Shown here: positions 1 to 41,553 of the stretch, piece after piece
Position numbering within the stretch: position 1 is the first letter of the stretch
How the letters are laid out: each line of letters begins with the position of its first letter
DNA from: Thermoplasmata archaeon
Lineage (GTDB): Archaea; Thermoplasmatota; Thermoplasmata; Lutacidiplasmatales; UBA184
Direction: 5' to 3'
DNA: 41,553 bases
Assembly (NCBI GenBank): GCA_022749895.1
Contig: JAKIWS010000013.1
Coordinates: 1 to 41,553 of the forward strand
Made by a program: the position numbers and the translations under genes
The notes under the pieces: generated by a model
Told to the model about the DNA's origin: nothing
Seen by the model: the letters and a program-made list of their open reading frames with translations, nothing else
Databases searched by the model: none

Positions 1-225
1 GCCGAGGACGGGGATTGTCGTCGTGTCGATCCACGCCCCGACCCGGCCGAGCTCCGCCACCTTGCCTTCCAGACTCAGCGCGCCTCCGGAGAGCACGACC
101 CCGTCCGCGTCCGCCGGGAGCGGGTCGGTATTGGGAACGATCGAGCTCTCGACCCCCAGGTCGCGCAGCACGCGGTACTCCCGGTGGGTCCACTGACCAC
201 CGTTGTCGATCACCGGGATCTTCAT
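1..225 (-). CDS. guaAa: GMP synthase, glutamine amidotransferase subunit (partial, C-terminus beyond window)
   Basis: The first 75 codons are present and the gene runs off the left edge. The N-terminus reads MKIPVIDNGGQWTHREYRVL and continues with VVLSGGALS, which matches the start of archaeal stand-alone GMP synthase subunit A. In this family a class I glutaminase supplies ammonia to a separate ATP-pyrophosphatase subunit that converts XMP to GMP in purine synthesis. The catalytic Cys-His-Glu residues lie outside the window. The ATG at 225 overlaps the TGA of the upstream gene (222-224) as ATGA, so it is probably translationally coupled as the last visible gene of the ubiX operon. Confidence 0.88.
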   Translation of the reverse strand, partial: MKIPVIDNGGQWTHREYRVLRDLGVESSIVPNTDPLPADADGVVLSGGALSLEGKVAELGRVGAWIDTTTIPVLG

Positions 226-587
226 GGGGGTTCGCTCCCCGGGTCGGGCGCCGTCGGAGCCGGGGGCCCCGTCCCCCTCAAGTTCTGCCGCACGCCCTCG
301 ACGTCCCGGCGCAGCGCCTGGACCTCGGCGCGCATCTTCAGCATCTCCTCCTCGAACGGGGTGAAGCCGGTCGGCGACCGGAGCCGGAGCGAGATGTACA
401 TGCCGATGAACACCGCGCCCACGAGCGCGAGGATCGTCGTGAAGACGAGCGCGACGATGAACGAGACGAAGTTGGCGAAGGCGAGCTGCACGGGCACGGT
501 GAACAGGTGGGTGAGCTCGGCGAATTCGACCAGCAAGAGCAGGGCGATGACGCCGATCCAGAACATCGCCGCCCGCCTCGGCCGCAT
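222..587 (-). CDS. Small membrane protein with coiled-coil tail
   Basis: This 121-residue protein is not assigned to a known family. Two hydrophobic helices occupy about residues 9-27 and 35-66. A charged, probably coiled-coil segment follows (about 75-105, EEEMLKMRAEVQALRRDVEGV), then a Pro-rich tail. The ATG at 587 overlaps the previous gene's TGA, and its own TGA overlaps the guaAa ATG. It is therefore tightly embedded between a predicted membrane or secreted protein and a purine enzyme. Longer reading frames upstream belong to the preceding gene's DNA and are not supported. The function is unknown; a membrane scaffold that oligomerises through the coiled coil is a guess. Confidence 0.6.
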   Translation of the reverse strand: MRPRRAAMFWIGVIALLLLVEFAELTHLFTVPVQLAFANFVSFIVALVFTTILALVGAVFIGMYISLRLRSPTGFTPFEEEMLKMRAEVQALRRDVEGVRQNLRGTGPPAPTAPDPGSEPP

Positions 588-1141
588 CAGGTCGCTCCGA
601 CCGGCCCGGAGACGAGGAGGAAGTTGAGCGGCTCGGAGGTCGCCGTGATCGTCTCCGTGGTCGTCCTCGGGAGACCCGGGGTCAATCCGATCACGTAGAG
701 GGTCGGCGGCAGGAAGTCGAGTTCGAAGGCCCCCGTGTAGGCGACCGAGGCGCCCGCGGCGTCCGTGTAGACCGCCGTCACGTTGAACGCGACCGGGTTC
801 GCGGGCGTCGCGTAGGCGAGGACGAGGGCGTTCGTCGCGAGGACGCTGCGGCTCCAGTTGAACCCGACCGGGCTCGAGGGGGCCGGCCACGTGACGTTCG
901 AGGCGATCCGCAGGTGGATCACGGTGTACCGCACGGAGCTCAGGCCGTAGATGTACACGTGGGTCAGATTGGAGTTTGGTACCCGGTCGACGACGAAATC
1001 GGCGGTCGCGCTCAGGCTCCCCGCGGTCGGAGGTCCGGCGGAGAGGAGGTTCGGCGTCACCAGGATCAGGAGCAGCAGCAGCACCGCCACCCCGACGAAC
1101 GGCATCGGGAACGCCGCGGCCAGTCGTTCGCGGGGCCTCAC
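587..1141 (-). CDS. Membrane-anchored extracytoplasmic protein
   Basis: This is a 184-residue protein of unknown family. The GTG at 1141 overlaps the ubiX stop (GTGA), which fixes the start well. A basic N-terminus (RPRER) precedes one hydrophobic helix (about residues 11-33, PMPFVGVAVLLLLLILV), consistent with a signal anchor. The remaining roughly 150 residues are rich in Ser, Thr, Val and N-x-S/T sequons (NLT, NVT, NWS), as in glycosylated beta-rich domains outside the membrane. A weakly hydrophobic stretch near the C-terminus (LYVIGLTPGLP) is too short to be a confident membrane span. It sits between ubiX and another small membrane protein in a four-gene operon, and nothing links it to flavin chemistry directly. 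Confidence 0.6.
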   Translation of the reverse strand: MRPRERLAAAFPMPFVGVAVLLLLLILVTPNLLSAGPPTAGSLSATADFVVDRVPNSNLTHVYIYGLSSVRYTVIHLRIASNVTWPAPSSPVGFNWSRSVLATNALVLAYATPANPVAFNVTAVYTDAAGASVAYTGAFELDFLPPTLYVIGLTPGLPRTTTETITATSEPLNFLLVSGPVGAT

Positions 1142-1692
1142 AACGCCTCCGCCTTCCAGCCCGCGTAGAGCGCGTGCGCGACGCCGAGGTGGTCGAGCAC
1201 CTTGCCCGCGAGATAGTCGAGGACGCTGTCCACGCTGGCCGGCTTCAGGTAGAACGCGGGCACCGGGGGCAGAACGACCACCCCGTGCGCGCTCAACTCC
1301 GCGAGCTGCCGAAGGAGGATCGTCGACATGGGCGTCTCCCGGGGGACCACGATGAGCTTGCGCCGTTCCTTGAGGTGGACCTGCGCCACCCGGGTCACCA
1401 AGGAGTCCGCGAATCCCGAAGCGACCTTCGCGACGGTGGTGCCCGAACAGGGGACGATCGCCATCCCGCGCGTCGGGCGGGAGCCGCTCGCGATCGGCGC
1501 GTCGAGCGCGCGGTCGGTGTAGACGTCCCGGGCGAGCTCGCCGAGCTTCGCCGCCTCGATCCCGAGCTCCTCGCGGACGACCGCTTCGCCGCCCGCCGTC
1601 ACGACGAGCGCGACCGGAGCCCGCGCCGCGCGCAGAGCCTCCAGGACCCGCTGCGCGAGCGCCGCCCCGCTCGCCCCGGTCACGGCGATCAC
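1138..1692 (-). CDS. ubiX: Flavin prenyltransferase UbiX
   Basis: This 184-residue protein matches the UbiX/Pad1 family, which joins dimethylallyl phosphate to FMN to give the prenyl-FMN cofactor of UbiD-type decarboxylases. Visible hallmarks are the N-terminal flavin-binding VIAVTGASGA, the PCSGTTVAKVASGFADSLVTR segment, the VVPRETPMSTILLRQLAEL motif and the C-terminal VVLPPVPAFY. The start is a GTG at 1692 with a GGAGG about 11 nt upstream. A TATA-like CTATAAG (1728-1735, read on the minus strand) would give a short leader. The gene is divergent from a thiolase gene across 85 bp. Because the archaeal mevalonate route can use a UbiD-family decarboxylase, this placement may be functional. No ubiD is in the window. 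Confidence 0.9.
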   Translation of the reverse strand: MIAVTGASGAALAQRVLEALRAARAPVALVVTAGGEAVVREELGIEAAKLGELARDVYTDRALDAPIASGSRPTRGMAIVPCSGTTVAKVASGFADSLVTRVAQVHLKERRKLIVVPRETPMSTILLRQLAELSAHGVVVLPPVPAFYLKPASVDSVLDYLAGKVLDHLGVAHALYAGWKAEAL

Positions 1693-1777
1693 GTACGGCG
1701 GATCCTCCGACAGCGTCCTTCCCCGGCCTTATAGCGCGCAACGGTTCGGCCGATAAGACGTTGGGGGACGCGAGAAA
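1693..1777. promoter_or_regulatory. Divergent promoter region between ubiX and thiolase operons
   Basis: The 85-bp gap carries two TATA-like boxes in opposite directions. CTATAAGG (complement of 1728-1735) lies about 40 nt before the ubiX GTG. CGATAAGAC (1751-1759) is centred about 24 nt before the thiolase GTG, the spacing expected for a leaderless transcript. The boxes are only about 23 bp apart, so a single bound regulator could affect both operons. No clear inverted repeat was seen. Confidence 0.5.
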
Positions 1778-2944
1778 GTGGGGCGGCGTCGGGCGGCGAT
1801 CGTCGGGGCCGGACACACGCCGTTCGGCGTCCTACCGGATACCCCGCGCCAACTGATCCGTCGGGCCGTCGACGCCGCCTTCGCGAGCGTCGACCGGGGC
1901 CTGGAACGCTCCGCCGTCCAGGAGGCGTACCTGGGGACGCTCGGTTTTTCGGGTTGGCAGCTCGGCAACGCTTCCGCGGTCGTCGCCGAGGAGGCCGGCA
2001 TCCCCGGGGCGGCCGTGTCCCGCGTCGAGAACGCGTGCTCCTCCTCGGGCTACGCCCTCCGCCAGGCCGCCCTGGCGATCATGAGCGGCGAGCGCGACGC
2101 CGTCCTCGTGGTCGGCCTCGAGAAGATGAACGACACGACCTCGTCCCGGCGACGGTACTGGCTCGGCGTTTCCGGCGACACCGAATGGGAGCGGCTGAGC
2201 GGCCTCACCTTCGCCGGCGTCTACGGCCTCATGGCAGCCCGCTACCTTCACGACTACCGGGTTCCGCCCGAGGCGCTGGCCGAGGTGGCCGTCAAGAACC
2301 ACGCCCACGGAGCCCTGAACCCGAACGCCCAGTTTCAGAAACCGGTCACCCGCGAGCGGGTGCTATCCGCACCCCGCGTCGCCGCCCCCCTCGGGTTGCT
2401 CGACTGCTGCCCGGTGAGCGACGGGGCGGCCGCGCTCCTCCTGGTCAACGAGGAGGCGGCCCGACGATACACGGATTCCCCCGTCGTGATCGCCGGGCTC
2501 GGCGCCGGGTCCGACACGCTCGCGCTGCAGGAACGCGCATCGCTGACCAGCCTGCGCGCCACACGGACCGCCGCGAAGGAGGCATTCGACCGGGCGGGCT
2601 TCGGCCGACCGGAGGTCAGTTTCCTCGAGGTCCACGACTGCTTCACGATCGCCGAGCTCCTGGCGATCGAGGACCTGGGGTTCGCCCCGCCGGGCGACGC
2701 CGGACGGCTCACGATGGAAGGGGCGACCCGCCTCGGCGGTCGGTTGCCGGTGAACCCGGATGGGGGGCTCAAGGCGAAGGGTCACCCGATCGGTGCCACC
2801 GGTGCAAGTCAAGCGTACGAGGCCTTTGTCCAGCTCCGCGGAAACGCCGGGGCGCGGCAAGTGCCGCATGCCGAGCGCGCGCTCGCCCACAACGTCGGCG
2901 GCTCGGGTGCGAGCGCGACGGTGACCCTCTTCAGCGTGCCATGA
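1778..2944 (+). CDS. Archaeal acetyl-CoA acetyltransferase (thiolase)
   Basis: This is a 388-residue thiolase of the archaeal SCP2-like type, which condenses two acetyl-CoA into acetoacetyl-CoA at the start of the mevalonate route. The nucleophilic Cys87 is in ENACSSSG. His286 is in EVHDCF, His336 is in GGLKAKGHPIGATG, and the C-terminal NVGGSG loop is present. All catalytic residues are intact and the length is normal. The start is a GTG at 1778 with a TATA-like box about 24 nt upstream. The stop overlaps the ATG of the DUF35-containing gene (ATGA). Members of this family form complexes with HMG-CoA synthase and a DUF35 protein that passes acetoacetyl-CoA between the enzymes. A canonical HMG-CoA synthase gene is not in the window. 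Confidence 0.88.
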   Translation: MGRRRAAIVGAGHTPFGVLPDTPRQLIRRAVDAAFASVDRGLERSAVQEAYLGTLGFSGWQLGNASAVVAEEAGIPGAAVSRVENACSSSGYALRQAALAIMSGERDAVLVVGLEKMNDTTSSRRRYWLGVSGDTEWERLSGLTFAGVYGLMAARYLHDYRVPPEALAEVAVKNHAHGALNPNAQFQKPVTRERVLSAPRVAAPLGLLDCCPVSDGAAALLLVNEEAARRYTDSPVVIAGLGAGSDTLALQERASLTSLRATRTAAKEAFDRAGFGRPEVSFLEVHDCFTIAELLAIEDLGFAPPGDAGRLTMEGATRLGGRLPVNPDGGLKAKGHPIGATGASQAYEAFVQLRGNAGARQVPHAERALAHNVGGSGASATVTLFSVP

Positions 2945-4242
2945 ACGAGGCCCGCGCCATCACCCGCTCCGTGCTCCGTCGACCGCGCTACACGAACGGT
3001 CGTTGGCGGGTCGCCGGCCCGGACGAGGACGTGTTCACCCTCGCCGTCGGAGCGCTGGAAGTGCTCGATCCCACGGCGGGGGACGAGGGGCAGGGCCCGC
3101 GGCGGATCCACCTGCTCTCCGCCGACCCGGAGCTCGACGAATCGATGTTCGCCTCCGCGACCGGTGCCGTAACGCCGGAGCTCCGTCGGTATCCGGCTAC
3201 CGCCGTGGGGGCGGTCGCGGCCCTCGATGCCGCGGCCGCGCCCGCGCCGAGCGGGTCGATCGACCTGGTCGTCGCGGTCGACACCCCGGCGACCGACGAC
3301 GAGGATCGAGGAACCGCCACGGTAGGGCTCCGCATCGAGGCGGCGCCGGGCCTCGAGGTCGGCGAACACCTCCACGTCGCGGCCCCGGAGGGGGACGAAC
3401 TGGTCCCCGCCGAGGTGTTGGAACGAGCGAGACCGCTCCTGGGGCCGGAGTCGGACCGACTCCCCGCGTTCTGGGTCCTCTTCCCGGACGAGACGCCGAC
3501 GGGATGGACCGACCTCTGGGCCGAGCATGCACCCCGGAGCGGGTGGGACGCCACCGCCCCCGCGTCGGATCTTGGGCGAGCGCCCGCGACGGGCCTCCTC
3601 ACCCTGATCCACCGGGCGCACGATCGTTGGACGGACGGTACGCGGGGCGTCGTGGGCTCGGTCGAAGCGTCGGACGTGTCGCTCGTGGAACTTCGCCGAA
3701 CGGGCGGCGGCGCCCGAGCGGGGAGGATCCCCGACATCGAGTCGATGGCCCTTCTACCCCTGGCCGAAGGTACTTCGTTGGGACGACCCCGCCTCGACGC
3801 GGTCTCCGAAGGCGCCTACGTTCCCCGGGCCACCTACCTGGACAACCTCGCCGCGCGCTGGAGGCTCAGCGCCGAACGATGCGGGGAGTGCGCGAGCGTG
3901 ACGTTCCCGCCGCGACATCGGTGCCGAACCTGCGGCCGCGACGATCGGCTCACGCGGGCGGCCCTCCCCCGCCACGGGCTCGAGGTCGCGGCCGTCACGA
4001 CGATCGCGCCGGGAGCGCAGCCGACCGAGTTCGACCCATTGGTCGATCGGCGGGGCGCGTACTCCGTTGTGGTCGTGGACGTGGCCCCGGGCGTCCGTGT
4101 GACGGCCCAAGTCACCGATGCCGTGGCAGGGTCGTTGACGATCGGCGACCGGGTCGACCTCGAGCTCCGGCGGTTGTACCCGATGGAAGGCACGTGGCGC
4201 TACGGACTCAAGGCGGTGCCGGCCCCGGGGGCACGCCGGTGA
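2941..4242 (+). CDS. Degenerate HMG-CoA-synthase-like region fused to DUF35 zinc ribbon/OB-fold protein
   Basis: This is a 433-residue protein. The last roughly 140 residues are a DUF35 protein: YVPRATYL leads into a zinc ribbon (C314-x2-C317 and C328-x2-C331, with FPPRHRC), followed by an OB fold. In archaea such proteins act as the scaffold of the thiolase/HMG-CoA synthase complex and are usually only about 130 residues long. Here about 290 residues precede it. Near the start, VAGPDEDVFTLAVGALEVL resembles the PGPDED-T-x-AV helix of archaeal HMG-CoA synthase, and the following IHLLSADP and ATAVGAVAALDAA lie where that enzyme has strand and helix segments. No cysteine equivalent to the HMG-CoA synthase nucleophile is present. 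I infer an inactive thiolase-fold partner fused to the scaffold. The ATG overlaps the thiolase stop. The 3' end overlaps the convergent peptidase gene by 35 nt. Confidence 0.72.
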   Translation: MNEARAITRSVLRRPRYTNGRWRVAGPDEDVFTLAVGALEVLDPTAGDEGQGPRRIHLLSADPELDESMFASATGAVTPELRRYPATAVGAVAALDAAAAPAPSGSIDLVVAVDTPATDDEDRGTATVGLRIEAAPGLEVGEHLHVAAPEGDELVPAEVLERARPLLGPESDRLPAFWVLFPDETPTGWTDLWAEHAPRSGWDATAPASDLGRAPATGLLTLIHRAHDRWTDGTRGVVGSVEASDVSLVELRRTGGGARAGRIPDIESMALLPLAEGTSLGRPRLDAVSEGAYVPRATYLDNLAARWRLSAERCGECASVTFPPRHRCRTCGRDDRLTRAALPRHGLEVAAVTTIAPGAQPTEFDPLVDRRGAYSVVVVDVAPGVRVTAQVTDAVAGSLTIGDRVDLELRRLYPMEGTWRYGLKAVPAPGARR

Positions 4243-6019
4243 CGGCGGTTGCCGGCGACGCGTCGGCTTTCCGCGGCGTCCACGGTGCCTCGAGCCACGA
4301 CGTGTAGATGCCCTTCTCGAGCTCGGTGGGCCGCTCCACCGGGGTGAACTGGTAGCTGTCCGCCGCCGGCTTCCCGGTCGTGGCGTTCAACGTCGTGAGC
4401 CAGCCCCGGCGGAAGACGGTGATGGCGACCGGGGAGCCGGGGGGAAACCGCTTCCAGGCGTCCGCGAAGCCGTTCCAGAGGACCTTGACGCCGTCCAGCG
4501 CGATGATCTCGTCGCCCGGGTCGATGCCCGCCCGTCGTCCCGGAGATCCGTCGCGCACCGTCGTGACCCGCGCCAGCCCCGCCTTCTCGCGGAACTCGAT
4601 GCCGAGGTAGCCCGATTCAGTCTCTCCGGGTTCCAAGGTCGGCGCCTTCGGCGCGAGCTCGAGGCCCGCGAAGCGGGCCGCCCGGACGAAATCGACCTCG
4701 TCGGTCCCGGCGATGTGGCGCGCGAAGAAGCCGTCGACGTCGACGCCCGTGGCGGCGCGGACGACCCTCGGGAGTTCGTCCTCTTCCAGCCCCCTTCCCG
4801 GGCGGCCGAAGTCGGTCCAAAGGCGCCGCCAGACCGTGTCGAGCGAGGCGCGGTTCTCTGTCGACTGCCGCAGCTCCATATCGAGGGCCCAGGAGACGAG
4901 CTCGCCCTTCCGGTAGTACGAGCCGCTCTGGTTGACGGTCTCCTCGTACGGCCGGTAGTAGTCGACCCAGCTCAGGAGCGACTCGGTTTCGAGGCTTTTG
5001 ACATTACGGCCCGGGGTCTTCAGATGGCTCGCGAGGTCCTCGCCGAGCCACGCGAGGTACCGCTCGGGGGTGGCGAGGCCGGCCCGCCGAAGGAGGAGGT
5101 CCCCGTAGTAGCTGGTCGTCCCCTCCATCGCCCAGAGGAGCCGGGTCGGGAGTTCGCGCGTGTAGTCGAAGCTGAGGAACGCCTTCGGCCGGATCCGCTT
5201 CACGTTGTACAGGTGAAAGTACTCGTGGCTGGTCACCCGGAGGAAGTACTCGTTCGCCTTCGCGGGCTTGAACGTCGTCCGGGGGATCACCGCGGAGAAC
5301 GACGCGCGGTGCTCGAGCGCGCCATCGGTGACGTCGTTGAGGTGGTAGAAGAGCGTGTACCGGGGAACCGGGCACTCCCCGAAGAGACGGATCGTGGCCT
5401 CGGCGATCTTGTGCACCTGCTCTTCCAGGCGGTGCGGTTCGAAGTTGCCGCCGTGGCCGCAGAGCACGATCCGGTGCGGGATGCCGGCCGCGCTCACCGT
5501 GAGCTCGAGCGGGGTCCCGCAGTCGACGGGGGAATCGACCAGCTCGTCGTAGTCGCGGGCCCGGAAGCGGGGCGGGTGGCGGGCGACCTCCGCGAGCTCG
5601 GTGTAGACGCGCCAGGAGGGCGGAAGGTGCAGGACCAGCTCGCACGGTTCGTCCTTTCGACCGTCGACGTACGGTAGGCAGACGCCCGCGTTGAGGAACA
5701 GGTGCTCGGAAGAGATGTCGAGCCCTTCGGTGATCATCGCCCGCCCGTAGACCTCGAGGTCGACGTACACGCGTTCGAGTCCGGGGGTCGGGACGCGCCA
5801 GCGAGCCTTGTCCGCCCGCTCAACCGCGAGCGGGGTTCCGCCGGGCTCCGCCGAGGCTCGGAAACTGCGGACGTTCCGGACGTACTCCTGGATCCAGTAA
5901 CTGCCCGGGACCCACGAGGGGAGGACGAAGTCAACGGCCGGCGCACCGAATGTCGGGGCGCTGATCCGAACCTTGAGCCGATGCTCTTCGGTCCGTTCGA
6001 AGCCGACCTCGTACTCGAT
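4208..6019 (-). CDS. M61 family metallopeptidase with C-terminal PDZ domain (start codon uncertain)
   Basis: This protease belongs to the M61 (glycyl aminopeptidase) family. Numbering from 6019 gives 603 residues, the usual family length. The N-terminal beta domain contains FVLPSWVPGSYWIQEYVRNV. The zinc motif is HEYFH (265-269) followed by NVKRIRP, with Glu299 in WAMEGTTSYY as the third ligand. A PDZ domain follows (GYLGIEF ... GIDPGDEIIALDGVKV). The clearly coding N-terminal region has no in-frame ATG, GTG or TTG before the GTG at 5770, and starting there would delete the first roughly 83 residues. I placed the start at an ATC (6019) preceded by GGGGGAG because family members begin near this IEYEV strand. 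A base error (GTA for GTG at about 6038) is equally possible. No signal peptide is visible. Confidence 0.8.
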   Translation of the reverse strand: MEYEVGFERTEEHRLKVRISAPTFGAPAVDFVLPSWVPGSYWIQEYVRNVRSFRASAEPGGTPLAVERADKARWRVPTPGLERVYVDLEVYGRAMITEGLDISSEHLFLNAGVCLPYVDGRKDEPCELVLHLPPSWRVYTELAEVARHPPRFRARDYDELVDSPVDCGTPLELTVSAAGIPHRIVLCGHGGNFEPHRLEEQVHKIAEATIRLFGECPVPRYTLFYHLNDVTDGALEHRASFSAVIPRTTFKPAKANEYFLRVTSHEYFHLYNVKRIRPKAFLSFDYTRELPTRLLWAMEGTTSYYGDLLLRRAGLATPERYLAWLGEDLASHLKTPGRNVKSLETESLLSWVDYYRPYEETVNQSGSYYRKGELVSWALDMELRQSTENRASLDTVWRRLWTDFGRPGRGLEEDELPRVVRAATGVDVDGFFARHIAGTDEVDFVRAARFAGLELAPKAPTLEPGETESGYLGIEFREKAGLARVTTVRDGSPGRRAGIDPGDEIIALDGVKVLWNGFADAWKRFPPGSPVAITVFRRGWLTTLNATTGKPAADSYQFTPVERPTELEKGIYTSWLEAPWTPRKADASPATAVTGVPPGPAPP

Positions 6020-6113
6020 CGTCGTCGCTCCCCCTACCGCGCGGGCGGGCCCACGCCGCGGGGGAACGATAATGGTTCGGCCCGAAGGCGTCGGGGCCGC
6101 GCGGGGCGCCGCG

Positions 6114-6332
6114 CTACGCGAACCCGGGGATCTCCTTGCTCTTGGGGTCGCGGGACGGCTTGACGTACGGTTCGGCGGCGATCCCCAAGTGCGTCGCCAG
6201 GGCCCGGAACGTCTGGGTCAGCTGGTCGACCGATCGCGCCAGCTCCCGTTGCTCGGCGCGGAGCTGAGCGAGCTCCTCCCGGACGGCTTTCAGCAACGAT
6301 GTGGACTCTTCCGAACCTTCGTTGTTCGACAT
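6114..6332 (-). CDS. Small coiled-coil protein
   Basis: This 72-residue acidic protein contains one predicted coiled-coil segment (about residues 12-48, LLKAVREELAQLRAEQREL and on to VDQLTQTFRAL). A short tail follows. The ATG at 6332 is preceded by GGAAG at a suitable distance. It lies between a 199-residue hypothetical gene and the M61 peptidase on the same strand, so the three may be co-transcribed. The family is unknown. The length and composition resemble small oligomerising adaptor proteins, but no partner is evident. Confidence 0.55.
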   Translation of the reverse strand: MSNNEGSEESTSLLKAVREELAQLRAEQRELARSVDQLTQTFRALATHLGIAAEPYVKPSRDPKSKEIPGFA

Positions 6333-6406
6333 CGATCTTCCTTCTGTACGTCTACCCGAGGACCTTACTTAGAGGAGCGCCCCGGCAGGCCCCCTACGGG
6401 GGACCG

Positions 6407-7006
6407 TCACCCCTTCGCGTCGGGCCCGAAGGGGCTCGTCGAGCGGCCCCGTTCCTGGAACGGCTGCCAGTCACCGCGGGCCGCCGAGAAGTCGACCCGA
6501 GTCAGCTCGAGCACGAACTTCCGCAGCTGGTCTTCGGGGGCCGGGCGGACGGAGAACGCGTAGACGTAGATCCCGAAGCCCATGAAGTCGGTGACCCGAC
6601 GGAGGGCCTCCGAGAGATCCTCCTTCGGCACTTTGACGCGGATGGTCGTCTGACCGAGCAGTCCCGCGAACTCGTCGAGGTCGAACGGTGGCTCGAGAGC
6701 GATCAGGCCCTTGGCGGGGTCGCCGACCACCGGAAGCCCGACGGCCGGTGTAGCGGCGGCAGCGGGGGAGGAGGGCGCGGGATGCGTGGTCGCGAGAGAC
6801 GGGCGGGGCGGAGCCGCCGGAGCCGGCGGGGCGGCGGGGAGTGACCCTGGGAGCCGAACCGGCTCGTTGGGGCCTTTGGTGATGTACTTGTCAAACACGG
6901 GCGACGCCGCCCGACCTACGAACTTGGGCGTCGGGGGCGTGGCGGGCCGGGCCGCTCGTCGCTTCTTCGGTTTGGGGGGACTTGAACGGGACTTTTTGGC
7001 TGCCAT
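6407..7006 (-). CDS. Hypothetical protein with basic Pro/Ala-rich N-terminus
   Basis: This is a 199-residue protein that I do not recognise. The first roughly 25 residues are strongly basic (MAAKKSRSSPPKPKKRRAAR). A Pro/Ala-rich, probably disordered linker runs to about residue 100. A compact domain of about 90 residues follows (GLIALEPPFDLDEFAGLLGQ to VLELTRVDFSAARGDWQPF), with alternating hydrophobic strands and helices. The ATG at 7006 was chosen over upstream starts because coding character begins there. A TATA-like TTATCC lies about 35 nt upstream, read on the minus strand. The basic tail could bind nucleic acid, but that is only an inference. Confidence 0.55.
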   Translation of the reverse strand: MAAKKSRSSPPKPKKRRAARPATPPTPKFVGRAASPVFDKYITKGPNEPVRLPGSLPAAPPAPAAPPRPSLATTHPAPSSPAAAATPAVGLPVVGDPAKGLIALEPPFDLDEFAGLLGQTTIRVKVPKEDLSEALRRVTDFMGFGIYVYAFSVRPAPEDQLRKFVLELTRVDFSAARGDWQPFQERGRSTSPFGPDAKG

Positions 7007-7222
7007 CGCGATCGACCGGCCCGGAATCGTGCCAGAGGATAAGGATACGTGGCTATGCGGACTCGGATTTGGTGGAGTTGTAGCTCTCAAAGCCATGCCA
7101 ACCCACGTCACGGGACCGCTCTACTGTAGTCCGACAAGCGACAGATGGGTTAAGTAACATGGCGATGGTGGTCCGACAACGGGTCCCGCGCAAGCAGGTG
7201 CCCGAACAGGTAGAATAAGACC

Positions 7223-8935
7223 ATGCCGGCAAGGGTCATGAAGGAATTCCAAGCGCCGCGCGGCCTTCCCCGGAAGACCGCCAGCGTCTGCCCCGAGTGT
7301 ATCAAGGTCATCCCCGCGGTCGTCCGCGAGAAGGAAGGCCGCGTGATCATGGAGAAGACGTGCCGCGTGCACGGCTACTTCTGGGACATCATCTCGAACG
7401 ACGTCGATTTCTACCTCCGGATGGAGGTCTACGCCCACGACGGGGTCGGCTACGAGAACCCGTACTTCGAGAAGTTCAAAGGCTGCCCGACGACCTGCGG
7501 GATGTGCAGCCACCACAAGTCGCACACCGGTCTCGCCTTGATGGACCTGACCAACCGGTGCAATCTCAAGTGCCCGGTCTGCTTCGCGAACGCCAACGCC
7601 GCCGGCTACGTGTACGAGCCGACCCGCGAGCAGATCCACTTCATGCTGAAGACGCTCCGGGAGCAGAAACCGGTCGGCGCGGTCGCCGTCCAGTTCTCGG
7701 GCGGGGAGCCCACGCTGAGCCCGCTGTTCCTGGACGCGGTCAGCATGGCCCGCGACTTGGGGTTCAAGCAGGTCCAGGTCGCCACGAACGGTATCCGGAT
7801 GGCCAACGAACCCGGCTTCGCCCAGCAGAGCCGGGATGCGGGCCTCCATACGCTCTACCTCCAGTTCGACGGCCTCGACGACGAGATCTACCGCAAGGTG
7901 CGGGGGGTCCCGCTCCTCAAGGTCAAGCAGCGCGCCATCCAGGCCGCCCGCGAGACGCACACGAGCGCCGCCGAGCTCGCCCAGGGTAAGCCCGACAAAC
8001 CGCTCAGCGTCGTCCTCGTCCCGACCCTGGTCGGCGGGTTCAACGAGAAGGAGATCTGGCCGACGGTGAAGTTCGCGATCGACAACCTGGACGTCGTCCG
8101 GGGCGTCAACTTCCAGCCGGTCGCGCTCACGGCCCGTATCCCCGACAAGGACCGGTTCCAGATGCGGTTCACCCAGTCGGACCTGGTGCGCATCCTCTGC
8201 ACGGAGGGACCGTTCGAGAAGTCGGACTTCTTCCCCGTGCCGTCGGTCGCCCCGATCTCGGAGCTCGTCTCGATCATCCACGGCGAGGAGAAGATGACGC
8301 TCACGACCCACCCGGGTTGCGGCTGCGCCACCTTCGCCTTCGTCTCGAAGGACGGTCAGACCATGACCCCCCTCCCGCGGTTCATGGACGTCGACGGCTT
8401 CTTCGAGAACGTCGAAGCGATGATCGAGAAGTACCGGGACGCCCGGTTCGCGCGCGTGCGGACGGCGGTCGCGGGGGCGCGGTTGCTCCACGATGTCTCG
8501 AAGTACTTCGACTTCAGCCGCGCTCCGGAAGGCTTGAGCGAGAAGAACTGCGTCAAGGTCATCGCGGCGATCTTCACCGAGGGGAACAAGGAAGCCCTCG
8601 CGAAGTTTACCTGGCGCACGCTCTACATCGGGAACATGCACTTCCAGGACGCCTACGACTACGATATCCAGCGCCTGATGCGCTGCGATATCCACTACTC
8701 CGTGCCCGACGGGCGGATCATCCCGTTCTGCTCGTACAATTCGGGCCCCATCTACCGGACGGAGGTCGAGAAGAAGTTCTCGATCCCGATCCCCGATTGG
8801 CAGAAGGCGAAGGCGCAGAGCGGCCTCCAGCTCAAGACGATCGAGACGATGGGCGTCAACGGGGAAGTCATCGTCGACCCCGAGTACTACAAAGTCCGGG
8901 CCCTCAAGGGTGCCCCGGGCATGAGCAGCACTTAG
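7223..8935 (+). CDS. tes: Tetraether lipid synthase Tes (radical SAM, GDGT/macrocyclic archaeol synthase)
   Basis: This 570-residue radical SAM enzyme resembles Methanocaldococcus MJ0619, the tetraether synthase that joins the phytanyl chains of archaeol lipids to make membrane-spanning GDGT. An N-terminal cysteine-rich module has C23-x2-C26 and C47 (CRVHG), then GCPTTCGMCSHHKSHT (C88, C92, C95). The radical SAM cluster motif is C113-x3-C117-x2-C120 (CNLKCPVC). Further matches are VQFSGGEPTLSPLF, QVATNGIR, LQFDGLDDEIY, VVLVPTLVGGFNEKEIW and DVVRGVNFQPVALTARIP, the last being highly characteristic. C-terminal GCGCATF may bind another cluster. The ATG at 7238 is an alternative start with a TATA-like GAATAAG about 22 nt upstream. 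Tes is expected in Thermoplasmata that make tetraether membranes. Confidence 0.9.
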   Translation: MPARVMKEFQAPRGLPRKTASVCPECIKVIPAVVREKEGRVIMEKTCRVHGYFWDIISNDVDFYLRMEVYAHDGVGYENPYFEKFKGCPTTCGMCSHHKSHTGLALMDLTNRCNLKCPVCFANANAAGYVYEPTREQIHFMLKTLREQKPVGAVAVQFSGGEPTLSPLFLDAVSMARDLGFKQVQVATNGIRMANEPGFAQQSRDAGLHTLYLQFDGLDDEIYRKVRGVPLLKVKQRAIQAARETHTSAAELAQGKPDKPLSVVLVPTLVGGFNEKEIWPTVKFAIDNLDVVRGVNFQPVALTARIPDKDRFQMRFTQSDLVRILCTEGPFEKSDFFPVPSVAPISELVSIIHGEEKMTLTTHPGCGCATFAFVSKDGQTMTPLPRFMDVDGFFENVEAMIEKYRDARFARVRTAVAGARLLHDVSKYFDFSRAPEGLSEKNCVKVIAAIFTEGNKEALAKFTWRTLYIGNMHFQDAYDYDIQRLMRCDIHYSVPDGRIIPFCSYNSGPIYRTEVEKKFSIPIPDWQKAKAQSGLQLKTIETMGVNGEVIVDPEYYKVRALKGAPGMSST

Positions 8936-8972
8936 GACGGCGTCGTCCGCTCCGTCGCCGAACCCCTTCCTT

Positions 8973-9010
8973 CGACCCCCCCCTCTCGGGGCGGTCGCTT
9001 TCCTTCTCCC
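8973..9010 (+). terminator. Possible terminator after tes
   Basis: A GC-rich imperfect hairpin lies 37 nt after the tes stop: CGACC (8973-8977) pairs with GGTCG (8992-8996), with inner C and G runs between them. It is followed by a pyrimidine-rich stretch (8997-9010). Archaeal termination needs mainly a pyrimidine or T tract, so this is a moderate call. The rest of 8936-9165 holds no gene. A second hairpin (GGCGGG 9076-9081 with CCCGCC 9090-9095) is also present. Confidence 0.35.
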
Positions 9011-9165
9011 GGCGCGCGCCTGCCAAGGCTTCCTGATTCGGTCCGGGAGCCGCCACATTCCCCGCCGGTTCAGGAGGCGGGGTTCGACGCCCGCCGAAAC
9101 TCCTTCGTGGGGCGGAACTGGTTTCGTTCGCAAACTAACCCTTAAGTCCGAATCCCCGTTCCCGA

Positions 9166-9184
9166 ACCGTCCTCCCAGGACGGT
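9166..9184. promoter_or_regulatory. Perfect inverted repeat in leader of giant surface-protein gene
   Basis: ACCGTCCT (9166-9173) and AGGACGGT (9177-9184) form a perfect 8-bp inverted repeat with a 3-nt spacer. It ends 8 nt before the ATG at 9193. A TATA-like CCCTTAAG (9139-9146) predicts transcription starting near 9168, so the repeat would lie at the start of the mRNA. It could be an operator or an RNA hairpin that affects translation. Confidence 0.45.
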
Positions 9185-9192
9185 CGGTTGGA

Positions 9193-12100
9193 ATGCAGAC
9201 AAGCATCGCCCGTGAGGCCCATCAGCCGGCGTTGAGCGCGGCGCGCACCCGGTTCGGACGGTCGTCCGCCGTCGTGGTCGCCGTCGTCGCCCTCGCGACG
9301 GTCGGATTCATGCTCCCCGCCTTCGCGGGCGCCGCCCGTGGCCCCTTGGGAGCCGTCGCCCCACCCCCGGTTCCTGCGAACCCATCGGTCGCACCCCCTG
9401 GGCACGGCGCAGGATTCTCGCACGCTACACACGCCCCCCGTTCGTCCCCCCTCGCTCACGCCGCACCCCTTTCGGCGTCGCTTACTCCCGCGTTCTCCAA
9501 GATCCAGATGGGTCGCCTCGATTCATCGTACCAGCGGCTGGGGGCGTGGGGGACCTCCGGATTGCCCCCGGGTTCCCCCTTCCCCACCGGGAGTGCTCCC
9601 TCCGTGCATCCGTCCGGGGCGAACGGGGTGGACCCGAACCAGGTCTACGCGACCGACCATTGTTCGGGCCTCTACTCCCAGCTCGGGGAGCCAGCGTACC
9701 TTCACGATTGTTACGGGCACGATGAACCCGTGATGGAGTTCTACTCCAACCAGCCCGGGAGCGGAGGGAACATCTCCTGGAACGTCACGCTGCCCATCGA
9801 CCGGAACGCGACGCAGAACCAGTCCGACCTCTACGTCGCCATGTGGTTCGGGATGACGATGACCGACCCGTTCGGCTGGCTCAGCCAGTGCTTCCTCGAG
9901 CTCCAGTTCTACCCGGACCAGACGTGGTACAACGGCCCGGGCACGCCGAACCCGCTCAACAGCACGGTGAACGGCGCGTGGAATGCCGCGGCCGTCGCCT
10001 GGCAGATCCAGGCGACCTCGGGGTACGAAAATCCGTGCTTCTACCAGCCCGCCTTCCTCCACAATCTAGGCTACGGGAAGGGGAACGGAAGTTACCTCAA
10101 CATGACCCAGGGCGACCGGGTCGGCGTCACGATGACCGGCTGGGTGGGCGACCCGTTCGGGGAGAACCTCTCGATCATCGACTACACGAACGGCCAGTGG
10201 TCGAACATCACCCTCTACAACTCGACCGGCAACTATCCGCTCGACCCCGCGTACGCGACCAACCAGTACGAGAACAGCCTCCAGTGGGGCTTCGGGGAGC
10301 TCCCGGTCACCTTCGCCTTCGAGACCGGCCACACGTTCCTCGGGAACGGCGGCGGTCGCTTCTGCAGCGCGAGCCCGCCGCCCCCCACCGCGAGCAACCC
10401 GGCGACGCCGTGCCCCAGCTACGACCCGTCGAGCTGGGTCAACGATTCGCTGGCGCCGTGGCACATCCAGGTCCCGAACTACTTCAACGCCACCGCCCGG
10501 ACGACGCCGGCGTCGGTGAGCTTCGAGGACGATCAGCAGGGGATCACTCTCGTTGACTCGAACTTTGGCTACTCCACGAGCTGCCCGGGGAACGAGGGGA
10601 GCGCCTGGTGCAGCTACCCGTGGTACAGCTTCTCCTGTTCGGTCCACGCCTTCGAATTCGGCGCCACCGACTACCCGGGCGTCGCGCAGGATTTCGGTAA
10701 GTACAACCAGTACAATCCCCGGTACGTCCCGAGCCCGCTCGGTTACGGGACCACGATTGGGACGAACTTCTCGGTGCCGGCGTGCGGCGCGGCGAGCTAC
10801 AGCGTCACCGTTGGGACCGCCGGCACGTCGGGCGGCACCGCCTACTTCCTATCGCAACCGATCACGACCACGTCGACGTTCAACGGCCTCCTCCCCGGTG
10901 TCTACGCGATCCATGCGATCGGCAGCAGCGGGGCACCGTTCAACTACTGGTCGCTCTCCGGCGGAGTCGCAATCGACTCCACGACCGGGGCCTTCTCGAC
11001 GCTCACGGTGACGTCCGGGGGGACGGTGACGGCCGTCTTTGGAGCCTTGCCGACGACGGCGACGGTCACGTTCCTCGATGCGGGCGCTCCCGGGTCGGTC
11101 AATTTCCTCTGGAGCATCGAACCCGGGTTCGGGAGCGCGAGCCCTGCGACCCTTACTTCCGGCGGTTCCGAGGTGCTCCCCTCCGGGGCCTTCGTGATCC
11201 AGGCGTACCCCCCGCGCGGATTCAACTTCAGCTTCTGGTCGGAATCCGGCGGGGCGGTGACGGTCGCGGCCCCCTACCTCCCGCTCTCCGACCTCGTGGT
11301 CGACGCCGGTGGCGGTGCGGCGACGGTTACGGCCCACTACGTCGCGTCGACGTCGAACGGCTCGTTGGCCGTCTACGTCTACGGGAACGGCTCTGTGACG
11401 GTGAACGGGATCCCGATCCCGGAATCGTCGTCCACGTTCGGCTACCGGTTGCTGACGGTCCCCGTCGGGACCTACGCGGTCAACGCGACCGCGGGACCGG
11501 ACCACTGGCAGTTCAGCGGCTGGAACTTTGGTTCCCCGGAGCTCATGACGAACTTCTCGAACCGTTCGTTCCTCAACGTCGGGAATGGGAGCTCGTACCT
11601 CGATGCGTTCTTCTCCCAATCGCCGAACCTCACGGTGACGCTCGACGACGCCCCCGCCCTCGGGGGCGCGATCTCGACCGGCTTCGGCGTGCAGACCAAC
11701 GGGAGCGTCCGGTCGACGTACCCGGGCGTCCTCTCGATCGAGGCCGCCCCGGCCGCCGGCTACACCTTCGTCAGCTGGAGCGTGAGCAGCGGGGCGAACC
11801 TCTGGGCGTTCCCGTCGACCGCGGCGAACGCGCTCCTCTTCGTCAACCACAGCGGGACGCTCACGGCGAACTACGCCCCCGCCCCGGCGCTCAACCTGAC
11901 GTTCCTCGACGTGCCGGCGAACGGCGGGGCGATCCTGTTCAACTACCTGAACCTCTACCCGAGCGGCTCGGTCAACACGACGCTCGCCCACGGGCTGTTC
12001 TCGATCATCCCGCTCCCCGCCCCGGGGTACCGGTTCACGGGTTGGAACTGGAGCGGGAACGCGACCGTCACGAGCAACCGCGTCAACGTGGTCGGCGCCG

Positions 12101-13719
12101 GCGGCTCGGTGACCGCGAACTTCAGTCTCGTGCCCCCACCGACCCCGCCCCACTTCAACGTCTCGTTCGTCGGCGACCCGCCCACGGCGCTCTCCGGAAA
12201 GATCAACGGCGTCGCCTTCCCGGTCGGCGGTTCGGTCGCCCTCCTCGCCGGGAGCTACGCGCTCAACGCGAGCGTGGGCCTCACGAACTACTCGTTCGTC
12301 GGCTGGACGACGTCGGGGGGACTCACCGTCGCGAACGCGAGCCGCGCGAACACAACGGTGAACGTGACCTCGGGCGGCACCGTCTACGCACTCGGCGCCC
12401 CGTTCATCCTCGCCGCCGTCGCCGTCACCCCGACGGCGCGGGTCGACCTGAACACCCCCGTGACGTTCCGGGCGACCGTGAACGGCCCGGGGCCGTTCAC
12501 CTTCAGTTGGAACGGCCTCCCCGGGACCTGCCCCACCCTCAACAGCTCCACGATCCCGTGCGTACCCAACGCCGCGGGCACGTACACGATCTCCGTGACG
12601 GTCTCGACCCCCGACGGGTCGTCGGCAGCGTCCGCGCCCCTCGGGTTCACGGTCGCCCTTAACCCCAGTGTCGCGATGTTCAACGCCAGTCTGACGGCGT
12701 TCACGCTCACGACGGGGACGACGTTCGTCGCCCAGGTCGTCGGCGGTCTCGCCCCGTACGCCCTCGTTTACGTGGGGCTCCCTCCGGGCTGCGCGAGCGC
12801 GAACGTGACGAGCCTTCCGTGCCTACCGACGGCGACCGGGACGTTCCCGGTCGAGCTTCAGGCGACCGACCTCGCGGGACGCGCGGCGTTCCGGAACGCG
12901 TCGATCACCGTGAACGCGGCCCCGCAGATCACGGCGTTCACGGTCGCCCCGACGACCGTCACGGTCGGCGTCCCCGCGAACTTCACGCTCGTCACCGCCC
13001 ACGGCACGCAGCCGTTCGGCGAGAGCGTCGCGGGACTTCCCGTCGGGTGCAGCGCGGGGTCGTTGCCGCCGGGCCCTACGGCGACGTTCGCCTGCGTGCC
13101 CACGTCGAGCGGGACGTACAACGTGACCGTGCACCTCACCGACGCCTCGGGCGTGAGCGCGAGCAGCACCGTCACCCTCCTCGTCAACCCGGCCCCGACC
13201 GTGACGGCGTTCGTCGCCTCCGCCGCGAGCTTCGTCCTTGGGAACACGACGACGCTGACCGTGACCGCGACCGGGGGCACGGGGGCGCTCCGGTACGCCT
13301 ACGCGGGGCTCCCGTCGACCTGTCCGAGCGTCAACGCGGCGACGTTGAGCTGCCAACCCACCGCGGCCGGGACCTTCAGCGTCACCGTCACCGCGACCGA
13401 TAGCCAGGGCGTCTCGGCCCAGAAGAGCACGAGCTTCACCGCGACCGCCCCCGTCTCGAAGCCGCCATCGAAAGGCGGCAACTCGCCCTCCACGGGCGGG
13501 CTCTCGAACCTCGACTACGGGATCATCGCGCTCGTCGCGGTCCTCGCCGTGATCGGGATCGTCGCCGCGATCTTCGGTCGCCGGAAACGCCCGGTCAGTT
13601 CCCCGCCCGAACCGTGGAAAGCAACGGAGTCCCCGCCCCCCGGCGGAACCGATCCTCCCCCGGGGGCGACCGGCGACGCGCCGGGGAACGAACCCGGCCC
13701 GCCCGCGCGCCCGAGCTAG
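9193..13719 (+). CDS. Giant cell-surface protein with InlB-like and Ig/PKD-like repeats and C-terminal anchor
   Basis: This 1508-residue secreted protein has an N-terminal hydrophobic signal (about residues 25-45, AVVVAVVALATVGFMLPAFA) after a basic start. A region to about residue 535 is rich in Trp, Tyr, Cys and N-glycosylation sequons and is of unknown fold. From about 536 to 1060 there are divergent InlB-like beta repeats, each with a GY-x-F-x-x-W core (GYTFVSWSV, GYRFTGWNW, NYSFVGWTT). From about 1066 to 1425 there are four Ig/PKD-like modules of about 85 residues. Each has a conserved pair of cysteines, for example GTCPTLNSSTIPC. A Gly/Ser linker, one membrane helix (about 1441-1461) and a basic, Pro-rich cytoplasmic tail end the protein. 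It is probably a surface-layer-associated or adhesive protein. No catalytic motif was recognised. Confidence 0.82.
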   Translation: MQTSIAREAHQPALSAARTRFGRSSAVVVAVVALATVGFMLPAFAGAARGPLGAVAPPPVPANPSVAPPGHGAGFSHATHAPRSSPLAHAAPLSASLTPAFSKIQMGRLDSSYQRLGAWGTSGLPPGSPFPTGSAPSVHPSGANGVDPNQVYATDHCSGLYSQLGEPAYLHDCYGHDEPVMEFYSNQPGSGGNISWNVTLPIDRNATQNQSDLYVAMWFGMTMTDPFGWLSQCFLELQFYPDQTWYNGPGTPNPLNSTVNGAWNAAAVAWQIQATSGYENPCFYQPAFLHNLGYGKGNGSYLNMTQGDRVGVTMTGWVGDPFGENLSIIDYTNGQWSNITLYNSTGNYPLDPAYATNQYENSLQWGFGELPVTFAFETGHTFLGNGGGRFCSASPPPPTASNPATPCPSYDPSSWVNDSLAPWHIQVPNYFNATARTTPASVSFEDDQQGITLVDSNFGYSTSCPGNEGSAWCSYPWYSFSCSVHAFEFGATDYPGVAQDFGKYNQYNPRYVPSPLGYGTTIGTNFSVPACGAASYSVTVGTAGTSGGTAYFLSQPITTTSTFNGLLPGVYAIHAIGSSGAPFNYWSLSGGVAIDSTTGAFSTLTVTSGGTVTAVFGALPTTATVTFLDAGAPGSVNFLWSIEPGFGSASPATLTSGGSEVLPSGAFVIQAYPPRGFNFSFWSESGGAVTVAAPYLPLSDLVVDAGGGAATVTAHYVASTSNGSLAVYVYGNGSVTVNGIPIPESSSTFGYRLLTVPVGTYAVNATAGPDHWQFSGWNFGSPELMTNFSNRSFLNVGNGSSYLDAFFSQSPNLTVTLDDAPALGGAISTGFGVQTNGSVRSTYPGVLSIEAAPAAGYTFVSWSVSSGANLWAFPSTAANALLFVNHSGTLTANYAPAPALNLTFLDVPANGGAILFNYLNLYPSGSVNTTLAHGLFSIIPLPAPGYRFTGWNWSGNATVTSNRVNVVGAGGSVTANFSLVPPPTPPHFNVSFVGDPPTALSGKINGVAFPVGGSVALLAGSYALNASVGLTNYSFVGWTTSGGLTVANASRANTTVNVTSGGTVYALGAPFILAAVAVTPTARVDLNTPVTFRATVNGPGPFTFSWNGLPGTCPTLNSSTIPCVPNAAGTYTISVTVSTPDGSSAASAPLGFTVALNPSVAMFNASLTAFTLTTGTTFVAQVVGGLAPYALVYVGLPPGCASANVTSLPCLPTATGTFPVELQATDLAGRAAFRNASITVNAAPQITAFTVAPTTVTVGVPANFTLVTAHGTQPFGESVAGLPVGCSAGSLPPGPTATFACVPTSSGTYNVTVHLTDASGVSASSTVTLLVNPAPTVTAFVASAASFVLGNTTTLTVTATGGTGALRYAYAGLPSTCPSVNAATLSCQPTAAGTFSVTVTATDSQGVSAQKSTSFTATAPVSKPPSKGGNSPSTGGLSNLDYGIIALVAVLAVIGIVAAIFGRRKRPVSSPPEPWKATESPPPGGTDPPPGATGDAPGNEPGPPARPS

Positions 13720-14201
13720 TCGGGCGGGCGGGTCCGCGACCGCGCCGGCGAATTTGACCGGGGCGCGTCAGCCCGGGGGGCATACGGGTCGGCGGCGTCG
13801 CAGAGGACCCGGCCGGCGGCCCGGACCTCCCGGGGACCGGGCGAGACACCCTCGCGCGGGACGAACCCCCGCCGGTCGATCTCCGCCCAGACCGACCGTA
13901 CCCACTCCGGGTCGGGGGGCGCGGGCGGGGCGGGCGGATGGGCCCGCAGGGCCACGAACGCCGCCTCGATGTGCTTGCACGTTCCCTTGCCCCTTCGGGC
14001 GTAGTCGTCGCAGCTGCAGAGCGCACCGGCCCGGTCGGGGAACTCGGGCAGTGCAACGAGGTACCGGGTCTGGTGCGCGGGGTTCCGGACCTCGACGAGC
14101 GGGAACGGGGCCGGGGGCGTGAGCGCGCGCACGTCGAGCGGCTCCGGCGCGCCGCGCGATCCGGGGGTCGACGGCGACCGGGTCCCTCGCCGCGCGGGCA
14201 C
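13716..14201 (-). CDS. SWIM zinc-finger protein
   Basis: This is a 161-residue protein. The SWIM signature CSCDDYARRGKGTCKHIEAA gives the CxC...CxH zinc ligands, and it is preceded by a short beta-rich segment (FPLVEVRNPAHQTRYLVALP). Such domains bind DNA or proteins. The C-terminal half is Pro/Arg-rich with WVRSVWAEIDRRGFVPREGV. A GTG at 14201 with GGAGG 8 nt upstream is my preferred start. A GTG at 14225 that overlaps the permease stop (GTGA) is the alternative. It is the last gene of a PadR-ABC transporter operon on this strand. Its 3' end overlaps the convergent giant surface-protein gene by 4 nt. Confidence 0.75.
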   Translation of the reverse strand: MPARRGTRSPSTPGSRGAPEPLDVRALTPPAPFPLVEVRNPAHQTRYLVALPEFPDRAGALCSCDDYARRGKGTCKHIEAAFVALRAHPPAPPAPPDPEWVRSVWAEIDRRGFVPREGVSPGPREVRAAGRVLCDAADPYAPRADAPRSNSPARSRTRPPD

Positions 14202-14221
14202 CGGGGTCGCCTCCCTCCGCG

Positions 14222-15061
14222 TCACCGCGCGGAAAGCCCGCGTCGTGCGATGATGAAGGTCAAGATGCCGATCCCGAAGGCGTAGAGCGCGAGCTCGCCC
14301 AGGTAGAACTCCGCCGGGTGCGGGTAGAACCCGGGCGCGAACAGGTTCTCGCGCATCACGTTGACCGCCATGCTCACGGGGTTGTACATCGAGACGGTCT
14401 GGAGCCAACCCGGCATGATCGTCTGGGGGTACATCGCGTTCGAGGTGAACAGGAGCGGCAGGTTCAGGATGTTCACGATCCCGAAGTACGACTGGGGGGA
14501 TTCGAGCAAGAAGCCGACCGCGAGGAAGATCGCGGTGAACGACAGCGAGACGAGGAGGAGCGCGACGATGATCTCTCCGACCCCCAGGATCGTGAGGTGG
14601 CCGTTGACGGTGAGGCCGGAGAGTCCGCTCACGTGGGCAAAGATGAGCGCAAGGCCGAAGACGACGCCGCCGAGGAAGAGCGGGCGGATCGCGCCCGCGA
14701 TCAACCGCCCGCCGAAGATCGACATGCGGGGGATCGGGGCGACGATCGTGCGCTTCACGTAGCCGAGCCGCTTGTCGAAGATCAGCTGGGCCCCGAGGAA
14801 GAGGCTCGCCGTGAGGGCGACGAAGCCGACCATGCCGACCGAGAAGTACGAAAAGTAGTCCGGAGCGCCGAGGAACGCCGCGCGGGCGAGCGCGGCGGAC
14901 GGCGGCCCGGCGACGTTGAGCAGCTTGCCCAGGTTGAGCGCCTGGCCGAACAGGGCGAGGTACATCATCGGGAAGATCAGGCTCGAGATGATCCCGGTGG
15001 GACTCCGGACCCAGATCAATAGCTCGCGACGAATGAGGGCGAAGAGCGACCGGTACGTCAT
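14222..15061 (-). CDS. ABC-2 type transporter permease
   Basis: This 279-residue integral membrane protein has the ABC-2 layout of six hydrophobic helices. The N-terminal FALIRRELLIWVRSPTGIIS is the typical amphipathic entry, followed by FPMMYLALFG. Later segments include FVALTASLFLGAQLIFDKRLGYV and the family-typical ESPQSYFGIVNILNLPLLF and FTSNAMYP. Its ATG overlaps the stop of the ATPase gene (ATGA), so the pair is translationally coupled. It is related to DrrB/NodJ-type exporters of drugs, lipids or polysaccharides. The substrate cannot be read from sequence. Confidence 0.9.
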   Translation of the reverse strand: MTYRSLFALIRRELLIWVRSPTGIISSLIFPMMYLALFGQALNLGKLLNVAGPPSAALARAAFLGAPDYFSYFSVGMVGFVALTASLFLGAQLIFDKRLGYVKRTIVAPIPRMSIFGGRLIAGAIRPLFLGGVVFGLALIFAHVSGLSGLTVNGHLTILGVGEIIVALLLVSLSFTAIFLAVGFLLESPQSYFGIVNILNLPLLFTSNAMYPQTIMPGWLQTVSMYNPVSMAVNVMRENLFAPGFYPHPAEFYLGELALYAFGIGILTFIIARRGLSAR

Positions 15062-16062
15062 CGCTTCCTCTGGCGGAACTGGTTCATCCGGAGCGCGGTA
15101 TCCGTGGCGGACGGGCCCTCGTCCTCCCGGAAGGCGCGACCCGTGAATTCGAGGAACACCTCATCCAGGGACGGCTTCTTGAGCGCCACGCTCGCGACCG
15201 CGATGTGCGCCGTGAAACACGCCTCGACCGCGGCCGGGACGACGCTCTCCCCCCGCAGGCACTTGAGCCGGTAGCCGCCGTCCTGCTTCTGGACCTGGAG
15301 CACCCCCGGCACGCGCGCCAGCACCGGGGTCAGGTCGGCGGTCCCGTCCGTGGGCACCAACGTCACGACGTCCCCGCCGATCTTCTCCTTGAGTTCCGCC
15401 GGGGTTCCCGCCGCGACGATCTTGCCGTGGTCGATGATCGCGACGCGGTCGCACAGCTGGTCCGCCTCGTCCAGGTAGTGGGTCGTCACGAAGATCGTCG
15501 TGCCGGATTCCTTGCGGATCTCGCGGACGTACTCCCAGAGTCCGGCGCGGCCCTGGGGGTCCAAGCCGAGCGTGGGCTCGTCGAGGAAGAGGACCTTCGG
15601 TCGGTGCAGGATCCCGGCCGCAAGTTCGAGACGCCGGCGCATCCCGCCGGAGTAGGTCTTGACGAGGCGCCCCGCCGCCTCCACCAGCTGCATGCGCTCC
15701 AGGAGGTCGCGGATCCGTTTCTGCGCGTCCGACCGACTGACGCCGTAGAGCGCCGCCGAGATCTCGAGGTTCTCCCGACCCGTCAGTTCGTCCTCCGCCG
15801 TCGACTCCTGAAAGACGAGCCCGATACGGCGTCGGACCGTTCCGGGGTCCGCGACGACATCGATCCCGTCGACCAGCGCGCGACCGCCGGTGGGCCGGAG
15901 CAGCGTCGTCAGCAGCGATACGGTCGTGGTCTTCCCCGCCCCGTTGGGTCCGAGAAAGCCGAACGCCTCGCCTTCTCGGACCGCGAACGAGACACCGTCG
16001 ACCGCCCGGACGCCCCCGGGGAACGTCTTTTCGAGTTGCTCGACCACCACCGCGTCGCTCAT
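15058..16062 (-). CDS. ABC transporter ATP-binding protein (DrrA/CcmA-like)
   Basis: This 334-residue ATPase has all ABC motifs: Walker A GPNGAGKTT, Q-loop VFQESTAEDELTG, signature YSGGMRRRLELA, Walker B KVLFLDEPTLGLDP and the H-loop FVTTHYLDEADQL. The C-terminal roughly 100 residues form the extra domain of DrrA-type exporters (EKIGGDVVTLVPTDG ... PSLDEVFLEFTG). It pairs with the overlapping ABC-2 permease. A PadR-family regulator gene lies 111 nt upstream on the same strand, which fits control of an exporter by its own ligand-sensing repressor. Confidence 0.92.
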   Translation of the reverse strand: MSDAVVVEQLEKTFPGGVRAVDGVSFAVREGEAFGFLGPNGAGKTTTVSLLTTLLRPTGGRALVDGIDVVADPGTVRRRIGLVFQESTAEDELTGRENLEISAALYGVSRSDAQKRIRDLLERMQLVEAAGRLVKTYSGGMRRRLELAAGILHRPKVLFLDEPTLGLDPQGRAGLWEYVREIRKESGTTIFVTTHYLDEADQLCDRVAIIDHGKIVAAGTPAELKEKIGGDVVTLVPTDGTADLTPVLARVPGVLQVQKQDGGYRLKCLRGESVVPAAVEACFTAHIAVASVALKKPSLDEVFLEFTGRAFREDEGPSATDTALRMNQFRQRKR

Positions 16063-16173
16063 CGAACGCCCTCCAACCGGCGACGGTCGCCGTCGGAGGT
16101 GAGCCCGCCCGCGGCGGCCGGACGATTATCCGTCGGCGCGCGGCCCACGGGGAACGGTGACGCCACGGACATC

Positions 16174-16593
16174 TTACTTGCCGAGCTCGGAGATGCGGCC
16201 CGCGAGTTCAACGATGCGCCCGCGTTCGGCGGTGAGTCGCGCCGGGTCCGTCCGGCGAATGTCCTCCAGGTACGCCACGTAGCCGCGGAGCTCGGACAAG
16301 ATCTCTTCGACGGTGCGCGGGGTGCGGCCCCCGAACATCGGGAATCCGGCTTCCTCCGCCGCTTGGGCCGTGAGCTGGTACTTCCCATCGGCCATCTTGT
16401 CGATCAACCCGTCCGCGAGCAGGTCCTCCAGCATCGGGTAAATCGAGCCGGGCGACGGCCGCCACCAACCCTGGCTCATGCTCTCGATGTCGTCCATGAT
16501 CTGGGCGCCGTTCTTCGGCCCGCGCCGGAGCAGGTGGAGGATCCAGAACCTCAGGCCGCGGTTTCCCCTCCGAAACGAACCAAACCCGAACAT
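16174..16593 (-). CDS. PadR family transcriptional regulator
   Basis: This is a 139-residue winged-helix protein of the PadR family. Typical features are GLRFWILHLLRRGPKNGAQIMDDIE, the WWRPSPGSIYPMLEDLLADGLI recognition helix and wing, and a C-terminal dimerisation helix (TVEEILSELRGYVAYLEDIRR). The ATG at 16593 starts directly after a strong inverted repeat (16594-16615) that is probably its own operator. A TATA-like AAATATG (complement of 16629-16635) predicts a 12-nt leader. It leads the exporter operon, and PadR proteins often repress adjacent ABC transporters until an amphipathic or toxic compound is bound. Confidence 0.88.
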   Translation of the reverse strand: MFGFGSFRRGNRGLRFWILHLLRRGPKNGAQIMDDIESMSQGWWRPSPGSIYPMLEDLLADGLIDKMADGKYQLTAQAAEEAGFPMFGGRTPRTVEEILSELRGYVAYLEDIRRTDPARLTAERGRIVELAGRISELGK

Positions 16594-16615
16594 CGATATC
16601 GGTATTCCGATATCG
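16594..16615. promoter_or_regulatory. Probable PadR operator (perfect inverted repeat)
   Basis: CGATATCGG (16594-16602) and CCGATATCG (16607-16615) are perfect 9-bp arms with a 4-nt spacer. The site touches the padR start codon and covers the start of transcription predicted from the TATA-like box at 16629-16635. A bound dimer would block transcription, so autorepression is the natural reading. Confidence 0.65.
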
Positions 16616-16807
16616 GCATTGATGACGCATATTTCAACCTTGGCCACGCGGAGGCGGCGCCGTTGCCGGCTCCTTGGCCGATCCAGGGAGGCGCTCTCGT
16701 CCGCACGCGCGGTTGGGGCCGCCGCCCGTCGGTCGGAGCGCGGTAGCCCGTGGGGCCGACCCAACTTCCCGCGTCGCGCGGGCGGTTCACTCCGCGCGCA
16801 GCCACGG

Positions 16808-16813
16808 TTATAG
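16808..16813 (+). promoter_or_regulatory. TATA-like box of the 16836 gene
   Basis: TTATAG centred about 25 nt before the GTG at 16836, the spacing expected for leaderless transcription. Confidence 0.45.
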
Positions 16814-16835
16814 TTGGCCCGAAGTGGGTCGAAGC

Positions 16836-17090
16836 GTGGCGGCCGTGCCCCCCAACGTCGCGGCGCTCGATCTCCGCCGGATGCGCCGACGGCAGGGCCT
16901 CGTCCTACTGGGCCTCCTCCTCAGCCTGGTTGGTTTCGCCCTGATCGGCTATGCGCTCCCCGTGAGCGAACCCGCGCTGCTGCGGATGCTCCCCCTCCTC
17001 GGAGCGGCGGCGGTGTTCCTCTGGGTCGGAGGGATCGTTATGGGTACCGCCTTCGGGAAGCGGTCGAACGGACGGCGCCGTGCCTCGTAG
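16836..17090 (+). CDS. Small two-helix membrane protein
   Basis: This 84-residue protein has two hydrophobic helices (about residues 22-42, LVLLGLLLSLVGFALIGYAL, and 49-69, LLPLLGAAAVFLWVGGIVMG) and basic ends. GTG codons at 16836 and 16845 are both in frame. The first lies about 25 nt downstream of a TATA-like box and so suits leaderless translation. The end overlaps the start of the HAD phosphatase gene by 11 nt, so the two are probably co-transcribed. The family is not recognised. Confidence 0.6.
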   Translation: MAAVPPNVAALDLRRMRRRQGLVLLGLLLSLVGFALIGYALPVSEPALLRMLPLLGAAAVFLWVGGIVMGTAFGKRSNGRRRAS

Positions 17091-17751
17091 GCGAGCGTCC
17101 CGACCCCGGTGGCGCCTCGTCACGATCGATATCGACGGTACGCTCACGACGGTCCACGGCTGGCGATTCCTCGCGGAGCAGCGGGGGTGGGGCGCCTTGT
17201 GGCGGCAGTCGACCGCGCGCTACCTCCGGCGCGAAACCAACGAGGACGAACACCTCCGGGACCTTCTCGGCCTCGCCGAGGGCCTCGACCGGGCCTCGCT
17301 TTACGAGATCCTCGAGGCGACGCCCAAGATCGCCGGGATCGGCGAGGCCGTGGCCGCCTGGCATGCCGACGGGACGAAGGTCGCCCTGCTCACCCACAAC
17401 CCCCCCTACATCGTTGCGTGGTGGAAGAAGCGGTTCGGGTTTGACGCGGCCGATGGTGTCCGACGGGCCCCGGGCTTCCGCCGAGGTCGGGTCGGGGCCG
17501 CCGGCGCCGTGGTCGCCGACAAGGCGGGAGGACTCCATCGCCTGCTCCGCAAGCTCACGATCGACGCCGCCGCGACCGTGCACATCGGCGACGGGTGGGC
17601 GGACGCCGAGCTGTTTCCGCTCGTGGGGGCCGGGGTCGCCCTCAACAGTCGCCTGCGCGAGGTCGAGCGCGCCGCCGACCTTGTGCGGCATCACCACGAT
17701 CTTCGTCCGATGGTCCCCGCGCTCCAGAAACTGCGGCCGCGCCGTCGGTGA
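17080..17751 (+). CDS. HAD superfamily phosphatase (SerB-like)
   Basis: This 223-residue hydrolase has the full HAD catalytic set: motif I DIDGT with nucleophile Asp17 and acid/base Asp19, motif II Thr105 in LLTHN, motif III Lys148 and motif IV GDGWAD with Asp171 and Asp175. The helical cap after motif I and the HIGDGWAD loop resemble phosphoserine phosphatase-like enzymes. The substrate is uncertain because SerB-like HADs act on several phosphomonoesters. The GTG at 17080 lies inside the end of the preceding membrane-protein gene, which points to coupling. Confidence 0.82.
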   Translation: MPRRRASRPRWRLVTIDIDGTLTTVHGWRFLAEQRGWGALWRQSTARYLRRETNEDEHLRDLLGLAEGLDRASLYEILEATPKIAGIGEAVAAWHADGTKVALLTHNPPYIVAWWKKRFGFDAADGVRRAPGFRRGRVGAAGAVVADKAGGLHRLLRKLTIDAAATVHIGDGWADAELFPLVGAGVALNSRLREVERAADLVRHHHDLRPMVPALQKLRPRRR

Positions 17752-17776
17752 ACGGTGCCGCCGCCCCGGTGAGGAT

Positions 17777-17784
17777 TCATATAG
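17777..17784 (+). promoter_or_regulatory. TATA-like box of the 17812 gene
   Basis: TCATATAG centred about 31 nt before the ATG at 17812. It predicts a leader of only a few nucleotides. Confidence 0.5.
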
Positions 17785-17811
17785 CCTGCCGTAGGTCGAA
17801 ACCTCGCATCG

Positions 17812-18387
17812 ATGGAGTACGTGATCCTCCGGGCGGCCCACCCGACGTGGCTCAACCTCCAGCTTCCCGGAGACGTTGCCGCGATCATCCAGTACCACCC
17901 TTCCGAGCTCCGGGAGCTCCGCAATCCGAGCCGGTCGATCGCCTTCCTCGCCCGAGGGCCGGGGGTCGTCCGGGTCGTCGCGTCGTTCCGGGCGCGGGAG
18001 GTGCTCGCCGTCGAGACGGTGAAGAACCGGTACATCGCGCCCGCGCACTTGACCGAGAAGCTCGTCTTCTCCCTCCCCGGCCCGGTCGTTCGGCATCTCG
18101 GACTCCGCGTGCAGCCGAGGGGGGAATCGGGGGCGCGAGCGACCGACGACGGGATCATCTGGTTCCTCCCGGCTCCCGAGTACTACGAATATCGGGCCCA
18201 GGAGAAGTCGGAGAAGGGTTGGTCGGGCCCGTCGCACGGGGGGTTCGCCCACGTCTACCTGGCGAAGTCGATCCTCCCGCTGACGCGCGAATTGAGCGAC
18301 CTGGAGAACCGGATCGAGCACGACGAATGGCGACCCCGGCTCGATGCGCTCGACCGGGCGACCCGGGGGAGGCTCCGGGGGGGCTGA
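17812..18387 (+). CDS. Hypothetical soluble protein
   Basis: This 191-residue protein is not recognised. It has no signal or membrane helix. The N-terminal half alternates strands and loops (LRAAHPTWLNLQLPGDVAAII, RSIAFLARGPGVVRVVASFR). The middle holds IIWFLPAPEYYEYRAQEKSE. A charged C-terminal helix follows (RELSDLENRIEHDEWRPRLDAL). The start is well supported by its own TATA-like box. It stands alone between a HAD phosphatase and a DUF6015-like gene, each with separate promoters. Confidence 0.65.
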   Translation: MEYVILRAAHPTWLNLQLPGDVAAIIQYHPSELRELRNPSRSIAFLARGPGVVRVVASFRAREVLAVETVKNRYIAPAHLTEKLVFSLPGPVVRHLGLRVQPRGESGARATDDGIIWFLPAPEYYEYRAQEKSEKGWSGPSHGGFAHVYLAKSILPLTRELSDLENRIEHDEWRPRLDALDRATRGRLRGG

Positions 18388-18460
18388 CCCGGCGCATGTT
18401 TTGTGACGGTGGGGCGCCAATCCTGCCCCCCCTGTTATACCCCCCAGTCGTTCAGCGAAG

Positions 18461-18468
18461 GTTTATCT
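18461..18468 (+). promoter_or_regulatory. TATA-like box of the DUF6015-like gene
   Basis: GTTTATCT centred about 29 nt before a GTG at 18494. A weaker GTTATAC is at 18434-18440. Confidence 0.45.
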
Positions 18469-18493
18469 ACTGATTCCAAGAGTTGTAACAGTA

Positions 18494-19153
18494 GTGTCGC
18501 ATCCAATGGGGCCTATGCGGGTGGTTCCGGGCAAGAAGTACACTCTGCGCAATCCGGTGCCCCTCCGCTCCGAGGCCGACATCCGCACCACGCGGGTCGG
18601 ACTTCCGGCCGACGAGACGCTCGTCCTCGCCGGCCCGGTCGACCACGACTCCCTCGCGAAGGCGATCCGCCGGTCGGTCGGCCACGAGGGGATGCGGCCC
18701 GAGGATGCCCGCTCCATCGCGGCCCACGTCCTCAATTTCTTCGGCTTCAACCAGCGGATCATCGACAACGTGCTCGAACCCGACGACCGCGACACGTTCT
18801 ACATGCTCGAGGACTCCGGGATCTTGGAGACGGAGCGCGACGAGACGACGCTCTACGACGGCCGCGAGTGGCGGATCCACTACTGGATGTTCCGCAAGGA
18901 CCGCATCTTCGAGCTCGCGCTGGAGGAGACGGAAGCGCTCGCCGCGGCGGGCGAACCGGATGTCGTGTACTCCCCCAACACCCGCCTGACCGCCTTCCGC
19001 CTTCCCCACGGAGAGCGCGGGACGGGGCTACCGGCCCACGCCGTCTACCACGAGCTCGGCGACGAGATCTGGCTCGAGCGGAAGGGGACGACCAAGCCCG
19101 AAGCGCCGGCGGCCCCGGTTCGCGTCCCTCGCGCCCGCAGCACGAGCGGCTAA
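18494..19153 (+). CDS. DUF6015-like archaeal protein
   Basis: This 219-residue protein resembles, from memory, a family conserved in Thermoplasmata and other archaea (DUF6015). The distinctive core is AIRRSVGHEGMRPEDARSIA, then VLNFFGFNQRIIDNVLEPDDR, DTFYMLEDSGILETERDETT and LYDGREWRIHYWMFRKDRI. It looks like a helical, possibly winged-helix domain, but no function has been established to my knowledge. Starts at 18494 (GTG), 18506 (ATG) and 18515 (ATG) are possible. The first fits a leaderless transcript from the TATA-like box. A disordered Pro/Arg tail ends the protein. Confidence 0.72.
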   Translation: MSHPMGPMRVVPGKKYTLRNPVPLRSEADIRTTRVGLPADETLVLAGPVDHDSLAKAIRRSVGHEGMRPEDARSIAAHVLNFFGFNQRIIDNVLEPDDRDTFYMLEDSGILETERDETTLYDGREWRIHYWMFRKDRIFELALEETEALAAAGEPDVVYSPNTRLTAFRLPHGERGTGLPAHAVYHELGDEIWLERKGTTKPEAPAAPVRVPRARSTSG

Positions 19154-19222
19154 GGCGCCCGGGTCGACCTCGGGCCTCCGGGCGGTAGCGAAAGCCCAAT
19201 TGTCCTCCTTCGGTGGGCGGCC

Positions 19223-19843
19223 GTGCGCCGCATCCTCCTCTTGGCCCACCGCGTGCCCGTCGACGGCGGGTTCACCCTGAACGACCTCGCCGGGGGCGGC
19301 GGCCGGATGGACGAGATCGCGCGGTCGGTCTCGACGGCGTTCACCCTCTCCAACGACCTTCGTCGCGACACCGAGGTGACGATCATCTTCCGGGCCTCCC
19401 CGCCGCCCAAGGCCCGCCGGATCGTCCTCCAGGGCTCCCGACTCCGTTACTTGAACCCCGACGAGCGGTCGACCGCCGCCCTCCTGAAGAACGCCCTCGT
19501 CCGCTCGATCCCCCTCGACCGCGACGTCGAGTCGTCCCCCGGGCTCTTCGTGGGCCCGGTCGACCCGAATGCCGAGCTCCGTCGCTTCATTTCGGCCCCC
19601 GATGCGCTCTGGTTGCGTGAGGACGGTGCCCCGCTCGAGAGCCGGGCGAACCTCGGACCCTCTTTTTCCGCCGTCGTCAGCGACGCCGACGATCCCCTTC
19701 CCGAGGAGGAGGAGGTGCTTCGGACGGCGACGACGCCCGTCGTGTCCCTGGGCCCTCGGAGCCTGCGCGCCTCGCAGTGCATCGACCTCCTCCACGCGTT
19801 CTTCGACCGTCGGGACGTCACGGCGGCCCGCCTTGGGCCCTGA
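19223..19843 (+). CDS. trmY: tRNA (pseudouridine(54)-N(1))-methyltransferase TrmY
   Basis: This 206-residue SPOUT methyltransferase makes N1-methylpseudouridine at position 54 in the T-loop of archaeal tRNAs, the residue that replaces ribothymidine. Family features are the N-terminal RRILLLAHRVPVDGGFTLND, the GGGGRMDEIARSVSTAFTLS segment with its conserved Arg-Met-Asp, VTIIFRASPPPKARRIVLQG, YLNPDERSTAALLKNAL and the C-terminal knot region VSLGPRSLRASQCIDLLH. The start is a GTG at 19223. It is convergent with the FtsZ-like gene, with a 48-nt gap. Confidence 0.9.
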   Translation: MRRILLLAHRVPVDGGFTLNDLAGGGGRMDEIARSVSTAFTLSNDLRRDTEVTIIFRASPPPKARRIVLQGSRLRYLNPDERSTAALLKNALVRSIPLDRDVESSPGLFVGPVDPNAELRRFISAPDALWLREDGAPLESRANLGPSFSAVVSDADDPLPEEEEVLRTATTPVVSLGPRSLRASQCIDLLHAFFDRRDVTAARLGP

Positions 19844-19891
19844 ATCACCCCCGGGATAGAGGAGGCGGCTTCGGGGGCGCGCGCCCGCCGA

Positions 19892-20911
19892 TCAGACCGG
19901 AACTGGAGGCCGTTCGGTGATCCGCCAGGGCTTGAGTCCGCCGACGACGGCGGTCATCCGGACGACGTCCCGCCGCTCCGGATGCATCCGCGTGCCGAAG
20001 AGCAGTCGTCGCGGTTCGCCGAGCCGGCCGCGGAGGCTCCGCAGCACGCGGTCGAGGGTCCGCAGGGTGAGGTTCGACCCCCCGTCGAGGTGGACGAGCG
20101 CGCTCGGCGCCGCCGCGAGCTCGAAATCGAGCATCGTCTCGGCGAGCGCCTGCTGGACCAAGTGTTCGGGCTCGGAGATGTGGTGCTCGCTCCGGAGCAG
20201 CGTTGACACCCCGGAATCGCGCAGGTGCGCCTTCAAGCTCGCAAGGTCGACGTTGAGCTGGGACGGGTTCTCGACCATGTCGACCAGGCTCTCGACGAGG
20301 CTGTGGAGGTATGTGCTCCGCAGGTGGAAGATCCGCGGGAGCGGCAGCGTCTCGAACCGGCGGAGCTTCTCGTTGGCGAGGATGAGGACGAGGCCGCCGA
20401 GGCTCTGCAGCTCGGCGAGGGTCTGAACGACGTTCTCCCGCCGGTCGGGGTTCATCTCGAGCTCGACCTGGAACGGGAGGAACGCGACCGGAACGGCGAC
20501 GGTCTCGGTCGGCCGCAACATCGCCGTGAAGAACGGCAGCAGCGCGCTCCCGGTGCCCCCGCCGAGACCGGCGAGGAGGAAGACGATCTCGAACTTCGAG
20601 AGACGCCGAGCGAGTTCTTCCCCGCTCTCGGTGGCGGCCTCGAGAACCCCCGAGCGGTTCCCGCCGCTCCCCGCCCCACGGAAGCGCCGTTGACCGAGGA
20701 GGATCCTCTCCTCGGTGCGGACCTGGTTGAGGTGGCGGGCGTCGGTGTTGACGGCGAAGGTGCGCACGCCGGGGAGGCCCAATCCGACGAGGTCGTGCAC
20801 GGCATCGCTGCCGGCCCCTCCGAGACCGACGACGGCGAACGGGGAAGGGCGGGCCACGTCGAGGAGCGCATCGTCGGGGGAGGGCACCATGTCGCCGTCC
20901 GGTCGGTTCAC
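19892..20911 (-). CDS. Divergent FtsZ-family protein
   Basis: This 339-residue protein has the tubulin/FtsZ GTPase layout: VVGLGGAGSDAV (T1), FAVNTDARHL (T2/T3), LLAGLGGGTGSALLP (T4, residues 114-125), LGGLVLILANEKL (T6) and LNVDLASLKAHL (T7). Two features depart from canonical FtsZ. The T4 signature ends GGGTGSA instead of GGGTGTG or GGGTGSG. The T7 loop, normally NxDxxD, has Asn220 and Asp222 but Ser225 in place of the catalytic Asp. It may polymerise with reduced GTP hydrolysis or act as a regulator of another FtsZ. The GTG start overlaps the stop of the RHH regulator (GTGA). An in-frame ATG at 20890 is the alternative. No long C-terminal tail follows the GTPase-associated domain. Confidence 0.82.
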   Translation of the reverse strand: MNRPDGDMVPSPDDALLDVARPSPFAVVGLGGAGSDAVHDLVGLGLPGVRTFAVNTDARHLNQVRTEERILLGQRRFRGAGSGGNRSGVLEAATESGEELARRLSKFEIVFLLAGLGGGTGSALLPFFTAMLRPTETVAVPVAFLPFQVELEMNPDRRENVVQTLAELQSLGGLVLILANEKLRRFETLPLPRIFHLRSTYLHSLVESLVDMVENPSQLNVDLASLKAHLRDSGVSTLLRSEHHISEPEHLVQQALAETMLDFELAAAPSALVHLDGGSNLTLRTLDRVLRSLRGRLGEPRRLLFGTRMHPERRDVVRMTAVVGGLKPWRITERPPVPV

Positions 20912-21267
20912 GGGGGCGGCGAGCCGTCCGCGGCTACGGAGACGGATTCACGGCGGCCCCGGGCGGTGCCGAGGTTCTCGATGCGGATCCGGATGTACTC
21001 GCGAACAGCGGAGCGTACCGCGTCGTCCACGCTGACCGAGCCGCCTTCGCGGACGAACTCCTCGAGCTGGCGATTGTCTTGACGTGAGAGGTCCACCACC
21101 ACCTTGCGGATGTTCGGTGGAGGCAGATTCATGTCGACGAACCGCTCGAGCGCTTCGCGGATCGCGTCGGAGATCGTGGGCGTGCCCTTGGATTGCTGGA
21201 TCAACTTCAGCTTCTCGAGGAGATCCTGCGGGATCCGGACGGTCACCCGCTCCGACGTGTCGCCCAT
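20908..21267 (-). CDS. Tandem ribbon-helix-helix DNA-binding regulator
   Basis: This 119-residue protein has two RHH units. The first is residues 7-44 (RVTVRIPQDLLEKLKLIQ, then GTPTISDAIREALERFV). The second is 54-95 (RKVVVDLSRQDNRQLEEFV, then GSVSVDDAVRSAVREYI). A disordered tail ends the protein. One chain could thus supply the pseudo-dimeric DNA-binding fold. It overlaps and precedes an FtsZ-family gene, an arrangement like the haloarchaeal cdrS-ftsZ2 operon, where a small RHH factor controls cell division genes. Its leader holds a perfect inverted repeat (21272-21302), so autoregulation is likely. The ATG at 21267 is well placed. Confidence 0.85.
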   Translation of the reverse strand: MGDTSERVTVRIPQDLLEKLKLIQQSKGTPTISDAIREALERFVDMNLPPPNIRKVVVDLSRQDNRQLEEFVREGGSVSVDDAVRSAVREYIRIRIENLGTARGRRESVSVAADGSPPP

Positions 21268-21271
21268 CGCG

Positions 21272-21302
21272 TGTCAGACAAGCTCCGTTGTTTTGTCTGA
21301 CA
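21272..21302. promoter_or_regulatory. Probable operator of the RHH-FtsZ operon
   Basis: TGTCAGACAA (21272-21281) and TTGTCTGACA (21293-21302) form a perfect 10-bp inverted repeat with an 11-nt spacer. The next bases (TTGACAG, 21304-21310) contain a further partial half-site. A TATA-like TATTAT (complement of 21327-21332) predicts transcription starting near 21303, so the repeat spans the start site and the leader up to 5 nt from the ATG. The outer spacing of two helical turns suits two bound RHH units. Confidence 0.7.
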
Positions 21303-21335
21303 TTTGACAGATGCTTGGGCGGGCTCATAATACTT

Positions 21336-21370
21336 CCCGAGGGGCGGTTCTGTTCTGAGGTCCAAGAATC
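21336..21370. repeat. 35-bp dispersed repeat, copy A
   Basis: It begins CCCGAGGGG and ends GTCCAAGAATC. It matches copy B (22261-22295) at 28 of 35 positions by eye, in the same orientation 925 bp away. It lies just upstream of the promoter of the RHH-FtsZ operon. Confidence 0.5.
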
Positions 21371-21495
21371 AGGACCACCCGGTGCCGGGCTGTCGGACGA
21401 CTTGCCCCCAAAGGCATTTCGGCGCGCCCCCGATCGGTACACTGCCGCACGGCTCGGCGGCCCCGCCCTAAGGAGGATTCGCGGCCACCATCGAC

Positions 21496-22101
21496 CTAGC
21501 GTGGGCCGTTAGCCCGAACGGAGACGAGCGCGGACGAAGCGCTGGTCTGGACATCGGCCCCGCACTCCCGGGCGCAACCCAAGATCGCGTCCATACAGTC
21601 GGCGGACAGCGGGATTGCCGCGCGCATCCCGGCCCAGCTTCGACTCGAGAACAGGGAGCCAGTCTCCTGGCCCCGCCATCGGCGGCCGAGGGGGTCGCGG
21701 CGCCGATCGAGGAGGAGGATGTTGAGATTGGAGTCCTTGAGCTGTAGCCGGGTCTCCGTCCCGTTCACGAATCGGAAAGTAACGGCCGCGCGGTCCACGA
21801 TGGCTTCCCGGACGACCGGCCCCCGCCGGCCCATCGCCACGCTCCCACTCACCCCAAACGTCGTCAGCACCACGCCCACGAGCACCAGCCCGAGCACTGG
21901 GGCCGGGATGAGTCCCGGCCCTGCCAGGGCGCTGGGGACCGATCGGGCGATCGCGATCGTAGCGATCACGGCGACCAGGACGAGTACTCCCACGAGCCCG
22001 GCGATGAGGACGATGCGCCGCCCACGCACCATCCGAGCCTCGCGCCCTTCGCCCAGCGCGAGCAGGTCGAACCGTAGTGGCGAACCGGGCTGGGCTTCCA
22101 C
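21496..22101 (-). CDS. Two-helix membrane protein with soluble C-terminal domain
   Basis: This 201-residue protein is of unknown family. A short polar start (with GEGREARMVRGRR) leads into two hydrophobic helices (IVLIAGLVGVLVLVAVIATI and VLGLVLVGVVLTTFGVSGSV). A soluble domain of about 110 residues follows (REAIVDRAAVTFRFVNGTET, then LQLKDSNLNILLLDRR). The GTG at 22101 is my preferred start because GAGG lies 8 nt before it and a TATA-like TTTATT (complement of 22141-22147) predicts a leader of about 17 nt. A GTG at 22161 would lie upstream of that promoter. The gene is flanked by the two 35-bp repeat copies. Confidence 0.55.
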   Translation of the reverse strand: MEAQPGSPLRFDLLALGEGREARMVRGRRIVLIAGLVGVLVLVAVIATIAIARSVPSALAGPGLIPAPVLGLVLVGVVLTTFGVSGSVAMGRRGPVVREAIVDRAAVTFRFVNGTETRLQLKDSNLNILLLDRRRDPLGRRWRGQETGSLFSSRSWAGMRAAIPLSADCMDAILGCARECGADVQTSASSALVSVRANGPR

Positions 22102-22260
22102 CGGAGAGGCCTCGGGTGAAGCTGACGGAGGCTGGGGCCGAAATAAAGATACTGGCCCCACTCAACGGGAGCAAACCACCAGCGCCGAGATCTCGCCTCG
22201 CCCACCGAAACTGAACACGATTTCGGGCAACGCGGCTCGCCAACCGGAAATGAACAGAAC

Positions 22261-22295
22261 CCCGAGGGGAGGTTCGGCTCTCGAGTCCAAGAATT
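22261..22295. repeat. 35-bp dispersed repeat, copy B
   Basis: Second copy of the element at 21336-21370. It begins CCCGAGGGG and ends GTCCAAGAATT. It lies at the downstream edge of the decayed coding region at about 22320-22740. Confidence 0.5.
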
Positions 22296-22319
22296 ACTTC
22301 CGCCGGTCCGACCCGGGGC

Positions 22320-22740
22320 GGCATCCCTCCGAAGGGCGCGGTTCAGTAGGATTGCGACGGCGATGTGGGTGGCGACGATGGTCTCCGGATCCAGGCCGAA
22401 GGCGGCGAACTTTCCGGCGGCCGCTTGGGACCATCGGTTGGGCCTGCGGGGTGCATGGGGCTCTGGTCGAGCGCTGGACACGCGACGGGAAGGAGCTCCT
22501 CCTCGCCCAAGGTCGACGGTGCGCGTCCTGTCCGGGCTTGGACTAGGATGGAAGCTCCGACGATGTAGGTTCCGATGAAGATCGCAACGAGGGCCGAGTG
22601 CCGGAAGATCCACGCGCCGATCGAGGAGTCCCAATTGGGCTCCTGCTCGGCGACCCGAAGACGAGAACCACAAGGACGAGGTGAACGATCGACCGGACGG
22701 CCCCAGGGCCTGTGGTACTCCCCCCTTCAGATCCGGTTGA
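22320..22740 (-). pseudogene. Probable decayed membrane-protein gene
   Basis: No intact gene fits 22296-22781, but protein-like stretches appear in successive minus-strand frames. These are VRSIVHLVLVVLVFGS (about 22700-22650), then EPNWDSSIGAWIFRHSALVA followed by IFIGTYIVGASILVQARTG in another frame (about 22640-22525), then GKFAAFGLDPETIVATHIAV in a third (about 22415-22350). The order and hydrophobic character suggest one former membrane protein broken by frameshifts. The original family is not identifiable. The alternative is that these are chance hydrophobic runs in GC-rich DNA. Confidence 0.35.
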
Positions 22741-22781
22741 GGCGGACCGCTCGCGCCGTACAGGCCGTGATGGATCCTCGG

Positions 22782-24758
22782 CTACGGGTGGTGCCCCGCG
22801 TCGGGTGGAAGGGTCGAGCCCGCGTGACGGTCCTCGGATTCCCACCTCGTGACGAGCTCCTGGAAACGCGGGTCCGCTCGGAACTTCGCGAGCGCGGGAG
22901 TAGCCCACATGCTGGCCCGGACCGAGAACGGGACTCTTCCCGCCCCGTCGAAGAGAATGCCGTAGGCCCGGTCGAGGTCGCCCAGAAGGGCGTAGGTCAT
23001 CGCGAACCACTTCGTCGGCAGCTGCTCGCCGGGCGGGAGAGAGTTCAAACGCTCGATCGACCGCTCGGTCTCCGCACGCTCACCGAGCACCGCATGGCCG
23101 TTCGCAGTGACCCACAGCTTTGAGCCGGCATCCGCCGGACCGGCTCCGTAGGACCGCAACACCTCGGAGGCGAGCGCGCCATGCCCGGTGAGCGCCAGGA
23201 GGGAGACCCGATTGAAGGTCACCGCATCGTGCGATGGCGAGATCTCGAGGGCCCGGTCCCATTTTCGCAGCGCTTCGTCGGGCCGCCCGGCCGCCCAAGC
23301 CGACAGCCCGGATGAGTTGAGGACCGCGGGTGATAGGGGATCCGACTCCTCCGCCCGCGCGATCTCGAGGGCGGCTTCTTCCACGCGCCCGAGACACAGG
23401 AGCGTCAGGCACAGCCAGTGATGGCCCGTGGAGTACCCCGGATTGAGCTCGATCGCCGCTCGGAGCTCCCGCTCGGACTCCCGGAACTCGCCCGCCTGGG
23501 CCAAGACCGCCCCGAGGGAAGCGTGCGCCTCGGCCAACCGGGGGTCGAGCTCGAGGGCCCGGAGGGCGGCCGCCCGTCCTTTGGGCACCGCCTCCACCTC
23601 CGCGAGGGCCGACCGGTCGAGCAGGATGGAATAGCAGTCGGCGACGCCGGAATGGGCGAGGGAGAACTCCGGATCGACCTCGACCGCCTCTTGGAATCGC
23701 CGCATCGCCTCGCGGACGTCGGGAACCGTACGACGGTTCCACAACGAACGACCCCGGAGGTAGAGCGTGTATGCCTCCACGTTCGGATGCGTGCGTCGCC
23801 GTGTCGAGACCGGGGCACGGAGTCTCAGGTCGAGGGCCTGCGCCACGTTCTCCGCAATATCGGATTGGATCGCGAAGATGTCCTCGAGCTCCCGGTCGAA
23901 CCGCTCGGCCCACAAGTGCTCCTCCGAGGCCGCGTCGATGAGCTGGACGGTGATCCGGATCCGGTTCCCCGACTTGCGGACGCTCCCCTCGAGCACGTTG
24001 CCGACCCGGAGCTCCGCGCCGATCTCCCGGACCCCTTTGGCCGCGCTCTTGTAGCGCATCACGGAGGTCCGGGCGATCACGCGGAGATTGGGGATGTGCG
24101 ATAGCTCCGTGATGATCTCGTCCGTCAGCCCGTCGGCGAAGTAGTCGTCGTTCGCGTTCGGGCTCATGTTGGCGAACGGGAGGACCGCGAGGCGGGGTAC
24201 GGGCTCGGGAGTCGCGGGGTCCGCCGCGACCCGCGCGCTGGCGGCTGGGAACACGACCCGGTACACGGTGATCGGCACCCGAACGTTCTTGAGCTCGGGG
24301 CCGACGAGCGCCTCGAACGCCACGTCGAGCTTGTTCTGTACCTGGTCGAAGACCTGGGCTGAGATACAGACGCCCCCCGGGACCGAGAGCGGCTCGATCC
24401 TCGAGGCGATGTTGACCGCGTCGCCGAGGACGTCCCCGTCGGACTCGATGACGTCCCCGAGGTGCACCCCGATGCGGAGTTGGAGCCGATCGGGCTCGGA
24501 GGTCGCGGGGTCGCTCCGCAACGAGCGCTGAATCTCGATCGCGCAGGTCGTGGCCTCGAGGGCGCTCTCGAACTCCACGAGAAATGAGTCGCCGATCGTT
24601 TTCACCTCCCGGCCACGGAATCGGGCGAAGAACGGGCGCAGAATCTCGTGGTGGCGTTCGAGGAGCCGCATCGCCTCGCTTTCGTTCGCCTGAGCAAGAG
24701 CCGTGAACCCCACGATATCCGTGAACATGATCGCAGCGAGTCGGCGAGGGCCCGGCAC
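22782..24758 (-). CDS. Class III adenylate/guanylate cyclase with TolB-like and TPR domains
   Basis: This is a 658-residue multidomain protein. Residues 1-170 are a class III cyclase: metal-binding Asp14 (FTDIVGFTAL) and Asp57 (KTIGDSFL), transition-state residues Asn116 and Arg120 (GDAVNIASR), and base-selecting Lys53 and Asp113, which point to ATP rather than GTP. About 185-310 is a TolB-like/FlgO domain (LAVLPFANMSPNANDDYFAD, ADGLTDEIITELS). From about 320 onward there are tetratricopeptide repeats (AEAHASLGAVLAQAGEFRES, DPLSPAVLNSSGLSAWAAGR). This layout is common in bacteria and rare in archaea, so acquisition by transfer is likely. A GTG at 24758 lies 24 nt after the methyltransferase stop. 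A TTTAA overlapping that stop may act as its own TATA box. Confidence 0.88.
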   Translation of the reverse strand: MPGPRRLAAIMFTDIVGFTALAQANESEAMRLLERHHEILRPFFARFRGREVKTIGDSFLVEFESALEATTCAIEIQRSLRSDPATSEPDRLQLRIGVHLGDVIESDGDVLGDAVNIASRIEPLSVPGGVCISAQVFDQVQNKLDVAFEALVGPELKNVRVPITVYRVVFPAASARVAADPATPEPVPRLAVLPFANMSPNANDDYFADGLTDEIITELSHIPNLRVIARTSVMRYKSAAKGVREIGAELRVGNVLEGSVRKSGNRIRITVQLIDAASEEHLWAERFDRELEDIFAIQSDIAENVAQALDLRLRAPVSTRRRTHPNVEAYTLYLRGRSLWNRRTVPDVREAMRRFQEAVEVDPEFSLAHSGVADCYSILLDRSALAEVEAVPKGRAAALRALELDPRLAEAHASLGAVLAQAGEFRESERELRAAIELNPGYSTGHHWLCLTLLCLGRVEEAALEIARAEESDPLSPAVLNSSGLSAWAAGRPDEALRKWDRALEISPSHDAVTFNRVSLLALTGHGALASEVLRSYGAGPADAGSKLWVTANGHAVLGERAETERSIERLNSLPPGEQLPTKWFAMTYALLGDLDRAYGILFDGAGRVPFSVRASMWATPALAKFRADPRFQELVTRWESEDRHAGSTLPPDAGHHP

Positions 24759-24782
24759 GGGGCGAGGACGGTTCCCGGTAGT

Positions 24783-25466
24783 TTAAGTGGGTACGCTCGG
24801 GGCCGGCGCTTCCTGCGGGTTGGCGCCGCCGGCGGAAGCGCGGTTCGGATCGATCGCGGCCTTGAAGCCGGTGACGAAGTACCATCGCCGATGGGCGGTC
24901 GCGCGCACGTCGATGAACCCGACGCGCGAGAGCCCCGCCCCCCACTGGGCTGACGTGCGGAAGTCGAGCGCATGCCCGTGCCGATGGCCCACCAGGACGC
25001 GGAACACCTTCGCCATCACGGACCCCGGGGGTCGCTCTTCGATGACGATCCGGCCCGCCGCGGCGAGGGACCGGTACGCTTCGGCGAGGAACCGCTCCGG
25101 CGAACCCATGTGGTGCGTCGACCGGATCGCCGTGATGCGACCGAAAGCGCCGTCGGGGAAAGGGATCTTGAGCCCACTTCCGTTCACGAACCGGAAGCTA
25201 GGATGTCTTCGCCCTCCCTGGCGGACAGCCTCCGGGTCCGGGTCGAGCACCGTCACGTCGTGGACCGACCCGGTGAACCGGGCCGTAAAGGCGCCGGTCC
25301 TTCCCCCCACGTCGAGCAACCGGTCGTTCGGGCCGGCCTCCAGCAGCTCGACGATCCGATCAGCTTCGCCTCGCCGTCCGGCGGTTCGAAACCGATCGGC
25401 CAGCGAGGGGGATACGTTCGGCGGAGCGTGATGCGACGCGAAGGACCGGACCGTCCGCTCGGACAT
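24783..25466 (-). CDS. Class I SAM-dependent methyltransferase
   Basis: This 227-residue protein has the type 11 methyltransferase pattern: motif I LLDVGGRTGAFT, acidic LDPDPEAV after strand 2, GLKIPFPDGAFGRITAIRSTHHM and then SLAAAGRIVIEERPPGS. The glycine-rich loop is slightly unusual (DVGGRTG rather than GxGxG). It is upstream of the cyclase gene by 24 nt on the same strand. The substrate is unknown. The ATG at 25466 is the only good start. Confidence 0.8.
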   Translation of the reverse strand: MSERTVRSFASHHAPPNVSPSLADRFRTAGRRGEADRIVELLEAGPNDRLLDVGGRTGAFTARFTGSVHDVTVLDPDPEAVRQGGRRHPSFRFVNGSGLKIPFPDGAFGRITAIRSTHHMGSPERFLAEAYRSLAAAGRIVIEERPPGSVMAKVFRVLVGHRHGHALDFRTSAQWGAGLSRVGFIDVRATAHRRWYFVTGFKAAIDPNRASAGGANPQEAPAPSVPT

Positions 25467-25606
25467 CGCCGCGGCGTCAGGCGGTGGCGCTACTTGCCTG
25501 CTACGGGTGTCGTCGGACCATCACGCACCGGTGGAACCCCGGATCGCGGTACCCGCGACGGGCGGCGAGGCAAACCAGAAACCCACCGCGAGGCATGGTG
25601 TAGAGC

Positions 25607-26014
25607 ATGACATCGGCCAAGGGCGGTGCCTTCCCCAAACTGGACCCGGCGACGAAACGGTTCTTCGAATCGATCCTTCCTGCGCAACCCGACGTCGACA
25701 TCCGCCCGATGTTCGGCCATGCGGCGGCGTTCGTCCACGGCAACATGTTTGCGGGGATCTTCGGCCCCGAGGTCTTCGTTCGATTGGGACCGGCCGACCA
25801 GCAGACCCTGATGAAGGAGGTGAAGACCTCGCCGTTCGAGCCGATGCCCGGCCGCCCGATGCGCGAGTACATGGTCATCCCCGCCAAGTGGAGGGCGGAC
25901 CCGGCGCGGGCCCGCTCGTGGGCCGAACGCTCCTACCTCTGGGCGGCGAAGTTGCCGCCCAAGACCAAAGCGAAACCCGCCGCGAAGTCCAAGAAGGCCG
26001 CTTTGCGCCCGTAG
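25607..26014 (+). CDS. TfoX/Sxy N-terminal domain protein
   Basis: This 135-residue protein resembles the N-terminal domain of TfoX/Sxy. MFGHAAAFVHGNMFAGIFGPEVFVRLGPAD is the family core, and the FEPMPGRPMREYMVIPAKW stretch matches the end of the domain. The C-terminus is Lys/Ala-rich. In bacteria the full-length protein controls competence genes. Stand-alone N-terminal domains are widespread and have no settled role, so competence should not be inferred here. It precedes a VOC protein gene with a separate promoter. Confidence 0.8.
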   Translation: MTSAKGGAFPKLDPATKRFFESILPAQPDVDIRPMFGHAAAFVHGNMFAGIFGPEVFVRLGPADQQTLMKEVKTSPFEPMPGRPMREYMVIPAKWRADPARARSWAERSYLWAAKLPPKTKAKPAAKSKKAALRP

Positions 26015-26081
26015 CTCGCGGCACGTCCCGCCGCCGTCCGCGCGTGCCGGCTTTTATCGGCGCGGGAAACTAGGGGGAAGC

Positions 26082-26585
26082 ATGCCCGAGCCCGAGATGG
26101 AGTCGCTCTTTTTCGGACCGATGGTGATCGCGCAAGATTTCGAAGAGTCGTACCGCTTCTACAAGGGTTCGCTCGGCCTCGCCGGCGGGGGGGAGACGCC
26201 GTACGCGGAGTTCCGGACTGGGTCGGGGCCCCTCGTAGTCCTCGACGCCAAGTTCTGGCGAGCCGTGACGTCGCTGCCCGCCGCCGCTCGGGGCACCGGA
26301 GGACGGGGCGGGATCGTCCTCGCGATCAAGGTCCGGAGCGTCGACGAGTCGTACCGCCGGCTCGTCGAGGAGGGGCGATCGTTCCTGGGACCACCAACCA
26401 ACCGGCCCCAGATGGGACTTCGAACGGTGTTCCTCCGCGACCCCGATGGGAACCTGATCGAGCTGTCGTCAGGTCTTTCCGTTCCCCGGGAGCGCCCCGC
26501 CCCGCGGAAACGCGCCCGTCGACCGGGTTCCCCCCCGCCCCGACGATCCGGGAAACGCTCGACCGGGCGGTCGGCCGGCCGTTGA
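26082..26585 (+). CDS. VOC superfamily (glyoxalase/bleomycin-resistance-like) protein
   Basis: This 167-residue protein carries one VOC unit in about the first 130 residues: VIAQDFEESYRFYKGSLGLA, then VLAIKVRSVDESYRRLVEEG, and VFLRDPDGNLIELSS at the end of the fold. The last glutamate (NLIEL) is a likely metal ligand, while the first ligand position is not obvious. A basic Pro/Arg tail follows. A TATA-like TTTATC (26053-26058) is centred 27 nt before the ATG. It may be a dioxygenase, lyase or resistance protein; the substrate is unknown. Confidence 0.78.
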   Translation: MPEPEMESLFFGPMVIAQDFEESYRFYKGSLGLAGGGETPYAEFRTGSGPLVVLDAKFWRAVTSLPAAARGTGGRGGIVLAIKVRSVDESYRRLVEEGRSFLGPPTNRPQMGLRTVFLRDPDGNLIELSSGLSVPRERPAPRKRARRPGSPPPRRSGKRSTGRSAGR

Positions 26586-27020
26586 TTGCAGAACGATTTC
26601 CGCCTCGCCGTCGTCAATCGCCGACGCAACCTGGTGCGTGCGGGCTTCCGATGCGGGCCCACCACCGGCGTGGAAGGGCCGCCATCAGCGTCGAGACCTG
26701 ACGCGGCGTTACGCGTTGGGAAAGGTATATGACGTATAACTGCGCCCTGCTCTACAGAAGGGCTGTCCCGGTGGACCACCGGACGATTAGGCTTGGCAGC
26801 AATGAATTCGGTCATCGCGCCGAACCGTGGGTGAAGATCCAAAACCTGTGAGGAAAGGTTGCCCCGTTTGCCGACGCTCAATCAGTCAGTTAGGATGCTC
26901 CCTGCCGCACCCCCGCGGGAGCGCTCGACCCCTCTAGTTCCCTCCCCCGTCCGTCGAGCCCGCTCGCGCCGACCGGTCCATTCCTCGGACCCTCCGTGGG
27001 CATTCGCGCGAACCGCGCCC
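26586..27020 (+). promoter_or_regulatory. Long upstream region of the kelch-protein gene
   Basis: No gene is supported in these 435 nt. GGTATATGA (26725-26733), a strong TATA-like box, predicts transcription starting near 26755. A perfect 7-bp hairpin follows (CCGGTGG 26768-26774 and CCACCGG 26776-26782). If this promoter drives the kelch gene, the leader would be over 250 nt, unusual for this window. A 10-codon reading frame starts at the ATG at 26803. An untranslated leader or a small RNA are both possible. Confidence 0.35.
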
Positions 27021-30000
27021 ATGGAACCCCTTCCACCCGCCCACGGCCCTCCCCGAGTTTTACAGCCTACCCTCACGTTGCACGCGAAACGAGATCCTCC
27101 AACGACGGCCCCAACCGTTTGGTCGCGCAAGGCCCCGCTCATCTCCGGCGCCGCCTTCGCCATCATCGCCGTTCTCTTGGCGAGCTCACTCCCCCTCAGC
27201 CACGGCAACCCCGGTGTCGGTCTGGGGGCCGTTGCCCTCGCCCCGGGGAGCGCCGCGCTCAGCGCCGCCGCCGCCTCGCTCGCGCAGGGCGCCGGCCCGG
27301 CGGCCGGAAGTCCCACCCACTGCTCCATGACCGGACTCCTCGCGGGGGTCTGCACGTCGACGACCGTGGCGAACGCCTCGTGGGCGAACGTGACGCCCCA
27401 GCCGCCGTCCGCCCGCTTCGGCGGGGGGGGCACGTTCGACACCTGGGACAACTATTACGTGCTGTTCGGGGGGACCACCAAGTACGAGCTGGGCGCGTAT
27501 CTCTCCGACACCTGGAAGTTCTCCGCCGGCGTTTGGTCGCCGATACCGACGTCCACCGCTCCGTCGACGCGCGCCGGAGCTAGCCTCGCCTACGATCCCG
27601 TCGATCACTATGTCCTGCTGTTCGGCGGCTGCTTCTCCACCTCCCGTCTTATGGCCTGCACGACCGCGAGCTCGGATACCTGGAAGTTCGTCGGGGGCGT
27701 CTGGACCGAGATCGACCCCGCGGTCTCACCCGCCGGTCGCGGGTACGCCTCGATGACGTGGGACGCGAAGGACGGCTACATGGTCCTGTTCGGCGGGAAG
27801 AGCAGCACCAATTTCCTGAGCGACACCTGGACGTACCTCTCGGGAAAGTGGAGCGAGCTCGACCCGACGACCGTCCCGAACAACCGCGACAACGCCGGGC
27901 TCGTCTACGATGCGGCGGACGGCTACGTCGTGCTGTACGGGGGCGGCCAGCAGGCCGGGTTCAACGACACGTGGAAGTTCGTCGCCGGCCAGTGGACGTT
28001 CCTGAAGCGAGGGCCGGTCGAGGGGAACGGCGCGGCGCTGGTGTACGACCCCGTGGACAAGTACGTCGTCATGTTCGGCGGCTACAAGGGCGCGTTGTTC
28101 GACGCGACATGGAAGCTCTCCGCGGGGACGTGGACACCGCTCTACCCCGCAACGCACCCCGTCGCCCGTAACCTCGCCACGGCCGGCTACGACGCCGCCG
28201 ACGGTTACGTGATCTTGTTCGGGGGGGCCAATCCCTCCGGCTCGTCGGACACTTGGAGTTTCTTGGGGGGCGGCTGGACGAACCTCTACCCGCTCGTCTC
28301 TCCGCCCGGGCGGACCCTCGCGCCGATCGCCTACGACGCCCGGGACGGCTACGTCGTGTTGTTCGGCGGCGCCCGCGGGAGCATCTCGGGCTGGGGGGAG
28401 GGGACCTACGCCGACACTTGGACGTACATCGGCGGCAACTGGCAACCACTCGTCCTTGCCACCTCGCCCCCGGGGCGGGCGGGTGCCGTCATGGCCTACG
28501 ACTGGGCGGACAACTACATCGTTCTGTTCGGCGGCCAGACCCCGAACGGGAACTTGGCCGACACCTGGACGTTCTCGGGCGGGAGCTGGACCCAATTGAA
28601 CCCGCTCATCTCCCCCTCCGCGCGGACGAACGCAAGCATGTCCTGGGACGGAAAGAACGGCGACCTCGTCCTCTTCGGCGGGCTCGGCACGACGAAGAAC
28701 CTCGCGGACACCTGGACGTTCTCCGCGGGAAGCTGGACGCACGTCCTGACGCTCACGTCGCCGAGCGCGCGGTGGGGCGCGGGGATCACGTACGATGTTG
28801 CCAGCGGGTACGTCCTCTTGTACGGCGGCTACGACGGCAGCTACCTCTCCGATACCTGGAAGTTCACGGGATCGAGCTGGGCGCAGATCGTCACCAGCTA
28901 CTCCCCACCCGCCGTCTACCAGCCGCAGATGATCTACGATCCGGTCGGCGGCTACGTGATCCTGTACGGGGGATTCGACGGCGGGTACGTCCAGGCGACG
29001 TGGGAGTTCAGCGGCGGGATCTGGTTCTACATCCACGCCGGGACCGCCCCGTCGGCGCGGTACGGCGCGGGGATGGCGTACGACGGCGCCGACGGCTACC
29101 TCCTCCTGTTCGGCGGCTACAACGGGTACTGGACCGACGAGACGTGGTGCTTCACGCAGGGGGGCTGGCTGCCGTTGTATCCTTCGACCACGCCGCCGCT
29201 CTCGTCCGGCAGCATCGCGACGTTCGACACGCACGACAACTACACGGTCCTGACCGGTGGATTCAAACAGTTCGATACGTCCGTCACGTGGACGTGGCAC
29301 AACGGTGCCTGGACCGCGCTGCGGCCGGCGGTTGCGCCGGAATCCCGCCAGGGGGAGAGCATGGTCTACGACGCGGCCGACGGCTACGTCCTCCTGTTCG
29401 GCGGCTCGAACGGGACGTACCTTGGGGGTACCTGGAGCTTCTCCGCCGGGAAGTGGACGCAGCTCAGCCCGGCGCTCTCCCCGTCGCCGCGGACGCAGGC
29501 CGGCATGACGTACGACGCGAAGGACGGCAAAGTCGTGTTGTTCGGCGGGTGGAACGGCGCTCCGCTCGGCGACACCTGGACGTACAAGGGCGGAATCTGG
29601 ACGCAGCTCTCGCTGACGAAGAGCCCCTCGAAACGCAGCGGCCTCGACCTTTCGTACAATCCCGTGGGCGGCTACGTCGTCCTTTTCGGCGGCCAGGGGT
29701 GCGGCTTGCTCGGATGCCTGACCACGACGTACCTCCACGACACCTGGAAGTTCGTCGGGGGCACCTGGACCAGCCTCACGCTCGCGACGGCCCCGACCGG
29801 TCGGAGCGACGCGTCGTTCGCGTTCGATACCAGCACCGGCCAGGCGCTCCTGTTCGGCGGGTTCGGCTGCACCGGACCCCTCTGCGCGCTCAAAGGGTAT
29901 CTCGGCGACAGCTGGGTGTTCTCGAACGGGGCGTGGGCGCTGCTCAAGACCGGGACCGCGCCGATGCCGCGGGCCGGGGCGGCGTTCGCTCCGATCGGGC

Positions 30001-30092
30001 CGAACGGCCACTTCATCATGTTCGGTGGTCAAGGATGCCGGGGCGTGGGCTGCCTTCTCGGGCATTTCCTCGCCGACACCTGGCGACACTAG
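27021..30092 (+). CDS. Large kelch-repeat surface protein
   Basis: This 1023-residue protein has a hydrophobic signal or signal anchor (about residues 37-57, APLISGAAFAIIAVLLASSL) after a Pro-rich basic start. About 18 kelch repeats of 45-56 residues follow to the C-terminus, each with a strand like YVVLFGG, then DTWKF-x-x-G-x-W. Eighteen blades would make three six-bladed propellers or comparable folds. There is no C-terminal anchor: the protein ends in the last repeat (LADTWRH). It is probably exported and either held by the N-terminal helix or released. Starts at 26859 and at a TTG near 27078 are also possible. Six cysteines occur in pairs in the last repeats. Confidence 0.78.
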   Translation: MEPLPPAHGPPRVLQPTLTLHAKRDPPTTAPTVWSRKAPLISGAAFAIIAVLLASSLPLSHGNPGVGLGAVALAPGSAALSAAAASLAQGAGPAAGSPTHCSMTGLLAGVCTSTTVANASWANVTPQPPSARFGGGGTFDTWDNYYVLFGGTTKYELGAYLSDTWKFSAGVWSPIPTSTAPSTRAGASLAYDPVDHYVLLFGGCFSTSRLMACTTASSDTWKFVGGVWTEIDPAVSPAGRGYASMTWDAKDGYMVLFGGKSSTNFLSDTWTYLSGKWSELDPTTVPNNRDNAGLVYDAADGYVVLYGGGQQAGFNDTWKFVAGQWTFLKRGPVEGNGAALVYDPVDKYVVMFGGYKGALFDATWKLSAGTWTPLYPATHPVARNLATAGYDAADGYVILFGGANPSGSSDTWSFLGGGWTNLYPLVSPPGRTLAPIAYDARDGYVVLFGGARGSISGWGEGTYADTWTYIGGNWQPLVLATSPPGRAGAVMAYDWADNYIVLFGGQTPNGNLADTWTFSGGSWTQLNPLISPSARTNASMSWDGKNGDLVLFGGLGTTKNLADTWTFSAGSWTHVLTLTSPSARWGAGITYDVASGYVLLYGGYDGSYLSDTWKFTGSSWAQIVTSYSPPAVYQPQMIYDPVGGYVILYGGFDGGYVQATWEFSGGIWFYIHAGTAPSARYGAGMAYDGADGYLLLFGGYNGYWTDETWCFTQGGWLPLYPSTTPPLSSGSIATFDTHDNYTVLTGGFKQFDTSVTWTWHNGAWTALRPAVAPESRQGESMVYDAADGYVLLFGGSNGTYLGGTWSFSAGKWTQLSPALSPSPRTQAGMTYDAKDGKVVLFGGWNGAPLGDTWTYKGGIWTQLSLTKSPSKRSGLDLSYNPVGGYVVLFGGQGCGLLGCLTTTYLHDTWKFVGGTWTSLTLATAPTGRSDASFAFDTSTGQALLFGGFGCTGPLCALKGYLGDSWVFSNGAWALLKTGTAPMPRAGAAFAPIGPNGHFIMFGGQGCRGVGCLLGHFLADTWRH

Positions 30093-30267
30093 CGGGCGCC
30101 GACGAAGTTCGTCGGGCAGCTCATCGTCCGGGAAAGGGCGGCCCCGATCGCTCCCTCGGTCGTCGAGCGGGGCCGAACTGAATCGTCGGCCCAAGAGGTG
30201 GCCGCCCGCGATACGGAGCAGCCAGTTCGTGCGTCGGAACGACCGACTCCCCGTAGAGCTCTGAATG

Positions 30268-30275
30268 CTATATAG
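30268..30275 (+). promoter_or_regulatory. TATA-like box of the 30299 gene
   Basis: CTATATAG centred about 28 nt before the ATG at 30299. This is the best TATA match in the window and fits a leaderless transcript. The 206 nt between the kelch gene and this start hold no other gene. Confidence 0.6.
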
Positions 30276-30298
30276 TAGAACGTAGCAGACCGTGTAGC

Positions 30299-30643
30299 AT
30301 GGGGGTTATCCGTCCCTCCTTGCGCGCCCGTCGCATCGTTCTCCGTGTTCTTTTCGGATTTTTCCGCGTGGAGTGGACGGCCGCGGTCTGTGCATTGGCG
30401 CTGGTGCCGCTCCCGATCCTTTCGGAGACGTTCTACTTCGCGCGCATTCCGCCGGGTCCGCCTCCGTTCGCGATACTCGGGGTGACGCTGGGGGTCACCG
30501 GAGGGCTGGCGTACGCGGCGGCCAAGCTCCCCCTGACGATTCCGCGCTCCTGGGCCGCTCCGGGCGGCGCGCCGGTTCTCCCGCCCGCGGAATCGGGCGG
30601 AGGGGCTCCGGCACCGCGGCCCCGACCCCGCACGGTCCCGTAG
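30299..30643 (+). CDS. Small two-helix membrane protein
   Basis: This 114-residue protein has a basic N-terminus, two hydrophobic helices (about residues 25-45, WTAAVCALALVPLPILSETF, and 56-77, PFAILGVTLGVTGGLAYAA) and a Pro/Gly-rich tail. Its start is fixed by a TATA-like box 28 nt upstream. The family is not recognised. It follows the kelch gene but has its own promoter. Confidence 0.62.
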   Translation: MGVIRPSLRARRIVLRVLFGFFRVEWTAAVCALALVPLPILSETFYFARIPPGPPPFAILGVTLGVTGGLAYAAAKLPLTIPRSWAAPGGAPVLPPAESGGGAPAPRPRPRTVP

Positions 30644-30870
30644 GGGCGACGGCGGCTGGGAGCGAGCCGGTCGGGTCCGCCTCGACGATGGACCGACCGA
30701 CTACCTGGAGCTCGGAACCCGCCGTTCTCTCCGTGTGAGACCTCAGACCCCGCCGACGACGCCCACGGGGGAACCTTCGGCCGGGGCCCGTTTCATCCCC
30801 TCCCCCAGAGGTGTTTTAGTGCGGAAACCCGGGGCTGGAACGTCGGGACATCCGACAAGTTGGAACCACC

Positions 30871-31248
30871 ATGAGCGACCCCAAGCCCGGAGCAGTTGTG
30901 CACATCGAGTACTCGACGAACGACCCGGCGGCGACCAAGAAGTTCCTCGAAGCGGTCTTCGGATGGAAGATCAAGAAGGAATCGATGGACACCGGGATGG
31001 ACTACTGGACGTTCGACGCTGGGTCGGGACCGGGCGGCGGTCTGATGAAGCCCATGGACGGAATGCCCGCCTCCACGCTGAGCTACGTGCTCGTCGAGTC
31101 GGTCGACGCGGCGACGAAGAAGATCACCGCGCACGGCGGCAAGGTGCTGATGCCGAAGCAGGAGATCCCGAAGATCGGCTGGTTCGCGGTCTTCGAGATC
31201 CCGGGCGGCGTCGTGCAGGCGGTCTACCAGTCCGCACCGCGGCCGTAA
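30871..31248 (+). CDS. VOC family protein
   Basis: This 125-residue protein is close to the small VOC family that includes mycobacterial CFP30B-like proteins: VVHIEYSTNDPAATKKFLEA, VFGWKIKKESMDTGMDYWTF, GPGGGLM, then SYVLVESVDAATKKITAHGG and VFEIPGGVVQAVYQS. His11 may be a metal ligand, but the usual final Glu is replaced (VVQAVYQ), so metal binding may be lost. A TATA-like TTTTAG (30815-30820) lies about 55 nt upstream. Confidence 0.82.
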   Translation: MSDPKPGAVVHIEYSTNDPAATKKFLEAVFGWKIKKESMDTGMDYWTFDAGSGPGGGLMKPMDGMPASTLSYVLVESVDAATKKITAHGGKVLMPKQEIPKIGWFAVFEIPGGVVQAVYQSAPRP

Positions 31249-31376
31249 CCCCGGCCCCTTTTCATCTCGCCTCCCCGGGACGCCGTCGGAATCGTCGTCC
31301 TGGGGAGGAACCGTTTCTCGGGGCCGTCCGGGTTGGAACGGCATCAATCTCGGGGTTCCGTCCCGAGAACCGAACC

Positions 31377-31382
31377 CATAAT
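31377..31382 (+). promoter_or_regulatory. TATA-like box of the C2H2 gene
   Basis: CATAAT centred about 27 nt before the ATG at 31407, implying a leaderless transcript. Confidence 0.45.
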
Positions 31383-31406
31383 CGTCCTCGTTGGCTACCG
31401 ACGTCC

Positions 31407-31610
31407 ATGATGGTACCGTGCCCGGTGTGCAAGACGCCGTTCGAGGAGTCCAAGCTCCCCGAGCATATGTCGCGGGACCATGCGGAGATGGCCGACCCGG
31501 AGATCCAACGACTGCACCAGCCGCACGGGGACAAGTGCATCATTTGTGGGGCGATCCTACCGAGCCCGGAAGCCCTGAGCGAGCACAATCGCCGGGTGCA
31601 CCAGCTCTAG
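31407..31610 (+). CDS. Small double C2H2 zinc-finger protein
   Basis: This 67-residue protein is almost entirely two C2H2-type fingers: CPVCKTPFEESKLPEHMSRDH and CIICGAILPSPEALSEHNRRVH. Each has Cys-x2-Cys and a His pair 3-4 residues apart. Such tiny zinc-finger proteins occur in many archaea and are thought to bind nucleic acid or protein, though few have been studied. The ATG at 31407 is placed by a TATA-like box, and a second ATG follows directly. Confidence 0.78.
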   Translation: MMVPCPVCKTPFEESKLPEHMSRDHAEMADPEIQRLHQPHGDKCIICGAILPSPEALSEHNRRVHQL

Positions 31611-31702
31611 GTCCCCGGCGCGGCCCGGACCCCGTTTTCGGCGTCGATGCGCCGCAGCCACTTGTAATGAGGGCGTGCGTATCGCCCATTTCAGGTAAGC
31701 AA

Positions 31703-32470
31703 ATGTCCCACACCTGTCCGGATTGCGGAAGCTCCCTCGAGTACGCCGCCTATACGACCCGCGTGCTCTCCGGGACCTGCGGCGCCTGCGGCCATAGTTT
31801 CTCGATCGTCCCCGGCGGATCGTCCGCGGACGGCGGAGAGGGCGGGGTCGATAGCGGCCCCACGGTGCCCGCAGGAACCGCGGCGGCGGGCGGCCCTTCG
31901 GCGCCCGAGATCGCGCAGAACATGCCGGAGTGTCCCGATTGCGGGTCAGCGCTCCACTTCCAGGCGGCGCCCGACGGCGTGGGGATCGCTGCGGTCTGCG
32001 CCGACTGTGAGGCGACGTTCACGTACCGCGTCACGCCGGTCCGCGCCGACGCCCCCGTCCGCGCGGAGGCCCCGACCGAGAACTTCCGGCCCCAGCGTCG
32101 GCGGCCCGAAGGCGGCGGGGACGAGGGAGGACTTTCCCGCGCCCGTCCGTGCCGCGAATGCGGCGGGCCCCTCCGTTTCTCGACCAACGAGGACGGGACC
32201 GTCGCCGGGGAGTGCAGCTCGTGCGGGAACCGGTTCACGCTTCCACCCCGGCGCGATGGTCCCGGAGCCCGGGGCGGGGGACGAAGCTACGATCGCGGAG
32301 GAGGGCGACCCCGATTCGGCGGAGGCGGGTACTCCCGCGGCGGAGGCGGTGGCCGCGGGCCCCCGCGTCGGTTCAGCGGTCCGCCGCGTTCGGGCTTCCG
32401 GCCGCGCGACCGCGGCGGGGACGACGAGGGGTCCGACGATCGCCGGCGCCGACGCCCGCGCCGGGAGTGA
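31703..32470 (+). CDS. Triple zinc-ribbon protein with RGG-rich tail
   Basis: This is a 255-residue protein. Three similar zinc ribbons are separated by disordered linkers: CPDCGSSL ... CGACGHSF, CPDCGSALHF ... CADCEATFTY and CRECGGPLRF ... CSSCGNRFTL. The last roughly 75 residues are a low-complexity Arg/Gly tract (GGGRSYDRGGGRPRFGGG and similar). RGG tracts with zinc ribbons suggest binding to RNA or single-stranded nucleic acid. An upstream in-frame ATG at 31668 is possible, but 31703 begins the conserved MSHTCPDCG. It follows a C2H2 protein gene. Confidence 0.72.
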   Translation: MSHTCPDCGSSLEYAAYTTRVLSGTCGACGHSFSIVPGGSSADGGEGGVDSGPTVPAGTAAAGGPSAPEIAQNMPECPDCGSALHFQAAPDGVGIAAVCADCEATFTYRVTPVRADAPVRAEAPTENFRPQRRRPEGGGDEGGLSRARPCRECGGPLRFSTNEDGTVAGECSSCGNRFTLPPRRDGPGARGGGRSYDRGGGRPRFGGGGYSRGGGGGRGPPRRFSGPPRSGFRPRDRGGDDEGSDDRRRRRPRRE

Positions 32471-32536
32471 GCGAGGCCGGAGGGACGGCCGGCCCCCCGA
32501 CGTGACGGTGCCGGGGAGCTCCCCCTCGAGGAGGCC

Positions 32537-33229
32537 ATGACGGTCAACCTCCGTCTGAGCCTCACGATCTTCTCGATCGGCTTCGCGGTCGAAGGCATCG
32601 GCAGTCTCTACTCGTTCCTCGCCGCCGGCACCGTGCTGCCCGCCGGAGGTTTTCTGCTGTACCTCAACCCGGTGTTCACCGTGATCGGACTCCTGTTCCT
32701 CTGGCTCGGGCGCCACGAATGGGGCGCGCTCCACCGCACGCGGGTCGGGCACGCCCACCGGTCGTTCTTCCTCGCACTCGCGTTCCTGGTGCTCGCGATC
32801 GTTCCGATCGCGGTCTACGCCTATTTCGAGCCGACCTCCACGCCCCCGAATTGGGTGGAGCTCGAGTTCGGGGCGTCGATCGCCGCGACGTTCCTCTTCT
32901 CGTACGTCACGTACGCCCTCATCGCGGTCCACCTCTTGGGACCCGGCGGCAAGATCGCCGTCGCCCTCGCGCTCCTCTGGGCGGCCGTCATCTCGATCCT
33001 GCTCGGCCTCGCCGTCTCCGGTCTGTTTCCCACGTACATCCTCGTCGTGCGGACGGGCGCCGTCTCACCGTCCGGACTCGCGGGACCCATTACCTCCGAC
33101 CTATCGTGGCTGTTCGTCTCGTACTTCCTCTTCCTCGTCGCGTTCGTCGACGCCCATCGGCGCATCGTGCGGCGGGGCACGCCGCCGAACCGGGCTCCGC
33201 CGTCCGCCGGCGCGAACGCATCGACGTAG
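32537..33229 (+). CDS. Multispanning membrane protein
   Basis: This 230-residue protein has about seven hydrophobic helices (for example GFLLYLNPVFTVIGLLFLWL, FFLALAFLVLAIVPIAVYAY, IAVALALLWAAVISILLGLA and WLFVSYFLFLVAFVDAH) and a short basic C-terminus. The ATG at 32537 follows GAGGAGG closely. No transport or enzyme motif is recognised, although similar uncharacterised proteins are frequent in Thermoplasmata. It is convergent with the MFS gene. Confidence 0.7.
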   Translation: MTVNLRLSLTIFSIGFAVEGIGSLYSFLAAGTVLPAGGFLLYLNPVFTVIGLLFLWLGRHEWGALHRTRVGHAHRSFFLALAFLVLAIVPIAVYAYFEPTSTPPNWVELEFGASIAATFLFSYVTYALIAVHLLGPGGKIAVALALLWAAVISILLGLAVSGLFPTYILVVRTGAVSPSGLAGPITSDLSWLFVSYFLFLVAFVDAHRRIVRRGTPPNRAPPSAGANAST

Positions 33230-33315
33230 GGCCGGCCTCCGGGGACGCACCGTCGCAGGCGGCCCTCCCCCCCAAGCGACCGGGGCGGTCCGCGAGACCG
33301 CACGGCTTGGAACGA

Positions 33316-34770
33316 CTATCCCGGGCCCACATCCCCGGGCTCGAACGCCGGGGGGTTCACCGCGCCCGGGGGGGGTATTGGGAGACCTTCCGCCGGTAGG
33401 ATCGCGAGGTGCCGGAGCGAACGGAACGCCGAGAGAAGAGCCCCGACCGCGACCGTCAACGCCCCGGAGAGGAGGAACGTCAGCTCAACGGCTCCGGTCG
33501 CGAGCGTGACGCTTCCCCCGACGGCTTGACCCACGGGCACGAGGGCATAGCTGCCGACCTCGTCGGCGGCGAAGACCCTCCCGAGGAGATCGTCCGGGAC
33601 CGTTCCCTGGACCGTCGCGAGGAAGATCGTCTGGGACATGCCCGGGAACATCCCGAAAAAGAACATGTCCACCAGCGCGAACGGCAACGACCGGAACACG
33701 CCGAGGGCCAACACGCTCAGGCCCTGCGCGATCACGAGCAGGATGATCATCGTCCCGGCCCGACGCTCGAAGTGGAGCTTGTTGACGACGAGCGCTCCGA
33801 CGCCGGCCCCCAACGTCGCACCTCCGAGGAGCACGCCGTAGAGGTACGCCTGGGAGTTCGCGATCCCGAGCCAGGTCGTCGCGTAGAGCGCCAGCTGCAC
33901 GAACGCCATCGCGTTGAGGAAGTTCACGGCCAGGGCACCGAGGGTCAGCTGGAACAGCGCGCGTCGACCGACGAGATACCGGTAACCGGCGACCACGTCG
34001 CGAAGGAACGAGCCCCTCGGCCGGTCGGCGCGGCGGTCCAGCTCGGGGGGCAGGGCTTGGAGCGCGAACTGGGCGGTGAGGCCGAGCACGAGCGCGACCC
34101 CGAGCCCGTAGCCGACTCCGGGATGGCCGAACTGCGCCATGAGCTCCGTCGCGAGGATCGACGCCGCAACGCCGAGCGCGATCGCGATCGCGTAGACGAG
34201 ACCGTTGGCCCGCCCGAGGTCGGCCGAACTCACAAGGCGGGGGAGGGACGCGTTGTACGCTGGGCGAAAGATCGTGGTGGTGGTCGTGATCGCCGCCCAT
34301 AGTGGGTAGACGAATACGACCCAGAGCGGCAGGTAGAATCCCGGCGCCCCCGGCGCGCCGACCGGCGCCGTCGGACGCGCGAGAAGATCGAGCACGAGGA
34401 GCGCGACGGCGACGAGGAAGACCGCGTTGACCGCGATCATGAGGCGCCGCCGTGGCCACCGGTCGGCCAGGGCGCCGGAGAACGCGGCGGAGGCTAGCGT
34501 CGGGAGCGTCGCGCTCAGGCCCAGGAAGACCAGGGCCAGCGCCACGAACGTCACCGACTGGCCGACGCCCGGATACGCCTCGGCGACCGCCCACGCCACG
34601 ACGATGTTCACGACGAGGGGGGCGGCATACGCGAGCGACCCGGCGGCCGCGAACGGCCGGAACCCGGCGCGGTCGAAGAGGGAAGCGTACCGACCCAAGC
34701 CCGAAACTCCCGGGACGGCCGACCGAGGTGACCGTACTTGATGGTTCCGAGTTTGGGCCTCCCGGTTCAC
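33316..34770 (-). CDS. Major facilitator superfamily transporter
   Basis: This 484-residue protein resembles MFS exporters of the macrolide-efflux/enterobactin-exporter type (MFS_3). It has about 12 hydrophobic helices and the A-like loop GALADRWPRRRLMIAVNAVF after helix 2. YNASLPRLVSSADLGRANGL and the second-half FGMFPGMSQTIFLATVQGTV, then VPDDLLGRVFAADEVGSYAL, are family hallmarks. The substrate is unknown and may be a drug or metabolite. The start is uncertain: a GTG at 34770 gives a polar extension, and a TTG at 34698 begins closer to the first helix. The gene is divergent from pelA. Confidence 0.87.
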   Translation of the reverse strand: MNREAQTRNHQVRSPRSAVPGVSGLGRYASLFDRAGFRPFAAAGSLAYAAPLVVNIVVAWAVAEAYPGVGQSVTFVALALVFLGLSATLPTLASAAFSGALADRWPRRRLMIAVNAVFLVAVALLVLDLLARPTAPVGAPGAPGFYLPLWVVFVYPLWAAITTTTTIFRPAYNASLPRLVSSADLGRANGLVYAIAIALGVAASILATELMAQFGHPGVGYGLGVALVLGLTAQFALQALPPELDRRADRPRGSFLRDVVAGYRYLVGRRALFQLTLGALAVNFLNAMAFVQLALYATTWLGIANSQAYLYGVLLGGATLGAGVGALVVNKLHFERRAGTMIILLVIAQGLSVLALGVFRSLPFALVDMFFFGMFPGMSQTIFLATVQGTVPDDLLGRVFAADEVGSYALVPVGQAVGGSVTLATGAVELTFLLSGALTVAVGALLSAFRSLRHLAILPAEGLPIPPPGAVNPPAFEPGDVGPG

Positions 34771-34865
34771 CGCGACGAGGGACGGTGGGGGGGCCGGATT
34801 CGTCCGAGGCGCGGCGAGCGAGCGTCTATGTACGGTCGCCCCGTCGTGGGGAGCCGGGGAGCTCC

Positions 34866-35981
34866 GTGCGCCTGATCCACGAGGACCGCAAGACCGGGCT
34901 CCTCAAGCTCCGTCTCGAAACGCCGAGCGATCTCTGGCGGATCTCGCGCATCATCCAGCCGGGCGACCTCGTCGGGTCCTCCACGACCCGCCGCGACCCG
35001 GAGGCTCCGGAGGACGCCCCGGCGGCCCAACGGGACCGGCGCCGCGTCTGGCTCGTCGTGCGCGTGGAAGCGGTCGAGTTCCATGGGTTCTCGAAGCACG
35101 TTCGCGTGACCGGGCCGATCGTCGAAGGGCCGTTCGACATCGGGCGCCACCACACGCTCGACCTCGAAGAACGCTCCGACATCACCGTGCAGAAACCCCA
35201 AGTGAGCGCCTCCGACCGCGCGCTCCTCGACGAGGGGATGCGTCGCGAGGGGGAGGCGACGATCCTGCTCGCCGCCGTCGACTGGGGGGAATCGACGATC
35301 GCCCGAGCGCGCGGGCGCGTGGTCGACGCCGTCGCCGACGTGAACCGTACCCTCGCCGGGAAGCAGTTCGGAGGGGAGCAGGGCGACAAGGACCGCCGGA
35401 AGTACATCGACGAGCTCGTCGGACTCCTCGCGCGGGAGGGGGAGCGCGCGGACGCGATCGTGCTCGCCGGACCCGGGTTCCTCAAGGAGGCGGTCGCGAA
35501 GGCGCTCGGTGAGGGCGCGCCGAAGATGGCGGCGAAGATCCACGTCTTCAGCGCGTCCGCCGGGGGCCGGGTCGGCGTCGACGAGCTCCTGCGAAGCGGT
35601 CGAGCGTCCGAAGTGCTCGCCACGAGCGTCGCCGCGGAGGAGGTGGCGCTCGTCGAGCGGCTCATGGAGGCGGTCGCCGGAGGTCGTCGGGCCGCCGTCG
35701 GGCCGGGGGAGGCCCGGGAAGCGGGCGAAGCCGGGGCGATTCAGGTGCTGCTCGTCGGCGACGGCAAGCTCCGCGACCCGGCGGTGATCCCGATCGTCGA
35801 CGGGGCGCGGCAGAACCGTGCGCGCGTCGTGGTGGTCCGAGACGAAGGCGACGCCGGCAAGCGGCTCGCGTCGCTCGGGGGCGTCGCCGCCCTCTTGCGG
35901 TACGACTGGACGCCCGCGGTCGCCCGGGCCTCTAGGGGAGCGCCTGGACCGCTTCCCGAAGGTCCTCGAAGCGGCGCTTGA
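34866..35981 (+). CDS. pelA: Pelota (Dom34) mRNA surveillance protein
   Basis: This 371-residue protein is archaeal Pelota, the eRF1-like factor that, with aEF1A and ABCE1, rescues ribosomes stalled on mRNA. The N-terminal Sm-like domain starts VRLIHEDRKTGLLKLRLETP and SDLWRISRIIQPGDLVGSST, and the middle contains ATILLAAVDWGESTIARARG and a kinked helix region (DRRKYIDELVGLLA). The C-terminal domain is related to eRF1 domain 3. The GTG at 34866 follows GGGGAG. The last roughly 25 residues after ALLRYDW are Pro/Gly-rich and not typical, and that stretch overlaps the convergent rpo3 gene by 50 nt. Confidence 0.92.
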   Translation: MRLIHEDRKTGLLKLRLETPSDLWRISRIIQPGDLVGSSTTRRDPEAPEDAPAAQRDRRRVWLVVRVEAVEFHGFSKHVRVTGPIVEGPFDIGRHHTLDLEERSDITVQKPQVSASDRALLDEGMRREGEATILLAAVDWGESTIARARGRVVDAVADVNRTLAGKQFGGEQGDKDRRKYIDELVGLLAREGERADAIVLAGPGFLKEAVAKALGEGAPKMAAKIHVFSASAGGRVGVDELLRSGRASEVLATSVAAEEVALVERLMEAVAGGRRAAVGPGEAREAGEAGAIQVLLVGDGKLRDPAVIPIVDGARQNRARVVVVRDEGDAGKRLASLGGVAALLRYDWTPAVARASRGAPGPLPEGPRSGA

Positions 35982-36777
35982 TGTCCTTCATGGCGAACCG
36001 GAGCGCCTCCCGGCAGCTGAGGCTCCCGTCGGTCTCCATCTTGAGGAAGAACTTCGACGTGTCGGCGGTGATCTTGATCGAGCCGTGCGGGCAGGCTTTC
36101 TCGCACGCCCCGCAGAGGATGCACTTGGATTCCTCCGTCACCGTGAGCTTGCCGTTGGCGAACTCCAGGATATTCACCGGACAGACCTGGGCCGTGCGCT
36201 TCAAGCACGCGTCGGTGTCGTCCTTCTGACGGGAGATCGCGACGTGGGGGCGCGGGCTGACCCCGACCGCTTGCGCCACCTGCCATTTCGAGTGTTCCTT
36301 CGCCGTGCCCATGACCGCGGTCGCGTAGGCGAGCAGCGCCTGGCGGGCGCCGAGCCGCACGATCGGGATCTCCGGCTCCAGGATCGCGAGCGAGGAGTCC
36401 CCGAGCGGGACGACGTCCCCCGCGTAGACGGTGCAGGGGCCTTTCTTGTCGATGGAGAACATCACCTGGCAGTGGGTGCATCCCGCGCCCTCGCAGGTGC
36501 ACTCCTCCTTCCGACGGAACTGACCTAGGTCGGTGGGGATCGGGAGGAGGCCCAAGCGAAGCGCGACCCCCTCGTCGAACATGCTCGTCGACGAATCGTA
36601 GTCCTTCCCCGTCGCCTCGTCGCGGATGGGCCCCAGGTGGAACTCGACATCGTCGATGGCGAGCTTCGGGACGTCGGCGAGCAACGTGCGGCGGATCGCG
36701 TTGACCTGCGACGCCGTCGTCTCCGTGAGCTCGAGGCGCATCGAGCGCGGGGCCATCTCGACGACCTGGACGTCCAT
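35932..36777 (-). CDS. rpo3: DNA-directed RNA polymerase subunit Rpo3 (RpoD) with ferredoxin-like domain
   Basis: This 281-residue subunit is the archaeal equivalent of the RPB3/alpha assembly subunit. MRLELTETTASQVNAIRRTL and VPKLAIDDVEFH are the conserved dimerisation region. C93-x-C95-x4-C100-x2-C103 (CTCEGAGCTHC) is a probable metal site. An inserted ferredoxin-like domain has C219-x2-C222-x2-C225-x3-C229-Pro, an intact 4Fe-4S motif, plus C191 and C199-Pro from a partly decayed first motif. One cluster is therefore likely. The ATG at 36777 is 1 nt after the rps11 stop. It is the last gene of the S13-S4-S11-Rpo3 operon and converges on pelA. Confidence 0.93.
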   Translation of the reverse strand: MDVQVVEMAPRSMRLELTETTASQVNAIRRTLLADVPKLAIDDVEFHLGPIRDEATGKDYDSSTSMFDEGVALRLGLLPIPTDLGQFRRKEECTCEGAGCTHCQVMFSIDKKGPCTVYAGDVVPLGDSSLAILEPEIPIVRLGARQALLAYATAVMGTAKEHSKWQVAQAVGVSPRPHVAISRQKDDTDACLKRTAQVCPVNILEFANGKLTVTEESKCILCGACEKACPHGSIKITADTSKFFLKMETDGSLSCREALRFAMKDIKRRFEDLREAVQALP

Positions 36778-36778
36778 G

Positions 36779-37162
36779 CTACACCCGCCGCCCGCGGCGG
36801 CCCCCCTTGGGCTTCGTTCCGTCGTGGGGGACGGGTGTGACGTCCTCGATGCGGCTGATCTTGACCCCGGCACGCGCGAGGGCGCGGATCGCGGCCTGCG
36901 CCCCGGGTCCGGGCGACCGCGACCGGTTCCCGCCGGGCGCGCGGACGCGAACGTGGAGCGTATCGTAGCCTTTCTCCTTGATCGCGGCGGCGACCTGGTC
37001 GGCGGCCTTCATCGCGGCGTACGGGCTCGATTCGTCCCGCGCGGCCTTGACCACCATCCCGCCCGTCGCCTTCGTCAACGTCTCGGCGCCCGTCACGTCG
37101 GTGACGGTGATGTGAATGTTGTTGTAGCTCGCGAAGATGTGCGCGATCCCGATCTTGCCCAT
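36779..37162 (-). CDS. rps11: Small subunit ribosomal protein uS11
   Basis: This 127-residue protein of the 30S platform has the expected archaeal length. Diagnostic stretches are [60 protein letters not shown] and a C-terminal basic tail ([13 protein letters not shown]). The gene follows rps4 by 3 nt and precedes rpo3 by 1 nt, the conserved archaeal order. It is highly basic and shows no anomalies. Confidence 0.96.
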
Positions 37163-37165
37163 GGA

Positions 37166-37759
37166 CTACCGTCCCTCCGTCGTCGGCTCAATGGGCGCGG
37201 GCGGGGCTTCGCTGCGAGCCTGTTGCTTCTCTTGCATCGCCATGCGGATCGGGTGCGTGTCGTCGGCGACCCCGCTCGTCGGAGCGTAGGCGAGCCGTGC
37301 CTCTTCGGAACCCGCGACGAGGTACCCCGGACGGGTGATCCGCCGCCCGTCAAGGGCGATGTGGCCGTGGACGATCATCTGCCGTGCCTGCTTGCACGTC
37401 CCCGCCAAGCCGCGGGCGCAGACGATCCACTCGAGGCGCCGCTGGAGGACGACCTCGGGCGTGAGCGCGAGCACGTCATCGATGCTGGGGGTGCCCACGG
37501 GAAGGATCCCCAATCGCGTGAGGCGCCCGAGGAGCCCGTCGGCCTCGACCCGCGCCTGCGGCTCGCCGGTACGGAGCCGCGCCTGGAGGTCCCGAGCTTG
37601 ACGGCGGAAACCGCGCAGCACGGATTGGCTCCGCCAGAGTTCGCGCTTGTTCTTGAGCCCGTACTTCTGGAGCAGCTTGCGCTCCTCCTCCATCCGTTGG
37701 GCCTCCCACGGATGCTTGGGCCGGTCGTAGCCGCGCCGCAGGAACTTGGGGTCGCCCAT
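37166..37759 (-). CDS. rps4: Small subunit ribosomal protein uS4
   Basis: This 197-residue protein starts MGDPKFLRRGYDRPKHPWEA, the archaeal/eukaryotic S9e-like N-terminus. The S4 RNA-binding domain follows (VLQRRLEWIVCARGLAGTCK, QARQMIVHGHIALDGRRITR, PGYLV). The tail from about residue 165 is Gln/Pro/Ala-rich. It lies 4 nt after rps13 and 3 nt before rps11. It is a 16S rRNA-binding assembly protein. Confidence 0.95.
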   Translation of the reverse strand: MGDPKFLRRGYDRPKHPWEAQRMEEERKLLQKYGLKNKRELWRSQSVLRGFRRQARDLQARLRTGEPQARVEADGLLGRLTRLGILPVGTPSIDDVLALTPEVVLQRRLEWIVCARGLAGTCKQARQMIVHGHIALDGRRITRPGYLVAGSEEARLAYAPTSGVADDTHPIRMAMQEKQQARSEAPPAPIEPTTEGR

Positions 37760-37763
37760 CGGT

Positions 37764-38507
37764 CTAAACCTTCTTCTTCTCGGCGGCGGCCGGCGCCGGT
37801 GCCGCCGCCGGGGCGGCGGTGGGCGCGCTGGCTTCCTTCGACTTCGCGGCCGCGGCTTCCTTCGCGACCTTCTTGAGCACGCCCGCGGCCATACCCGTCC
37901 GGCCGTTGCTCCGCGTGCGTTGGCCGCGGACCTTCTGACCGCGCTCGTGGCGGACGCCGCGGTACGACCGGATCATCTTCATCAGGTTCACGTCGTCCCG
38001 CCGGGACGTCTCGAGCTCGGCCGAGATGTAGTGGTGGATCTCGGTCGTCGCGTGGTCGGCCGGGTGGTTCAGCATCCACGGCGGGAGCCTCTTCGGGAGC
38101 TCGTTGATCATCCCTTCGAGACCTTCCACGGTCGCTTCCGGAATGTTCCCGAGCATCTCGCGCGGGGGCACCCCGGCGAGGCGGCAGGTGACCTCGGCGA
38201 TGCGAAGGCCCACGCCGGGCACTCCGGTGAGCGCGAGCGCGGCCGGGCGGAGACCGTCCAGATCCGTGTTGGCGACCCGTACGATGTAGCGGAAGTTCGG
38301 GTTGTCCGGCGCCGGTCGCCGCGCCTTCTTCTCCTGCGGGGCCCCGGTCTTCGCCTTCTTTTCCTTGCCTTCTTTCCCCTCCTTCGGTTCGCGCGACTTC
38401 CCCGGTTTCTCCTTCTTCGGAGCTTTCTCCGGCTCGGCCGCTGGCGTCGGGGCCGGTGCGGGCGCTGCTTCGGCAGCGTCCTTCTTTTCCTTCGCCGCGG
38501 TGCGCAC
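37764..38507 (-). CDS. rps13: Small subunit ribosomal protein uS13 with long N- and C-terminal extensions
   Basis: The uS13 core (about residues 70-210) is clear: NFRYIVRVANTDLDGLRPAA, LTGVPGVGLRIAEVTCRLAG, and then SYRGVRHERGQKVRGQRTRS at the tRNA- and rRNA-contacting tail. Archaeal uS13 is usually about 150 residues; this one is 247. An N-terminal stretch of about 70 residues rich in Lys, Glu, Ala and Pro and a C-terminal Ala/Lys-rich stretch of about 40 account for the difference. The GTG at 38507 is the only in-frame start before the core, but GGAG lies unusually close to it. A TATA-like CTTAAG (38611-38616) may drive the ribosomal operon with a leader of about 80 nt. Confidence 0.93.
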   Translation of the reverse strand: MRTAAKEKKDAAEAAPAPAPTPAAEPEKAPKKEKPGKSREPKEGKEGKEKKAKTGAPQEKKARRPAPDNPNFRYIVRVANTDLDGLRPAALALTGVPGVGLRIAEVTCRLAGVPPREMLGNIPEATVEGLEGMINELPKRLPPWMLNHPADHATTEIHHYISAELETSRRDDVNLMKMIRSYRGVRHERGQKVRGQRTRSNGRTGMAAGVLKKVAKEAAAAKSKEASAPTAAPAAAPAPAAAEKKKV

Positions 38508-38652
38508 GCTCCTTCAGGGGTGGTTGGGCCGGTGGAACGGAGTTCGATGGGGCCGACGGCACGGCCCACCCCCTCCGTCCGAGGGCGGGGCCGCCGAGCG
38601 GCGCTCCCTTCTTAAGAGCTTCGGAAAGAGGCGGTTGCGCTCCGCGCCAACC

Positions 38653-38658
38653 CTATTT
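38653..38658 (+). promoter_or_regulatory. TATA-like box of the GT2 gene
   Basis: CTATTT centred about 24 nt before the GTG at 38680, consistent with leaderless transcription. Confidence 0.4.
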
Positions 38659-38679
38659 GCCGAGTCCGGTGAGCGCGCT

Positions 38680-39402
38680 GTGGCGGTCGACGACGGCGTG
38701 TCGATCGTCCTGCCGACGCTGTGGGAGCATGATTCCCTCGCCCTCCTCCGGCCCCGCATCGACCGGGCGGTCGCCGGCTACGCGGCCGAGGTCGTCGTGG
38801 TCGACGACGACTCGCGGGACGGGACCGCGGAGCTCGTCGCGGCGTGGGGCGCCCCGCCCCCGTACCGTCTGATCGTCCGCCAAGGGGTGCGCGGACTGGG
38901 AACCGCCGTCGTCGAGGGTGTGCGGAATTCGCACGGCGGGATCGTCGTCGTGATGGACGCGGACGGGAGCCACCCGCCGGAACTCCTCCCTCGCATGATC
39001 GATCCCATCCGCCAGGGGCGGGCGGCCTTCGTCCTCGGGAGCCGTGTCGTCCCCGGGGCGAGCTCGCCGGGGTTGCCGGGACTCCGCCGCCTCATCTCGT
39101 GGGGGGCGCGGAAGCTCGCGCGGCCGCTCACCCGGGTCGGCGATCCCATGAGCGGGTTCTTCGCGTTCCGACGGGACGCGGTGGAGCTCGAGCGCCTCAC
39201 GCCGATCGGCTACAAGATAGGGCTCGAGGTTCTCGTCAAATGCCGACCGACCCCGATCCAGGAGATCGCGTTCGAGTTCGGGCCCCGGCTCGCCGGCAAG
39301 AGCAAGTTCGACCGCCGGCAGATGGGGCTCTACCTCCGCCACTTGGGGCGCCTTTACCTCTGGAAGCTCCTCGGGCGGGGCCGGACGCGCAGCACGCGGT
39401 AG
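38680..39402 (+). CDS. Family 2 glycosyltransferase, dolichol-phosphate mannose synthase-like
   Basis: This 240-residue GT2 enzyme has VSIVLPTLWEHDSL, EVVVVDDDSRDGTAEL and the metal-binding VVVMDADGSHPPELLPRM, closely like DPM1-type polyprenyl-phosphate mannosyltransferases. Further along are SRVVPGASSPGLPGLRRLIS, GDPMSGFFAFRRDAVE and GYKIGLEVLVK. There is no C-terminal membrane pair, as in soluble DPM1. It would load a polyprenyl phosphate with a hexose for N-glycosylation of surface proteins. The GTG at 38680 is supported by a TATA-like box. The 3' end overlaps the convergent methyltransferase gene by 49 nt. Confidence 0.87.
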   Translation: MAVDDGVSIVLPTLWEHDSLALLRPRIDRAVAGYAAEVVVVDDDSRDGTAELVAAWGAPPPYRLIVRQGVRGLGTAVVEGVRNSHGGIVVVMDADGSHPPELLPRMIDPIRQGRAAFVLGSRVVPGASSPGLPGLRRLISWGARKLARPLTRVGDPMSGFFAFRRDAVELERLTPIGYKIGLEVLVKCRPTPIQEIAFEFGPRLAGKSKFDRRQMGLYLRHLGRLYLWKLLGRGRTRSTR

Positions 39403-39998
39403 CCGCTTCCCCGGTCGGCGACCTCGACAGAGCCCGGCCAGCGCTCTTCCAGCCACCCTTGGTAGTACCGGATCCCCTGGCTTCCCTTGCCGACCATCAG
39501 GAGGTACCCGTCGGGCCGGAGATAGGCCGGGACCGACTCGAGCAGCGCCAGGATCGCCGGGCGGCCGATGTGGTACGGCGGGTTCGTCGCGACGATATCG
39601 AACGAGATACCCTGCGCGGCCTCGAACATGGAGCCGATCCGCGCTTCCCCGTTGGCGATGCGGTTGCGGCGCAGGTTCGACCGTGTGAGGAGGACCGCCC
39701 GGCGGTTGACATCGGTCAGGAGGACGTGGCCCTGGGGCGCCGCCTTGGCCGCGGCGATGCCGATGGCCCCCCATCCGCATCCCAAGTCAAGGACCCGGTC
39801 GGTAGGGCGCGGGTCCAGGCAGCCGATCAGGAGCGCCGTCCCGGGGTCGACCCCGTGGCTCGCGAAGACCCCACGGTCGACCTCGAAGGCGAGCACCTCG
39901 CCCCGGTAGAGGAAACGGAGAAGGCGCGGCGCGGAGGAGCTTGTCGGCCGTTCCGAATAGTAGTGCTCGGACGCCACGTCGCCCGGTTCCGCCGGCAT
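39354..39998 (-). CDS. RsmC-like class I methyltransferase
   Basis: This 214-residue protein of the methyltransferase small-domain family has motif I VLDLGCGWGAIGIAAAK (about 69-85), the acidic LLTDVNRRAV (93-102) and the catalytic NPPYH (139-143), which marks enzymes that methylate exocyclic amino groups of guanine or adenine. The N-terminal EHYYSERPTSSSAPRLLRFL is also typical of RsmC/RlmG-like proteins. The target is probably rRNA or tRNA guanine N2, but this is by family only. It starts 3 nt after the dnaJ stop, so the two genes form an operon. Confidence 0.87.
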   Translation of the reverse strand: MPAEPGDVASEHYYSERPTSSSAPRLLRFLYRGEVLAFEVDRGVFASHGVDPGTALLIGCLDPRPTDRVLDLGCGWGAIGIAAAKAAPQGHVLLTDVNRRAVLLTRSNLRRNRIANGEARIGSMFEAAQGISFDIVATNPPYHIGRPAILALLESVPAYLRPDGYLLMVGKGSQGIRYYQGWLEERWPGSVEVADRGSGYRVLRVRPRPRSFQR

Positions 39999-40001
39999 GG
40001 C

Positions 40002-41168
40002 CTAGGTGCGGCGCCCGAAGATCCCGGAGCGCTTGCCGGAGGCGGGACCGGAGCCGAACGCTTCCTTCACGAGTTCCTTCTGGTGCGGGTCGAGCGTACG
40101 CGGGACGTCGATGTGGGCGACGACGATCAAGTCGCCACGGTCGGCCGAGTTGAGTCGAGGAAACCCCTCGCCGCGCAGGCGGAACTGGCTTTCCGGTTGT
40201 GTTCCCGGTGGGATCTTGAGCATCGCGTGGCCGGTCAGCGTCTCCACGCGGGCCTCCCCCCCGAGGAGCGCCGGACCGAGCGGGACCCGGATTTCGGTGT
40301 AGGCGTCCGGTCCGACCCGGCGGAAGGTTTCGGACGGTTCGAGGAGAACTTGGACGAACAGGTCCCCCGGGACACCGCCCACGGCGGACATCTCCCCCTG
40401 GCGGGCGAGCCGGAGCACGGTCCCATCATCGACGCCCGGAGGAATCTTCACTTCGAGCGTGCGGACCTCCCGCGAAATCCCGGCGCCGCCGCAGGTCGGG
40501 CATCGTTCGCGGATCCGTTTCCCGGTCCCGCGGCACGTCGGGCATTCGCTGATCGTGATCAGTTGGGAGTATCCGCGGCTCTGGGCCCGACGGATCTGCC
40601 CCAGGCCGTCGCACTGCGGGCAGGTCTCGAGCGCCGTGCCGTTCTTCGCCCCGGTGCCCTTGCAGTCGAGGCACGGGCCAGCATGCGGCACTTCGATCTT
40701 TTGCTCCGCGCCGGTGACCGCAACGGCGAGCGGCAGGCGGATCGCGATCTCGACGTCGTTACCGCGCATGGCGACGCGGCTCGATCGGGAGCGACCCCGG
40801 CCGCGCGACTCGCCGAACAGATCACCGACCGCCCCGTTGCGGAGGAGCTGCTCGAAGAACGGCGAGCTCCCGAGCAGGTCTTCCAAGTCGCCGACGTGCG
40901 TGAAGTTCTGCCACGTGAAACCGCCAGGTCCAAAGTCCGACTCGACCCCTCCGAAACCGAGCTGGTCGTACTTGCGTCGTTTCGACGAGTCGACGAGGAC
41001 CTCGTACGCCTCGCTCAGCTCCTTGAACTTCTCCTCCGCCGGTTTCGGGTTGTCCTTGTTCATGTCGGGGTGGTGCTGGCGGGCGAGCTTCCGGTACGCG
41101 GTCTTGACCTGCTCGGCGGTCGCGTCGCGTTCGACGCCGAGCACCTCGTAGTAGTCACGCTTGGCCAT
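40002..41168 (-). CDS. dnaJ: Chaperone protein DnaJ
   Basis: This 388-residue type I Hsp40 has a J domain with the HPD motif (YYEVLGVERDATAEQVKTAY, RKLARQHHPDMNKDN) and a Gly/Phe-containing linker. The cysteine-rich zinc domain has four CxxCxGxG-type repeats (CLDCKGTG, CPQCDGLG, CPTCRGTG, CPTCGGAG), followed by the substrate-binding C-terminal domains. It stimulates DnaK ATPase and delivers unfolded clients. dnaK and grpE are not in the window. The ATG at 41168 begins the conserved MAKRDYYEVL. A palindrome between its TATA-like box and predicted start of transcription suggests control. An RsmC-like gene follows after 3 nt. Confidence 0.95.
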   Translation of the reverse strand: MAKRDYYEVLGVERDATAEQVKTAYRKLARQHHPDMNKDNPKPAEEKFKELSEAYEVLVDSSKRRKYDQLGFGGVESDFGPGGFTWQNFTHVGDLEDLLGSSPFFEQLLRNGAVGDLFGESRGRGRSRSSRVAMRGNDVEIAIRLPLAVAVTGAEQKIEVPHAGPCLDCKGTGAKNGTALETCPQCDGLGQIRRAQSRGYSQLITISECPTCRGTGKRIRERCPTCGGAGISREVRTLEVKIPPGVDDGTVLRLARQGEMSAVGGVPGDLFVQVLLEPSETFRRVGPDAYTEIRVPLGPALLGGEARVETLTGHAMLKIPPGTQPESQFRLRGEGFPRLNSADRGDLIVVAHIDVPRTLDPHQKELVKEAFGSGPASGKRSGIFGRRT

Positions 41169-41188
41169 GATTCGGTGAGACTCCGGGA

Positions 41189-41203
41189 CCACGCGGCGCG
41201 TGG
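41189..41203. promoter_or_regulatory. Palindrome in the dnaJ promoter
   Basis: CCACGCG (41189-41195) and CGCGTGG (41197-41203) are perfect 7-bp arms around one base. The site sits directly between a TATA-like TAATTT (complement of 41204-41209) and the predicted transcription start near 41180. A second palindrome, TAGCTCAGCTA (41208-41218), overlaps the TATA region. Either could bind a heat-shock regulator. Confidence 0.5.
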
Positions 41204-41231
41204 AAATTAGCTCAGCTATCCGGCGTTCTAT

Positions 41232-41552
41232 TTACCGCCTGCCCGGCCGGCCCGGCCGCCAGCGGACCCGGAGGGCGTGACCGACCTGGAGCCGAAGCCG
41301 CGCGGTGGCCGAGCCTTCGCGCACCGCGAGTTCCAGCGTCCCGAAGCTCGACCCGAGAAGCCCGACCGTGTATTTCGGGAGCTCCTCGTAGATCGACCGC
41401 ACGGCGACGCGTCGCGACGTGCGACCTCGCACGGATAGCTCCGCCGTGCGAATCGAGGCGGGGATCGAGGACGACGGGATGTTCGTGATCGCGTTCCCAA
41501 AGTGGTCGATGTGGACGACCGTCCCCCGGGCTCCTCCGCGCGTGACCGCCGC
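41232..41552 (-). CDS. SAM hydroxide adenosyltransferase (DUF62) family protein, C-terminal part
   Basis: Only the last 106 codons are in the window; the N-terminus lies beyond the right edge. The reading frame gives TVVHIDHFGNAITNIPSSSI followed by YEELPKYTVGLLGSSFGTLE and LAVREGSATARLRLQVGHAL. These match the C-terminal domain of the chlorinase/fluorinase-like family, most archaeal members of which hydrolyse SAM to adenosine and methionine. The VHIDHFGN segment is the most diagnostic. The stop TAA at 41232 is 63 nt upstream of the dnaJ ATG. Confidence 0.8.
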   Translation of the reverse strand, partial: AAVTRGGARGTVVHIDHFGNAITNIPSSSIPASIRTAELSVRGRTSRRVAVRSIYEELPKYTVGLLGSSFGTLELAVREGSATARLRLQVGHALRVRWRPGRPGRR

Positions 41553-41553
41553 C

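Follow-up and report, generated by a model that had tools for sequence, protein, structure and literature searches.

A probable tandem-RHH version of the cdrS-ftsZ2 type operon in Thermoplasmatota, with a putative double-box operator at its start

A gene for a protein with two RHH units in one chain lies directly before an FtsZ-family gene in an archaeon of the Lutacidiplasmatales, and the region just upstream of its start codon carries two GTC-N-GAC boxes whose position and spacing are conserved in the genus. We read this locus as a tandem-RHH version of the cdrS-ftsZ2 type operon, in which the RHH protein would bind its own double box, repress rhh-ftsZ and probably also bind a box pair before a second ftsZ gene, ftsZ1b, the FtsZ partner being slow to hydrolyse GTP or unable to do so; taken as a whole, we consider this reading fairly probable. 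The window, meaning the whole stretch of 41,553 nucleotides that was analysed, comes from a genome of 2.02 Mb that is 83% complete and has four FtsZ-family genes. Its nearest named kin are "Thermoplasmata archaeon" MAGs, including "Candidatus Lutacidiplasma silvani"; this puts it in Lutacidiplasmatales, an order of Thermoplasmatota (PMC9287336). Both genes are on the minus strand, the RHH gene at 20908-21267 followed by the FtsZ-family ORF at 19892-20911. The layout that defines the cdrS-ftsZ2 type, in which an FtsZ-family gene is immediately preceded by an RHH gene on the same strand, is present in the window and in most of the class genomes read. Elsewhere in the window, 22782-24758 encodes a fusion of TPR repeats with a nucleotide cyclase domain, a combination that may be unusual for an archaeon. 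The features of the locus, with the basis of each in brackets, are:

21327..21332, minus strand: TATA-like element TATTAT, ~31 bp before box 1 (sequence; T/A-rich peak in relatives)
21272..21302, no strand assigned: 31-bp inverted repeat holding both boxes (sequence)
21295..21301, minus strand: box 1 (GTCAGAC), position -34 relative to the RHH ATG and close to where transcription is predicted to start (pattern and alignment of sites)
21273..21279, minus strand: box 2, GTCTGAC, at -12 from the RHH ATG (pattern and alignment of sites)
20908..21267, minus strand: tandem RHH regulator gene, 119 aa (ORF, Pfam, profile match, homologues)
21127..21255, minus strand: RHH unit 1, residues 5-47, with strand residues R7, T9, R11 (Pfam RHH_1; R-T-R invariant in 44/44)
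20974..21114, minus strand: RHH unit 2, residues 52-98, with strand residues K55, V57, D59 (profile match to 5ceg)
20908..20911, minus strand: GTGA overlap of the two genes, probably incidental (sequence; comparison with relatives)
19892..20890, minus strand: FtsZ-family gene, likely ATG start at 20890 (Pfam/NCBIfam; start by relatives)
20237..20254, minus strand: T7 loop, NVDLAS, with Ser in place of the catalytic Asp (30/30 genus homologues have Ser, Thr or Gly there)

The original prediction of an inverted repeat in the regulator's leader was borne out exactly: perfect 10-bp arms lie at 21272-21281 (TGTCAGACAA) and 21293-21302 (TTGTCTGACA), 4 bp from the RHH ATG (21267). Each arm holds GTC-N-GAC, which is itself palindromic, and the 31-bp site that had been proposed as a single operator, though a genuine repeat, appears better read as two GTC-N-GAC palindromes 22 bp, or two helical turns, apart than as one palindrome. 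An exact match to the double box is found only once in the genome from which the window comes; a backwards control pattern is absent from that genome and was seen in one of 61 genomes. All 30 loci of the genus have the double box, with its 22-bp spacing, at one position, starting at -32 to -34. We also examined 80 named loci, chosen by their RHH protein and not by the site, so that the site itself was not selected for: the two boxes are 22 bp apart in every one of them, starting at -32 to -34 in 78 and at -54 in two, and three carry a third box 22 bp further upstream.

Among the 74 distinct sites the six box letters GTC/GAC are invariant, and 12 of the 16 combinations of bases are seen at the two box centres. 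These sites also have a T/A-rich peak, 23-30 bp ahead of box 1, that marks the TATA element. Given the TATA-to-start distance usual in archaea, this peak would put the transcription start close to box 1. The repeat had been placed between the predicted transcription start and the start codon; box 1 falls at that predicted start. Directly before box 1, in most of the 74 sites, is a further conserved stretch (21302-21313), which has the consensus ATATGTCAATC and reads ATCTGTCAAAT in the window; it may serve as an initiator or as a half-site.

Beyond the genus the boxes are kept in more varied form. A perfect box is found no more than 130 bp before the RHH start in 19 of 20 class genomes outside the genus; among random windows drawn from these loci, 3.6% contain one. 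Nine of the 20 sampled (G040, G041, G045, G046, G049, G052, G053, G054 and G057) have a perfect pair at 21-22 bp, that of G053 being taken from an exact-pattern search and the other eight from the scan of 130 bp upstream. The 22-bp pair has one mismatch in G037, G039, G050 and G058, other spacings are seen in G042 (33 bp) and G059 (12 bp), and a second batch of genomes yielded 22-bp pairs in G223, G139 and G229. Other classes of Thermoplasmatota have a single-RHH gene (75-78 aa) before ftsZ; six loci of this kind were read, and one or more perfect boxes are present at each. The RHH-ftsZ pair is kept without a box in some class members (G127, G178, G114 and G038). No box was found in three of the five f19 genomes read (G102, G149 and G106), in which the RHH gene is beside a pheT-like gene and has no adjacent ftsZ, nor in the 125 bp before the RHH gene of one Salinibaculum plasmid copy, our look at the haloarchaea. 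The outcome that would have refuted the original idea, a lack of conservation in close relatives, was not seen: these relatives keep both the gene pair and the putative operator, and the class as a whole keeps them more loosely. Of the two origins suggested for the module, ancient or convergent, the former fits better, because the RHH protein is CdrS-like and the same box stands at the single-RHH operons of other classes. G060 has a single RHH match, a weak one; in this genome the region between two convergent genes (L118:2657-2786) contains three boxes in steps of 11 bp as well as a pair 22 bp apart.

The RHH ORF matches Pfam RHH_1 with E 1e-10 (41.6 bits; gathering score 20.5), and homologues of the tandem protein are present in 52 of 61 related genomes. 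The claim of two RHH units in one chain holds up on two separate matches: unit 1 is matched directly by Pfam, and unit 2 (profile positions 52-95) independently matches the solved CopG/Arc/MetJ-family antidote 5ceg (E 1.3e-4) in a search with a profile built from 20 homologues, the same search matching unit 1 to NikR (E 6e-4). The unit-1 strand residues R7, T9 and R11 are unchanged in all 44 sequences compared; at the matching places unit 2 has mostly K/R, T/V and E/D. The best NCBIfam match is to the haloarchaeal CdrS model NF058555 (E 2e-7), at 30.8 bits and so below its cut-off of 100; a weak match to aCcr1 (E 5e-7) is also below that model's cut-off. AlphaFold models of the protein (pTM 0.39 and 0.35) contain four helices, arranged as two helix pairs, with both strands unpaired, and these unpaired strands, in models of low confidence, hint that dimers may form between chains. 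A pseudo-dimer within a single chain was rejected on the same feature, seen in both models, low as their confidence is. A fold search returned no match at E <0.001.

The second gene belongs to the FtsZ family by its matches to Pfam Tubulin (E 3e-23; GTPase domain 83.7 bits versus 33) and FtsZ_C (E 6e-11), and its GGGTGS signature is intact; against the equivalog TIGR00065 it scores 173 bits, below the curated cut-off of 295.2. The two genes had been described as overlapping in GTGA. The letters are present, but a role for them as the working ftsZ start is not supported: counted from the first base of the RHH stop codon, 20 of 30 relatives have an ATG in the FtsZ frame 15-25 nt further on, and an in-frame ATG stands at a like offset in the window (20890, 20 nt from that base). 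Translation of ftsZ therefore probably does not begin at the GTG at 20911, and the overlap is probably incidental.

One of the two catalytic Asp residues expected of the T7 loop (NxDxxD) in an active GTPase, the second, is missing from the window's protein and from its 29 relatives in the genus, all 30 having Ser, Thr or Gly in its place, and T1 Asn is replaced by Asp or Glu in the same 30; the second Asp is kept in those class partners that align there. T7 mutants of FtsZ in general hydrolyse GTP poorly, and by analogy with them the window's protein would do so too; it is probably a partner of the canonical FtsZs that hydrolyses GTP slowly or not at all. In the tree the class partners stand outside the FtsZ1 group with support of 100, and they share T5/T6 motifs with the FtsZ proteins adjoining single-RHH genes. 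The genus FtsZ clade is on a long branch, and the tree does not prefer its placement with FtsZ2 over that with FtsZ1 (AU p 0.52); the label FtsZ2 for these proteins rests on gene order.

The two canonical FtsZ proteins of the genome, encoded by ftsZ1b and ftsZ1a, group with M. jannaschii FtsZ1. Before the ATG of ftsZ1b (contig C63), 12 of 12 genus genomes have the 26-bp block GAGCGTANGACGCTCGTCNGACAAAC, which is invariant except for the two box centres; its boxes, GTA-N-GAC-N4-GTC-N-GAC, are downstream of the TATA element. The ftsZ1a gene (C30), with a box in none of 11 genus genomes, acts as a built-in negative control, the ftsZ1b boxes being judged against one paralogue and neighbouring sequence. 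Outside the genus, five exact double boxes are at places other than an RHH gene; two of these precede ftsZ genes (G051, G057), and in G058 a one-turn box pair is found before an ftsZ gene, upstream of a TATA-like stretch. The pattern GTA-N-GAC-N4-GTC-N-GAC also occurs in many genus genomes between a TATA-like stretch and a conserved ORF of ~50 aa that has no Pfam match (L299, at C74:43593 of the same genome as the window; L300-L310), and the promoter of this ORF is a possible third target of the RHH regulator.

Contig C20 of that genome carries a second RHH gene (L004:774-1274), a weak match to the CdrS model (E 9e-4), directly before another, more divergent FtsZ-family gene (L004:1165-2238). 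The closest relative, G025, has a 22-kb contig (C50; L121, L122) that carries both a viral-type family B DNA polymerase and 28 GTCNGAC boxes. Eight box pairs on it are less than 60 bp apart, every one of them spaced by 11, 22 or 33 bp; at least one pair is inside a likely coding stretch, and two distant relatives of the polymerase in a viral collection showed no such pairs. This contig may come from a virus or plasmid that makes use of its host's operator. Six of the double-box matches in the viral collection were examined and judged unrelated, being mostly repeats inside phage genes.

From this material we infer how the operon would work. The RHH protein most likely binds the two GTC-N-GAC boxes of its own operon, which lie in the stretch from the transcription start to the start codon; two RHH dimers, placed on one helix face over the start region, would then block initiation of rhh-ftsZ, and through this negative autoregulation the operon would hold its own level. 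In the genus the same protein probably binds the one-turn pair before ftsZ1b, by which two FtsZ-family proteins would be set together. Each box would probably be read by unit 1 as a dimer across two chains, as a single-RHH CdrS would read it, and unit 2 would probably join the dimers, accounting for the 11/22-bp spacing; with AlphaFold pTM of only 0.35-0.39, this dimer arrangement is a guess. Repression is favoured because the boxes lie downstream of the TATA element. The sign, repression or activation, is nevertheless the weakest step of the mechanism, and it could differ, since the sites of H. volcanii CdrS are mostly upstream of promoters and ftsZ1 seems to be activated (PMC8406309).

It is accordingly conceivable, though we think it unlikely, that the RHH protein binds the boxes and activates, or that it represses some targets and activates others, in the manner of CdrS on H. 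volcanii ftsZ1: knock-down of CdrS lowers ftsZ1, which has a CdrS site upstream of its promoter (PMC8406309), and the G058 pair too is upstream of the TATA-like stretch of its ftsZ gene. Against activation, the rhh-ftsZ and ftsZ1b promoters of the genus both have their boxes downstream of the TATA element, which is the place of archaeal repressors. We rate as improbable an arrangement in which some other transcription factor binds the boxes and the RHH protein acts elsewhere; in its favour is the second RHH gene beside another FtsZ-family gene in this genome, but the sole exact site in the genome is at the promoter of the RHH gene itself, the boxes go with RHH-ftsZ operons of both the tandem and the single kind throughout the phylum, and short phased palindromes suit RHH proteins.

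Two further explanations were considered. The leader can fold to a 10-bp stem (-12.9 kcal/mol, z -2.5), as would be expected if the inverted repeat acted as an RNA hairpin in the mRNA, controlling translation or stability. We rate this as very improbable. The centre bases pair in 52 of the 74 sites, where 43 would be expected from the margins; the flanking AA/TT pairs decay, whereas each box keeps its GTC/GAC unchanged. It is this invariance of GTC/GAC beside a varying centre base that favours a DNA operator over a hairpin. Boxes are moreover found at 11, 12, 21, 22 and 33 bp, with the orientation-free form also before other ftsZ genes; with transcription predicted to start at the first arm, the stem may be only partly transcribed; and no Rfam family fits the leader. 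To a chance palindrome or a plain core-promoter element, which the overlap of the repeat with the start region might suggest, we give next to no weight, in view of one exact copy per genome, a fixed place in 80 of 80 loci and invariant half-sites.

With binding of the boxes by the RHH protein as the preferred reading, their conservation points to an old division switch. We go beyond this only tentatively, to a history in which GTC-N-GAC was the ancestral division operator of Thermoplasmatota, older than the tandem RHH protein; duplication would have produced a reader of phased pairs that couples two ftsZ genes, one of them now hydrolysis-dead, and an extrachromosomal element in a close relative would use the same operator. 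Such a history would show a division regulator going from one to two DNA-binding units with its site kept, and an FtsZ losing a catalytic residue inside an RHH-ftsZ operon. What is known of transcriptional control of archaeal division comes mostly from haloarchaea. The locus described here offers a putative operator that can be followed letter by letter through a class, with few targets named. The presence of an RHH gene beside ftsZ2 throughout the archaea is already known (PMC7439475, PMC9871819); new here are the tandem form of the RHH protein, its putative operator and the proposed connection with a second ftsZ gene. No paper on the tandem form or on this operator was found in a literature search that had most subscription journals outside its reach.

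Several known systems share single traits with this one. ParR-type RHH proteins bind 11-bp iterons, which like the boxes here are short and a whole number of helical turns apart, though at plasmid partition sites and not at ftsZ promoters. TraY of the F plasmid, a tandem RHH protein of bacterial conjugation, has two RHH units per chain like the window's protein but, unlike it, has no known link to FtsZ. The aCcr1 family of Sulfolobales, to which the NCBIfam match is weak (E 5e-7), likewise consists of RHH cell-cycle regulators; aCcr1 has a single RHH and is tied to Cdv-type division. Among archaeal ftsZ2 neighbourhoods, the accessible part of PMC9871819 gives an RHH_1 gene as the usual neighbour, as in the window, and the tandem form and the operator are not described in that part. 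The nearest parallel in gene order is the cdrS-ftsZ2 locus, published together with its spread through the archaea (PMC7439475), in which haloarchaea likewise have the RHH gene directly before the FtsZ-family gene (PMC7439475, PMC8406309). CdrS has one RHH unit, of 55 aa in Halobacterium, whereas the window's protein has two per chain. H. volcanii CdrS has a ChIP motif (PMC8406309), and its own operon is absent from its ChIP list, whereas the site described here is at the start of the regulator's own operon. The haloarchaeal regulator does, by ChIP, reach a second ftsZ gene, ftsZ1 (PMC7439475, PMC8406309), and in this the regulator proposed here would resemble it.
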